From NCBI GenBank assembly GCA_009827225.1, contig WUAI01000030.1, positions 1-40,674 of the forward strand: a DNA stretch of 40,674 nucleotides. Reading direction: 5' to 3'. The position numbers were made by a program, and so were the translations under genes. The notes beneath the pieces are model-generated. The model saw nothing but the letters and a program-made list of their open reading frames with translations. It ran no database searches and had not been told where the DNA came from. Position 1 is the first letter of the stretch, and each line of letters starts with the position of its first letter. Of this stretch, positions 1-40,674 are shown in pieces. This DNA is from Flavobacteriaceae bacterium (GTDB lineage: Bacteria > Bacteroidota > Bacteroidia > Flavobacteriales > Flavobacteriaceae).

Positions 1-122
1 TAGACCTGAGCGATATGATTCAGGAGAAAACTATAGATGTGGCCAACTTAGCCTCCGGTGTGTATGTAGTACACATCCTGGGTGAAAAGGCCAGCACGGT
101 TAAGAGACTCATTAAAGAGTAA
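1..122 (+). CDS. C-terminal fragment of a T9SS-secreted protein (sorting domain)
   Basis: Only the last 39 codons are present, read in the frame that starts at base 3 and ends in TAA at 120-122. The residues ASGVYVVHI followed by a short basic end (TVKRLIKE) are the typical final strands of the Por/T9SS type A C-terminal sorting domain. This domain directs proteins across the outer membrane of Bacteroidota and is cleaved or anchored there. The functional part of the protein lies outside the window, so its activity cannot be told. The gene ends just before a strong bidirectional terminator. Confidence 0.8.
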   Translation, partial: DLSDMIQEKTIDVANLASGVYVVHILGEKASTVKRLIKE

Positions 123-140
123 CTTTAACTAACCAACCAA

Positions 141-172
141 AAAAACCCCCTTCGATTTCGAAGGGGGTTTTT
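141..172. terminator. Bidirectional rho-independent terminator
   Basis: The arms CCCCCTTCG (146-154) and CGAAGGGGG (159-167) enclose an ATTT loop and are flanked by five A on one side and five T on the other. It can serve both the T9SS gene on the plus strand and bTHX on the minus strand, which converge here. Confidence 0.93.
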
Positions 173-178
173 ATTCTA

Positions 179-310
179 TCATTTTTTCTTTTTAGTAGCC
201 TTTTTCGGTTTCGGTGGTTGAGGCTTTTTCTTCTTCTTTTTGGGTCTTCGAGCTCCGGAAGTTCCCATGATAATTTTTCCTCGTTTGGTTTTCTTGTCAC
301 CTTTTCCCAT
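179..310 (-). CDS. Small ribosomal subunit protein bTHX (30S ribosomal protein THX)
   Basis: A 43-codon reading frame runs from ATG at 310-308 to TGA at 181-179. The product starts MGKGDKKTKRGKI, continues with the GTSGARRPK motif and ends in a Lys/Pro-rich tail. This is the pattern of the THX family, short basic peptides that sit in the head of the 30S subunit and are near-universal in Bacteroidota. It is easily missed because a different minus-strand frame (112-300) is longer. It is followed by the shared terminator at 141-172 and preceded by a TAnnTTTG box at 347-354, so it is probably transcribed alone and not from the trp operon. The family assignment is from recognition of the motif pattern and the length is normal. 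Confidence 0.88.
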   Translation of the reverse strand: MGKGDKKTKRGKIIMGTSGARRPKKKKKKPQPPKPKKATKKKK

Positions 311-346
311 AAAACTTATTTTAAATTGTTGGTAGAGATAAAGTTA

Positions 347-354
347 CAAAAATA
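347..354 (-). promoter_or_regulatory. Putative -7 box for bTHX
   Basis: On the minus strand the sequence TATTTTTG matches the Bacteroidota -7 consensus TAnnTTTG and lies 36 bases before the bTHX ATG. No convincing TTTG -33 element is visible at the expected distance, so this is a moderate call. Confidence 0.4.
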
Positions 355-373
355 CTTCGGTTAGCATCGGAAG

Positions 374-1138
374 CTATCCTCGCACGCCTTGTACAAATCC
401 AGGAATACCATTAATGCCTTCTTTACGTAGCATTTTAATAAAAGCACTTCCTATGATGGCTCCTTTCGAATGACGAGTAGCTGCCTGGAACGTTTCGGTG
501 TTACTTATTCCAAAACCTACGATCTGCGGGTTCTTTAAATTCATGGCTGAGATACGATCGAAATAATCGTTTTGTTTCTTATCGAAGCCAGATTTGGCCC
601 CAGTGGTACTGGCACTACTCACCATATAAATAAAGCCATCACTAGCCTCATCAATTTCTCTGATTCTCGCTTCGGAAGTCTGGGGTGTTATCAAAAAAGT
701 GTTTATCAATCCGTACTTTTCAAAAATATCCTGATAATGAGCCTGGTATTCCGCCAGGGGTAAATCGGGAAGAATTAATCCATCGATTCCAATTTCAGCA
801 CATCGCTTACAAAAATCTTCTACGCCATATTGCAACACGGGATTGAAATAACCCATAATGATCAGGGGAATAGCAACCTTTTCACGAATGCATTCCAGTT
901 GTGAAAACAAAGTTTCACTGGTCATACCATTTTTCAGAGCATCGGTAGAGCTTTCCTGAATGGTAGGCCCATCTGCAAGAGGATCGCTAAACGGAAGCCC
1001 AATTTCCACCATATCCACTCCATTGCTTTCCAGTTCAGCAATTATATTCACCGTGTCATTGATTTCCGGAAATCCTGCCGTGAAGTAGATCGACAAGAGT
1101 TTTTTGTCTTCCTGTAACTTACTTTTTATTCGGTTCAT
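374..1138 (-). CDS. trpA: Tryptophan synthase alpha chain
   Basis: TrpA cleaves indole-3-glycerol phosphate to indole and glyceraldehyde 3-phosphate inside the alpha2beta2 tryptophan synthase complex in the cytoplasm. The 254-residue length is normal for the family. The catalytic acids are visible as Glu45 in [11 protein letters not shown] and Asp56 in LADGP, corresponding to Glu49 and Asp60 of the enterobacterial enzyme. It is the last gene of the seven-gene operon. Its ATG overlaps the trpB stop codon by four bases (ATGA), which implies translational coupling and suits a fixed alpha:beta ratio. No strong terminator hairpin is evident in the 63 bases before bTHX, so some read-through into bTHX is possible. 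Confidence 0.98.
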
Positions 1139-2316
1139 AAATTGAAATATTCTATATACGTATTTAAATCTTTATCACCACGACCACTTAGATTCACGAC
1201 AACAATGTCATCAGGTTTGAATTTCCGATTTTCAAAAATGGCGAACGCATGACTCGTCTCAATGGCAGGAATAATACCTTCCAGTTTACTGAGTTCCAAT
1301 CCGGCTTTCATCGCATCATCATCTGTGATCGAGATAAATTCCCCTCTACCAGAAGCATATAAATGTGCATGAAGGGGTCCCACACCAGGATAGTCCAAGC
1401 CGGCAGATATTGAATAGGGTTCCGTTATCTGTCCGTCGTGAGTTTGCATCAACAGTGTCTTACTCCCATGAATGATTCCCATTTTACCCAAAACGGAGGT
1501 GGCAGCACTTTCTCCGGTGTCTATACCTTTACCTGCGGCCTCAACGGCAATGATTCCCACTTCAGGTGTATTAAGGAAATGATAGTAGGCTCCTGCTGCA
1601 TTACTTCCTCCCCCAACACAGGCTATCACATAATCCGGATTTTCTTTTCCTTCCAATTGTAGCAACTGACTTTTAATTTCTTCTGAAATAACACTCTGAA
1701 ACCGAGCCACCATATCGGGGTAGGGATGAGGACCTACCACGCTACCTATTATATAATGAGTATCTGTTGGATTGTTGATCCAATCCCGGATAGCCTCGTT
1801 GGTAGCATCTTTCAGAGTTTTACTCCCACTGGTAGCCGGCACCACCGTTGCACCTAGCATCTTCATACGAGCCACATTGGGAGCCTGTCTTTTTATATCT
1901 ACTTCCCCCATGTATACAATACATTCCAGTCCCATCAAGGCACAAACCGTGGCTGTGGCAACACCATGCTGACCGGCACCTGTTTCAGCGATTATTCTTT
2001 TCTTTCCGAGATGTTGAGCCAAAAGAATCTGACCAATGGTGTTATTCACTTTGTGAGCTCCGGTATGACAAAGATCCTCTCTCTTCAGATAGATCTTTGT
2101 TTGGTATTTTTCCGAAAGACGTTTGGCAAAATACAGAGGGGTTGGTCTGCCTACATAAGATTTCAGAAGAGAATCAAACTGATCCTGAAACTCTGAACTG
2201 GCTGTAATTTCCAAATATTGCGTTCGCAGTTCTTCTACATTTGGATATAGCATTTCGGGAATATAGGCACCTCCGAAATCTCCGTAATATCCTTTTTCAT
2301 CTACATTATAATTCAT
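1135..2316 (-). CDS. trpB: Tryptophan synthase beta chain
   Basis: TrpB is the PLP enzyme that condenses indole, channelled from TrpA, with serine to give tryptophan. The product has 393 residues, the usual length of the TrpB1 type. The PLP lysine is Lys89 in the GAHKVNN motif, and the phosphate-binding glycine loop GGGSNAAG is present in the C-terminal half. The start chosen ([21 protein letters not shown]) aligns with family N-termini and overlaps the end of trpF by 11 bases. The gene is followed by trpA with a four-base overlap. Confidence 0.98.
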
Positions 2317-2917
2317 CGATAAATTGTTTTAATTCATTTATTCGTTTTAGGCCGGGTTTTTCTTCGAATCTACTGTTCACGTCTATCACCTCTACGGGCA
2401 AGGTTGTTTCAAACAGTTCCTTCAACCGGGGTAATTCTTCCAAACCAATTCCACCGCTCAAAACAATGGATTTTTTACTGGGATAATCATTCAATAGGGA
2501 CCAGTCGAAGGTATATCCATTACCCCCTTTGTTTTTCCCCTGTGTATCGAACAAAAACCGATCGACAACATTTTCATAGGATTGAAGTACTGAAAAGTCG
2601 AAAGTGTCTCTTACACCAAAAACTTTCCAAATCTCCAATAAGGTCGAATTCTTCAAATCCTGACAATAATCTGCAGTTTCATCTCCATGTAATTGGAGCA
2701 CGTCCAGGCTATGGGTACGCGCCATTTCAGCAATAAAAGAAGGATCCGCATTCACAAAAACACCAACTCGCTTTATATCCGGTGAAATATCCGGAATGCT
2801 GCCGGTGAAGTTCCTGGGGCTCTTTTCATAGAAAATAAACCCTAGATAATCCGGTTGTAAAGAGGCCACTTCCTTCACATTCCATTTCATTCCGCATATT
2901 TTTAGCTGCACCTTCAT
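2306..2917 (-). CDS. trpF: Phosphoribosylanthranilate isomerase
   Basis: TrpF performs the Amadori rearrangement of phosphoribosylanthranilate to CdRP, the fourth dedicated step of tryptophan synthesis. The recommended start is the ATG at 2917 giving [11 protein letters not shown], because family members begin with this beta strand and its catalytic cysteine (Cys8). An upstream ATG at 2950 would add 11 residues and lies well inside trpC. With the chosen start the gene begins one base after the trpC stop codon. The product has 203 residues, a normal TIM-barrel isomerase length. The conserved [12 protein letters not shown] loop carries the catalytic aspartate. Confidence 0.95.
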
Positions 2918-2918
2918 C

Positions 2919-3698
2919 TTAGATTTTTTGAATAAATGTTCGGGCGGCATCTGCCGGATTTTCTGACCTCATAAAGTTTTCACCTATCAGGAAACCCTGG
3001 TAGCCATATTTCTGAAGTTCTTTAATAGTGTCTACAGCGCTGATACCACTTTCGGAGATCTTCACAATATCATCGGGGATATGTTCGGAAAGTGATTTGC
3101 TCACTTCAGTAGAGACTTCAAATGTCTTCAGATTACGGTTGTTCACCCCAATCATATCCACTTCGGGGATCATCGATTTTTGAAGTTCTTCCATATTATG
3201 TACCTCCAGTAACACTTCGAGCCCTAGGGTTTTAGCCTGGCTGGCGAATTCAGTTAACTCATCGGCGTCTAGACAGGCAGCGATCAATAAGATCGCATCT
3301 CCTCCAAAAGCTTTCGCCTCGAAGATTTGGTAAGGATCCACAATAAACTCTTTTCTCAACAAGGGCAGGGAAGTGGTATGTCTTGCCAGTAACAGATCGT
3401 CTAACGAACCCCCAAAAAACTTAGTATCGGTAAGTACCGATATGGCACTGGCTCCTGCCATTTCATATCCTTTTACAATATCAGGCAATTCAGTAGTATC
3501 GTTGATCACCTTTTTACTGGGTGAACGTCTCTTGTGTTCTGCTATTATGCCAGTTTCGGAATTGGCTATCGATCTTGACATGGACACTGTTTCCCTGCTG
3601 AAATGTTCAAACGACTCCAGCAATGTCACCGGGATTGCTTCTTTCCTGGCGAGCACCTCTTTCCTTTTATAAGCAGTAATTTTTTCCAGGATTGTCAT
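2919..3698 (-). CDS. trpC: Indole-3-glycerol phosphate synthase
   Basis: TrpC closes the indole ring by decarboxylative cyclisation of CdRP to indole-3-glycerol phosphate. The 259-residue TIM barrel shows the signature IIAEHKRRSPSK (Glu54, Lys56, Ser59-Pro60-Ser61) and the later VNNRNL and ISESGI motifs of the active site and phosphate-binding site. It is monofunctional: TrpF is a separate neighbouring gene, unlike the fused enterobacterial enzyme. Its start codon overlaps the trpD stop by four bases (ATGA). Confidence 0.98.
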   Translation of the reverse strand: MTILEKITAYKRKEVLARKEAIPVTLLESFEHFSRETVSMSRSIANSETGIIAEHKRRSPSKKVINDTTELPDIVKGYEMAGASAISVLTDTKFFGGSLDDLLLARHTTSLPLLRKEFIVDPYQIFEAKAFGGDAILLIAACLDADELTEFASQAKTLGLEVLLEVHNMEELQKSMIPEVDMIGVNNRNLKTFEVSTEVSKSLSEHIPDDIVKISESGISAVDTIKELQKYGYQGFLIGENFMRSENPADAARTFIQKI

Positions 3699-4690
3699 GA
3701 GGCCGAAAGTGTTTGTAATTGTTTCAATGTTTGTAGCGCTTTACCTGATAGAAGCGATTCCTTTGCCATATCGAATCCCTCCAGAATACTCTTACCTTCC
3801 ACAGTAGCAATGGCGAGTCCTGCGTTGGCACAAACCACATTGTTCTGTGCCTCGGTCCCGTTTCCATTCAGTATACTGGTAAAAATTGCTGCCGATTCCT
3901 CTATCGTTTCGCCACCGAAAATTTCAGATTCCTGGATGGGGTTAAGATTGAAATCCGAAGGAGTTAAAAGTTGTTCCGAATGATTTGAGATCATCTTTAC
4001 ATCGCCGGTGAGGGAAACTTCATCGTAACCGTCCATGGCATGCAATACTGTAAAATTTTTGGTGCCTTTTTGATACAAGTAACCATACATCCTGGCCAGT
4101 TCCAGGCTAAATACACCTACCAATTGATTCTTTGGAAAGGCGGGATTCACCATTGGCCCTAACATATTAAAGAAGGTTTTTACTCCCAGTTCTCTTCGGA
4201 TGGGAGCCACATTTTTCATAGCCGGGTGGAATAAAGGTGCGTGCAGGATACAAATACCTGCTTCGTCCAGACATCTTTTCAAAAAATCAGTATTGTTACT
4301 AAATTTTATGCCTAATTGCTCCATCACATTACTACTACCACTAATGGAAGAGACCCCGTAATTTCCGTGTTTGGTTACTTTAACTCCAGCCCCCGCAGTC
4401 ACGAAAGATGCTAACGTAGAAATGTTGAAAGTGTTCTTCCCATCCCCTCCTGTTCCACATAGGTCGATAGTATTGTAGTCCTCCACATTCAATTGAATAC
4501 AAAGGTCCAACAAGGCATCGCGAAAACCCTCCAATTCTTCGAGTCCGATGCTACGCATCATATACACTGTGATGAAGGCAGCGATCTGACTTGGATTGTA
4601 ATTTCCTTCGGAAATGGATACCAGCACATTTCTCGCCTCTTCTTTGGAAAGCTGTTCATGATTGATCAATCTATTCAAAATTTCCTTCAT
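3695..4690 (-). CDS. trpD: Anthranilate phosphoribosyltransferase
   Basis: TrpD transfers phosphoribose from PRPP to anthranilate. The 331-residue product carries the hallmark glycine-rich CGTGGDGKNTFNIST loop at about residues 78-92, which binds PRPP, and the KHGNYGVSS segment that follows. It is a stand-alone enzyme, not fused to the TrpG amidotransferase. It starts one base downstream of the trpG stop codon and overlaps trpC by four bases, so it is embedded in a tightly coupled operon. Confidence 0.98.
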   Translation of the reverse strand: MKEILNRLINHEQLSKEEARNVLVSISEGNYNPSQIAAFITVYMMRSIGLEELEGFRDALLDLCIQLNVEDYNTIDLCGTGGDGKNTFNISTLASFVTAGAGVKVTKHGNYGVSSISGSSNVMEQLGIKFSNNTDFLKRCLDEAGICILHAPLFHPAMKNVAPIRRELGVKTFFNMLGPMVNPAFPKNQLVGVFSLELARMYGYLYQKGTKNFTVLHAMDGYDEVSLTGDVKMISNHSEQLLTPSDFNLNPIQESEIFGGETIEESAAIFTSILNGNGTEAQNNVVCANAGLAIATVEGKSILEGFDMAKESLLSGKALQTLKQLQTLSAS

Positions 4691-4691
4691 A

Positions 4692-5258
4692 CTACATGTT
4701 TATCCAGTTCTTAATCATTGTTTTGCCTTGGGGAGTGAGCACGCTTTCAGGGTGAAATTGTACTGCACGTATATCATATTCTCGATGTCGTAAAGACATA
4801 ATCTGACCGTTCTCATCCTCGGAGGTAATCTCCAATTCATTCGGGAAAGTGTCTCGATCCACCACCCAGGAATGATAACGTCCTACTTCAATTTGCGTAT
4901 CCAAACCATTAAATAATGGTTCGTCCTCTACCACAATCGTAGTTCGGGTGGCAACACCATGAAATACCTCTTTCAAATTGATAATGGAACCACCAAATAC
5001 TTCTCCAATCGCCTGTTGGCCAAGACAAACGCCAAGCATGGGAACTTTCCCTGCATATTGTTTAATCACTGCTTTAAGCAGACCTGCTTCATCCGGTATT
5101 CCGGGCCCGGGAGATAATAGAATCTTATCATATTTCCCGGCTTCTTCGAGTTCGAACTGATCGTTTCTTTTCACTGTCACTTCACAATCCAGTTCCTCCA
5201 GGTAGTGTACAAGATTGTACACAAAGCTATCGTAGTTATCAATCACTAATATCTTCAT
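4692..5258 (-). CDS. trpG: Anthranilate synthase component II (glutamine amidotransferase)
   Basis: TrpG hydrolyses glutamine and delivers ammonia to TrpE for anthranilate synthesis. The 188-residue class I amidotransferase shows the catalytic triad clearly: Cys78 in GVCLGQQAIGE, and His169 and Glu171 in VQFHPESV. Because it lies next to trpE with one base between them, a dedicated role in tryptophan synthesis is likely. The protein could also serve p-aminobenzoate synthesis, as happens in some bacteria with a single trpG/pabA; that cannot be judged from this window. Confidence 0.96.
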   Translation of the reverse strand: MKILVIDNYDSFVYNLVHYLEELDCEVTVKRNDQFELEEAGKYDKILLSPGPGIPDEAGLLKAVIKQYAGKVPMLGVCLGQQAIGEVFGGSIINLKEVFHGVATRTTIVVEDEPLFNGLDTQIEVGRYHSWVVDRDTFPNELEITSEDENGQIMSLRHREYDIRAVQFHPESVLTPQGKTMIKNWINM

Positions 5259-5259
5259 C

Positions 5260-6657
5260 CTAAATATTTTCAGCTATTTCCAGAGCCTTGGTGAGGGCAC
5301 CTAGTTTGTTATATACTTCCTGTAATTCGTTTTCAGGATTGCTTTCAGAAACAATACCAGCTCCTGCCTGGTAGTGCAACTCATGATTTTTACTCACAAA
5401 AGACCTTATGATAATCGCATGATTGAAATTTCCCTTGAAGTCCATAAAGCCGATGGCACCTCCGTAGAAATCTCTATTCACGTTCTCGTAATCTTCCAGC
5501 AACTGCATGGCACGGTGTTTCGGTGCGCCGCTTAACGTTCCCGCAGGGAAGGTGTCCGCAACAATTTGCAAAGTTGAGGTATCTTCATTCTTCTGAGCGG
5601 TCACTTTACTTACCAAATGGATTACATGACTAAAAAATTGTACTTCCCTGAAAGTGTCAACCTTTACGTGATGACCATGACGGGATAAGTCGTTTCTTGC
5701 CAGATCTACCAACATAACGTGTTCGCTGTTTTCTTTATCATCTTCGGAAAGTTGACGCGCCAGAAGCGCATCCTGTTCGTCGTTTCCGGTTCTTTTAAAG
5801 GTGCCGGCAATGGGATGAATTTCTGCGATATTATCCTGAACCACCAGTTGGGCCTCCGGCGAGCTACCAAATATTTTAAAGTTTCCGTAGTCGAAATAAA
5901 ACAGGTAAGGAGATGGGTTCACACTTCGAAGAGCACGATATACGTTAAACTCATCGCCTTTGAAGGCCTGAGAAAACCGTTTGCTTGGAACTATTTGAAA
6001 AACATCACCTCGAGCACAATGTTCTTTGCATTTTGATACGAGCTCCTTGAATTCCTCATCCTTCAGATTGGTTTGCACGTCTCCTTGCCTTTGGAATGGA
6101 AATTCTGCAAAGCTCTTGGTATTCAAGTAAGATTCCAGTTGGTCCAGGTTACTTTCGGATTCAAAACAATGTGCAAACAGATAGGCTTCGTTATTGAAAT
6201 GATTGATGGCAACGATGTTCTGATAAACTGCGTAATAAAGATCCGGAATGCCGAGGTTTCCCTCTTTCTTCTCTATGGAAATATCTTCAAAATAACGTAC
6301 GGCATCATAGGCCATGTAGCCGAAAATTCCGTTTTGGATGAATTTGAATTCACTGTCGTCGCAATCAAAACTTGCCGCAAATCCCTCGAGCAATTGTGGT
6401 AGATTCGATTCCGAATTGATTGAAAAAGAGGAGGTGGTACCATCCGGAAACTGCTGAGTAACCGTTTCATTTTCAACTTTGATAAAAGCAATAGGATTGG
6501 AACAGATATAACTAAAACTATTATCGTTTGCATGATAATCGCTACTCTCCAGCAACAGGCTGTTTGGAAATTTATCCCGTAACCTCAGATATACTGAAAC
6601 CGGTGTTAGTGTATCGGCCAGCAGTTTTTTATAAGTCGTCTTTAATGTATATTTCAT
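5260..6657 (-). CDS. trpE: Anthranilate synthase component I
   Basis: TrpE converts chorismate to anthranilate with ammonia from TrpG. The start is placed at the ATG at 6657 (MKYTLKTTYKK), giving 465 residues. An ATG 18 bases upstream is possible but lies close to the attenuator. The N-terminal LLES motif, where tryptophan binds for feedback inhibition in other TrpE proteins, is present in SLLLESSDY. The C-terminal chorismate-binding domain shows GSSPEA, PIAGTFKRTG, MLVDLARNDL and FPAGTLSGAPK. It is the first structural gene of the operon and lies 17 bases downstream of the attenuator T-run. Control by both feedback inhibition and attenuation is therefore likely. Confidence 0.97.
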   Translation of the reverse strand: MKYTLKTTYKKLLADTLTPVSVYLRLRDKFPNSLLLESSDYHANDNSFSYICSNPIAFIKVENETVTQQFPDGTTSSFSINSESNLPQLLEGFAASFDCDDSEFKFIQNGIFGYMAYDAVRYFEDISIEKKEGNLGIPDLYYAVYQNIVAINHFNNEAYLFAHCFESESNLDQLESYLNTKSFAEFPFQRQGDVQTNLKDEEFKELVSKCKEHCARGDVFQIVPSKRFSQAFKGDEFNVYRALRSVNPSPYLFYFDYGNFKIFGSSPEAQLVVQDNIAEIHPIAGTFKRTGNDEQDALLARQLSEDDKENSEHVMLVDLARNDLSRHGHHVKVDTFREVQFFSHVIHLVSKVTAQKNEDTSTLQIVADTFPAGTLSGAPKHRAMQLLEDYENVNRDFYGGAIGFMDFKGNFNHAIIIRSFVSKNHELHYQAGAGIVSESNPENELQEVYNKLGALTKALEIAENI

Positions 6658-6673
6658 AGTAATTATTACTATC

Positions 6674-6700
6674 AAAAAAAGCCTGTCGCGAAAGACAGGC
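6674..6700 (-). terminator. trp attenuator (intrinsic terminator in the leader)
   Basis: On the minus strand GCCTGTC (6694-6700), a TTTCGC loop and GACAGGC (6681-6687) are followed by seven T (6674-6680), just before trpE. The loop-side sequence TCTTTCG can pair with CGAAAGA in the leader peptide gene (6742-6748). That pairing would break the terminator hairpin, so a seven-base-pair antiterminator is plausible when ribosomes stall upstream. Confidence 0.88.
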
Positions 6701-6727
6701 TTTTGTATATGATCAATACAAGGGGGT

Positions 6728-6790
6728 CTAATTCACGACGTTCTTTCGTAAATGATTCCACCACCAAGTATGTACGTTATTTCTTTTCAT
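6728..6790 (-). CDS. trpL: trp operon leader peptide
   Basis: This 20-codon reading frame runs from ATG at 6790-6788 to TAG at 6730-6728 on the minus strand. It carries three consecutive TGG tryptophan codons (residues 9-11, bases 6758-6766) in a peptide beginning MKRNNVHTWWW. Three Trp codons in 20, placed between a canonical promoter and a terminator hairpin ahead of trpE, are the classical design of ribosome-mediated attenuation. When charged tRNA-Trp is scarce the ribosome should stall at 6758-6766. That would leave the segment at 6742-6748 free to pair with the terminator loop and allow trpE transcription. A cis-regulatory RNA class upstream of trp genes in this phylum has been described under the name Bacteroid-trp; whether this leader belongs to it needs a covariance-model search. 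Confidence 0.88.
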   Translation of the reverse strand: MKRNNVHTWWWNHLRKNVVN

Positions 6791-6797
6791 TGAAGGT

Positions 6798-6828
6798 CAA
6801 ATATAGAAATGATATATTTAATATCAAA
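6798..6828 (-). promoter_or_regulatory. trp operon promoter (TTTG-N19-TATATTTG)
   Basis: On the minus strand TTTG (6825-6828) and TATATTTG (6798-6805) are separated by exactly 19 bases, a perfect match to the Bacteroidota housekeeping promoter. Transcription should begin about five to seven bases after the -7 box, at roughly 6791-6793. The trpL ATG at 6790 would then have almost no 5' untranslated region. Confidence 0.88.
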
Positions 6829-6889
6829 CCATTTTAAGTTGAAAAAGTCCAAAAGTAAGCTTTGGCATAGTTTTTACTATTAACTGGTT

Positions 6890-8242
6890 ATGAAAATCGA
6901 ACATGTATACCATCTTTACCGAAGAGCCGGCTTTGGAATTTTACCCGAGGACGCCAGCTTATTGGAAGAAAAATCCAGAGAAGAGGTGGTGCGGGAGTTG
7001 TTCCGTCAATCGAGGAATATTTCCCCGCTTGCGATCGATTTGAGTCCGTTCGATGAATTTTTTGAGCGCAATCCTAACGCCACTTACAAGCAATTCAAAC
7101 CCGTTTTTGAGAAAAACAAGGAACTCAGAATTCCTTTGAATAGGGCCTGGATGGAACGAATTTGTAATCCGAAAGAGCCCTTGCGAGAGCGAATGACCCT
7201 GTTTTGGGCGAATATATTTGTATGTCAGGATCAAGTAGTTCCTTATGCTCAGCAATTCAACAATACCCTGCGGAAACATGCCTTGGGTAATTTCAAGGAC
7301 CTGGTGAAAGCAATATCGCGAGAACCTGCGATGATCCGTTATTTAAATACCAATCGAAACAAGAAAGACCACCCAAATGAAAACTTTGCCAGGGAACTCA
7401 TGGAATTATTCACCCTGGGTACCGGAAACTATTCAGAAGAAGACATAAAGGAATCGGCCCGGGCGTTTACCGGATATTCTCATTTTCCAAATGGAACGTT
7501 CCGTTTCCTGCGGCGTAACCACGATTTCGGAATCAAAGAGTTCTTTGGGTTTAAAGGTAATCTATCTGGTGACGATGTGATCAATATCATTACCAACGAG
7601 AAGCAATGCGCCCAATATATTTGTAGCAGGATCTATCGGTATTTTGTGAATGAAGAGATTGATCCGCTTGCGATAGATCAAATGGTAGCGACCTTTTACC
7701 CTAGATATGAAATTTCGGATCTAATGACTTTCATGTTGAAAAGTGATTGGTTTTATGCGGATGGAAATCGTGGAAATAAATTGAAATCTCCCATGGATCT
7801 TATGTCTTCAATTTATAAGGCTGTTCCTTTTCAATTTACAGGAGAGAAAGAACATATATTCATTCAACGACTTTTAGGACAAGTACTTTTTAATCCACCT
7901 AATGTGGCGGGCTGGAAAGGAGGGAAGTCCTGGATTGATACCAATACCATTTTGGCCCGGCTGAAGCTACCTTCAATATTGTTCGGAAAAGGACGAGTTC
8001 CATATAACGGGATCTCGGCCATGCAGAACCGACCAGCCTTTGGCCATAAGATCAAAGTAGCGGCAAATTGGTCTTATTTTGACAAGCACTATGGTGATCT
8101 TAATGCGGAAGATATTACGGCAGCCCTTCTTTCCGAAGAAAACAGTTCGGCAATTACCAATTTGAGTCAGCGATTGGATGGCATGGAAAGACAAGACTTT
8201 TGCATTCAACTGATGTCAACCCCGGAATTCCAATTAACCTAA
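6890..8242 (+). CDS. DUF1800 family protein
   Basis: The 450-residue product matches the DUF1800 family. The start MKIEHVYHLYRRAGFGILPED resembles the usual LLRRAGFG opening. The middle has ANIFVCQD and NENFARELMELFTLGTGNYSEEDIKESARAFTGY-type motifs (here quoted in parts), and the C-terminal part has the conserved FNPPNVAGWKGGKSWI. The biochemical function of the family is unknown. It is nearly always encoded next to a DUF1501 protein, as here, and the pair is thought to act in the cell envelope. No signal peptide is evident, so it may be cytoplasmic or exported in complex with its Tat-dependent partner. The downstream gene starts within a few bases of its stop codon. Confidence 0.93.
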   Translation: MKIEHVYHLYRRAGFGILPEDASLLEEKSREEVVRELFRQSRNISPLAIDLSPFDEFFERNPNATYKQFKPVFEKNKELRIPLNRAWMERICNPKEPLRERMTLFWANIFVCQDQVVPYAQQFNNTLRKHALGNFKDLVKAISREPAMIRYLNTNRNKKDHPNENFARELMELFTLGTGNYSEEDIKESARAFTGYSHFPNGTFRFLRRNHDFGIKEFFGFKGNLSGDDVINIITNEKQCAQYICSRIYRYFVNEEIDPLAIDQMVATFYPRYEISDLMTFMLKSDWFYADGNRGNKLKSPMDLMSSIYKAVPFQFTGEKEHIFIQRLLGQVLFNPPNVAGWKGGKSWIDTNTILARLKLPSILFGKGRVPYNGISAMQNRPAFGHKIKVAANWSYFDKHYGDLNAEDITAALLSEENSSAITNLSQRLDGMERQDFCIQLMSTPEFQLT

Positions 8243-8245
8243 GTG

Positions 8246-9439
8246 ATGATGAAAAGACGAGACTTTATAAAAAATTCTGCACTGGCGAGTAGCGTATTCT
8301 TCGTCCCCGGTTTTATCAAAGCCAGCGACAAGGGACTCTTTATCCCCCATTCCTATAAAAGATTGATTGTAATTCAATTGGCTGGTGGAAATGATGGATT
8401 GAATAGTATAGTGCCGTTCAGAAATGATATATATTATAGAAATCGTCCTACCCTCGGGGTCCAGCGAAAAGACGTCCTGTCCATCAATGGAGAACTTGGT
8501 TTTCATAAGAAACTCAAGCCTTTGAAAAGATTGTATGATGCCGGAGAATTGTCTATCATCAACAATGTAGGATATCCTAATCCGGATCGCTCGCATTTCA
8601 GGTCTACTGATATCTGGCAAACGGCAAGTGCTCATGATGAAGTGCTTACCGAAGGCTGGATAGGAAAGTATTTGGATCATTATGCCGAGAATGCCCACGG
8701 AGCCATAGAAATTGGAAATTCACTTTCGATGATTATGAAAGGGAACGATAAGAGTGGTATCGTTACCGAGAATGCCCGTTTACTTTATAGAATTTCTGAA
8801 GATCCGTTCTTTGACCATTTGATCCGAACGAGTGGAGATGCGCATTTAAGTGAGCATAATATGGGTTATTTGTACCAAACCATGATCGATGCGAAGCAGT
8901 CGGCTAATTATATTCACGAAAAGACGAGTTTGTACCGTTCGTCCATGGATTACGGGAAATCAAAGTTTGGAAAACAGTTGAAATCGATTGCGGAATTTAT
9001 CAACAGCGGTCTGGATACCCGCATATATTTTGCCTCGCTCCAGGGATTCGACACCCATGCCGGTCAAAAAGTGAGACAGGAACGATTGATGAGCATCTAT
9101 GCGGATTCCATAGAAGTTTTGGTAAAGGACCTTAAGGCGAACAATCGTTTTGACGACACCTTGATTCTTACTTTTTCTGAATTTGGAAGAAGAGTGGCCG
9201 AAAATGCAGCTCTTGGAACCGACCATGGAGCTGCGAATAATGTGTTTGTTATTGGAAGTAAGCTGAAGACTCCGGGCTTGTTTAATGCGGCGCCGAATCT
9301 TAGTAATCTTGATGATAACGGCGATCTGAAATACGTCGTCGATTTCAGAAGTATTTATGCCAATATATTGGAAGATTGGCTTCAGGTAGATAAAACAAAG
9401 GTGCTGTCCACAGATATGGAAGGTGTGAATATTGTATAA
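8246..9439 (+). CDS. DUF1501 family protein with Tat signal
   Basis: The N-terminus MMKRRDFIKNSALASSVFF carries the twin-arginine motif RRDFIK followed by a hydrophobic stretch, so export by the Tat pathway is likely. The body matches DUF1501, a family related to the alkaline-phosphatase/sulfatase fold, with LAGGNDGLN near the start, SLQGFDTHAGQ in the middle and FSEFGRR with TDHGAANNVFVIG near the end. The start could be GTG at 8243 or either ATG at 8246 or 8249; this barely alters the protein (397 residues from 8246). It forms a transcription unit with DUF1800 and is followed by a terminator. The physiological role is unknown. Confidence 0.93.
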   Translation: MMKRRDFIKNSALASSVFFVPGFIKASDKGLFIPHSYKRLIVIQLAGGNDGLNSIVPFRNDIYYRNRPTLGVQRKDVLSINGELGFHKKLKPLKRLYDAGELSIINNVGYPNPDRSHFRSTDIWQTASAHDEVLTEGWIGKYLDHYAENAHGAIEIGNSLSMIMKGNDKSGIVTENARLLYRISEDPFFDHLIRTSGDAHLSEHNMGYLYQTMIDAKQSANYIHEKTSLYRSSMDYGKSKFGKQLKSIAEFINSGLDTRIYFASLQGFDTHAGQKVRQERLMSIYADSIEVLVKDLKANNRFDDTLILTFSEFGRRVAENAALGTDHGAANNVFVIGSKLKTPGLFNAAPNLSNLDDNGDLKYVVDFRSIYANILEDWLQVDKTKVLSTDMEGVNIV

Positions 9440-9440
9440 A

Positions 9441-9472
9441 AAAACTCCGCTTCCCAGGGAAAACGGAGTTTT
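9441..9472. terminator. Bidirectional terminator between DUF1501 and YceI genes
   Basis: AAAACTCCG (9441-9449) pairs with CGGAGTTTT (9464-9472) around a 14-base loop. It stands between convergent genes and can act in both directions. Confidence 0.85.
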
Positions 9473-9491
9473 AAGTCATTTTATTTAGGTC

Positions 9492-10055
9492 TTAGAATTC
9501 CAAATTGGCCACCAATTCGAAATTGTCTTTAATCGCTGCATCTTTCAGGTTATCGAAGAAACTTCCGGACTTGTAAATAATTCCGTATTTGGTTCTATCG
9601 ATTGTAATTTTCGCGGTGGCTGAGTTCCCGTTCATTTCCAGATTAAAATTGATAGGTTGGGTCTTTCCTTTAATTGTCATGTCGCCCATTAAGGTGTATG
9701 AGTTTCCACTTTTCTTTGACCTTTTGATTTCAAAAGTAGCCGTCGGATGGTTCGCAATTCCAAAGAAATCGTCCGAGCTTAAATGTCCCTCGAGTTTCCC
9801 TTTGTATTCGCCGGTTAAGTCGGTAACGGTAAGCGAAGTCATATCGATCACGAACTTTCCGCCCACGATATTTTCTCCATCCATTTCAAGGTATCCTTGC
9901 TGAAGGTCTATAGTTCCCTCATGTTGTCCTGTGATTTTTTTACCCACCCAGGTAACTGAACTATTTTTCACCGTCAGTTTTTCGGTGGGCGGCGTAAATG
10001 CCGCAAAGCTTAGTGCTAATACAAGTACTGTCATAATTTTTATTGACTTTTTCAT
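9492..10055 (-). CDS. YceI family periplasmic protein
   Basis: YceI proteins are small lipocalin-like beta barrels that bind isoprenoid or other lipids in the periplasm; the physiological role in Bacteroidota is not firmly known. The start is placed at ATG 10055 (MKKSIKIMTVLVLALSFAAF), giving a normal Sec signal peptide and 187 residues. An upstream ATG at 10082 would prepend nine residues and overlap the MarR gene. The domain is typical: SSVTWVGKKITGQHEGTI at the start, ANHPTATFEI in the middle, MTIKGKTQPINF, and an acidic/aromatic end. The 16-base gap to the MarR gene points to a two-gene operon in which the regulator controls YceI. Confidence 0.93.
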   Translation of the reverse strand: MKKSIKIMTVLVLALSFAAFTPPTEKLTVKNSSVTWVGKKITGQHEGTIDLQQGYLEMDGENIVGGKFVIDMTSLTVTDLTGEYKGKLEGHLSSDDFFGIANHPTATFEIKRSKKSGNSYTLMGDMTIKGKTQPINFNLEMNGNSATAKITIDRTKYGIIYKSGSFFDNLKDAAIKDNFELVANLEF

Positions 10056-10071
10056 GGTTTTAAAATTTAGA

Positions 10072-10527
10072 TTATTCATCATTTCTTAGTTTATCAAGTA
10101 ATTTATTTAAAGTTTCTAATTCCGATTTTGATAGGTTCGACGTGAGCCTCTTGTTTGTTTGCTCTACCAGCGGATCAATCTCTTCGAGCAGTTTCATTCC
10201 GTTGGAAGTGATGAAGATTTCCACTTTACGTCTGTTGGACGCGCACTGCTGTCGCTCCACATATTTTTTTGCGATCAGTTTATCAACCAGTCGGGTAGTG
10301 TTGCTGCTTTTGTCGATCATGCGTTCCTGGATCGTACTCAAATTGGCAGGTTTTCCCTTTTGGCCTCTCAATATTCGGAGCACATTAAATTGTTGCATAC
10401 TAAGGTCGAAAGGCTTGAGTTGGTCGGATTCACGCTCTATAAACCTGGAGGTATAGAGCAAATTGATGATCGACTTGTTATGCAGTTCGATCTTGCGCGT
10501 GGATTTGATAGCATCTTCTATTTTCAT
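10072..10527 (-). CDS. MarR family transcriptional regulator
   Basis: The 151-residue protein has the MarR winged-helix layout. There is an N-terminal dimerisation helix, then LSMQQFNVLRILRG, a helix-turn-helix around LSTIQERMIDKSSNTTRLVDKLIAKKYV, the wing with RRKVEIFIT, and C-terminal dimerisation helices. It is transcribed with the YceI gene. Two palindromes immediately upstream (10530-10541 and 10546-10555) overlap TAnnTTTG boxes, so autorepression is likely. A ligand cannot be inferred. One cysteine (in the RQQCASNRR segment of the wing) might sense oxidants, but there is no further evidence for this. Confidence 0.92.
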   Translation of the reverse strand: MKIEDAIKSTRKIELHNKSIINLLYTSRFIERESDQLKPFDLSMQQFNVLRILRGQKGKPANLSTIQERMIDKSSNTTRLVDKLIAKKYVERQQCASNRRKVEIFITSNGMKLLEEIDPLVEQTNKRLTSNLSKSELETLNKLLDKLRNDE

Positions 10528-10529
10528 AA

Positions 10530-10561
10530 TTGTATCTACAACAAATGTATATACAAATGTA
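10530..10561 (-). promoter_or_regulatory. Promoter and candidate MarR operators
   Basis: TTGTATCTACAA (10530-10541) is an inverted repeat with a two-base centre, and TGTATATACA (10546-10555) is a perfect palindrome. On the minus strand two TACATTTG boxes (10542-10549 and 10554-10561) match the -7 consensus. Repressor binding here would block both boxes. Confidence 0.6.
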
Positions 10562-10681
10562 ATATAATTTTTGTTTCTGAAAAATGCATTAACAACATTT
10601 TAGCATTTGCAAACAAAAGAGTAATAATAATGTAATGTTAAATCCTTTCTTCCAATACGTGCCAATGGTTACTTTTAAAGT

Positions 10682-11233
10682 ATGAAAAGAATGCTACTTG
10701 CATTAAGCGTTGTTTTATGGGTCTCTTGTGGAGAGAAGAAGGAGGGAGATGTCAAGACTTCTTCGCCGGAAATTTCCGAAGTGGTAGAAGTTGTCACTGA
10801 GAAGGAGTTGGATTCTCCAATCCCTGTCTACGATTATGACGGCTTTGAAGAAGCATACTTAAATGTAACTACAGATACCACCTATGTTTTCAACTTTTGG
10901 GCTACTTGGTGCAAACCATGTATCAAAGAACTGCCTGCTTTTGAAGCCATCAACGAGAATTATACTGATGCCAAGGTAAAGGTTGTTTTGGTGAGTTTGG
11001 ATTTCCCGGAAAACCTGAATTCACATGTCGTCCCATTTATGGAGAAAAGAGGGTTGAAATCGGAAGTGATACTTTTGGACGATTCCGATCATAATACCTG
11101 GATTCCTAAAGTTAGTGAGGAATGGAGCGGTGCCATCCCTGCAACCATTGTAGTTAGCCGGGACCGAAGCAAGTTTTATGAACGTTCTTTCAATTATGCT
11201 GAACTAGAAACTGAAGTTAAATCGTTTTTATAA
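10682..11233 (+). CDS. Thioredoxin-like lipoprotein (TlpA family)
   Basis: The N-terminus MKRMLLALSVVLWVSC ends in a lipobox with Cys16, so the protein is probably a membrane-anchored lipoprotein facing the periplasm. A thioredoxin fold follows with the redox motif WCKPC (Cys77 and Cys80), preceded by FNFWAT and followed by a KELPAFE helix. The cis-proline region is probably AIPATIVV. This is the layout of TlpA/ResA-type thiol oxidoreductases that keep periplasmic cysteines reduced. The next gene, also a thioredoxin-fold protein, begins seven bases downstream, so the two are probably co-transcribed. The substrate is unknown. Confidence 0.9.
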   Translation: MKRMLLALSVVLWVSCGEKKEGDVKTSSPEISEVVEVVTEKELDSPIPVYDYDGFEEAYLNVTTDTTYVFNFWATWCKPCIKELPAFEAINENYTDAKVKVVLVSLDFPENLNSHVVPFMEKRGLKSEVILLDDSDHNTWIPKVSEEWSGAIPATIVVSRDRSKFYERSFNYAELETEVKSFL

Positions 11234-11239
11234 TATACT

Positions 11240-11869
11240 ATGAATACTAAGAAAATTTTACTCGTCTTTTTGGCTGGTGCCGTTTTTACTATGATTGCGG
11301 CATTTTCCACCTATGGTGATTCCGGGGAAAGTGCCGGATATACCATCGGTGATGCTGCCTCGAATATCAATTTGTTGAATGTAGATAATACGATGGTCTC
11401 CTATGATAATTATCCCGATGCCCTGGGCTTCATCGTTATTTTTACGTGTAACACTTGTCCTTATGCGGTGGCCAGTGAGGATCGTATCATTGCACTGGAT
11501 GCAGAATTCAAACCTAAAGGATATCCTGTGATTGCAATCAATCCAAATGATCCTTCCGTACAGCCTGCTGATACCTTCGAGTTGATGCAAAAAAAGGCCA
11601 AAGAAAAGGGCTTTACATTCCCTTATCTTTACGATGAGTCCCGATCGGTATACGCCGAATACGGAGCTAAGAAAACTCCACACGTATATTTATTACAGAA
11701 GGAAGACGACCAAAATATTGTAAAATATATTGGCGCCATCGACGATAACGTAAGGAATGGAAGTGCTGTCAAGGAGCGATTCCTGGCGAATGCGATCTAC
11801 GAGCTACTGGATGGTAAGGAGGTTTCAGTAACTGAAACCAAGGCTATTGGCTGTTCCATCAAGGTGTAG
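11240..11869 (+). CDS. Exported thioredoxin-fold protein of peroxiredoxin-like type
   Basis: The 209-residue product begins with a hydrophobic signal or anchor (residues 5-24). It then shows the AhpC/TSA-like fold with TCNTCPYA (Cys70 and Cys73) at the start of the first helix, and AKKTPHVYLL with the cis-proline. The CxxC in place of the single peroxidatic cysteine motif is typical of the PRX-like family often annotated as thioredoxin family protein in Flavobacteria. A third cysteine, Cys205, lies five residues before the end (AIGCSIKV) and could form a resolving disulfide. It forms a likely operon with the thioredoxin lipoprotein and ends at a strong terminator. Confidence 0.88.
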   Translation: MNTKKILLVFLAGAVFTMIAAFSTYGDSGESAGYTIGDAASNINLLNVDNTMVSYDNYPDALGFIVIFTCNTCPYAVASEDRIIALDAEFKPKGYPVIAINPNDPSVQPADTFELMQKKAKEKGFTFPYLYDESRSVYAEYGAKKTPHVYLLQKEDDQNIVKYIGAIDDNVRNGSAVKERFLANAIYELLDGKEVSVTETKAIGCSIKV

Positions 11870-11888
11870 AATAAAATATTGAATACTT

Positions 11889-11922
11889 AAAGCTGAAATT
11901 CATTGAATTTCAGCTTTTTTTT
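11889..11922 (+). terminator. Rho-independent terminator
   Basis: AAAGCTGAAATTC (11889-11901) pairs perfectly with GAATTTCAGCTTT (11905-11917) around a three-base loop, and the T-run extends to 11922. Confidence 0.93.
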
Positions 11923-11962
11923 GTAAAATTATGAACTAGTTTCCCCATTATAATTCTGAGCT

Positions 11963-14500
11963 ATGACAAAGAACTACCTTGCATTTATTGTGTGCCTATT
12001 TATATCGGGGATACTTTCGGCGCAGATTATCAATTTCACCGATCCCAATTTTAAGCAGAATTTGTTGGATGCCAATCCATCCATTGGCATCGCAGCTGAT
12101 ATTAATGGAGATTTTATCACCATTGACTCGAACGGAGACAATGAGATTAGTATTGCCGAAGCCTTAGAAGTTCATTTATTGAGCTTGGGGCAATACACCT
12201 TTAATGATATGACCGGGATTGAGTTTTTTACAAATTTGAATTATCTCGCCCTGGGTGCCCCGGTACCCCGCCATGACTTAACAACACTGGATGTAAGTGC
12301 CCTTACCAATCTTCAGGAATTATGGTGTCTTGAATCGGGAATTGAAGACTTAAATGTCACGGGCCTTTCCAATTTAACTACACTCATATGTAGAATCAAT
12401 AATTTAAGTGATCTGGACCTTATGGGGTGTAATTCTCTGGAAGTTTTGGACGCATCAAGCAATCAACTAAATTCATTCGATTTTAGCGGTCCGAATTCAC
12501 TTGTAGAGCTTTATGTGAATGACAATCCGTTTACCACGGCAAATCTGAATGCTTTGACAAATTTGACTATTTTTCATTGTGGGGAAGGTGGTTTGGAAAC
12601 GTTGGAGGCAACCGGAGCTGCAAGTTTAACAGAAGTCGTGGCTGCCGTTAGCCCGCTATCTAGTGTCAATATTACGGGACTCTCCAATTTGGAATCGATA
12701 AATTTTTTGAACTGCCAGCTGACCGATTTGGATCTTACCGGTTTAAGTCAACTCGATTTTCTGCAACTAGGGAATAATTCCATCACGTCAATCGATTTTA
12801 GTACCACACCGTTGGTCGAGGGCTTTAATTTACAGAATAACAGTCTTACCGAAATTGACCTCAGTCCATTAAATCTATTGGAATTCGCGATAATTTTTGG
12901 GAATCAGCTCACAGAGGTTAGCACGATGAATAATTCTGTACTCAGTTATTTGGACGTACACGATAATAATTTGCAATATTTATTATTGAAAGACGGAATC
13001 GATTCAGAAGAGATTACACTTCATTTTGGCGGTAATCCTAATATAGAATACATATGCGCTGATTCATTCGAGATTGAATACATAAATGAATTGGCAATCG
13101 ATTATGGCTATTCTGGTTATTTCATCAATACCTATTGTTCATTCGATCCTGGAGGTGAATTCTATGTGATACAAGGCGAGAATAAGTTTGATCCCGATCT
13201 TGATGGTTGTGATACTTCGGACCCTAACATTCCTTATTTTGCTTATGAAGTGACCGGCCAGGATGGAAACGGTACGGTGATCTCAGATGAAACAGGTCAA
13301 TATTCTATCCCTCTACAGGCGGGAGTTTATATGATCTCTCCGCTATTGGAAAACCCTTCCTTTTTCAATGTAAGCCCGGAAACAGTTTCTGTTGATTTTC
13401 CAACAGATCCTAGTCCGTTCGATCAAAATTTTTGCATTGAACCTGAGGGTGTTCACCCGGATGTGGAAATAGTTTTAATTCCTGTAGATCCTGCTGTTCC
13501 GGGATTTGATGCCGACTACCAGTTAATTTACAGAAACAGTGGCAACCAAATATTATCCGGTAGTGTGGATTTTATCTTCGAGGACGAATTGATGGATGTT
13601 GTTGCAACCAACCCTGTTCCCAATTCTCAGAATCCCGGATTTATGACATGGGACTATACGGATTTATTGCCTTTCGAGGTTAGAACAATTGATATTACTT
13701 TCAATATAAATGCTCCAACCGATACCCCTCCAGTGGATGTGGGGGATTTGCTCACTTTTAGCGGTGTTGTAGAGCCTGTTGCTTCGGATGAAACCCCAGG
13801 TAATAACGAAATTGTATTTGAACAGATAGTTGTGGGCCCTTTTGATCCTAACGACAAGACCTGTTTGCTGGGTGAAGCCATTCAGGTTTCCGAGGTGGGT
13901 GATTTTGTCTACTATCTCATTCGATTCGAAAACCTTGGAACTTTTCCTGCACAAAATGTGGTTATCACCGATATAATCGATGAAACCAAATTTGATATTT
14001 CTACTATGATTCCGATTCAGGGAAGTCATAATTTTATAACCAGAATAACCGATAATCTCGTTGAGTTCATATTTGAGGGCATAAACTTACCATTTCAGCA
14101 GGGCTCCAATCAAGGCTATGTATTGTTCAAAATAAAAACAGATAATAATCTTCAAATAGGAGATGTATTTAGCAATTCAGCGAATATTTATTTCGACTTT
14201 AACCTGCCAATTGAAACGAATCTTGCGGAGACAATCGTTGAAGAAAATCTGGCAACCGAAGGATTTGATTTTTTACAAGGAATCTTTGTTTACCCGAATC
14301 CGACTGAATCATTAATTCTATTAAAAAATACTGATGATATCCAGATTCTGAATTTGGACTTCTACAACCACTTAGGACAAAAGATAAAATCTTTTGGATT
14401 ACAGGAAAGTATTGATATTTCTGAATTTGAGAAAGGAGTTTATTTTCTACAAATCAGCTCTAATCGAGGTGACATATTCAAAAAAGTCATCAAAATTTAA
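11963..14500 (+). CDS. T9SS-secreted leucine-rich-repeat protein with C-terminal sorting domain
   Basis: The 845-residue protein has a Sec signal peptide (residues 1-20, ending ILSAQ). Next comes an EF-hand-like acidic segment (DSNGDNEISIAEA, about 56-68), then irregular leucine-rich repeats to about residue 360 with recurring N-LTxLxC and LDLTGL elements. A beta-sandwich region follows (about 395-490), then DUF11/DUF7619-like domains (about 500-765) containing GPFDPNDKTCLLGE and SANIYFDFNLPI. It ends in a type A T9SS sorting domain starting VYPNPTESL. It should be secreted to the cell surface, where such proteins usually mediate binding or adhesion. It has its own terminator, and no partner gene is seen. 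The specific ligand cannot be inferred. Confidence 0.88.
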   Translation: MTKNYLAFIVCLFISGILSAQIINFTDPNFKQNLLDANPSIGIAADINGDFITIDSNGDNEISIAEALEVHLLSLGQYTFNDMTGIEFFTNLNYLALGAPVPRHDLTTLDVSALTNLQELWCLESGIEDLNVTGLSNLTTLICRINNLSDLDLMGCNSLEVLDASSNQLNSFDFSGPNSLVELYVNDNPFTTANLNALTNLTIFHCGEGGLETLEATGAASLTEVVAAVSPLSSVNITGLSNLESINFLNCQLTDLDLTGLSQLDFLQLGNNSITSIDFSTTPLVEGFNLQNNSLTEIDLSPLNLLEFAIIFGNQLTEVSTMNNSVLSYLDVHDNNLQYLLLKDGIDSEEITLHFGGNPNIEYICADSFEIEYINELAIDYGYSGYFINTYCSFDPGGEFYVIQGENKFDPDLDGCDTSDPNIPYFAYEVTGQDGNGTVISDETGQYSIPLQAGVYMISPLLENPSFFNVSPETVSVDFPTDPSPFDQNFCIEPEGVHPDVEIVLIPVDPAVPGFDADYQLIYRNSGNQILSGSVDFIFEDELMDVVATNPVPNSQNPGFMTWDYTDLLPFEVRTIDITFNINAPTDTPPVDVGDLLTFSGVVEPVASDETPGNNEIVFEQIVVGPFDPNDKTCLLGEAIQVSEVGDFVYYLIRFENLGTFPAQNVVITDIIDETKFDISTMIPIQGSHNFITRITDNLVEFIFEGINLPFQQGSNQGYVLFKIKTDNNLQIGDVFSNSANIYFDFNLPIETNLAETIVEENLATEGFDFLQGIFVYPNPTESLILLKNTDDIQILNLDFYNHLGQKIKSFGLQESIDISEFEKGVYFLQISSNRGDIFKKVIKI

Positions 14501-14507
14501 CTAGGCT

Positions 14508-14560
14508 CGAAATGTTTAACAAAATCCCGATCTGTTTTTTGTAACATTTCGGGTTTTTTT
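14508..14560 (+). terminator. Terminator after the LRR protein
   Basis: CGAAATGTT (14508-14516) can pair with AACATTTCG (14543-14551). Alternatively CCCGA (14526-14530) pairs with TCGGG (14549-14553). Both end directly before seven T (14554-14560), so the exact fold is uncertain but termination is likely. Confidence 0.75.
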
Positions 14561-14606
14561 ACGTCTATTGATAGAGAATTCGTAATTTTAAGGAAAAATT
14601 AACACT

Positions 14607-14918
14607 ATGCAGGACCTTTCTCAGAGTCAGTGGCGAGACCAGATTTCCCAGGATGAAAATGCAATTATTTTAGATGTTCGAACCGACATGGAAGTGGCGG
14701 AAGGGATTATCCCTAGTGCTAAACAAATGAACATTCAAAATGCCGGTGCATTTATGGATTCGGCTAATGAGCTGGACAAGTCAAAAAGCTATTACATATA
14801 CTGTAAATCGGGTGGTCGTAGCGCACAAGCCTGCATGATATTAGACTCTCTCGGGTTTGAGAATACCTACAACTTGTTAGGAGGTATTACCGAATGGGAG
14901 GGAGAAACAACCACTTAA
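14607..14918 (+). CDS. Rhodanese-like domain protein, cytoplasmic
   Basis: This single-domain rhodanese has 103 residues. It contains ILDVRTDMEVAEG near the start and the active-site loop YCKSGGRS with catalytic Cys66. Such proteins carry a sulfane sulfur or act as persulfide carriers. No signal peptide is present, so it should act in the cytoplasm. The next gene, ten bases downstream, is a second rhodanese with a lipoprotein signal. The pair looks like a cytoplasmic and a periplasmic version of the same activity in one operon. The physiological sulfur donor and acceptor are unknown. Confidence 0.93.
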   Translation: MQDLSQSQWRDQISQDENAIILDVRTDMEVAEGIIPSAKQMNIQNAGAFMDSANELDKSKSYYIYCKSGGRSAQACMILDSLGFENTYNLLGGITEWEGETTT

Positions 14919-14928
14919 CCAATATAAG

Positions 14929-15324
14929 ATGAGAAAGATTAGAATATTAGGATTTATTGCGGCGGTGGCACTTCTTGTCGCTTGCAATAACGCCGGTAAT
15001 GCTGAAATCCAGATGGTTTCTCCTGTGCAGGTTTATGAAGCCGTCTATGGAGAAGACAGTCTTCAGTTGCTGGATGTTCGAACCGAAGAAGAATACCAGG
15101 TAAGTCATTTGAAAAATGCCCAGAATATCTGTGTGACCAGCGATAACTTTAGAGAAAAGGTGGCTTCACTTGATAAACAAAAACCTGTGTATGTCTATTG
15201 TAAAAAAGGAGGGAGAAGTGCTCAGGCTGCCCGGATATTGAAAGAAATGGGATTCACCAAAGTCTATGACCTTCAAGGAGGCCTTACCTCCTGGGAAGAT
15301 AAAGGATTGGAAACCATCAATTAA
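14929..15324 (+). CDS. Rhodanese-like lipoprotein
   Basis: The N-terminus (MRKIRILGFIAAVALLVAC) is a lipoprotein signal with lipobox cysteine Cys19. A single rhodanese domain follows, with LLDVRTEEEYQVSHL and the active loop YCKKGGRS containing Cys91. Mature protein would therefore be anchored in a membrane facing the periplasm. The active loops of this protein and its upstream neighbour are nearly identical (CKxGGRSAQA), which suggests a gene duplication followed by relocation of one copy to the envelope. No obvious strong terminator follows, only an imperfect hairpin at 15374-15397. Confidence 0.92.
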   Translation: MRKIRILGFIAAVALLVACNNAGNAEIQMVSPVQVYEAVYGEDSLQLLDVRTEEEYQVSHLKNAQNICVTSDNFREKVASLDKQKPVYVYCKKGGRSAQAARILKEMGFTKVYDLQGGLTSWEDKGLETIN

Positions 15325-15373
15325 TATACTTCTTAAATTATTTAACAATCTGATTTCAAGTGAGTTAAAATAA

Positions 15374-15397
15374 AGCTAAATTCAACTGAATTCAGCT
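15374..15397. other. Imperfect hairpin in the gap after the rhodaneses
   Basis: AGCTAAATTC and GAATTCAGCT can pair with one mismatch around a four-base loop. No T-run follows on the plus strand, so it is at best a weak terminator or an mRNA 3' end stabiliser. Confidence 0.35.
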
Positions 15398-15439
15398 ATT
15401 GCTACTGTTTTCGTGCTTATTTTCAGAAAAAATATAGCT

Positions 15440-15820
15440 ATGAAAACTCAAGACCAAATTATTCATGATGAAATGAGACTGCTCATACACAGGAGCTGTG
15501 AGTTCACAGAAAATCTCAATCGGGATTCTTACGGATTTCAAAAATCTTTACTGAAATTTTATTTTGGAGTAGTGGATGTAACCATCGATTATGACAAGGA
15601 AGAAATCACCCTATATCGAACTAAATCCAGAAAGGATGCCAGAAACAGGCTTTATGATATCAACGAGGCTGGTACGGTGAAAGTGTCTTATGCCAATTTG
15701 GAAGAAACGCTTAAAGGGTGCCTTGAAAGAAGTGAGAAGGATTTGAATTTCTATACCTCACTCTTATTCCATTATCATAAATTCAAACCCGAAAATCAAT
15801 CACATATATTAACCGCTTAA
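15440..15820 (+). CDS. Conserved hypothetical protein
   Basis: The product of 126 residues starts at MKTQDQIIHDEM; an ATG at 15413 would add nine residues without similarity to a signal peptide. It is soluble and of mixed alpha/beta composition, with an acidic N-terminal helix, a strand-rich centre (KFYFGVVDVTIDYDKEEITLYR) and a C-terminal helical part. No family was recognised. It stands alone with a strong terminator immediately after it, so it is expressed on its own. The regular codon pattern, absence of frame interruptions and terminator make it a real gene. No function is proposed. Confidence 0.7.
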   Translation: MKTQDQIIHDEMRLLIHRSCEFTENLNRDSYGFQKSLLKFYFGVVDVTIDYDKEEITLYRTKSRKDARNRLYDINEAGTVKVSYANLEETLKGCLERSEKDLNFYTSLLFHYHKFKPENQSHILTA

Positions 15821-15843
15821 GGTTACTTCAAATAGTAGTTAAG

Positions 15844-15873
15844 TGGAGGCAGCAGTAGCTGCCTCCATTTTTT
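15844..15873 (+). terminator. Rho-independent terminator
   Basis: TGGAGGCAGC (15844-15853) pairs perfectly with GCTGCCTCCA (15858-15867) around AGTA and is followed by six T. Confidence 0.93.
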
Positions 15874-15971
15874 ATTCCCGTGGGATTTTGGCCATTTTTT
15901 GCCAAATTTCAGCTCAATTCTTAAAATTTTTTGAAGTTCATCGTAATATTATGATCCTTTGGCGATTAAGA

Positions 15972-16002
15972 TATGAACTCATGCCAGCATTCCGTATATT
16001 TA
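15972..16002 (+). promoter_or_regulatory. Possible promoter of the pentad-repeat protein
   Basis: TATATTTA (15995-16002) matches seven of eight positions of the -7 consensus, and TATG (15972-15975) lies exactly 19 bases upstream in place of TTTG. The predicted start lies about 35 bases before the ATG at 16045. Confidence 0.35.
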
Positions 16003-16044
16003 ATTATCCCCACAAGAGTATAAACAATCTGAAAACCTCGCAGC

Positions 16045-19000
16045 ATGAAAAAATTAGTACTCTCACTAGGTCTCGGTATGCTCTTTTTTACCGGATATTC
16101 TCAATTAAGTTACGTTGCAGAACAATATTATAATGGAACCATAAGTGCCAAAGGAGCATTGGATGGAGATAAGCAAACAGGATCCTGGAAATACTTTCAT
16201 GAGAACGGGGAACTCAAGGCCAACGGCTACTATAAAGAGGGCCTTCAAATAGGAGAATGGAAAATGTATTATCCCAACGGAAACCTTCAGGCAAAGGGAC
16301 GATTTGAGAATGGAGAAAAGTCCGGTATTTGGGAATTTTACGAGCTCGACGGAGCGGTAGCCACCGTTGTAAACTATTCCATCAACAATAAAACATTAAC
16401 GAATTACGAGGTCGATAATGTAACCCAAATTGTGCAAATTGGGGAAGAATCGAATACTGAATATGCGTCCGGGGATCTTTCGAATATGGACGAAACTCAG
16501 CAAAAACTAACCCAGGAATTAGAAGCGGCGGAAAATAGCTATTCCCGTCTTAAAAATACCTATGCTAAGCTGGAAGAGCAAAACAATACCAGTTTGGTTT
16601 CCAATAATTCCAATTTCGATGATTCCGGAAACCTCACTACCATGGGGAAGCAATTGGAGAAAGAGGCGGCACGCGTGGATTATTTCAAAAAACAGTTGGA
16701 AGAGCACTTCATCAAGGTTAAAAAACTGGAAGCTATCATTTCCCTGAATAATAAAGCTGCCGGTGAGATTGCGGCTCAAAAAGAAACCGCACTGAAAGAA
16801 TCTAAGCTCAAAGAAGAAGCGTTAAAAGAAGCTGCGATAAAAGAATTGGCGCTACAGGAAAAAGCCAATAAAGAAGCTGCTTTAAAGGAAGCCGCCCTCA
16901 AAGATGCTGCTTTGAAAGAAGCAGAGCTTAAGGAGGTCGCATTGAAGGAGGCAGAACAACGTGAAGCCAGGCTTAAAGAAGCTGCACTGAAAGAAGCGGC
17001 CCTGATGGAAGCCGCTAAAAAAGAGCTCGCGTTAAAAGAAGCTGCATTAAAGGAATTGCAGCTCAAAGAAGAAGCCCAAAAAGAAGCCGAGCTTAAGAAA
17101 GCAGCCCTTGTGGAAGCCGCCTTAAAAGAAGCTCAGTTGAAAGAAATTGCCTTAAAAGAAGCACAACAAAGGGAAGCGGCATTACGTGAAGCAGCCTTGA
17201 AAGAAGCAGCATTGAAGGAAGCTGCATTAAAAGCTTTGGCACTAAAAGAAGCTGAGGAGAGAGAAGCCCGACTTAAGGAAGAAGCACTCAAGGAGGCTGC
17301 CCTCAAAGAAGCCAAATTAAAGGAGATCGCGCTACGGGAAGCCGAAGAACGCGAGGCAAGGCTGAAGGAGGCTGCCTTGAAAGAGGCCGCGCTCAAAGAA
17401 GCAGCTCTGAAAGCATTAGCATTAAAAGAAGCCGAAGAACGAGAAGCACGCCTCAAGGAAGAAGCGTTGAAAGAAGCTGCTTTAAAAGAGGCCAAATTAA
17501 AAGAGATTGCCTTACGTGAAGCGGAACAACGTGAAGCTGCCATGAAAGAAGCTGCATTGAAGGAAGCAGCACTTAAAGAAGCGGCTCTAAAGGAACTGGC
17601 TCTGAAAGAAGCTGAGAAACGCGAGGCTCGTCTTAAAGAAGAGGCCCTCAAAGAAGCAGCCCTAAAAGAATTGGCGATCAAAGAAGCCGAAGAGCGGGAA
17701 AACCGACTTAAAGAAGAAGCATTGAAAGAGGCTGCACTGAAAGAAGCTAAGTTGAAGGAAATCGCCCTGCGCGAAGCTGAACAACGCGAAGCCGCCCTGA
17801 GAGAAGCGGCACTTAAAGAAGCTGCATTGAAAGAGGCAGCGTTGAAAGCATTGGCCTTAAAAGAAGCGGAAGAGCGCGAAGCCCGGTTAAAGGAAGAAGC
17901 CCTCAAAGAAGCCGCATTAAAAGAAGCAGAACTCAAGGAAATTGCACTGCGCGAAACGGAGGAACGCGAAGCTCGATTAAAAGAAGCAGCATTAAAGGAA
18001 GCCGCACTAGCAGAAGCCGCCAAGAAAGAATTGGCATTGAAAGAAGCCGCCGAGCGAGAAGCCCTGCTAAAGGAAGAAGCATTAAAGGAAGCTGCATTAA
18101 AGGAATTGGCGATTAAGGAAGCGGAAGAAAGAGAAGCTCGCTTGAAAGAAGAAGCCCTGAAAGAGGCTACCTTAAAGGAAGCGAAATTAAAAGAGATCGC
18201 GAAACGTGAAGCAGAGCAACGGGAAGCGACTCTTCGTGAAGCAGCATTGAAAGAAGCTGCTCTGGCCGAAGCTGCGAAAAAAGAAATAGCATTAAAAGAA
18301 GCAGCTGAAAGAGAAGCAAGACTTAAAGAAGAGGCACTGAAGGAAGCTGCTCTGAAAGAAGCAAGATTAAAAGAAATAGCCGATCGCGAAGCTGCGATGA
18401 AAGAAGAAGCCTTGAAAGAGGCTGCATTAAAAGAAGCTGCCTTAAAGGAGGCAGCTGCTAAGGAACTGGCTTTGATGGAAGCTAAAAAGCGTGAAGATGC
18501 CTTGAAGGAAGCTGCACTCAAGGAGGCAGCCGAGAAGGAACTCGCCCTCTTGGAGGCAAAGAAACGTGAAGAAGCCTTGAAAGCCGCAGCTGAAAAAGAG
18601 GCGCTCGAGGCAGCCAAATTAGATGAGGCTAAGAAAGAACTGGCGAGACTCGAGGAAGCTAAGAAGGAAGCGGAGAGAATTGAAGCTGCAAGAAAAGAAG
18701 CCGCCCTGGCTGAAGCTGCCAAGAAGGAAGAAGCCAAAAAGGAATTAGCAAGGATAGAAGAAGAAAAGAAGGAACGCGAGAAAGTTGAATTAGCGAAAAG
18801 AGAGGCTGAGATAAAAGAGGCGATCAAGCTCGAAATGGAAAAATTAGAATTGGCTAAAATTGAAGCGGACAAGAAGGCCAAGGCAGCCGAATTGGAAAAG
18901 GCCAAAAAGGAAGAGGCTAAGAAAGAACTAGCCAGGATTGAAGCCGAAAAACTTGAAAAGGAGAGGAGATTGGCCGCCGAAAATGAAGCGGCAAAGCTAA

Positions 19001-19776
19001 AGGCTGCTGAAATGGAAACCAAAAAACTGGCGGATGCCAAAGAAGAATTGGCCCGAATTGAAGCGGAAAAAATTGAAAAAAGATTGAAGGCCGAACAAGA
19101 AGCCAAAAGGCTGGCAGAGGAAAAAGCAGCCGAATTGGCTAGAACAGAGGAATTGAAAAAGAAAGCCGAGGAAGAAGCTTCTAAGAATACGATGTATCAT
19201 AGTGTTGCCAGTGGAGAATTTCTGGGTAAGATTGCCAATAAATACAACGTGAGCGTAAGCGAGATCAAAGCATGGAACAACCTAAGTAATGATAATCTAA
19301 AAATTGGTCAGCAGTTATTGATCAAAGCACTGGAATCCACCACTTCAATAGCGATGGAAGAGGAGGCCAAAGTTGTGCGTATGGAAGATGCTATAAATGA
19401 AGTTACGGTATCGGCCGAATCCTATGATCCCACAGAAAAAATAGGACATTTTGAGAATGGACGTATTAAATTCATACGTGATTTCGCTGAAGGAAAACCT
19501 CATGGGGAATGGAAAAATTATCATTCCAATGGGAAATTGAAGTCGGTCGAAAACTATACCGGTGGTTCGCTCAATGGGAAATGGAGAGAATACTATGACA
19601 ATGGAAAATTGAAGTCCAAAGGAGTCTATGTAAATGGTCAACAAACGGGCGAATGGATTTTCTATCACGAAAACGGGAAACCGAAATCAAAAGGATCCTA
19701 CCACAATGGCACGCAAACAGGCTATTGGTCATTCTTTGATGCTGAAGGTAATAAAGTGGATGAGCGGGTGATTTAG
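16045..19776 (+). CDS. Exported giant helical pentad-repeat protein with MORN-type repeats and LysM
   Basis: The 1243-residue protein starts with a Sec signal peptide (1-19, ending FFTGYS). Residues about 30-115 are MORN/YwqK-type repeats (GSWKYFHENGELKANG and similar). Residues about 148-245 form a conventional coiled coil. From residue 249 to about 858 the chain is an almost unbroken series of five-residue units of the type ALKEA, and an equally charged Ala/Glu/Lys helix continues to about 1047. Residues 1050-1094 are a LysM domain (YHSVASGEFLGKIANKY), a peptidoglycan-binding fold. Residues about 1140-1240 are four more MORN-type repeats. An uninterrupted helix of 800 residues would be about 120 nm long, several times the periplasm width, so it may lie along the cell wall. 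It lacks a lipobox and a T9SS sorting domain. Own terminator; no partner gene. Function unknown. Confidence 0.9.
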   Translation: MKKLVLSLGLGMLFFTGYSQLSYVAEQYYNGTISAKGALDGDKQTGSWKYFHENGELKANGYYKEGLQIGEWKMYYPNGNLQAKGRFENGEKSGIWEFYELDGAVATVVNYSINNKTLTNYEVDNVTQIVQIGEESNTEYASGDLSNMDETQQKLTQELEAAENSYSRLKNTYAKLEEQNNTSLVSNNSNFDDSGNLTTMGKQLEKEAARVDYFKKQLEEHFIKVKKLEAIISLNNKAAGEIAAQKETALKESKLKEEALKEAAIKELALQEKANKEAALKEAALKDAALKEAELKEVALKEAEQREARLKEAALKEAALMEAAKKELALKEAALKELQLKEEAQKEAELKKAALVEAALKEAQLKEIALKEAQQREAALREAALKEAALKEAALKALALKEAEEREARLKEEALKEAALKEAKLKEIALREAEEREARLKEAALKEAALKEAALKALALKEAEEREARLKEEALKEAALKEAKLKEIALREAEQREAAMKEAALKEAALKEAALKELALKEAEKREARLKEEALKEAALKELAIKEAEERENRLKEEALKEAALKEAKLKEIALREAEQREAALREAALKEAALKEAALKALALKEAEEREARLKEEALKEAALKEAELKEIALRETEEREARLKEAALKEAALAEAAKKELALKEAAEREALLKEEALKEAALKELAIKEAEEREARLKEEALKEATLKEAKLKEIAKREAEQREATLREAALKEAALAEAAKKEIALKEAAEREARLKEEALKEAALKEARLKEIADREAAMKEEALKEAALKEAALKEAAAKELALMEAKKREDALKEAALKEAAEKELALLEAKKREEALKAAAEKEALEAAKLDEAKKELARLEEAKKEAERIEAARKEAALAEAAKKEEAKKELARIEEEKKEREKVELAKREAEIKEAIKLEMEKLELAKIEADKKAKAAELEKAKKEEAKKELARIEAEKLEKERRLAAENEAAKLKAAEMETKKLADAKEELARIEAEKIEKRLKAEQEAKRLAEEKAAELARTEELKKKAEEEASKNTMYHSVASGEFLGKIANKYNVSVSEIKAWNNLSNDNLKIGQQLLIKALESTTSIAMEEEAKVVRMEDAINEVTVSAESYDPTEKIGHFENGRIKFIRDFAEGKPHGEWKNYHSNGKLKSVENYTGGSLNGKWREYYDNGKLKSKGVYVNGQQTGEWIFYHENGKPKSKGSYHNGTQTGYWSFFDAEGNKVDERVI
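16789..18620 (+). repeat. Pentapeptide-coding repeat region with a 180-base higher-order period
   Basis: About 120 consecutive five-codon units of the form ALKEA are in strict register. Within them a 60-residue (180-base) super-unit starting ALKAL or ALKEL recurs at 17224, 17404, 17584 and 17839; the last step is 255 bases because five units were added. Copies are nearly identical as protein but differ at many third positions and in Leu, Ala and Arg codon choice. Confidence 0.9.
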
Positions 19777-19807
19777 TTCATTCCTATCAAAACTTACAAT
19801 CTATACT

Positions 19808-19830
19808 AAAGCCTCCTTTGGGAGGCTTTT
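19808..19830 (+). terminator. Rho-independent terminator
   Basis: AAAGCCTCC (19808-19816) pairs with GGAGGCTTT (19821-19829) around TTTG. The T-run is short (four T). Confidence 0.85.
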
Positions 19831-19969
19831 GCATTGAGTTAGAGGCGGAACGAGGGAGTAACTTCGTTGATCCCACCTTACCTATGTTGCAAATAAGAAA
19901 CTACGCAGCTATCGCTGCTTGATTTTAATTTCCCTTCAAAGTCTTGAGCGACGCTCGACTTTTCCGGAA
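19831..19969. other. Intergenic stretch with short hairpins, no gene seen
   Basis: No credible reading frame is present between the terminators. It contains GCAGC-TATC-GCTGC (about 19906-19920) and AAGTC/GACTT with GAGCG/CGCTC arms (about 19939-19962). These short palindromes resemble the repeat material upstream of the tmRNA. They may be remnants of dispersed extragenic repeats. Confidence 0.45.
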
Positions 19970-20001
19970 AATAAAAAACTGCATACCGTGGTATGCAGTT
20001 T
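19970..20001 (-). terminator. Terminator of the tmRNA gene
   Basis: On the minus strand AAACTGCATACC (19990-20001) and GGTATGCAGTTT (19976-19987) form a strong stem followed by T residues (19973-19975 and beyond). It begins 12 bases after the tmRNA 3' end. Confidence 0.88.
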
Positions 20002-20012
20002 CTTGAGTGTTG

Positions 20013-20409
20013 TGGAGCCGGAGGGATTCGAACCCTCGTCCAAACGTGCCGTTATAAAGCTTTCTACATGCTTAGTTTTTGTTTAAATTTTCGATCGTTT
20101 GCCGGTCAAAAACCACCAACGCACAACTTAGCTTCAATTAATTTTCGAGATCACATCGAAGCCCTGTGAACTCTAGGTTTACTTTTACGAAGCCACTATT
20201 TCCTTCGCCGTAAACCAAGGCAAGGGAGTGACTTCCTGCTTGTCTGCCTTGCAGACCGAGGCATAGTCCTACTATAATTCAGATTATGCAGCTAGGGCGT
20301 AATTATTATCGCCGTTTAAAAAGTGTGAAAAATGAGATTTACGAGCTGTTTCCCAGCGCTCGACATGCTTACATTACAATGAAACCCGCTGTCAAAACCA
20401 GTCGGCCCC
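20013..20409 (-). ncRNA. ssrA: tmRNA (transfer-messenger RNA)
   Basis: tmRNA with SmpB rescues ribosomes stalled on broken mRNA and tags the nascent protein for degradation. On the minus strand the 5' end GGGGCCGACTGGTTTTGAC (from 20409) and the 3' end TTCGAATCCCTCCGGCTCCA (to 20013) form the tRNA-like part. The acceptor stem GGGGCCG/CGGCTCC has six Watson-Crick pairs and one G-U. The T arm is GAGGG-TTCGAAT-CCCTC. The final CCA is not fully encoded (CAA follows the discriminator A), so it must be added after processing. The length of 397 bases is normal. The tag reading frame lies at 20284-20313. A strong terminator follows. Confidence 0.96.
20284..20313 (-). other. tmRNA proteolysis-tag reading frame (GDNNYALAA)
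   Basis: Inside the tmRNA, the frame from GGC at 20313-20311 to TAA at 20286-20284 encodes GDNNYALAA. It ends in the ALAA signal recognised by ClpXP-type proteases. The tag is close to those of other Flavobacteria. Confidence 0.9.
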
Positions 20410-20428
20410 TGTATTTTCAATGAACTGT

Positions 20429-20468
20429 CACTTCGAGTGTCCGTTTTCAACGGATGTATCGAGAAGTG
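20429..20468. repeat. Palindromic extragenic repeat
   Basis: CACTTCGAGTG (20429-20439) and TATCGAGAAGTG (20457-20468) flank an inner stem TCCGTT-TTC-AACGGA, giving a long imperfect hairpin of 40 bases. The wording CACTTCGAGTG...TATCGAGAAGTG resembles dispersed intergenic repeats that I recall from flavobacterial genomes. It starts 20 bases upstream of the tmRNA 5' end. Confidence 0.6.
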
Positions 20469-20475
20469 GGCGTTC

Positions 20476-20620
20476 CGTAAAGAAGTCATGCATCGCACTT
20501 TGCACTGCTTCATGACTCTTTACGACCGCGCTATTCGCTGTATCCCTGTGGTAGTCGTGAAGCGAGCTTTGCACTGCCTCAGGGCACTACAGGGGATGCC
20601 GCTGCTATCGCTAACGCGGG
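20476..20620 (-). repeat. Two-hairpin repeat leader upstream of tmRNA
   Basis: Hairpin A has arms CGTAAAGAAGTCATG (20476-20490) and CATGACTCTTTACG (20511-20524). Hairpin B has arms ATCCCTGTGGT (from 20542) and ACTACAGGGGAT (to 20597). Each loop contains the same motif CTTTGCACTGC (20498-20508 and 20567-20577). A related GC-rich segment, CGCTATCGCTAACGCGG-like, flanks each. The arrangement lies between a -7 box (20624-20631) and the mature tmRNA end, so it may be a transcribed leader that is processed away. Confidence 0.55.
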
Positions 20621-20622
20621 GC

Positions 20623-20652
20623 GCAAAGATACATTAAAATCAGTATCTTTGC
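20623..20652. promoter_or_regulatory. Back-to-back promoter boxes between tmRNA and the dehydrogenase gene
   Basis: GCAAAGATAC (20623-20632) and GTATCTTTGC (20643-20652) form a perfect inverted repeat around a ten-base AT-rich centre. Each arm contains TATCTTTG, a match to the -7 consensus. The plus-strand box (20644-20651) suits the gene at 20685. The minus-strand box (20624-20631) could serve the tmRNA, 215 bases away. No TTTG -33 element is evident for either. Confidence 0.5.
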
Positions 20653-20684
20653 CGCCAATTATAAAGTAACAAAAAGTATTCCAA

Positions 20685-21902
20685 ATGCCCATCAGCTTTG
20701 CTATTATCAAGGAACGTAAGAATCCGCCCGACCGACGTGTCGTTTTTTCACCTGAAAAGTGTCAGGAAGTCATACAATCCTTTCCGGAAGCTGAAATTAT
20801 GATCGAATCCAGCGATATTCGGGTTTTTACCGACAAAGCCTATGAAATGCAAGGTTTGTCCGTAATGAACGATATAAGTGAGGCAGATGTGATGCTGGGT
20901 GTCAAAGAAGTACCCATTGATGCCCTCATTCCGAAGAAAAAATACTTCTTCTTTAGTCATACCATCAAAAAACAACCCTATAACCGCGACTTGTTAAGAG
21001 CCATCCTCAATAAGAAAATCGAACTCTATGACCATGAAACCATTATCAAGGAAAATGGCGCACGCCTCATCGGTTTTGGGTTTTATGCAGGACTTGTAGG
21101 AGCCTATAATGGTTTCAGGGCTTTGGGAATCAGGGATGGACTTTTCGACTTACCCAAGGTAGAACACCTTGCCGACCTCAGTGAAGTGAAGGCTGAACTG
21201 GACAAAATTTCCTTACCATCCGATCTGAGGATCATACTCTCGGGAACCGGGAAAGTGGCAAGGGGAGCCAAAGTAATACTGGATCACCTAAAGATAAAGG
21301 AAGTTACCGACGATAAGTATTTGAATGAGTCTTTCGACGAGCCCGTCTATTGCCTCATCGATGTTACCGAATACAACAAACGAACCGACGGCGCGGCATG
21401 GGATAAATTCGATTTTTATAAAGACCCTAGCGGATTTGAAAGCGACTTCTTGAAATACGCAGCGGTCTCCAATTTCTTTATTGCTGGACACTTTTACGGT
21501 GACGGAGCCCCTTATCTTTTTACCCGTGAAGATGCCCGCCATCCAAACTTCAGTATTAACCTGGTTGCCGATATTTCCTGCGATATCGACGGTCCTGTGG
21601 CAAGCACCATTCGCCCATCCACCATCGAAGATCCGTTTTATGGTTACGATCCCTTGGAAGAAAAAGAAACGCAAATGGAGGCAAAGGGAGCCATCACTGT
21701 AATGGCGGTCGATAACCTGCCTTGTGAATTACCTAAAGATGCCAGTGAAGGCTTTGGTGAGATGTTCCTGGACCACGTGATCCCAGCTTTCTTCAATGAT
21801 GATAAAGACGGCATCCTTGAACGCGCCAGAATCACCACTTCAGAAGGAACACTTACTCCCAGGTTCGCATATCTACAGGATTACGTTGACGGTAAGGAAT
21901 AA
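20685..21902 (+). CDS. NAD(P)-dependent oxidoreductase of the saccharopine/alanine dehydrogenase fold
   Basis: The 405-residue protein resembles the AlaDH/PNT and LYS1 (lysine-forming saccharopine dehydrogenase) group. The N-terminal domain has KERKNPPDRRVVFSPEKC and the catalytic-type K-E-V-P segment LGVKEVPIDALIPKKKYFFFSHTIKKQ. The middle has IGFGFYAGLVGAYNGFRALG, and the nucleotide-binding loop is LSGTGKVARGAKVIL at about residues 184-198. The C-terminal part contains NLVADISCDIDGPVAST-type residues that close the active site. It is a stand-alone gene in this window, and the partner enzymes of lysine metabolism are not nearby. The substrate could be saccharopine or another amino-acid adduct; only the fold is assigned with confidence. 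Preceded by a clear -7 box at 20644-20651. Confidence 0.82.
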   Translation: MPISFAIIKERKNPPDRRVVFSPEKCQEVIQSFPEAEIMIESSDIRVFTDKAYEMQGLSVMNDISEADVMLGVKEVPIDALIPKKKYFFFSHTIKKQPYNRDLLRAILNKKIELYDHETIIKENGARLIGFGFYAGLVGAYNGFRALGIRDGLFDLPKVEHLADLSEVKAELDKISLPSDLRIILSGTGKVARGAKVILDHLKIKEVTDDKYLNESFDEPVYCLIDVTEYNKRTDGAAWDKFDFYKDPSGFESDFLKYAAVSNFFIAGHFYGDGAPYLFTREDARHPNFSINLVADISCDIDGPVASTIRPSTIEDPFYGYDPLEEKETQMEAKGAITVMAVDNLPCELPKDASEGFGEMFLDHVIPAFFNDDKDGILERARITTSEGTLTPRFAYLQDYVDGKE

Positions 21903-21974
21903 CTACAAATTTGTAGGCATGATATGACAATCGTCATTTTATTTGGTTGCTGATATAGTGATTTTTATATCACT
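21903..21974 (+). promoter_or_regulatory. Three inverted repeats upstream of the CBS gene
   Basis: CTACAAATTTGTAG (21903-21916) is a perfect palindrome. ATGAC-AATC-GTCAT (21924-21937) and AGTGAT-N6-ATCACT (21957-21974) are perfect inverted repeats. Three dyads in 72 bases before a start codon suggest regulator binding, and the last two resemble Crp/Fnr-type sites only loosely. The first could alternatively be a weak 3' hairpin of the upstream gene. Confidence 0.45.
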
Positions 21975-21989
21975 TAAAACCGAATTAAA

Positions 21990-22409
21990 ATGAAACAGCG
22001 AACACCCGTATCCAGTATCATGACCAAGGACGTGATCACCCTGAATCATAAGGACAACTTAGAGACCGCCGAACGATTGTTTAAAACTCAAAAAATTCGT
22101 CACATTCCAGTGGTGAGTGGGAATAAGGTAATAGGAATGCTGAGTTATACCGATATATTGCGGATTTCGTTTGCCGATGCCGTTACCATGGATTCAGATT
22201 ATGTGGACACTTCCGTTTACAATTTATTTACCATTGAACAGGTAATGGCTAAGAATTTAGTAAGTGTTTCAAGTAATGCCACCATCAAAGAAACGGCAGA
22301 GCTTCTAGCGGAAAAAGAATTTCATGCCATTCCGGTGATCGACGATGGAGAATTAATGGGAATTGTCACAACAACCGATCTTATAAAATATCTTTTGGAT
22401 CAGTATTAA
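21990..22409 (+). CDS. Tandem CBS-domain protein
   Basis: The 139-residue protein consists only of a CBS pair. The first domain covers about residues 6-62 (SSIMTKDVITLNHKDNLETA, then RHIPVVSGNKVIGMLSYTDI). The second covers about 80-137 (VMAKNLVSVSSNATIKETAELL, quoted in part, then HAIPVIDDGELMGIVTTTDL). CBS pairs usually bind adenine nucleotides and act as energy or redox sensors for other proteins. No effector domain is attached. A Bacteroidota CBS protein of this length often responds to stress, but that is general knowledge, not seen here. It ends at a terminator that overlaps the convergent VanZ-like gene. Confidence 0.93.
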   Translation: MKQRTPVSSIMTKDVITLNHKDNLETAERLFKTQKIRHIPVVSGNKVIGMLSYTDILRISFADAVTMDSDYVDTSVYNLFTIEQVMAKNLVSVSSNATIKETAELLAEKEFHAIPVIDDGELMGIVTTTDLIKYLLDQY

Positions 22410-22428
22410 TCGATCCGTATAAAAGAAA

Positions 22429-22471
22429 CTCCTGTTTGTATTTTTTTCAAGTTACAAACAGGAGCTTTTTT
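22429..22471. terminator. Bidirectional terminator overlapping the VanZ-like gene end
   Basis: CTCCTGTTTGTA (22429-22440) pairs perfectly with TACAAACAGGAG (22453-22464). Seven T fill most of the loop and six T follow the right arm. The right arm and part of the loop encode the last residues of the convergent VanZ-like protein. Confidence 0.9.
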
Positions 22472-22845
22472 ATGCTCAATGTCAATCGTTCAAAAACAAA
22501 TATGAGCACTCCTCCCAGGGTATAGGCAATCAGGTCCAGCACATCGAAATGCGAACCTAGGAGTATTTGCAACCAGGGTGAATCGTTGGAGATACGGTCG
22601 GTCCAGCCCAATAGTTGCATGAATTCAATGAAATAGGCGAATAACACTGAGATCAAAACGGCTCGGATCATTGAAATTTTCAGAAAAATCTTCAACAAAC
22701 AATACACAAGCCCTACACTAAGGACATCTCCCACAAATCCTCGCACGAAAGTGTTGGTACTGAAAACAGCGATAGCAATTACGGTTCCCAGAACCAACAA
22801 TCCGGCGATCAAGTAGGGCCTGCGTATTTCTCTTATATTATGCAT
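22447..22845 (-). CDS. VanZ-like membrane protein (DUF2809-type)
   Basis: The 132-residue protein has four predicted membrane helices (about 12-30, 38-56, 60-76 and 103-120) and a conserved loop EFMQLLGWTDRISNDSPWLQ. This resembles the VanZ-like/DUF2809 family of unknown biochemical role. The start is ATG at 22845, overlapping the creD stop codon by one base (TGATG), so it is translationally coupled to creD. An alternative TTG one codon upstream is less likely. It is the last gene of the minus-strand membrane operon, and its stop codon lies within the loop of the shared terminator. Confidence 0.8.
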   Translation of the reverse strand: MHNIREIRRPYLIAGLLVLGTVIAIAVFSTNTFVRGFVGDVLSVGLVYCLLKIFLKISMIRAVLISVLFAYFIEFMQLLGWTDRISNDSPWLQILLGSHFDVLDLIAYTLGGVLIFVFERLTLSIKKLLFVT

Positions 22846-24197
22846 CAATCGTTCCCCCAGTCAATTTTCCGCGAGGCGAACATTACAATAGCAAGGATAA
22901 CAAAAAGTCCTATACTTCCTACCAATAGGGCATATTTCTCCAACTGAATGATTACGTAAATGAAACCATACAAAGAGGCCAGAGACGCACTTACTAATAA
23001 TGGAAATTTAAATCCCTTTAGAATGGCCCTCGAATACAAAGTGATCAACCCAAGCACTGCGAAAGATGCTATGAGATAAGCCTTCAGGAACGAACTGTGC
23101 TCTGATATGGAAATAAGAAGGGTATAAAACATCACCAGGGCCAGCCCGATCATGACGTACTGGAAAGGGTGAATGTAGATCTTGCTCGCTAGTTGTATGA
23201 GCAGAAACACCAACAAAGTGAGCCCGATTACCATAAATCCGTACTTCGCCGCCCGTTCACTCTTCTGATATTCATCCACGGTGACGATGAGTTTTGTTCC
23301 GAAGGCAAACTCACTTAGGTCGGGTAACACGTTAAAGAAGGTCTGCTCGAATTGCCGATTGATCTGCAGTACCTTCCATGAGGCCTTGAATCCTTCAGCT
23401 GAAATTTCACGTGAGCCGTCTTCGGGTAAATATTTTCCGGTGTGACTCGGCGACTGCCAGTTCGATTCCATGCTGGCGTTGGTTTCTTTTCCGATAGGAA
23501 TAAATTGCAAACTCTGACTCCCGTTGATCTTAATGTCAAAGTTAAAGAGGAGGGGATTATTGTTTTTAGCCGACAAACCCTTCACAAATTCACTTTGAAC
23601 GGTGTTCAAATATTCCTGGGAATATTTAGGAGTCATGGACAAGGCCTGATTAGCCATATTTACTTCCAGCGTATTTCGTATGCCCTTTAGATTGGTGGTT
23701 TTGACCAACAGCGAAATCTTATCCCAGAGAATGTCTTCAGGAGCGATGTCCTGTTTGCTGAAATCGATAATGGGAAAATTCCCTTCTACGGCTATGTCTG
23801 CAGTATAAACCACCGATTCATAGATGGAACGTTTCAAGGGTTCCTCTTTGCTCTTTACCTTCGAGGTGATATCCAGGTTTTCCGGAAAAACATAGGCATG
23901 ATTCAATATTTCATCGGTTTTGATCTCGTAACTTTTGGTTTTTTGAATGTATACCTTTTCCTGTTTGTAGGTTTTATAAGGAATCTTTAAAATGGGCCCG
24001 GAGAGTATGACTTCATTTCCCCATTTCTCGTTGATTTCTCGTACCACTTCTTCCTGCCTAAAAGAGCGTTCGCTTATGAGACTTTTTACAAATTCCAGGG
24101 GGATGAGTAATACGACGAGTAAGAATCCAACCACCAGCATACGTGCGGTAATTGAATTTCTAAGCCAGTGAGTAAATTTTCCTTTTTTTGATTCCAT
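22845..24197 (-). CDS. creD: CreD family inner-membrane protein
   Basis: The 450-residue product has an N-terminal membrane helix (about 19-40) and then the conserved LISERSFRQEEVVREIN segment. A large periplasmic domain follows (about 60-305) with LSGPILKIPYK, and five to six helices make up the C-terminal third (HPFQYVMIGLALVMFYTLL and following). This is the CreD (formerly Cet) architecture. In Enterobacteria creD belongs to the CreBC regulon and affects envelope stability and colicin tolerance. No CreBC genes lie here. Instead the operon carries a small winged-helix regulator, an arrangement common in Bacteroidota. The role is probably in envelope homeostasis. Confidence 0.93.
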   Translation of the reverse strand: MESKKGKFTHWLRNSITARMLVVGFLLVVLLIPLEFVKSLISERSFRQEEVVREINEKWGNEVILSGPILKIPYKTYKQEKVYIQKTKSYEIKTDEILNHAYVFPENLDITSKVKSKEEPLKRSIYESVVYTADIAVEGNFPIIDFSKQDIAPEDILWDKISLLVKTTNLKGIRNTLEVNMANQALSMTPKYSQEYLNTVQSEFVKGLSAKNNNPLLFNFDIKINGSQSLQFIPIGKETNASMESNWQSPSHTGKYLPEDGSREISAEGFKASWKVLQINRQFEQTFFNVLPDLSEFAFGTKLIVTVDEYQKSERAAKYGFMVIGLTLLVFLLIQLASKIYIHPFQYVMIGLALVMFYTLLISISEHSSFLKAYLIASFAVLGLITLYSRAILKGFKFPLLVSASLASLYGFIYVIIQLEKYALLVGSIGLFVILAIVMFASRKIDWGND

Positions 24198-24229
24198 AAT
24201 TGCTACTATTTAATGTTTATTAATTCATG

Positions 24230-24508
24230 TTATGATTCGATTAGGATATAGAAATAACCCATTGCTATGGGGACATTGGCGAGTAAGAGGCAGAGTCCGA
24301 AGAAGGACTCAAGACGATCATTTTTGATGAGATCGATCAGCAGTATTATGCCAAAGATTGTGGATATGAAGGTGGCGATTACTACAAACAAGAATCCCAG
24401 AATGAATATGCCAATAGGATCGGGTACTATGAGCCCCAGAATAAATAAAACGGTTCCGATTCCGAAGAACAGGAAGGCCAAATGTTTGATAAATGAAAAT
24501 GATACCAT
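24230..24508 (-). CDS. Small membrane protein of the creD operon
   Basis: The 92-residue protein is highly hydrophobic, with three membrane helices at about residues 8-27, 30-60 (long, possibly two) and 69-88. No family name was recognised. It lies between the regulator gene and creD, with 32 bases to creD. A palindrome identical in design to that before the first gene stands 13 bases upstream of its start codon (24522-24540). It therefore begins a second regulated segment of the operon. A function as an accessory subunit to CreD is possible but is inference only. Confidence 0.72.
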   Translation of the reverse strand: MVSFSFIKHLAFLFFGIGTVLFILGLIVPDPIGIFILGFLFVVIATFISTIFGIILLIDLIKNDRLESFFGLCLLLANVPIAMGYFYILIES

Positions 24509-24518
24509 AAAAATTTAA

Positions 24519-24540
24519 AAGTACTTTGAATTACAAAGTA
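24519..24540 (-). promoter_or_regulatory. Operator copy 2 of the creD operon regulator
   Basis: TACTTTG-AATTA-CAAAGTA (24522-24540) is a perfect seven-base inverted repeat. On its left it is preceded by AAAG, forming the extra dyad AAAGTACTTT. It matches the copy at 25462-25483 in 20 of 22 positions. It lies just upstream of the small membrane protein gene. Confidence 0.72.
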
Positions 24541-24555
24541 TAATTATAAAAAAAT

Positions 24556-24849
24556 TTATTTCTTGCTTATTATTTTTTCCAGGGCATTGATATGTTTCCT
24601 GAATTCGCGTCGGCCCAATTTCGTCGTGGAATATCGGGTATTGGGTTTTCTGCCAATAAATTGTTTTTCCACCAGAATATATTCCTCTTTCTCCAGGGCC
24701 TTGAGATGACTGGCGAGGTTGCCATCCGTCACGTCCAGCAATTCCTTCAACCGATTGAAATCGGCGTCATCATTCACCATCAGGATCGACATGATCCCCA
24801 GGCGTATTCGGTGGTCAAATAGTTTATTTATATCGTCGATGAGTCCCAC
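24556..24849 (-). CDS. Winged-helix transcriptional regulator
   Basis: The 97-residue protein matches the small winged-helix family PF13601 (HTH_34). It begins with a helix LFDHRIRLGIMSIL, then DFNRLKELLDVTDGNLASHLKALEK as the helix-turn-helix, a wing with VEKQFIGRKPNTRYSTTKLG, and a C-terminal dimerisation helix. The start is GTG at 24849, which overlaps the stop of the upstream membrane-protein gene by one base (TAGTG). The longer open frame reaching 25170 is out of frame with, and wholly inside, that upstream gene and should not be used. Two copies of a TACTTTG-N5-CAAAGTA palindrome in the operon are its probable binding sites. It is probably an autorepressor; the signal is unknown. Confidence 0.9.
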   Translation of the reverse strand: MGLIDDINKLFDHRIRLGIMSILMVNDDADFNRLKELLDVTDGNLASHLKALEKEEYILVEKQFIGRKPNTRYSTTKLGRREFRKHINALEKIISKK

Positions 24850-25457
24850 TAACCTTCTTTTTTCTCCATTACATACATCCAGCTTCCGTAAAGAACGTGC
24901 AATATTCCGAAGCCTGCAACCCAAAACCAAAATCCGTACCCCGGTAAGGCGGCACAAACTAACCCAAGGATGATTTCGGCATATCCCAGGTACCTGATCT
25001 TGCTCAAAGTATATTTGGCAGCATTCACCAAAGCAAGACCGTAGAAAATGAGCATTAGCGCACCTGTTAACCCGTAATGCTGACTCTGTAGCTTGATCAG
25101 TATATAAATTCCTCCGGTGACCAAAGGGATCATAAAATTGATAAGCAATCGTCGTGTTGTTTCGTCCCAAATCTTTTCGTTATTGCGCTTGGCCTTTCTT
25201 GTGGTTAGTAAAAAAGCAGTGACTATGCTGAGTACGGCAATTCCCAAAAGCAAAGCAACCAGCGTTTTGAAGTTCCAACTGTCCAATACCAAATATTCTC
25301 CTTCCGGGATCAGATAGAAATAGGCGATTGCTGCTCCTGCGATTGCATACAGGCCTGCGAGTATGCCTGAGAGTCCGCTCAAAGAGATGAAGCGGGAAGA
25401 ACGATTCATCAGATCTTTGATCTCGCTGATGTCTTTTAAATAATCTTGATCACTCAT
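24849..25457 (-). CDS. Multi-pass membrane protein, first gene of the creD operon
   Basis: The 202-residue protein has a short N-terminal cytoplasmic helix (residues 1-24, SEIKDLMNRSSRF). About six membrane segments follow, in the ranges 25-50, 65-87, 104-122, 128-145, 155-172 and 175-193. No family name was recognised with certainty. It is coupled to the downstream regulator by a one-base stop/start overlap, and an operator-like palindrome lies eight bases before its ATG. Bacteroidota often pair such a membrane protein with a PF13601 regulator, so it may be a sensor that modulates the regulator. That is inference. Confidence 0.82.
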   Translation of the reverse strand: MSDQDYLKDISEIKDLMNRSSRFISLSGLSGILAGLYAIAGAAIAYFYLIPEGEYLVLDSWNFKTLVALLLGIAVLSIVTAFLLTTRKAKRNNEKIWDETTRRLLINFMIPLVTGGIYILIKLQSQHYGLTGALMLIFYGLALVNAAKYTLSKIRYLGYAEIILGLVCAALPGYGFWFWVAGFGILHVLYGSWMYVMEKKEG

Positions 25458-25461
25458 ATAA

Positions 25462-25483
25462 AAGTACTTTGAAAAACAAAGTA
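25462..25483 (-). promoter_or_regulatory. Operator copy 1 of the creD operon regulator
   Basis: TACTTTG-AAAAA-CAAAGTA (25465-25483) is a perfect seven-base inverted repeat, also preceded by AAAG. It lies immediately before the ATG of the first operon gene, so a bound regulator would block transcription start or initiation of translation. Confidence 0.72.
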
Positions 25484-25567
25484 AGTGTTTTTATTTCGAT
25501 TATTCTGAAATTTTAAAAGAATTTAACATTCAGGAAAAATCCTCTCTAAAAAATAGGAAAAACCCTG

Positions 25568-25623
25568 TTGACTCGTTTTTAAGAAAATTTCATCTTTGGT
25601 ATAAGCTTAATGTTAGCGCTAAC
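25568..25623 (+). promoter_or_regulatory. Orphan promoter with a LacI-type operator
   Basis: TTG (25568-25570) and CATCTTTG (25591-25598, seven of eight positions of TAnnTTTG) are 20 bases apart. GTTAGCGCTAAC (25612-25623) is a perfect 12-base palindrome with the CG-centred pattern typical of LacI-family operators. It would fall just after the start site. No gene follows before the terminator at 25697-25725. Confidence 0.5.
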
Positions 25624-25696
25624 TAGCCATTACAATTAAGTATTAATAGTCGTTTAGAAGTTAATTGGGGAGTTAATAAAAGCGATTATTTGATAT

Positions 25697-25725
25697 AAAG
25701 GTTGTTCTTTACGAGCAACCTTTTT
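25697..25725 (+). terminator. Terminator of an orphan transcript
   Basis: AAAGGTTGTTC (25697-25707) pairs with GAGCAACCTTT (25713-25723) with one G-U pair around TTTAC and is followed by T residues. It lies only ten bases before the DUF1801 start codon, so it ends a transcript that starts upstream and carries no visible CDS. Confidence 0.75.
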
Positions 25726-25735
25726 ACATTTAAAA

Positions 25736-26098
25736 ATGAATCCCGCCGAACGCTACATCCTCGAACAAGAAGAACCTTTCCGATCCATTCTACTACATGT
25801 TCAATATGTCATCGAAAAAACCCTGCCCTCGGCGCAAATGCTCTACAAGTATAAAATACCCTTTTATTACCTGGATGGTAAGCAGCCGTTTTGTTATCTA
25901 AACCAAACCAAAGGCTATGTGGATATCGGATTCTGGCATGCTACTCACTTAACATTACATATGGAGCATCTTGTTTCCGAGAAAAGAAAACATATGAAAT
26001 CGCTGAGATATTTCAGTTTGGAAGATATCGACGAACAAGTACTTACCGATATTCTATTGGAAGCTTATTCGTTTAGAGATAGACAATACTACAAATGA
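25736..26098 (+). CDS. DUF1801 domain protein
   Basis: The 120-residue protein matches the DUF1801/YdhG-like fold. An N-terminal helical half (RYILEQEEPFRSILLHVQYVIE, quoted in part) is followed by MLYKYKIPFYYLDGKQPFCYLN, GYVDIGFWHATHL and a C-terminal helix. The family is of unknown function and distantly related to SufE/IscU-like shapes. The start ATG lies ten bases after a terminator hairpin, so expression must rely on a promoter within or beyond that hairpin, or on read-through. The gene overlaps the convergent kdsA end by ten bases. Confidence 0.85.
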   Translation: MNPAERYILEQEEPFRSILLHVQYVIEKTLPSAQMLYKYKIPFYYLDGKQPFCYLNQTKGYVDIGFWHATHLTLHMEHLVSEKRKHMKSLRYFSLEDIDEQVLTDILLEAYSFRDRQYYK

Positions 26099-26907
26099 TT
26101 GATCGTTTTTCGGATGGCCACCAGATCGGTGAGTAACTTTTCCAGCAATTTTAAATCCAGCATATTGGCTCCGTCACTTTTGGCATTGGAGGGGTCATAG
26201 TGAGTTTCGATGAACAAACCATCCACGCCAACAGCAATACCGGCGCGTGCAATTGTGCTTATCATTTCCGGTCTTCCCCCCGTTACGCCTATGCTCTGAT
26301 TGGGTTGTTGCAAGCTATGGGTCACATCCAGCACGGTAGGAGCGAATTGTTTCATGGTAGGAATTCCACGGAAATCAACCACCATATCCTGATACCCGAA
26401 CATAGTCCCACGATCGGTGATCATTACCTGTTCGTTGCCACTATCGGTTACTTTTTTAACGGCATGTTGCATGCTTTCCGGACTCATAAATTGTCCTTTT
26501 TTCAAATTAACGACCTTGCCGGTGTTAGCCGCAGCAACGACCAAATCGGTTTGACGAACGAGAAAAGCCGGAATTTGAAGTACGTCCACATAATCGGCTG
26601 CTTTGGCAGCATCACTCACTTCATGAATGTCGGTTACAGTAGGGATATCAAATGTGTCCGACACTTTTTTCAAGATTTCCAGTGCCTTTTCATCACCTAT
26701 TCCGGTAAAACTGTCGATTCTACTCCGATTCGCCTTTTTAAAACTACCCTTGAAGATATAAGGGATTTCCAGCCTATTGGTGATCGCTACGATCTTTTCA
26801 GCAATTAACATTGCCATTTCCTCTCCTTCTATGGCACATGGTCCGGCCAAAAGGAAGAAATTGTTGGAATCGGTGTGTTTTAACTTCGGAATTGAAGCGA
26901 GGTTCAT
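26089..26907 (-). CDS. kdsA: 3-deoxy-8-phosphooctulonate synthase (Kdo-8-P synthase)
   Basis: KdsA condenses arabinose 5-phosphate with phosphoenolpyruvate to Kdo-8-phosphate, the precursor of Kdo in lipopolysaccharide. The start is ATG 26907 (MNLASIPKLKH), giving 272 residues. An ATG at 26946 would lie upstream of the -7 box at 26926-26933 and is rejected. Motifs include FLLAGPCAIEGEEMA at the N-terminus, FKGSFKKANRSRIDSF, TDIHEV, LQIPAFLVRQTDL and GLFIETHYDP. The cysteine in GPCAIEG marks the metal-dependent class, because metal-independent enzymes have asparagine there. It is divergent from typA and shares the intergenic promoter region. Confidence 0.97.
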   Translation of the reverse strand: MNLASIPKLKHTDSNNFFLLAGPCAIEGEEMAMLIAEKIVAITNRLEIPYIFKGSFKKANRSRIDSFTGIGDEKALEILKKVSDTFDIPTVTDIHEVSDAAKAADYVDVLQIPAFLVRQTDLVVAAANTGKVVNLKKGQFMSPESMQHAVKKVTDSGNEQVMITDRGTMFGYQDMVVDFRGIPTMKQFAPTVLDVTHSLQQPNQSIGVTGGRPEMISTIARAGIAVGVDGLFIETHYDPSNAKSDGANMLDLKLLEKLLTDLVAIRKTINHL

Positions 26908-26925
26908 AGTTGTTAATTTAAGTGG

Positions 26926-26964
26926 CAAAGATACATTGAAATCCATTAATTACCACTACTTTTG
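26926..26964. promoter_or_regulatory. Divergent promoters of kdsA and typA
   Basis: On the minus strand TATCTTTG (26926-26933) lies 18 bases before the kdsA ATG. On the plus strand TACTTTTG (26957-26964) lies 56 bases before the typA ATG, with TTG (26936-26938) 18 bases upstream as -33. Both match TAnnTTTG. Confidence 0.6.
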
Positions 26965-27020
26965 CGCCCTCGAACGCATGAGCATTTTTGTGAACGCGTT
27001 TTGCCTTAAATGAGGACACT

Positions 27021-28814
27021 ATGAATATTAGAAATATTGCCATCATCGCCCACGTAGACCATGGAAAGACCACTTTGGTAGACAAGATTTTGCATCATTG
27101 TAGCCTGTTCCGTGAAAACGAGAAAACGGGAGAGTTAATTCTCGATAACAATGACCTGGAACGCGAAAGAGGAATTACCATTACCTCTAAGAATGTTTCG
27201 GTAGTGTATAAGGATACCAAGATCAATATCATCGATACTCCGGGTCACGCCGATTTTGGTGGGGAAGTGGAACGCGTTTTAAACATGGCCGATGGGGTAT
27301 TGTTGTTGGTAGATGCTTTCGAAGGACCCATGCCACAAACCCGCTTTGTACTGCAAAAAGCCCTCTCATTAGGTAAAAAGCCTTGTGTGGTGGTGAACAA
27401 GGTAGACAAGGAGAATTGCACTCCCGACGAAGTACATGAGGCTGTTTTCGATTTGATGTTTGAACTGGGAGCGGAAGAATGGCAATTGGATTTTCCAACA
27501 GTATATGGATCCGCCAAACACAATTGGATGAGCGAGGACTGGCAAAACCCTACCACATCGATCGAGCCATTGTTGGATATGGTATTGGAACACATTCCGT
27601 CGCCTAAAATTTCCGAAGGAAATACACAATTACTGATTACTTCCCTGGATTATTCGTCATTTACGGGTAGAATTGCCATCGGAAGGTTACAACGGGGAGT
27701 ATTGGTTGAAGGACAGCAGGTTTCCCTTATAAAAAGAGACGGCAGCATACTGAAATCCAAAATTAAAGAACTACACACCTTTGAAGGACTTGGAAGGAAG
27801 AAAGTAGCAAAAGTGGAAGCCGGTGATATCTGCGCTCTCGTAGGACTCGAAGGATTTGAAATTGGAGACACCGTTGCCGATTTAGAAAGTCCGGAAGCGT
27901 TGGAAACCATTGCCATCGACGAACCTACGATGAGTATGTTGTTTACGATCAACGACTCTCCTTTCTTCGGACAGGATGGAAAATTCGTGACTTCCAGACA
28001 CGTGAAGGAACGATTGGAAAGGGAATTAGAGAAAAACCTGGCTCTTAGAGTGGAACCTACGGACAGCGCCGATAAGTTCATGGTATTTGGGCGAGGGGTG
28101 TTGCACTTATCCGTTCTAATTGAAACTATGCGACGTGAAGGCTATGAACTGCAAATTGGTCAGCCGCAGGTAATCATCAAGGAGATCGACGGAGTGAAAT
28201 GTGAACCGGTAGAAGAGTTAACTATTGATCTACCAGAAGAGGTGAGCGGTCGTGCCATCGATATGGTAACCATTCGCAAGGGTGAAATGCAAAGCATGGA
28301 AGCCAAAGGAGATCGGATGTTGTGTAAGTTCATGATTCCTTCCCGAGGGATCATTGGTTTAAGAAACCAGTTGCTCACTGCGACAGCCGGTGAAGCGATT
28401 ATGACTCACAGGTTTGTAGAATTTCAGCCCTTAAAAGGAGGAATTCCGGAGAGACAAAACGGGAGTATGGTTTCCATGGAGAATGGAACCGCAATTCCAT
28501 ATTCCATCGATAAATTACAGGAAAGAGGAAAGTTCTTTATCGATCCGGGAGAGAAGATCTACGAAGGACAGGTTATTGGAGAAAACTCCAGGGGAGATGA
28601 CATGGTGGTAAATGTGACCAAGACCAAAAAGCTCACCAACGTTAGATCGGCCGGAGCCGACGACAAGGCTCGAATCGTTCCTGCGATCAAATTCTCGTTG
28701 GAGGAAGCGTTGGAATATATTCAGAAAGACGAATATGTGGAGGTAACTCCCAGCCATCTTCGATTGCGAAAAGTACTGTTAAAGGAAGTAGATCGCAAAC
28801 GTGCCAAAGACTAA
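27021..28814 (+). CDS. typA: Translational GTPase TypA/BipA
   Basis: TypA is a ribosome-associated GTPase related to EF-G and LepA that supports ribosome assembly and stress adaptation. The 597-residue length is normal. The GTPase motifs are AHVDHGKTTL (about residues 9-18), the RGITI switch I segment, DTPGHADFGGEVERVL (switch II) and NKVDKENCTP (G4). EF-Tu-like domain 2, an EF-G-like domain 3, domain V (MVTIRKGEMQSM and SRGIIGLRNQLL) and the family-specific C-terminus follow. The start ATG follows a clear -7 box and a 5' leader of about 50 bases. Confidence 0.98.
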   Translation: MNIRNIAIIAHVDHGKTTLVDKILHHCSLFRENEKTGELILDNNDLERERGITITSKNVSVVYKDTKINIIDTPGHADFGGEVERVLNMADGVLLLVDAFEGPMPQTRFVLQKALSLGKKPCVVVNKVDKENCTPDEVHEAVFDLMFELGAEEWQLDFPTVYGSAKHNWMSEDWQNPTTSIEPLLDMVLEHIPSPKISEGNTQLLITSLDYSSFTGRIAIGRLQRGVLVEGQQVSLIKRDGSILKSKIKELHTFEGLGRKKVAKVEAGDICALVGLEGFEIGDTVADLESPEALETIAIDEPTMSMLFTINDSPFFGQDGKFVTSRHVKERLERELEKNLALRVEPTDSADKFMVFGRGVLHLSVLIETMRREGYELQIGQPQVIIKEIDGVKCEPVEELTIDLPEEVSGRAIDMVTIRKGEMQSMEAKGDRMLCKFMIPSRGIIGLRNQLLTATAGEAIMTHRFVEFQPLKGGIPERQNGSMVSMENGTAIPYSIDKLQERGKFFIDPGEKIYEGQVIGENSRGDDMVVNVTKTKKLTNVRSAGADDKARIVPAIKFSLEEALEYIQKDEYVEVTPSHLRLRKVLLKEVDRKRAKD

Positions 28815-28889
28815 CTTTAGGAAAATTCCTCGGGTTAAATGGGCGTTTTTTAGTTTATTTGTTACGTTTTAGTTAATTATACGTTTACC

Positions 28890-29105
28890 ATGAGTAAATT
28901 TTCTATCATATTTTTGTATTTCGATCCGGGATTAGGAGCGATGATCGTGCAGGCCATTGTGGCAGCGGCGGCCGGAATTCTTCTGTTTTCAAAGAATGCG
29001 TGGTACAAAGTGAAGGCTTTTTTCGGATTGATCAAGGATGAAGAGGACACTTACGATTCCATAGATATTGAAGAGGAAGATACTGAACGCAATGACGCCA
29101 GCTAA
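28890..29105 (+). CDS. Small membrane protein with an FDPGLGAM motif
   Basis: The 71-residue protein has one membrane helix (about residues 15-35) preceded by the motif YFDPGLGAMIVQ. It is followed by a basic/aromatic stretch (NAWYKVKAFFGLIKD) and an acidic tail. Short membrane proteins with a Y-x-DPG-x-G motif before a helix recur next to methyltransferase or glycan genes in several phyla, from general recollection. Here the gene overlaps the start of a methyltransferase gene by 14 bases, which supports co-expression. A possible promoter, TTTG-N18-TACGTTTA (28858-28887), lies directly before the ATG and would leave almost no leader. Function unknown. Confidence 0.78.
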   Translation: MSKFSIIFLYFDPGLGAMIVQAIVAAAAGILLFSKNAWYKVKAFFGLIKDEEDTYDSIDIEEEDTERNDAS

Positions 29106-30489
29106 CCAAACACATGAAGCCTCTTTTCGGGACCCTTCCGGGTATATGTTCCACGACGGAGGCGTACTAAGAAGGGTTATCAACCCCATATATTTTCCAC
29201 AATACACTCAACTAAGAGATTCAGGCTTTTTTGAAACCCTTATCAAAAAAGGGCTGCTTATTCCTCATACGGAAACCTCTGTAGCAGACGACAAGATCGT
29301 CATAACCCCTGAACCCATTCCTTTTATTTCCAACCCTTACGAATGGAGTTTTGAACAATTTAAACATGCTGCTTTACTCACGCTGCAAATTCAGAAGTAT
29401 GCACTTTCCAAAGGGTTTATTCTGAAGGATGCTTCCGCCTACAATATTACATTTCACAAAGGGAAAGCGGTTTTTATCGACACACTTTCGTTCGATTTCT
29501 ATGAGGATAATACTCCCTGGCGAGCCTATAAGCAATTCATTACTCACTTTTTTGGCCCCCTGGTACTGGCCAAATACCATGGCACAGATATCTTCAAAAT
29601 GATGCAAACCCATATTGATGGATTGCCTGTTCAACTTATTGCGTCCCTATTGCCGGGTAAGACAAAATTGAGTTCTACTTTGTATACCAATATCCATTTG
29701 TTGGCTAAAATGGAATCCAAGCATAGTGAAGATTATTCCGGGGAGACAAAAGTTGCCAAACTTTCCAAAAAGGCTCAAAATAATATATTGACCAGTCTGT
29801 TCGATTTCATTAAGAAATTGCAATTAAAAGAAGCCAGTGAATGGGGTGATTATTACAATAAAACCAATTACGATGATGCTGCTTTTGAAGCCAAGAAACA
29901 ACTCATCCGGGATTGGGTTCAGTCGTTATCCGTTAAAAAGCTCATCGATATGGGCGGGAATGATGGCACATTCGCACGAACGGTTATCGACATTGTAGAG
30001 GATGTAATTGTCACCGATATCGATAACAATGCCGTAGGATATAACTACCAACAGGTGCAAAAGAATGGGGAGACCAACATGCTGCCATTGGTTTGTGATG
30101 TTCTGCAACCCGCTCCGGGTATCGGATTTAATAACACGGAACGCAACTCATTAATCGACCGTTTAAAAGATTACGCACCGGATGTGACCATGGCGTTGGC
30201 CCTGATCCACCATATTACCTTATCCGGTAATGTACCATTTTTGAAATCGGCTGAATTCTTTGCCAAATTCTCCGATTACCTCATTATAGAATTTCCGAAG
30301 CGGAAAGATTCCTGGGTACATTCGTTGCTTACCCGAAAACGTGAGTTCATCAATCATTTCGACTTTTATAACGAGTCGGAATTCGAAAAGGGGTACCTGT
30401 ATTATTTTGAGTTAGAAAAGAAACAGCCTATTGAAGGTACTGAGCGCATTTTATATTTGCTGAAGAATAAACACAGCATAGGTGGCTAA
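29092..30489 (+). CDS. Methyltransferase with kinase-like N-terminal domain
   Basis: The start is placed at ATG 29092 (MTPANQTHEASFRDPSG), giving 465 residues; an ATG at 29068 adds eight residues. The C-terminal half is a class I SAM-dependent methyltransferase with motif I LIDMGGNDGTFAR (about residues 284-296), an acidic residue after the second strand (VTDID) and LALIHHITL. The N-terminal half carries LKDASAYN (Asp113, Asn118) and VFIDTLSF (Asp130). This spacing is like the catalytic loop and metal-binding aspartate of aminoglycoside-phosphotransferase-type kinases, so a kinase-like domain is inferred. The next gene's GTG start overlaps its end by eight bases. The methylated target is unknown, possibly a surface glycan. 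Confidence 0.8.
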   Translation: MTPANQTHEASFRDPSGYMFHDGGVLRRVINPIYFPQYTQLRDSGFFETLIKKGLLIPHTETSVADDKIVITPEPIPFISNPYEWSFEQFKHAALLTLQIQKYALSKGFILKDASAYNITFHKGKAVFIDTLSFDFYEDNTPWRAYKQFITHFFGPLVLAKYHGTDIFKMMQTHIDGLPVQLIASLLPGKTKLSSTLYTNIHLLAKMESKHSEDYSGETKVAKLSKKAQNNILTSLFDFIKKLQLKEASEWGDYYNKTNYDDAAFEAKKQLIRDWVQSLSVKKLIDMGGNDGTFARTVIDIVEDVIVTDIDNNAVGYNYQQVQKNGETNMLPLVCDVLQPAPGIGFNNTERNSLIDRLKDYAPDVTMALALIHHITLSGNVPFLKSAEFFAKFSDYLIIEFPKRKDSWVHSLLTRKREFINHFDFYNESEFEKGYLYYFELEKKQPIEGTERILYLLKNKHSIGG

Positions 30490-31945
30490 TCCTTCCGAAA
30501 TATCATACACCAATAAACAGAAAACCGGGATTGCGATTGCCGCCGGCCTATATCCTCTGATCCATTATTACAACGGAAATTTCGACATGGCCGATTCGTG
30601 GTTTCAATTCGGTTTCCTGGTGGGAATTTGTGTGTTGCTCCCGTTGATACTTATTTGGGTCACTTCTTTTCTGCTGAAATTTTCGGTATTTACAATTATT
30701 CGGAAAAATGGAATAGCAGCCGCAAATCTCGTGCTGTTTTTCGGATTACTTTCCTTACTGATATTTCAGCCGGACAAGAAACTGTTCGCGTTGATCCTGC
30801 TGGGTGCCTTCATGCTCAGTTTCCTCTTGTATAAGCATTTGAGAAAGGTGGTCATCATTCAATACCTCCTAGCGGTATTTGCCTTGATCAGCTTTGTGCC
30901 ACGAATGTTCTTTATCATCAATTACAATGATGATTGGGCACAGGTAAGCGATTCCATTAAAGAGGCTACCTTCAAAACAAAACCAAACATCTATGTGATA
31001 CAACCGGACGGCTATACGAATTTTGTGGACATGCGAAAGCCGCCCTACGATAATCCAAACAAAGGTTTTGAAAATTGGCTTGTAAAAAACGGGTTCACCA
31101 ACTACTCCAATTTCCGAAGTAATTATTATTCGACCCTCACTTCCAATGCATCCATGTTTGCGATGAAACATCATTACTATGAAAATACGTATCGTGGTAA
31201 TTTAAAGACATTTGGTTCACAGGAAGTGATCGTTGGCCAAAATACTACTTTGGATATTTTGACCAGGAATGGTTATGAAAAGACCCTTCTTACCGACAAT
31301 TCTTTTTTCTTAATCAACCGAAAACTAAAAGGATTTGACGATTGTAATGTGCCTCAAAATAAAATACTTCCATATGATACAGGCGGTGTTAAGGGAGTTG
31401 ATATAGTTGCCGATTTTGAAGAACGACTGCAATCACAGGGAGAGACGCCTCAGTTCTATTTCATTGAAAAAACAACTCCAAGCCACATTATGTACACTAC
31501 AGCTGCTTCTCTTGGCATTGAAGGGGAGCGAGAGGCGTATTTAAAAAGATTAAAACGAGCGCACGGTTGGGTAGGAGACCTGGTGCGGTTGATTCAGAAA
31601 TATGATGACAATGCACTGGTTATTCTGGTATCAGACCATGGGGGTTATGTAGGTCTTACCTCAGTAAAGGAGGTAGAGACCCGACAGCTTAACGAGATAG
31701 AAGCTGTTTCGGTTTTCTCAACCCAATTAAGTATTAAATGGGCTAATGGCGAAGTACCGGAAGATCTTGAATTCAAGAGCAATGTGAATGTGTTTAGACA
31801 GGTTTTCTCCTATTTGAGTGAAGAACCGGCATTTCTGGACCATATGGAAGACAATGGAAGTTATTTACCGTTATACGAAGGTTGGAAGGCAAATTACTAT
31901 GAATACCTGGATGATTTGGGAAACTATACCTTCAGGAAACTATAA
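30482..31945 (+). CDS. Membrane-anchored sulfatase/alkaline-phosphatase-superfamily protein, copy 1
   Basis: The 487-residue protein starts with GTG at 30482. It has four membrane helices in the first 150 residues, and then an extracytoplasmic domain of the alkaline phosphatase superfamily. PNIYVIQPDGYTN holds the first metal-binding aspartate, STLTSNASMF is the likely nucleophile region (Thr or Ser), and LVILVSDHGGYVGL holds the distal Asp-His. There is no CxPxR formylglycine motif, so it is not a classical sulfatase. The layout is closer to LtaS- or EptA-like phospho-group transferases. It is followed by a paralogue with the same architecture. It probably transfers or removes a phosphorylated substituent on an exported glycan. 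Confidence 0.83.
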   Translation: MANPSEISYTNKQKTGIAIAAGLYPLIHYYNGNFDMADSWFQFGFLVGICVLLPLILIWVTSFLLKFSVFTIIRKNGIAAANLVLFFGLLSLLIFQPDKKLFALILLGAFMLSFLLYKHLRKVVIIQYLLAVFALISFVPRMFFIINYNDDWAQVSDSIKEATFKTKPNIYVIQPDGYTNFVDMRKPPYDNPNKGFENWLVKNGFTNYSNFRSNYYSTLTSNASMFAMKHHYYENTYRGNLKTFGSQEVIVGQNTTLDILTRNGYEKTLLTDNSFFLINRKLKGFDDCNVPQNKILPYDTGGVKGVDIVADFEERLQSQGETPQFYFIEKTTPSHIMYTTAASLGIEGEREAYLKRLKRAHGWVGDLVRLIQKYDDNALVILVSDHGGYVGLTSVKEVETRQLNEIEAVSVFSTQLSIKWANGEVPEDLEFKSNVNVFRQVFSYLSEEPAFLDHMEDNGSYLPLYEGWKANYYEYLDDLGNYTFRKL

Positions 31946-31986
31946 TTTTGAACGCTTAATCGTAGTACTTGTATATTTACAGCGGA

Positions 31987-33471
31987 ATGTCGAAGGTATC
32001 CGAATTTTTAAAGAACGATAAACATTATCCAATACTCACGGGGATAGCAGCAGGATTATACCCTTTGCTGTTTTATTATTCCAATAATTTTACGCTGATC
32101 AACAGTTGGGACCATCTATGGTATTTTCTGGGTGTTTTCCTCGGAATTCCAATAGTCTCGTTTTATTTCCTTTATCGGATATTTAAAATCAATAGTTTGT
32201 CCAAGTGGCAGAAATACCTGCTTCCTTTTCTCAATGTTTTCGTGTTTCTATTTCTGATGAAGGTTTGTCTGTACGCCGGACTTCAGAAGAAAATAACACT
32301 CGGAATATTGATCGCCTCGGGGCTCTTTGCCTGGTTTTTATGGAAGCATTATAAGAAAGCGGTCGTATTTCAGCTTTTACTAGCGTGTATTGGGATCTAT
32401 ACGTTCACCAATACGATGATCAGTCAGTTGAATTTTTCGAAAGAATGGATGCAACAACCCGACGATATTGGGGAGGTGGTATTGGAAAAGAAACCGAATA
32501 TCTATTTCATTCAACCCGATGGCTATGTCAACTTCTCGGAACTTTCCAAAGGCGAATACCGCTATGAGGATTCCAAATTCGAGCAGTATCTGTTGAATGA
32601 GAATTTCACCAATTATGCAGATTTCCGAAGCAATTATGGATCCACGCTTTCATCGAACAGTTCAATCTTTATGATGAAACACCATTTTTATAATAAGGGA
32701 ACGAGTTTCAGTGAAGGCTTGAATGCCAGGAATATTATAATATCCGATAATACTGTACTCAATGTTCTCAAGAACAATGGGTATACAACGCATTTTATTT
32801 CTGAAAAACCCTATTTACTGTTGAATAGGCCTGAAATCGGGTTTCATACCACCAACTTTAAATATGGAGACATACCTTTTATCAGTTCCGGATTAAAACT
32901 GAAAAGGGAAGTAATCGATGACCTGAAGGTAGAGTTTGAGCGCCAAGCGGATACCCCGCATTTTTATTTTATGGAACTCTTTTCCCCGGGGCATATTCCC
33001 AATGCCAAGATCGCGAGTACCGGTATCGAAGGGGAGCGTTTGAAATGGATCGATTCGCTGGAGGAATCCAATGAAAAACTCACCAATCTGATAGATGCTA
33101 TTAAGACACACGATCCGAAGGCCTTGATAATGATATTGTCGGATCATGGCGGATACGTAGGCTTGGAATATGCACGGGAAGCCAATGATAAAACAGCGGA
33201 TCGCGATCTGATATATTCTATGTTTAGCTCTCAATTATCCATTCACTGGCCGGACAATGACGCTCCTGAGTTTGAAAATGAGTTAAAGAGTTCAGTGAAT
33301 GTATTCCGGGTTTTATTCAGCCATCTCAGTAACAACAAGAAATATTTACAGCATCTGCAAGACGATAGTAGTTATATGATCGTTTATAATGGAGCGCCTA
33401 AAGGAGTTTATCAGTATCTTGATGCCCAGGGTAATGTAACTTTCAAGAAACAAACGCTATTTACGAAGTAA
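31987..33471 (+). CDS. Membrane-anchored sulfatase/alkaline-phosphatase-superfamily protein, copy 2
   Basis: The 494-residue protein begins at ATG 31987 (MSKVSEFLKNDKHYPI). It parallels its upstream neighbour from end to end: TGIAAGLYPLLFYYSNNF at the N-terminus, four membrane helices, PNIYFIQPDGYVNF, NYGSTLSSNSSIFMMKHHFY and MILSDHGGYVGLEYA. The putative nucleophile region differs slightly (STLSSNSS versus STLTSNAS). The two copies clearly arose by tandem duplication but have diverged substantially, so they may act on different substituents. A TATATTTA box (31972-31979) directly upstream could give separate expression. The 3' end overlaps the next gene by 13 bases. Confidence 0.83.
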   Translation: MSKVSEFLKNDKHYPILTGIAAGLYPLLFYYSNNFTLINSWDHLWYFLGVFLGIPIVSFYFLYRIFKINSLSKWQKYLLPFLNVFVFLFLMKVCLYAGLQKKITLGILIASGLFAWFLWKHYKKAVVFQLLLACIGIYTFTNTMISQLNFSKEWMQQPDDIGEVVLEKKPNIYFIQPDGYVNFSELSKGEYRYEDSKFEQYLLNENFTNYADFRSNYGSTLSSNSSIFMMKHHFYNKGTSFSEGLNARNIIISDNTVLNVLKNNGYTTHFISEKPYLLLNRPEIGFHTTNFKYGDIPFISSGLKLKREVIDDLKVEFERQADTPHFYFMELFSPGHIPNAKIASTGIEGERLKWIDSLEESNEKLTNLIDAIKTHDPKALIMILSDHGGYVGLEYAREANDKTADRDLIYSMFSSQLSIHWPDNDAPEFENELKSSVNVFRVLFSHLSNNKKYLQHLQDDSSYMIVYNGAPKGVYQYLDAQGNVTFKKQTLFTK

Positions 33472-34400
33472 GAAAATATCACCAGCAGGATGAAGCATCG
33501 TGGAACGAGTTTGTTTCGAATTCGGTCAATGCTACATTCCTTTTCAAGCGCGGGTTTATGGATTATCATTCGGATCGTTTCACGGATCATTCGATGATGA
33601 TCTATAAGAAAAATCGCCTGGTAGCGATTATACCTGCAAATATTGCTGAAAAGGAGGTACTGAGCCATGCCGGACTTACCTATGGAGGTATTATCACAAA
33701 GGACTACACCAATGTAACAGAAATGGGTGCCATGCTTGATGCCACCTTGAATTTCCTTAAATCGGAGGGGATCGAATCCTTTCATCTTAAGATCATGCCT
33801 TCATTTTTGCAAGAAGGGTATGGTAGTGGTCTGGAGTACTTTTTGTATCGTCATAATGCCGAACTCACGGGTCGTGATATGAATTTTGTCGTGGATTTGC
33901 GCAACGGAATTCAAATTCATAAATCTAAGTTGAAGAAGTTAAATACGATCGATCCCATGTCACTTGTAATTCAGGAAACTAATGATCTCGCACCATTTTG
34001 GAATGAGATACTTATACCTGTATTACATGAAAGTCATGGTGTTTCCCCGGTACATTCGCTGGAAGAAATTAGTTTGCTGAAAGATCGTTTTCCCCAAAAT
34101 ATCCGCCAGTTCGATATATATCACGAGAATCGTATAGTGGCAGGAATGACTCTTTTTGTGACTTCTAATGCTGTGAAGTCGCAATATGGCGCGGCTTACA
34201 AAGAGGGAAAGTCGTTGCGGGCGCTTGACTATTTGTACTTGAAGTTGTTTGAGAAATTTATTGAGGAAGGATATCCTTATTTCGATATGGGTACGTCTAC
34301 GGTTGCAAAAGGTACCAGTTATAATGTAGGGCTATCGAAATATAAGGAAGAATTCGGGGCAAAGCCCGTAAATTTGGATCATTATAAACTCTCTGTATGA
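33459..34400 (+). CDS. FemAB/GNAT-type acyltransferase with an apparent ATT start
   Basis: The first ATG in frame is at 33558, but the frame is open upstream to 33435. The upstream residues [18 protein letters not shown] and then [14 protein letters not shown] look exactly like the N-terminus of FemAB/GNAT-fold proteins of Bacteroidota glycan loci. The best candidate start is ATT at 33459 (reading M-YEVRKY), which gives 313 residues and a 13-base overlap with the preceding gene. The body shows [25 protein letters not shown], a central AMTGATLN-like region and [27 protein letters not shown]. Such proteins transfer amino-acyl or acyl groups. Here the acceptor may be an amino sugar. The 3' end overlaps the aminotransferase gene by four bases. 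Confidence 0.8.
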
Positions 34401-35500
34401 AGGTTCCGTTCATAAATCTACAAAAGATAAATGCACGTTTTGAAAAGGAATTCGCGGTTACTTTTCAGGATGTGATGGATTCGGGATACTTCATTTTGGG
34501 GAATCAACTATCGCTTTTTGAGAACCGATATGCCGCATATTGCGGCACGAAACACTGCATTGGTGTGGGTAATGGCCTGGATGCTTTGCGACTCATACTC
34601 GAGGGTTATAAGTTATTGGGAAGATTGAAAGAAGGGGATGAGGTATTGGTTGCGTCCAACACCTTTATCGCTACCATACTTGCAGTCAAACAAGCCGGTA
34701 TGGTTCCTGTTTTGGTGGAAGCCGAAGACACTACCTATACTTTCGACTTGGATGACCTGAAGCGTAAAATTTCAACAACCACTAAAGCCATTATGCCTGT
34801 GCACTTGTATGGCCAAATTGCCTCCATGGATGCAATTATGTCAATGGCGGCTAAAGAAAATCTCCTGGTGATAGAGGATGCGGCTCAGGCGCATGGCGCA
34901 GTTGACAACGACGGAAGAAAAGCGGGAAGTATTGGTCATGCAGGAGCTTTTAGCTTTTATCCTACGAAGAATTTAGGGGCGCTAGGCGACGGGGGAGCCA
35001 TTACCACCAACGACTCAAAACTCAATAAGGCGGTTCAGAAATTGAGAAATTATGGAACTACTTCGAAATATGTGAACGAAGTGGTAGGATTTAACAGCCG
35101 ACTGGATGAACTGCAGGCTGCGTTTTTAAATGTAAAATTGGAGAGATTGGACGAGGATAACAAGGCTCGGCAAATGATAGCCAAGCGGTATCTCGAAGGG
35201 ATCAGTAACGCTAATGTTTCATTACCCGATTATGATGGTTCCGGGAATCACGTCTTTCACTTGTTCGTTGTGCAGGTGCAAGACAGGGAAGATTTCACCG
35301 CATTTTTGACCAAAGAAGGAATCGGTCATTTGATCCATTATCCCATCGCCCCCCACCAGCAGCAAGCCCTGGAGGAATTGAAAAAGTTAGATTTTCCGAT
35401 TGCTGAAAAAATTCATCGAGAGGTAGTTAGTATTCCTATGAGCCCGGTGATGACTGACGATGAAGTAGATTTGGTTATTCAAGTTATAAATCGATATTAA
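34397..35500 (+). CDS. DegT/DnrJ/EryC1/StrS-type sugar aminotransferase
   Basis: The 367-residue PLP enzyme opens with [15 protein letters not shown]. It has [38 protein letters not shown] (Asp161 and Gln164) and the Schiff-base Lys191 in [16 protein letters not shown], followed by RNYGTTSKY and the substrate-binding [12 protein letters not shown]. It transfers an amino group from glutamate to a nucleotide-linked ketosugar in the cytoplasm. A FdtA/WxcM-like 3,4-ketoisomerase lies in the same locus (39904-40323), which makes it similar in role to FdtB/QdtB, giving a 3-amino-3,6-dideoxyhexose. The start overlaps the upstream gene by four bases, and the next gene begins directly after the stop. 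Confidence 0.95.
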
Positions 35501-36796
35501 TTGAAATTACCGAAGTTTTTACGAAATAATCTGCTCCTAAAAATGACCTCGCTCAATGCGCTGGTGATTGGAGTTCGGCTTATTATTTCTTTGTTTGTTC
35601 AACGGGAAATCTTCGATATTGTTGGGAAAGCAGGATACGCCAAGATAGGATCACTTCGTAACCTGGTCCAGATTTTAACCTCTTTTACCTCTTTGGGTGT
35701 TTTCAATGGCATCGTGAAATATGTTGCCGAATACAAAAACGACAAAGCAGAGCTTCAGAAGTTATTCTCAACCACTTTAGTGTTTACGATCATCGGATCA
35801 GTATTGAGTTCTGTGATCTTGCTTATTTTCTCGGAGCAGTTAAGTCAGCGTTTCTTTTTCTCTACGGAATATGCCTTTGCCATCAAACTGGTGGCAGTGA
35901 TCGTCCCGTTTATTGCCATACAGCGTGTATTTAATGGCGTCGTAAACGGTTTATCCAAATACAAGCACTTCGCCAAGATTGAAATGGTGGCTTATATCCT
36001 GGCCGCGGGGTTAACACTTTATATGCTGTACACCCGAAATTTGAATGGCGTGCTCATTGCTATTGCAGTCACTCCTGCCATTCAGGTAATGGTCATGCTT
36101 TTTTTCTTCATTAAGATACTTAGGGAATATGTTCAGTTTTCAGAATTAAAATTTAAGGTTCCCTATGCGAAAAATCTGTTGGCATTTGCACTGATGTCCT
36201 TCTTTTCAACGGTTCTGTTGAATCAATTGGAAATTGAAATACGAAGGGTTCTCACCTTAAAAGTGACCGAAGAGGCCGCCGGGGTATGGACAGGACTCAA
36301 TTTCGTTTCTAAGAATTACATGGTGTTTTCAAATGCCTTGTTTACGCTGTATGTGATCCCGAAATTCGCCTCCATACATGATTTTTTCAATTTTAAACTG
36401 GAGGTAAGGAATATCTTTAAGACCTTGTTACCACTATTCGGGCTCGGTATGCTCATCGTATATTTTTCCAGGCATATCATTATTTACCTGATTTATCCGG
36501 ATGCTCCCGAGATGGCTCCGTTGTTCAAATGGCAACTCATGGGCGATTTCGTGAGATTGGCATCGTTAATTCTTGCGCATCAATTCCTGGCTAAAAAACT
36601 GGTTCGAAGTTTTATTTTTACTGAACTCCTTTCACTCGGACTCTTCTTCATCCTTTCTTATTACCTGGTGGATATTTATGGAATAGAAGGTGTTCCAATC
36701 GCACATTTAATAAGATATATTGTTTACTTTGTAGTGGTATTTTTTGTGGTGATGCATTATTTCAGAAATCTCAGAGCAAACACAAAAACGGAGTAA
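35501..36796 (+). CDS. Wzx/O-antigen translocase-type flippase
   Basis: The 431-residue protein starts with TTG at 35501, adjacent to the preceding stop codon. A later ATG at codon 15 would remove the first conserved positive segment. About 12 membrane helices fill the sequence. The opening LLLKMTSLNALVIGVRLIISL and the GLGVFNG-like SLGVFNGIVKYVAEY motif resemble the WzxE/O-antigen translocase group of the MOP superfamily. It should flip undecaprenyl-linked oligosaccharide units across the inner membrane. Context of sugar aminotransferase and glycosyltransferases supports this. No Wzy polymerase is seen in the window. Confidence 0.9.
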   Translation: MKLPKFLRNNLLLKMTSLNALVIGVRLIISLFVQREIFDIVGKAGYAKIGSLRNLVQILTSFTSLGVFNGIVKYVAEYKNDKAELQKLFSTTLVFTIIGSVLSSVILLIFSEQLSQRFFFSTEYAFAIKLVAVIVPFIAIQRVFNGVVNGLSKYKHFAKIEMVAYILAAGLTLYMLYTRNLNGVLIAIAVTPAIQVMVMLFFFIKILREYVQFSELKFKVPYAKNLLAFALMSFFSTVLLNQLEIEIRRVLTLKVTEEAAGVWTGLNFVSKNYMVFSNALFTLYVIPKFASIHDFFNFKLEVRNIFKTLLPLFGLGMLIVYFSRHIIIYLIYPDAPEMAPLFKWQLMGDFVRLASLILAHQFLAKKLVRSFIFTELLSLGLFFILSYYLVDIYGIEGVPIAHLIRYIVYFVVVFFVVMHYFRNLRANTKTE

Positions 36797-36809
36797 CGAT
36801 TTAGCATTT

Positions 36810-37643
36810 ATGGCTGTAGAAACTTGCGCATTAAAAATTGACAATGAACCTTTCGAGTTTGAGGTAACCGGCCAATTTTCCTGGGGAAAACCCGAAAATT
36901 TGTTCAAAGCTGAAGGAAACGTGATATCCAAGGTTCCGTGGGCCAAATTAGGCTTCGGAGTGGTGGAAGCTTTTAAGGGTAAGGAGTTCGATGCTTTAAA
37001 ACAATCCGTTCGTGACAATATTCTTAGAGCCATACAAGTCAATAACATAACTGTGGACCCTGAATCATTCCAGCTGGAAGATTACCATAAGATCGTGAAC
37101 ACCGATGAGGGGCATCTGGGGGTTATAGATATTACCCGAAATTTGACGAACGAAGATTTTGATTTCGATATCGAATTATTAGTGCAGCGATTTGGCGAGA
37201 TCCTGGGTTATCAACTCACCTCCTGGGTGGAAGAATTACAGAAAACCCACATTCAGATCAGGATCAATCGACCAAGCAGCCTGGATATCAATCCACCTCA
37301 TAAAGACGGATATCTTAGCTACTGGGAAGACATCATTAATGTGTGGATTCCGATTGCGGGTTGCAATGAACATACTTCTTTGCCCGTAGCTCCGGGTAGT
37401 CATCTTATTGCGGAAGATGAAATTTACCGTACAGAAAGCAAAGGAGCCACCATTAACGGAAACACTTATTATGTTCCATGTATCCTTAAAACAAAATCCG
37501 GGAATCTTGACATGATCCGCCCTAATCCCAAGGAAGGGGAGGCACTCATTTTTTCACCTTTTCTTATTCATGGTGCGGCGGTAAATCGAAGTGATCAAAC
37601 CCGTGTTTCAATTGAATTGAGGTTCCCACGCCTCACATCTTAG
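36810..37643 (+). CDS. Phytanoyl-CoA-dioxygenase-like Fe(II)/2-oxoglutarate oxygenase
   Basis: The 277-residue protein carries the complete facial-triad pattern: His164 and Asp166 in NPPHKDGYLS, His254 in FSPFLIHGAAVNR, and Arg265 in SDQTRVSIELRF for binding 2-oxoglutarate. The fold and the VPVAPGSH-like LPVAPGSHLIAEDE segment fit the PhyH family. Such enzymes hydroxylate small molecules, sugars or lipids. In a surface glycan locus it may modify a sugar or a sugar substituent before export, which is inference. It begins 13 bases after the flippase gene and overlaps the convergent glycosyltransferase gene by 11 bases. Confidence 0.88.
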   Translation: MAVETCALKIDNEPFEFEVTGQFSWGKPENLFKAEGNVISKVPWAKLGFGVVEAFKGKEFDALKQSVRDNILRAIQVNNITVDPESFQLEDYHKIVNTDEGHLGVIDITRNLTNEDFDFDIELLVQRFGEILGYQLTSWVEELQKTHIQIRINRPSSLDINPPHKDGYLSYWEDIINVWIPIAGCNEHTSLPVAPGSHLIAEDEIYRTESKGATINGNTYYVPCILKTKSGNLDMIRPNPKEGEALIFSPFLIHGAAVNRSDQTRVSIELRFPRLTS

Positions 37644-38775
37644 AATTCCAGAGATCGAAATAACGTTGAGCCGATTTAATATAATCATGCTCCGTTTCAA
37701 TAAACTTTCGCGCATTTCCTGAAATCTCCTTCATTTTTTCCGGATTCAGAACGAGCCATTCTAACTTTTCAGCAATTTTTTCAGAATCGGGCAGGGCGTT
37801 AATAGCCACTGTGTCTTCTTCGAGCCCGAAATAATCCAGCCATTCTTTTTCAGCTCCCGTAAAAACAACTTTTCCTTTTGCCATGGCCTCCAAAGCATTA
37901 AACCCCTGGTCGTAGGCAAAAACCTGATCCAGTAAAATGTGGGCATCATTGAACAAATTGATGTAGGTGTCGTAAGGGACACTTTCCACTGTAATCACTT
38001 TAATCTTATCACCATGCTTTGATTCAAGGATTTCCAGAGCTTCTTCAAACAGATAATTTCCTTTTTTGAAGTAGTTGTTTCTATTGATACCATGAAAGAT
38101 CACCACCTTGTCGCCAATCTCAGGGAAGTTGTATTTCAGTACCTCAGGATTAATAGGGTTTGGAACCATCCCTAAATACTTGGGATGCTTTTCCAGGGGC
38201 ACATGATAATCGAGATCCGATGCAATTACCCCTTTGATATGTTCAAAAATAAACCGGTGTAATTTCTCGAATGGCGGACTCAAATATTTCGTAATGGAAT
38301 AATAGTTTTTCTTGTGCTTCTTTCCCTCGAAATATGGTGTTAGAACAGAATAGCGGTACTTTTTATCGTACGCGAATTTAACGCTGATATGATCCAAACC
38401 ACAAGAAAGAAGAAAAACATTCTTATTGTTTTTGAAGATAAAATCGAGCAGTTTTTGTTCCGTTTTTGGCTGTGTCAGAAAACTGTGCTCATTGATGAGT
38501 TGAACAATATCATTGTTGGAAAAGAGTTCTTTGTTTTGGAAGAATTGCTTTTCAATGGACCTTGAATGCAGATCAATTTTGAATAATTTGAACAGGACTT
38601 TATTAAGAAATAGTGGGAAGCCACTTTTATATTTTTCTGAGAAATTCACGTCCACCATTCTCTTTTTGAAACCGTCTCCTGTCCCTACCACCGTGACTTC
38701 ATGTCCCAGGGTTTGGAGTCCGTCTTTAAGGGTTTTATGGGATGAATTATATTCGCCTACCAGCAGAATTCTCAT
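37633..38775 (-). CDS. Glycosyltransferase (GT-B fold), minus strand
   Basis: The 380-residue protein has the GT-B start MRILLVGEYNSSHKTLKDGLQ with a GHEVTVVG strand, and a C-terminal donor-binding region with FNALEAMAKGKVVFTGAE. The latter is equivalent to the E-x7-E part of GT4 enzymes but with one Glu replaced (FNALEAM). It runs opposite to its neighbours: its 3' end overlaps the PhyH-like gene by 11 bases and its start faces the next glycosyltransferase across a 35-base gap. It transfers a sugar to the growing lipid-linked glycan at the cytoplasmic face. Donor and acceptor cannot be predicted. Confidence 0.85.
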   Translation of the reverse strand: MRILLVGEYNSSHKTLKDGLQTLGHEVTVVGTGDGFKKRMVDVNFSEKYKSGFPLFLNKVLFKLFKIDLHSRSIEKQFFQNKELFSNNDIVQLINEHSFLTQPKTEQKLLDFIFKNNKNVFLLSCGLDHISVKFAYDKKYRYSVLTPYFEGKKHKKNYYSITKYLSPPFEKLHRFIFEHIKGVIASDLDYHVPLEKHPKYLGMVPNPINPEVLKYNFPEIGDKVVIFHGINRNNYFKKGNYLFEEALEILESKHGDKIKVITVESVPYDTYINLFNDAHILLDQVFAYDQGFNALEAMAKGKVVFTGAEKEWLDYFGLEEDTVAINALPDSEKIAEKLEWLVLNPEKMKEISGNARKFIETEHDYIKSAQRYFDLWNSKM

Positions 38776-38810
38776 TAATTATCTTAATTTAGGTCGTCTT
38801 TAATTCGCTT

Positions 38811-39911
38811 GTGCAAAGTACTAATAAAAAAGTTTGTATAGTAACCATTTCCCTTGCAAAAGGAGGGGCAGAACGTTCCTGTGCCATACTTTCCGAGATG
38901 TTATCAAATCTGGGTTATGAGGTTCATTTGGTGTTGCTGAACGATGCCATCGATTATCCCTATCAGGGAGAAATCTTCAATCTTGGTGCTTTAAAGGATG
39001 GGAATGACAATTTCTTCAAGCGATGGAAACGATTATCATTACTTCGGAAATATCTGAAGAAAAATAACTTCGATTGCATCATCGATCATCGTCCGAAGAA
39101 CAATTACAAGCGTGAATGGTTGTATCACAAACGGGTGTATCGAAATCAGAAAGTCATTTATGTAGCCCATAGCTCCAAGAAAGAAGAATATGTGACCGAA
39201 AACCCGGCAAAATTTGCGAAAATCTGCAACAGAAATGTGATGAATGTTGCGGTTTCCAAGTACATTGAAACTGAAGTACTGCAAGCCAGCGGAATTCAGA
39301 ATACGGCTACCATTCATAATGCATTCAATCCGGAATGGAATACCGAGAGTTCTGAGTTGCCGGAAGAACTTTCAGGTAAAGAATACATACTGTCCTATGG
39401 TCGAATGGTAGATGACATAAAGGATTTTCGTTTTCTCATCGAAGCCTATGAAGCCTCCGATTTGGCAGTTCGTGGTGTCCACCTGGTTTTAATGGGAGAT
39501 GGTCCGGATAAAGGAAGTTTAGAGCAGTTTGCCTCAGGTACGCGGTCTAAAGATTATATTGTCTTCCTGCCTTTCAATCCGGCCCCATTTCGAGTGATTC
39601 AAAACGCCAAATTTGTGACGCTCACCAGTTTTTATGAAGGTTTTCCCATGGTATTGGTGGAATCACTTTCCGTAGGGACCCCTGTGGTCTCTTTGGATAT
39701 TACCTCCGGCCCTAATGAGATCGTGCAACATGAAGAAAATGGTTTGCTAGTTTCTGAAAGAAATATACCTTTGTTTGCAGCGGCTATGGAGCGTATGATC
39801 ACCGATAGTGATTTATACAACAGGTGTATGCGAAATGCCAAACCTTCCGTTTCTCAGTTTTCAGTATCGGAAATAGGGAGAAAGTGGGACTTAATTTTAC
39901 AAGATGTCTAG
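38811..39911 (+). CDS. GT4 family glycosyltransferase
   Basis: The 366-residue protein starts with GTG at 38811 (MQSTNKKVCIVTISLAKGGAE). The N-terminal Rossmann domain has SLAKGGAERSCAIL, typical of GT4 enzymes of the capsule/O-antigen type. The C-terminal domain has LSYGRMVDDIKDFRFLIEAY, LVLMGDGPDKG, and the nucleotide-sugar motif FYEGFPMVLVESLSVGTPVV. It is a cytoplasmic or membrane-associated retaining glycosyltransferase. It is divergent from the minus-strand glycosyltransferase gene, and the ketoisomerase gene starts eight bases before its end. Confidence 0.95.
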   Translation: MQSTNKKVCIVTISLAKGGAERSCAILSEMLSNLGYEVHLVLLNDAIDYPYQGEIFNLGALKDGNDNFFKRWKRLSLLRKYLKKNNFDCIIDHRPKNNYKREWLYHKRVYRNQKVIYVAHSSKKEEYVTENPAKFAKICNRNVMNVAVSKYIETEVLQASGIQNTATIHNAFNPEWNTESSELPEELSGKEYILSYGRMVDDIKDFRFLIEAYEASDLAVRGVHLVLMGDGPDKGSLEQFASGTRSKDYIVFLPFNPAPFRVIQNAKFVTLTSFYEGFPMVLVESLSVGTPVVSLDITSGPNEIVQHEENGLLVSERNIPLFAAAMERMITDSDLYNRCMRNAKPSVSQFSVSEIGRKWDLILQDV

Positions 39912-40323
39912 TAGTACAATAGAAGATTATCAGCTTATCGAAATTCCTAAGATCGTCGCCGACGATGGCCGTGGGAATCTGTCGGTAATTGAAAAGGACA
40001 TTATTCCTTACGAAATCAAAAGGGTGTACTATTTGTATGACGTTCCGAGTGATTCGATACGCGGCGGACATGCTCATAAGGAACTCAAACAATTCCTGAT
40101 CGCCTTGAGCGGAAGTTTCGATGTGGTCCTGGATGACGGTAAAGAGCGCATAGTGATCACCCTGAACAGACCGTATAAAGGACTTCTCATTCCCAACGGG
40201 CTCTGGAGGGAACTGGAGAATTTTTCGGCCGGTGCTGTATGCCTTTCATTGGTAAGCGAAACCTACGATGAAGCCGATTACATTCGGGACTACCAAGATT
40301 ATCTAGCCTTTAAACGAGCTTAA
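39904..40323 (+). CDS. WxcM/FdtA-type dTDP-sugar 3,4-ketoisomerase
   Basis: The 139-residue single-domain cupin matches FdtA/QdtA. It begins EIPKIVADDGRGNLSVIEKD and continues RVYYLYDVPSDSIRGGHAHKELKQ, where His56 and His58 in GGHAHK correspond to the catalytic pair. FLIALSGSFDVVLDDGKE forms the next strands, and the family end is DYLAF. These enzymes convert dTDP-4-keto-6-deoxyglucose to the 3-keto isomer, the substrate of an FdtB/QdtB aminotransferase such as the one at 34397-35500. The 3' end overlaps the convergent gene by 21 bases. The dTDP-glucose enzymes (RmlA, RmlB) are not in the window. Confidence 0.93.
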   Translation: MSSSTIEDYQLIEIPKIVADDGRGNLSVIEKDIIPYEIKRVYYLYDVPSDSIRGGHAHKELKQFLIALSGSFDVVLDDGKERIVITLNRPYKGLLIPNGLWRELENFSAGAVCLSLVSETYDEADYIRDYQDYLAFKRA

Positions 40324-40674
40324 GCGAATTCCAAATTTCATCAAGATCAATTGAATTCCTTTCAGGATCTGATACACAATTACCGGTGATTTTAGAAAGA
40401 AGCGTTGTTTTCCGCTTAAACTTCGGGGATCGATCTTTCCGCTAAGTTCCCGGAATATCTTTCGATCTCCTTGAACCTTGGCCAGCATGGCAATGGAATA
40501 TCGGTTGAGGTCCAGGTACCTTTTTAACCTAGGATGGTCGGCTTCCAACGACTCGTATTTTTCGAAGGTGGCCTTTTCTGAAATTTTTAGGGAAGTTCGA
40601 GAAAGGCTATCTGCCAGGACTCTATATCGCACGCAAACCTTAGGACTGAACACCACCGGATATTTCAGTCCGAT
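40303..40674 (-). CDS. C-terminal part of a glycosyltransferase, probably GT2 (partial)
   Basis: The frame is open to the window edge. The residues seen are YPVVFSPKVCVRYRV, then a polar helical tail with LEADHPRLKRYLDLNRYS and LSGKQRFFLKSP, ending KFGIRLSSFKG. This looks like the C-terminal tail of family 2 glycosyltransferases from Bacteroidota glycan loci. The catalytic DxD lies outside the window. The TAG stop is at 40305-40303, inside the end of the ketoisomerase gene. Family assignment is moderate because only about 120 residues are visible. Confidence 0.65.
   Translation of the reverse strand: MGLKYPVVFSPKVCVRYRVLADSLSRTSLKISEKATFEKYESLEADHPRLKRYLDLNRYSIAMLAKVQGDRKIFRELSGKIDPRSLSGKQRFFLKSPVIVYQILKGIQLILMKFGIRLSSFKG

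Follow-up and report, generated by a model that had tools for sequence, protein, structure and literature searches.

Long helical segments that hold domains apart have been described in several systems. Single α-helix (SAH, ER/K) domains usually have a length between 40 and about 200 residues according to PMC5347031, and those of myosins reach about 200 residues at most in the account of PMC5378345. In the bacterial envelope, the repeat number of TolA domain II was reported to vary between strains of E. coli and to alter stress tolerance (PMC3477136), and the helical form of this domain is described as mainly gamma-proteobacterial (PMC12204202). The tol-pal loci are reported missing in the phylum considered here, in which PorE was proposed as one tether, namely between outer membrane and wall (PMC12204202, for Bacteroidetes).

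Domain order and conservation of the protein

The window is the whole analyzed stretch of 40,674 nucleotides of a Flavobacteriaceae bacterium (contig WUAI01000030.1 of assembly GCA_009827225.1). A single open reading frame of 1243 residues was confirmed in it at 16045-19776, and its first residues were MKKLVLSLGLGMLFFTGYSQ. The putative signal peptide, the MORN repeats at both ends, the roughly 120 pentads, the charged helix and the LysM domain listed in the original prediction were all present there (Table 1), confirming its observation. Export of the protein, as was claimed, is probable from the signal-like N-terminus, judged by eye, in which Lys2 and Gln20 were invariant across an alignment of 11 proteins. 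Since the protein contains no Cys, it is not a lipoprotein. The Pfam family MORN_2 was matched in four stretches with 77.5 bits (curated cut-off 29.6), of which only the best, residues 1176-1197, was located by the Pfam table, the N-terminal block being located by eye; three W motifs of the latter were present in 11/11 orthologues. LysM, the wall-binding domain expected from the prediction, scored 52.4 bits against a curated cut-off of 20.9 (Pfam).

Table 1. Position of the protein's parts and of neighboring features in the window
Feature	Position	Strand	Basis
Putative export signal, residues 1-20	16045..16104	+	Sequence, judged by eye
N-terminal MORN_2 block, residues ~26-103	16120..16353	+	Pfam MORN_2; limits by eye
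Coiled-coil-like neck, residues ~150-245	16492..16779	+	Hydrophobic period and lipoprotein likeness
120 pentads (KEAAL type), residues 251-850	16795..18594	+	Sequence counts, periodicity
Charged helix (Ala/Glu/Lys), no strict pentads, residues 851-1040	18595..19164	+	Sequence
LysM, residues 1052-1094	19198..19326	+	Pfam PF01476, 4.9e-14
C-terminal MORN_2 block, residues ~1127-1243	19423..19773	+	Pfam MORN_2; limits by eye
Neighbor, 126-aa protein, no family above cut-off	15440..15820	+	ORF comparison
Terminator-like hairpin, 13 pairs, between the 126-aa neighbor and the giant gene	15841..15870	+	
Neighbor, tmRNA gene	20012..20409	-	

Conservation of the architecture in relatives was borne out by the homologue search. 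Ten relatives from two other genera of the family (7/7 and 3/4 genomes) kept the domain order, which was identical in the 11/11 proteins read, and MORN_2 and LysM were matched in all of them. The start of the neck (215-224) and the distance from LysM to the end (187-217 in the 10 complete proteins) were nearly constant, and the helix between them ranged from 245 to 807 residues, corresponding to a contour of 37-121 nm, with 0 or 1 Gly and Pro residues in total per helix. A scan of genome contigs gave five loci, L016 encoding a 423-aa MORN protein and L017-L020 matching the LysM part only. With the pentad query, two matches were obtained among 296 genomes of the phylum, the genome itself and a true pentapeptide-repeat protein, in a search whose first pass may miss pentad repeats; the order-level search gave 2/346, the genome itself and a 116-aa MORN protein. 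Among plasmids the tail matched 27 records, each with less than 60% identity at its best place and one covering at least 80% of the query. Nothing on such a protein was found in the open-licence PMC literature on MORN, LysM and long envelope helices, where items on MORN and LysM in Flavobacter were judged by their titles.

The loci of the relatives mostly share their neighboring genes. The 126-aa protein was the next open reading frame upstream in 8/11 orthologous loci, and a tmRNA gene lay downstream also at the loci L021, L022 and L104. Terminator-like sites numbered 17 in the region compared with 7.9 in shuffles, so that the lone match in Table 1 is weak. These neighbors give no hint of an envelope role.

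Properties of the pentad array and the predicted long helix

Residues 251-850 consist of 120 five-residue units that are all in one register, with Glu in place in 113 and Leu in 88 of the 119 counted units. The hydropathy power of residues 246-880 was highest at a period of 5.00 (103), followed by 2.5 (50) and then 7, and a super-repeat of 30/60 residues overlay the pentads. The helix-like run of 791 residues (248-1038) contained no Gly and no Pro and was composed of 27% A, 26% E, 18% K and 16% L, Ala and Leu together making up 43% of the helix. Pairs of E with K/R at i+4 exceeded shuffles in 11/11 proteins (z 4.2 to 17.4), in counts that are not independent of the pentad because the shuffles do not preserve it. 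The reverse orientation, of which K-to-E(+4) is given in PMC5347031 as the more stabilizing in short peptides, was not above shuffles in the 11 proteins (z -4.5 to 0.9 at i+4 and -3.4 to 1.4 at i+3), and like charges at i+3/i+4 were depleted or at chance level in the four proteins tested. These properties of the sequence support the long helix of the original prediction, in which the super-repeat, the likeness of the neck to a lipoprotein and the Pfam call of pentapeptide repeats had not appeared.

AlphaFold2 models, both built from a single sequence, placed helices at residues 146-186 and 199-329, the latter unbroken, with pLDDT mostly of 71-89 and down to 53 at the cut end. The N-terminal MORN_2 block was modeled as β hairpins with pLDDT below 50. 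The model of 1200 residues was interrupted, with a mean pLDDT of 51.7 and unassigned stretches such as residues 440-510, and the two models differ on a break-up of the helix into short bundles. Foldseek found no match at 0.001 for either model.

Synonymous codons at identical residues agreed at 0.41-0.48 over 11 lags, where random codon use gives 0.42-0.44. The synonymous sites of the repeats thus look saturated, and the pentad pattern appears old and maintained. A recent DNA expansion or an assembly artefact was ruled out by these near-random codons and by the same order in 10 other genomes. An antisense open reading frame at 17133-19106 (657 aa) was read as the shadow of the repeat, and shorter ones lie beneath the arrays of the orthologues.

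A possible wall-anchored tether and alternative readings

From its sequence, the protein could be a peptidoglycan-anchored, semi-flexible helical tether outside the cytoplasm, a reading for and against which we find the balance about even. The signal-like N-terminus would export the protein, LysM would bind the wall as other members of its family do, and the N-terminal MORN_2 head would, via the coiled-coil neck, bind a partner or oligomerize. Between the head and LysM a long, mostly continuous α-helix of E-A-A-L-K units would link points of the wall, or the wall and the outer membrane, with the number of repeats determining how far it spans. The periplasm is a few tens of nm deep, and the contour of the helix exceeds this depth in most species, so the helix would have to follow the wall or be bent. 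A persistence length of about 15 nm has been published (PMC5347031), at which the ends of a 121-nm helix would be about 56 nm apart on average. Owing to this bending and to the length variation between orthologues, the fixed ruler of the original prediction was not upheld, and the helix may instead act as a semi-flexible spacer or spring; the interpretation as a whole was partly supported. If the helix is real, selection keeps old repeats and length shifts between species around constant ends, and what sets the length of an envelope spacer becomes testable in a phylum with tol-pal reported missing.

Alternatively, the neck may hold several helices together in a coiled coil or an Ala-rich bundle, which would give a stiffer multi-stranded rod, an arrangement that is possible but doubtful. 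Consistent with it, the neck of the window protein had a hydrophobic period of 3.46 (power 7.7 versus 5.6 at the 95% level of shuffles) and resembled a coiled coil in a lipoprotein with an OmpA domain that the same genome encodes (L008 1351-2304; 34% identity over 102 residues), and designed helices are reported to form dimers or multimers when they are richer in Ala and less charged (PMC5347031). The same period test on 44 residues of the G205 neck was not significant (3.6 versus 5.8). In the late array of the orthologue G372, power at 3.32 and 3.75 was above shuffles, the 3.75 component again favoring a bundle, and G109 (3.52) and the late array of G205 (3.75) were just below the 95% shuffle level; these signals may be harmonics of 30/35-residue repeats, or weak seams. 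However, a strict five-residue repeat leaves no continuous face on an α-helix, and the pentads of the window showed no stripe of 3.2-4.2 residues exceeding shuffles.

A more far-reaching reading, which we regard as rather unlikely, is a wall-bound mechanical strut of an undescribed class in a Bacteroidota-like family, in which MORN_2 heads, a neck of the OmpA-lipoprotein type, an evolvable helix of up to ~120 nm and LysM would spread load along the wall or couple the outer membrane to it. Still less probable is a length-variable surface projector of the Periscope kind (a concept introduced in PMC8201768) with the MORN head outside the cell. Length does differ between species as such a projector would have it, but no T9SS sorting domain was matched in Pfam or NCBIfam and there is no Cys for lipidation; moreover, Periscope arrays are tied to high DNA identity in PMC8201768, whereas the lagged repeats here were 53-63% identical, with 81% in the best 90-nt pair.

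That the pentads form the right-handed β-helix of pentapeptide-repeat (Rfr) proteins is very improbable, despite matches that were strong by score. Pentapeptide_4 (Pfam) gave 2.5e-31 and 108 bits (cut-off 38), compared with 120 bits for the true member L106, and PF00805 was above its cut-off (35 bits versus 20.2). The pentads were also matched by phmmer to solved chains of pentapeptide-repeat proteins in the PDB and to IcmE/DotG, and some stretches, such as 17 successive clean pentads in G205, fit a β-helix. However, PF00805 reached 370 bits in L106, and at 0.001 Pentapeptide_4 matched 7/11 and PF00805 2/11 orthologues. In the register most favorable for Leu at i, polar or charged residues occupied core position i or i-2 in 38/119 pentads of the window (G205, 8/29 and 46/57; G109, 32/61; G372, 12/42 and 63/66) and in 0/63 of L106, and an aliphatic or aromatic residue at i with a small one at i-2 was found in 62/119 (17/29 and 10/57; 24/61; 17/42 and 3/66, respectively) compared with 63/63. 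In the low-confidence 1200-residue model the pentads were helix and unassigned coil, with no strand. The β-helix was rejected on the charged core positions, the 791 residues free of Gly and Pro and the E-to-K(i+4) enrichment in 11/11 proteins, the true control differing on each. If the helix is real, a high Pfam score for pentapeptide repeats can be misleading where the pentads are made of Ala, Leu, Lys and Glu. A histone H1-like (HC2) DNA-binding protein has virtually no likelihood and was rejected, since the HC2 match (11/11 orthologues; window 1.5e-13) goes with Lys/Ala composition in common, and the helix has a net charge of -17 in a protein with predicted export and LysM.

Comparison with known systems

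The OmpA-domain lipoprotein of the same genome shares a related coiled-coil neck with the giant protein and nothing else; the latter has no lipid-attachment Cys and no OmpA match in Pfam, and its LysM may take the wall-binding role of the OmpA domain. The tethering role proposed for PorE is the one proposed here, but PorE is described as a lipoprotein composed of parts that resemble CpoB, TolB and Pal (PMC12204202), none of which was matched in the giant protein (Pfam, NCBIfam). In Periscope proteins length is likewise set by repeat number, although their arrays are folded domains (PMC8201768) and the giant protein would have a helix with near-random synonymous codons.

TolA domain II is a helical periplasmic spacer between end domains, and the giant protein would work alike without being a member, since its C-terminus consists of LysM and MORN_2 and no TolA/TonB family was matched at 0.01 (Pfam, NCBIfam). 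The TolA helix is the shorter of the two. TolA also has an N-terminal helix that remains in the inner membrane and binds the motor; the N-terminal hydrophobic stretch of the giant protein would presumably be cleaved off. Like SAH domains, the window pentads lack Gly, Pro and a coiled-coil period, and opposite charges are paired at i+4 (at i+3 in some orthologues), the late array of G372 being ambiguous; the helix differs from SAHs in its length of up to 807 residues, judged by composition, and in having more Ala and Leu. Read in another phase, the pentad is EAALK, with E-to-K at i+4 as in designed EAAAK linkers, from which the array differs in being natural, in its ~120 units, in the Leu that replaces one Ala and in the 30/60-residue super-repeat. 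If real, it would be a natural helix of the EAAAK type several times longer than typical single α-helices.

Architecture of the giant gene and its product

The pentad-repeat protein with LysM and two MORN blocks that the original prediction described is present as one ORF of 1243 codons. According to the sequence and Pfam, its parts are ordered as a signal-like N-terminus, a MORN_2 block, a linker and neck, the pentads, a charged helix, LysM and a second MORN_2 block; both export and an α-helix are supported as sequence-based predictions. Residues 251-850 consisted of 120 five-residue units in one register, with a super-repeat of 30/60 residues (lag identities of 0.57 and 0.60), and the helix-like stretch of 791 residues (248-1038) lacked Gly and Pro. 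When the array was compared with itself at 11 lags, amino-acid identity was 0.55-0.73 and synonymous codons at identical residues agreed at 0.41-0.48 versus 0.42-0.44 expected; the repeats look old, with the protein pattern maintained. The hairpin scan found 17 terminator-like sites in the region versus 7.9 in shuffles, and the giant gene is probably transcribed on its own. Orthologues have shorter antisense ORFs than that of the window.

Features in and around the giant gene of the window
Feature	Coordinates	Strand	Remark
Leucine-rich-repeat protein (DUF7619; T9SS type A sorting tail)	11963-14500	+	Pfam, NCBIfam
126-aa protein	15440-15820	+	often adjoins the giant gene
Terminator-like hairpin	15841-15870		precedes the giant gene; hairpin scan
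Giant ORF	16045-19776	+	
Antisense ORF, 657 aa	17133-19106	-	beneath the array; probably a shadow ORF caused by repeat codons
Second hairpin with short T run	~19808-19830		follows the giant gene; by eye, not among the scan's sites
tmRNA	20012-20409	-	tag GDNNYALAA

Fold of the pentads

The pentads were named pentapeptide repeats by Pfam, NCBIfam and PDB sequence searches, with a Pentapeptide_4 score (108 bits) near the 120 bits of a true member, but the β-helix that such repeats form is judged improbable on core positions, orthologue matches, charge pairs and modeling. Of the 119 window pentads, 38 carried a polar or charged residue at position i or i-2, versus 0 of 63 in L106, the true pentapeptide-repeat protein used as control. 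The same was found in the orthologues of three relatives (G205, 8/29 and 46/57; G109, 32/61; G372, 12/42 and 63/66), although 17 pentads in one G205 stretch were compatible with a β-helix. Pentapeptide_4 matched just 7 of the 11 proteins and PF00805 just 2, the latter scoring 35 bits in the window protein versus 370 in the control. For the α-helix, E-to-K/R(i+4) pairs were above shuffles in 11/11 proteins (z 4.2-17.4) and the reverse orientation was not, while neither orientation exceeded shuffles in L106; this excess is support rather than proof, because shuffling breaks the pentad. Single-sequence AlphaFold2 modeling of residues 20-330 gave helices at 146-186 and 199-329 with pLDDT mostly 71-89, and MORN hairpins with pLDDT below 50. 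A poor 1200-residue model (mean pLDDT 51.7) contained long helices, several unassigned stretches and pentads without strand. Foldseek at 0.001 returned no match for either model.

Relatives, helix length and the neck

Among 397 family genomes, the N-terminal profile matched five at 1e-25, own genome counted, of which four are genuine since the match in G024 is a short MORN protein. The giant protein was present in 7/7 genomes of genus g198 and 3/4 of g102, and among nine genomes of the window's own genus (four with completeness of 90% or more and contamination of 5% or less) the LysM-MORN tail query found only the own genome. In the comparison set of 11 proteins including the window's, one of which (G690) ends with its contig inside the last MORN block, Pfam matched MORN_2 and LysM in all and the part order was identical; the MORN-helix-LysM-MORN order proposed for a homologue search was thus kept in 11/11. 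The ten complete proteins measured 1243, 894, 805, 1172, 864, 883, 946, 720, 1130 and 898 aa, and the 11 helices, delimited by composition, 807, 443, 322, 721, 408, 434, 504, 245, 691, 444 and 587 aa. The neck start (215-224) and, in complete proteins, the LysM-to-end distance (187-217) were near-constant. In relative G081, an ORF of at least 903 aa (stretch L080, 1-2712) is nearly all MORN_2-like repeats by eye.

Because the repeat period is five residues, the α-helix would lack a continuous face, and neither the pentads nor the late helix of the window showed a 3.2-4.2-residue signal above shuffles. The late array of G372 gave peaks at 3.32 and 3.75 (30/9 and 30/8 of the repeat), which may or may not mark a seam; in G109 and in the late array of G205 periodicity was slightly below the 95% level. 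The window neck showed a period of 3.46 (power 7.7 versus 5.6 at the 95% level of shuffles), and the signal from 44 residues of the G205 neck was below significance. Neck residues 133-233 aligned to the coiled-coil part of a lipoprotein with an OmpA domain from the same genome (34% identity across 102 aa; E 7e-10 in this single comparison; profile probability 96.6%). Coiled-coil composition can inflate these scores, but the common stretch finishes with a LEAII motif. Of 25 genomes searched, 9 gave similar neck-only matches, lying in frames 321-346 aa long and known from the match alone. A confident single-helix claim is weakened by two points in PMC5347031: dimers or multimers were seen with designed helices richer in Ala, and the K-to-E(+4) orientation may be more stabilising.

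Genomic site, proposed role and known systems

Upstream of the giant gene in the window lie two thioredoxin-like genes, the T9SS-tailed gene, two rhodanese genes and the 126-aa gene; downstream lie the tmRNA and an alanine-dehydrogenase-like gene. No leucine-rich-repeat/T9SS ORF stood at the corresponding place in L021, L022 or L104. The T9SS tail in the window is consistent with the Flavobacteriaceae affiliation of the original prediction, which is likely. The 126-aa protein matched no Pfam or NCBIfam family above cut-off, and its gene was the next upstream ORF, counting ORFs of 100-110 aa or more, in 8/11 loci (window, L021, L022, L121, L122, L124, L126 and L127). What we take from the sequence to be an asnA-like gene intervenes in L104, another presumably lies upstream in L125, where the stretch ends, and a presumed ketoacyl-synthase-like gene lies upstream in L123. 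The tmRNA was downstream in 4/4 stretches examined, with other genes intervening in some; its tag is GENNYALAA in L021, L022, L053, L059 and L104. The 126-aa gene occurred in 33 of 299 family genomes at 1e-6, and the giant-protein architecture was absent from six inspected among 18 further neighbourhoods fetched from these genomes, one of the six being shortened by a contig end. In L053 and L059 the 126-aa gene, tmRNA and alanine dehydrogenase follow in succession without the giant gene; the latter is therefore a clade-restricted addition to a conserved site.

The protein combines a conserved order of parts with variable length. In the proposed mechanism, LysM would bind the wall, the neck would drive oligomerisation, MORN_2 could serve as a binding head, and the whole may act as a tether. 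With a helix persistence length of ~15 nm, taken from PMC5347031, contours of 37-121 nm gave computed rms end distances of 26-56 nm, which fit a semi-flexible tether along the wall, perhaps a constant-force spring (PMC4183817), and disfavour a fixed ruler. No description of the MORN-helix-LysM-MORN architecture was found in the open-licence literature searched. TolA identity was rejected, as Pfam and NCBIfam gave no match to a TolA or TonB family. In working terms the protein most resembles TolA domain II; according to PMC3477136, the number of repeats in that domain modulates stress tolerance in E. coli.
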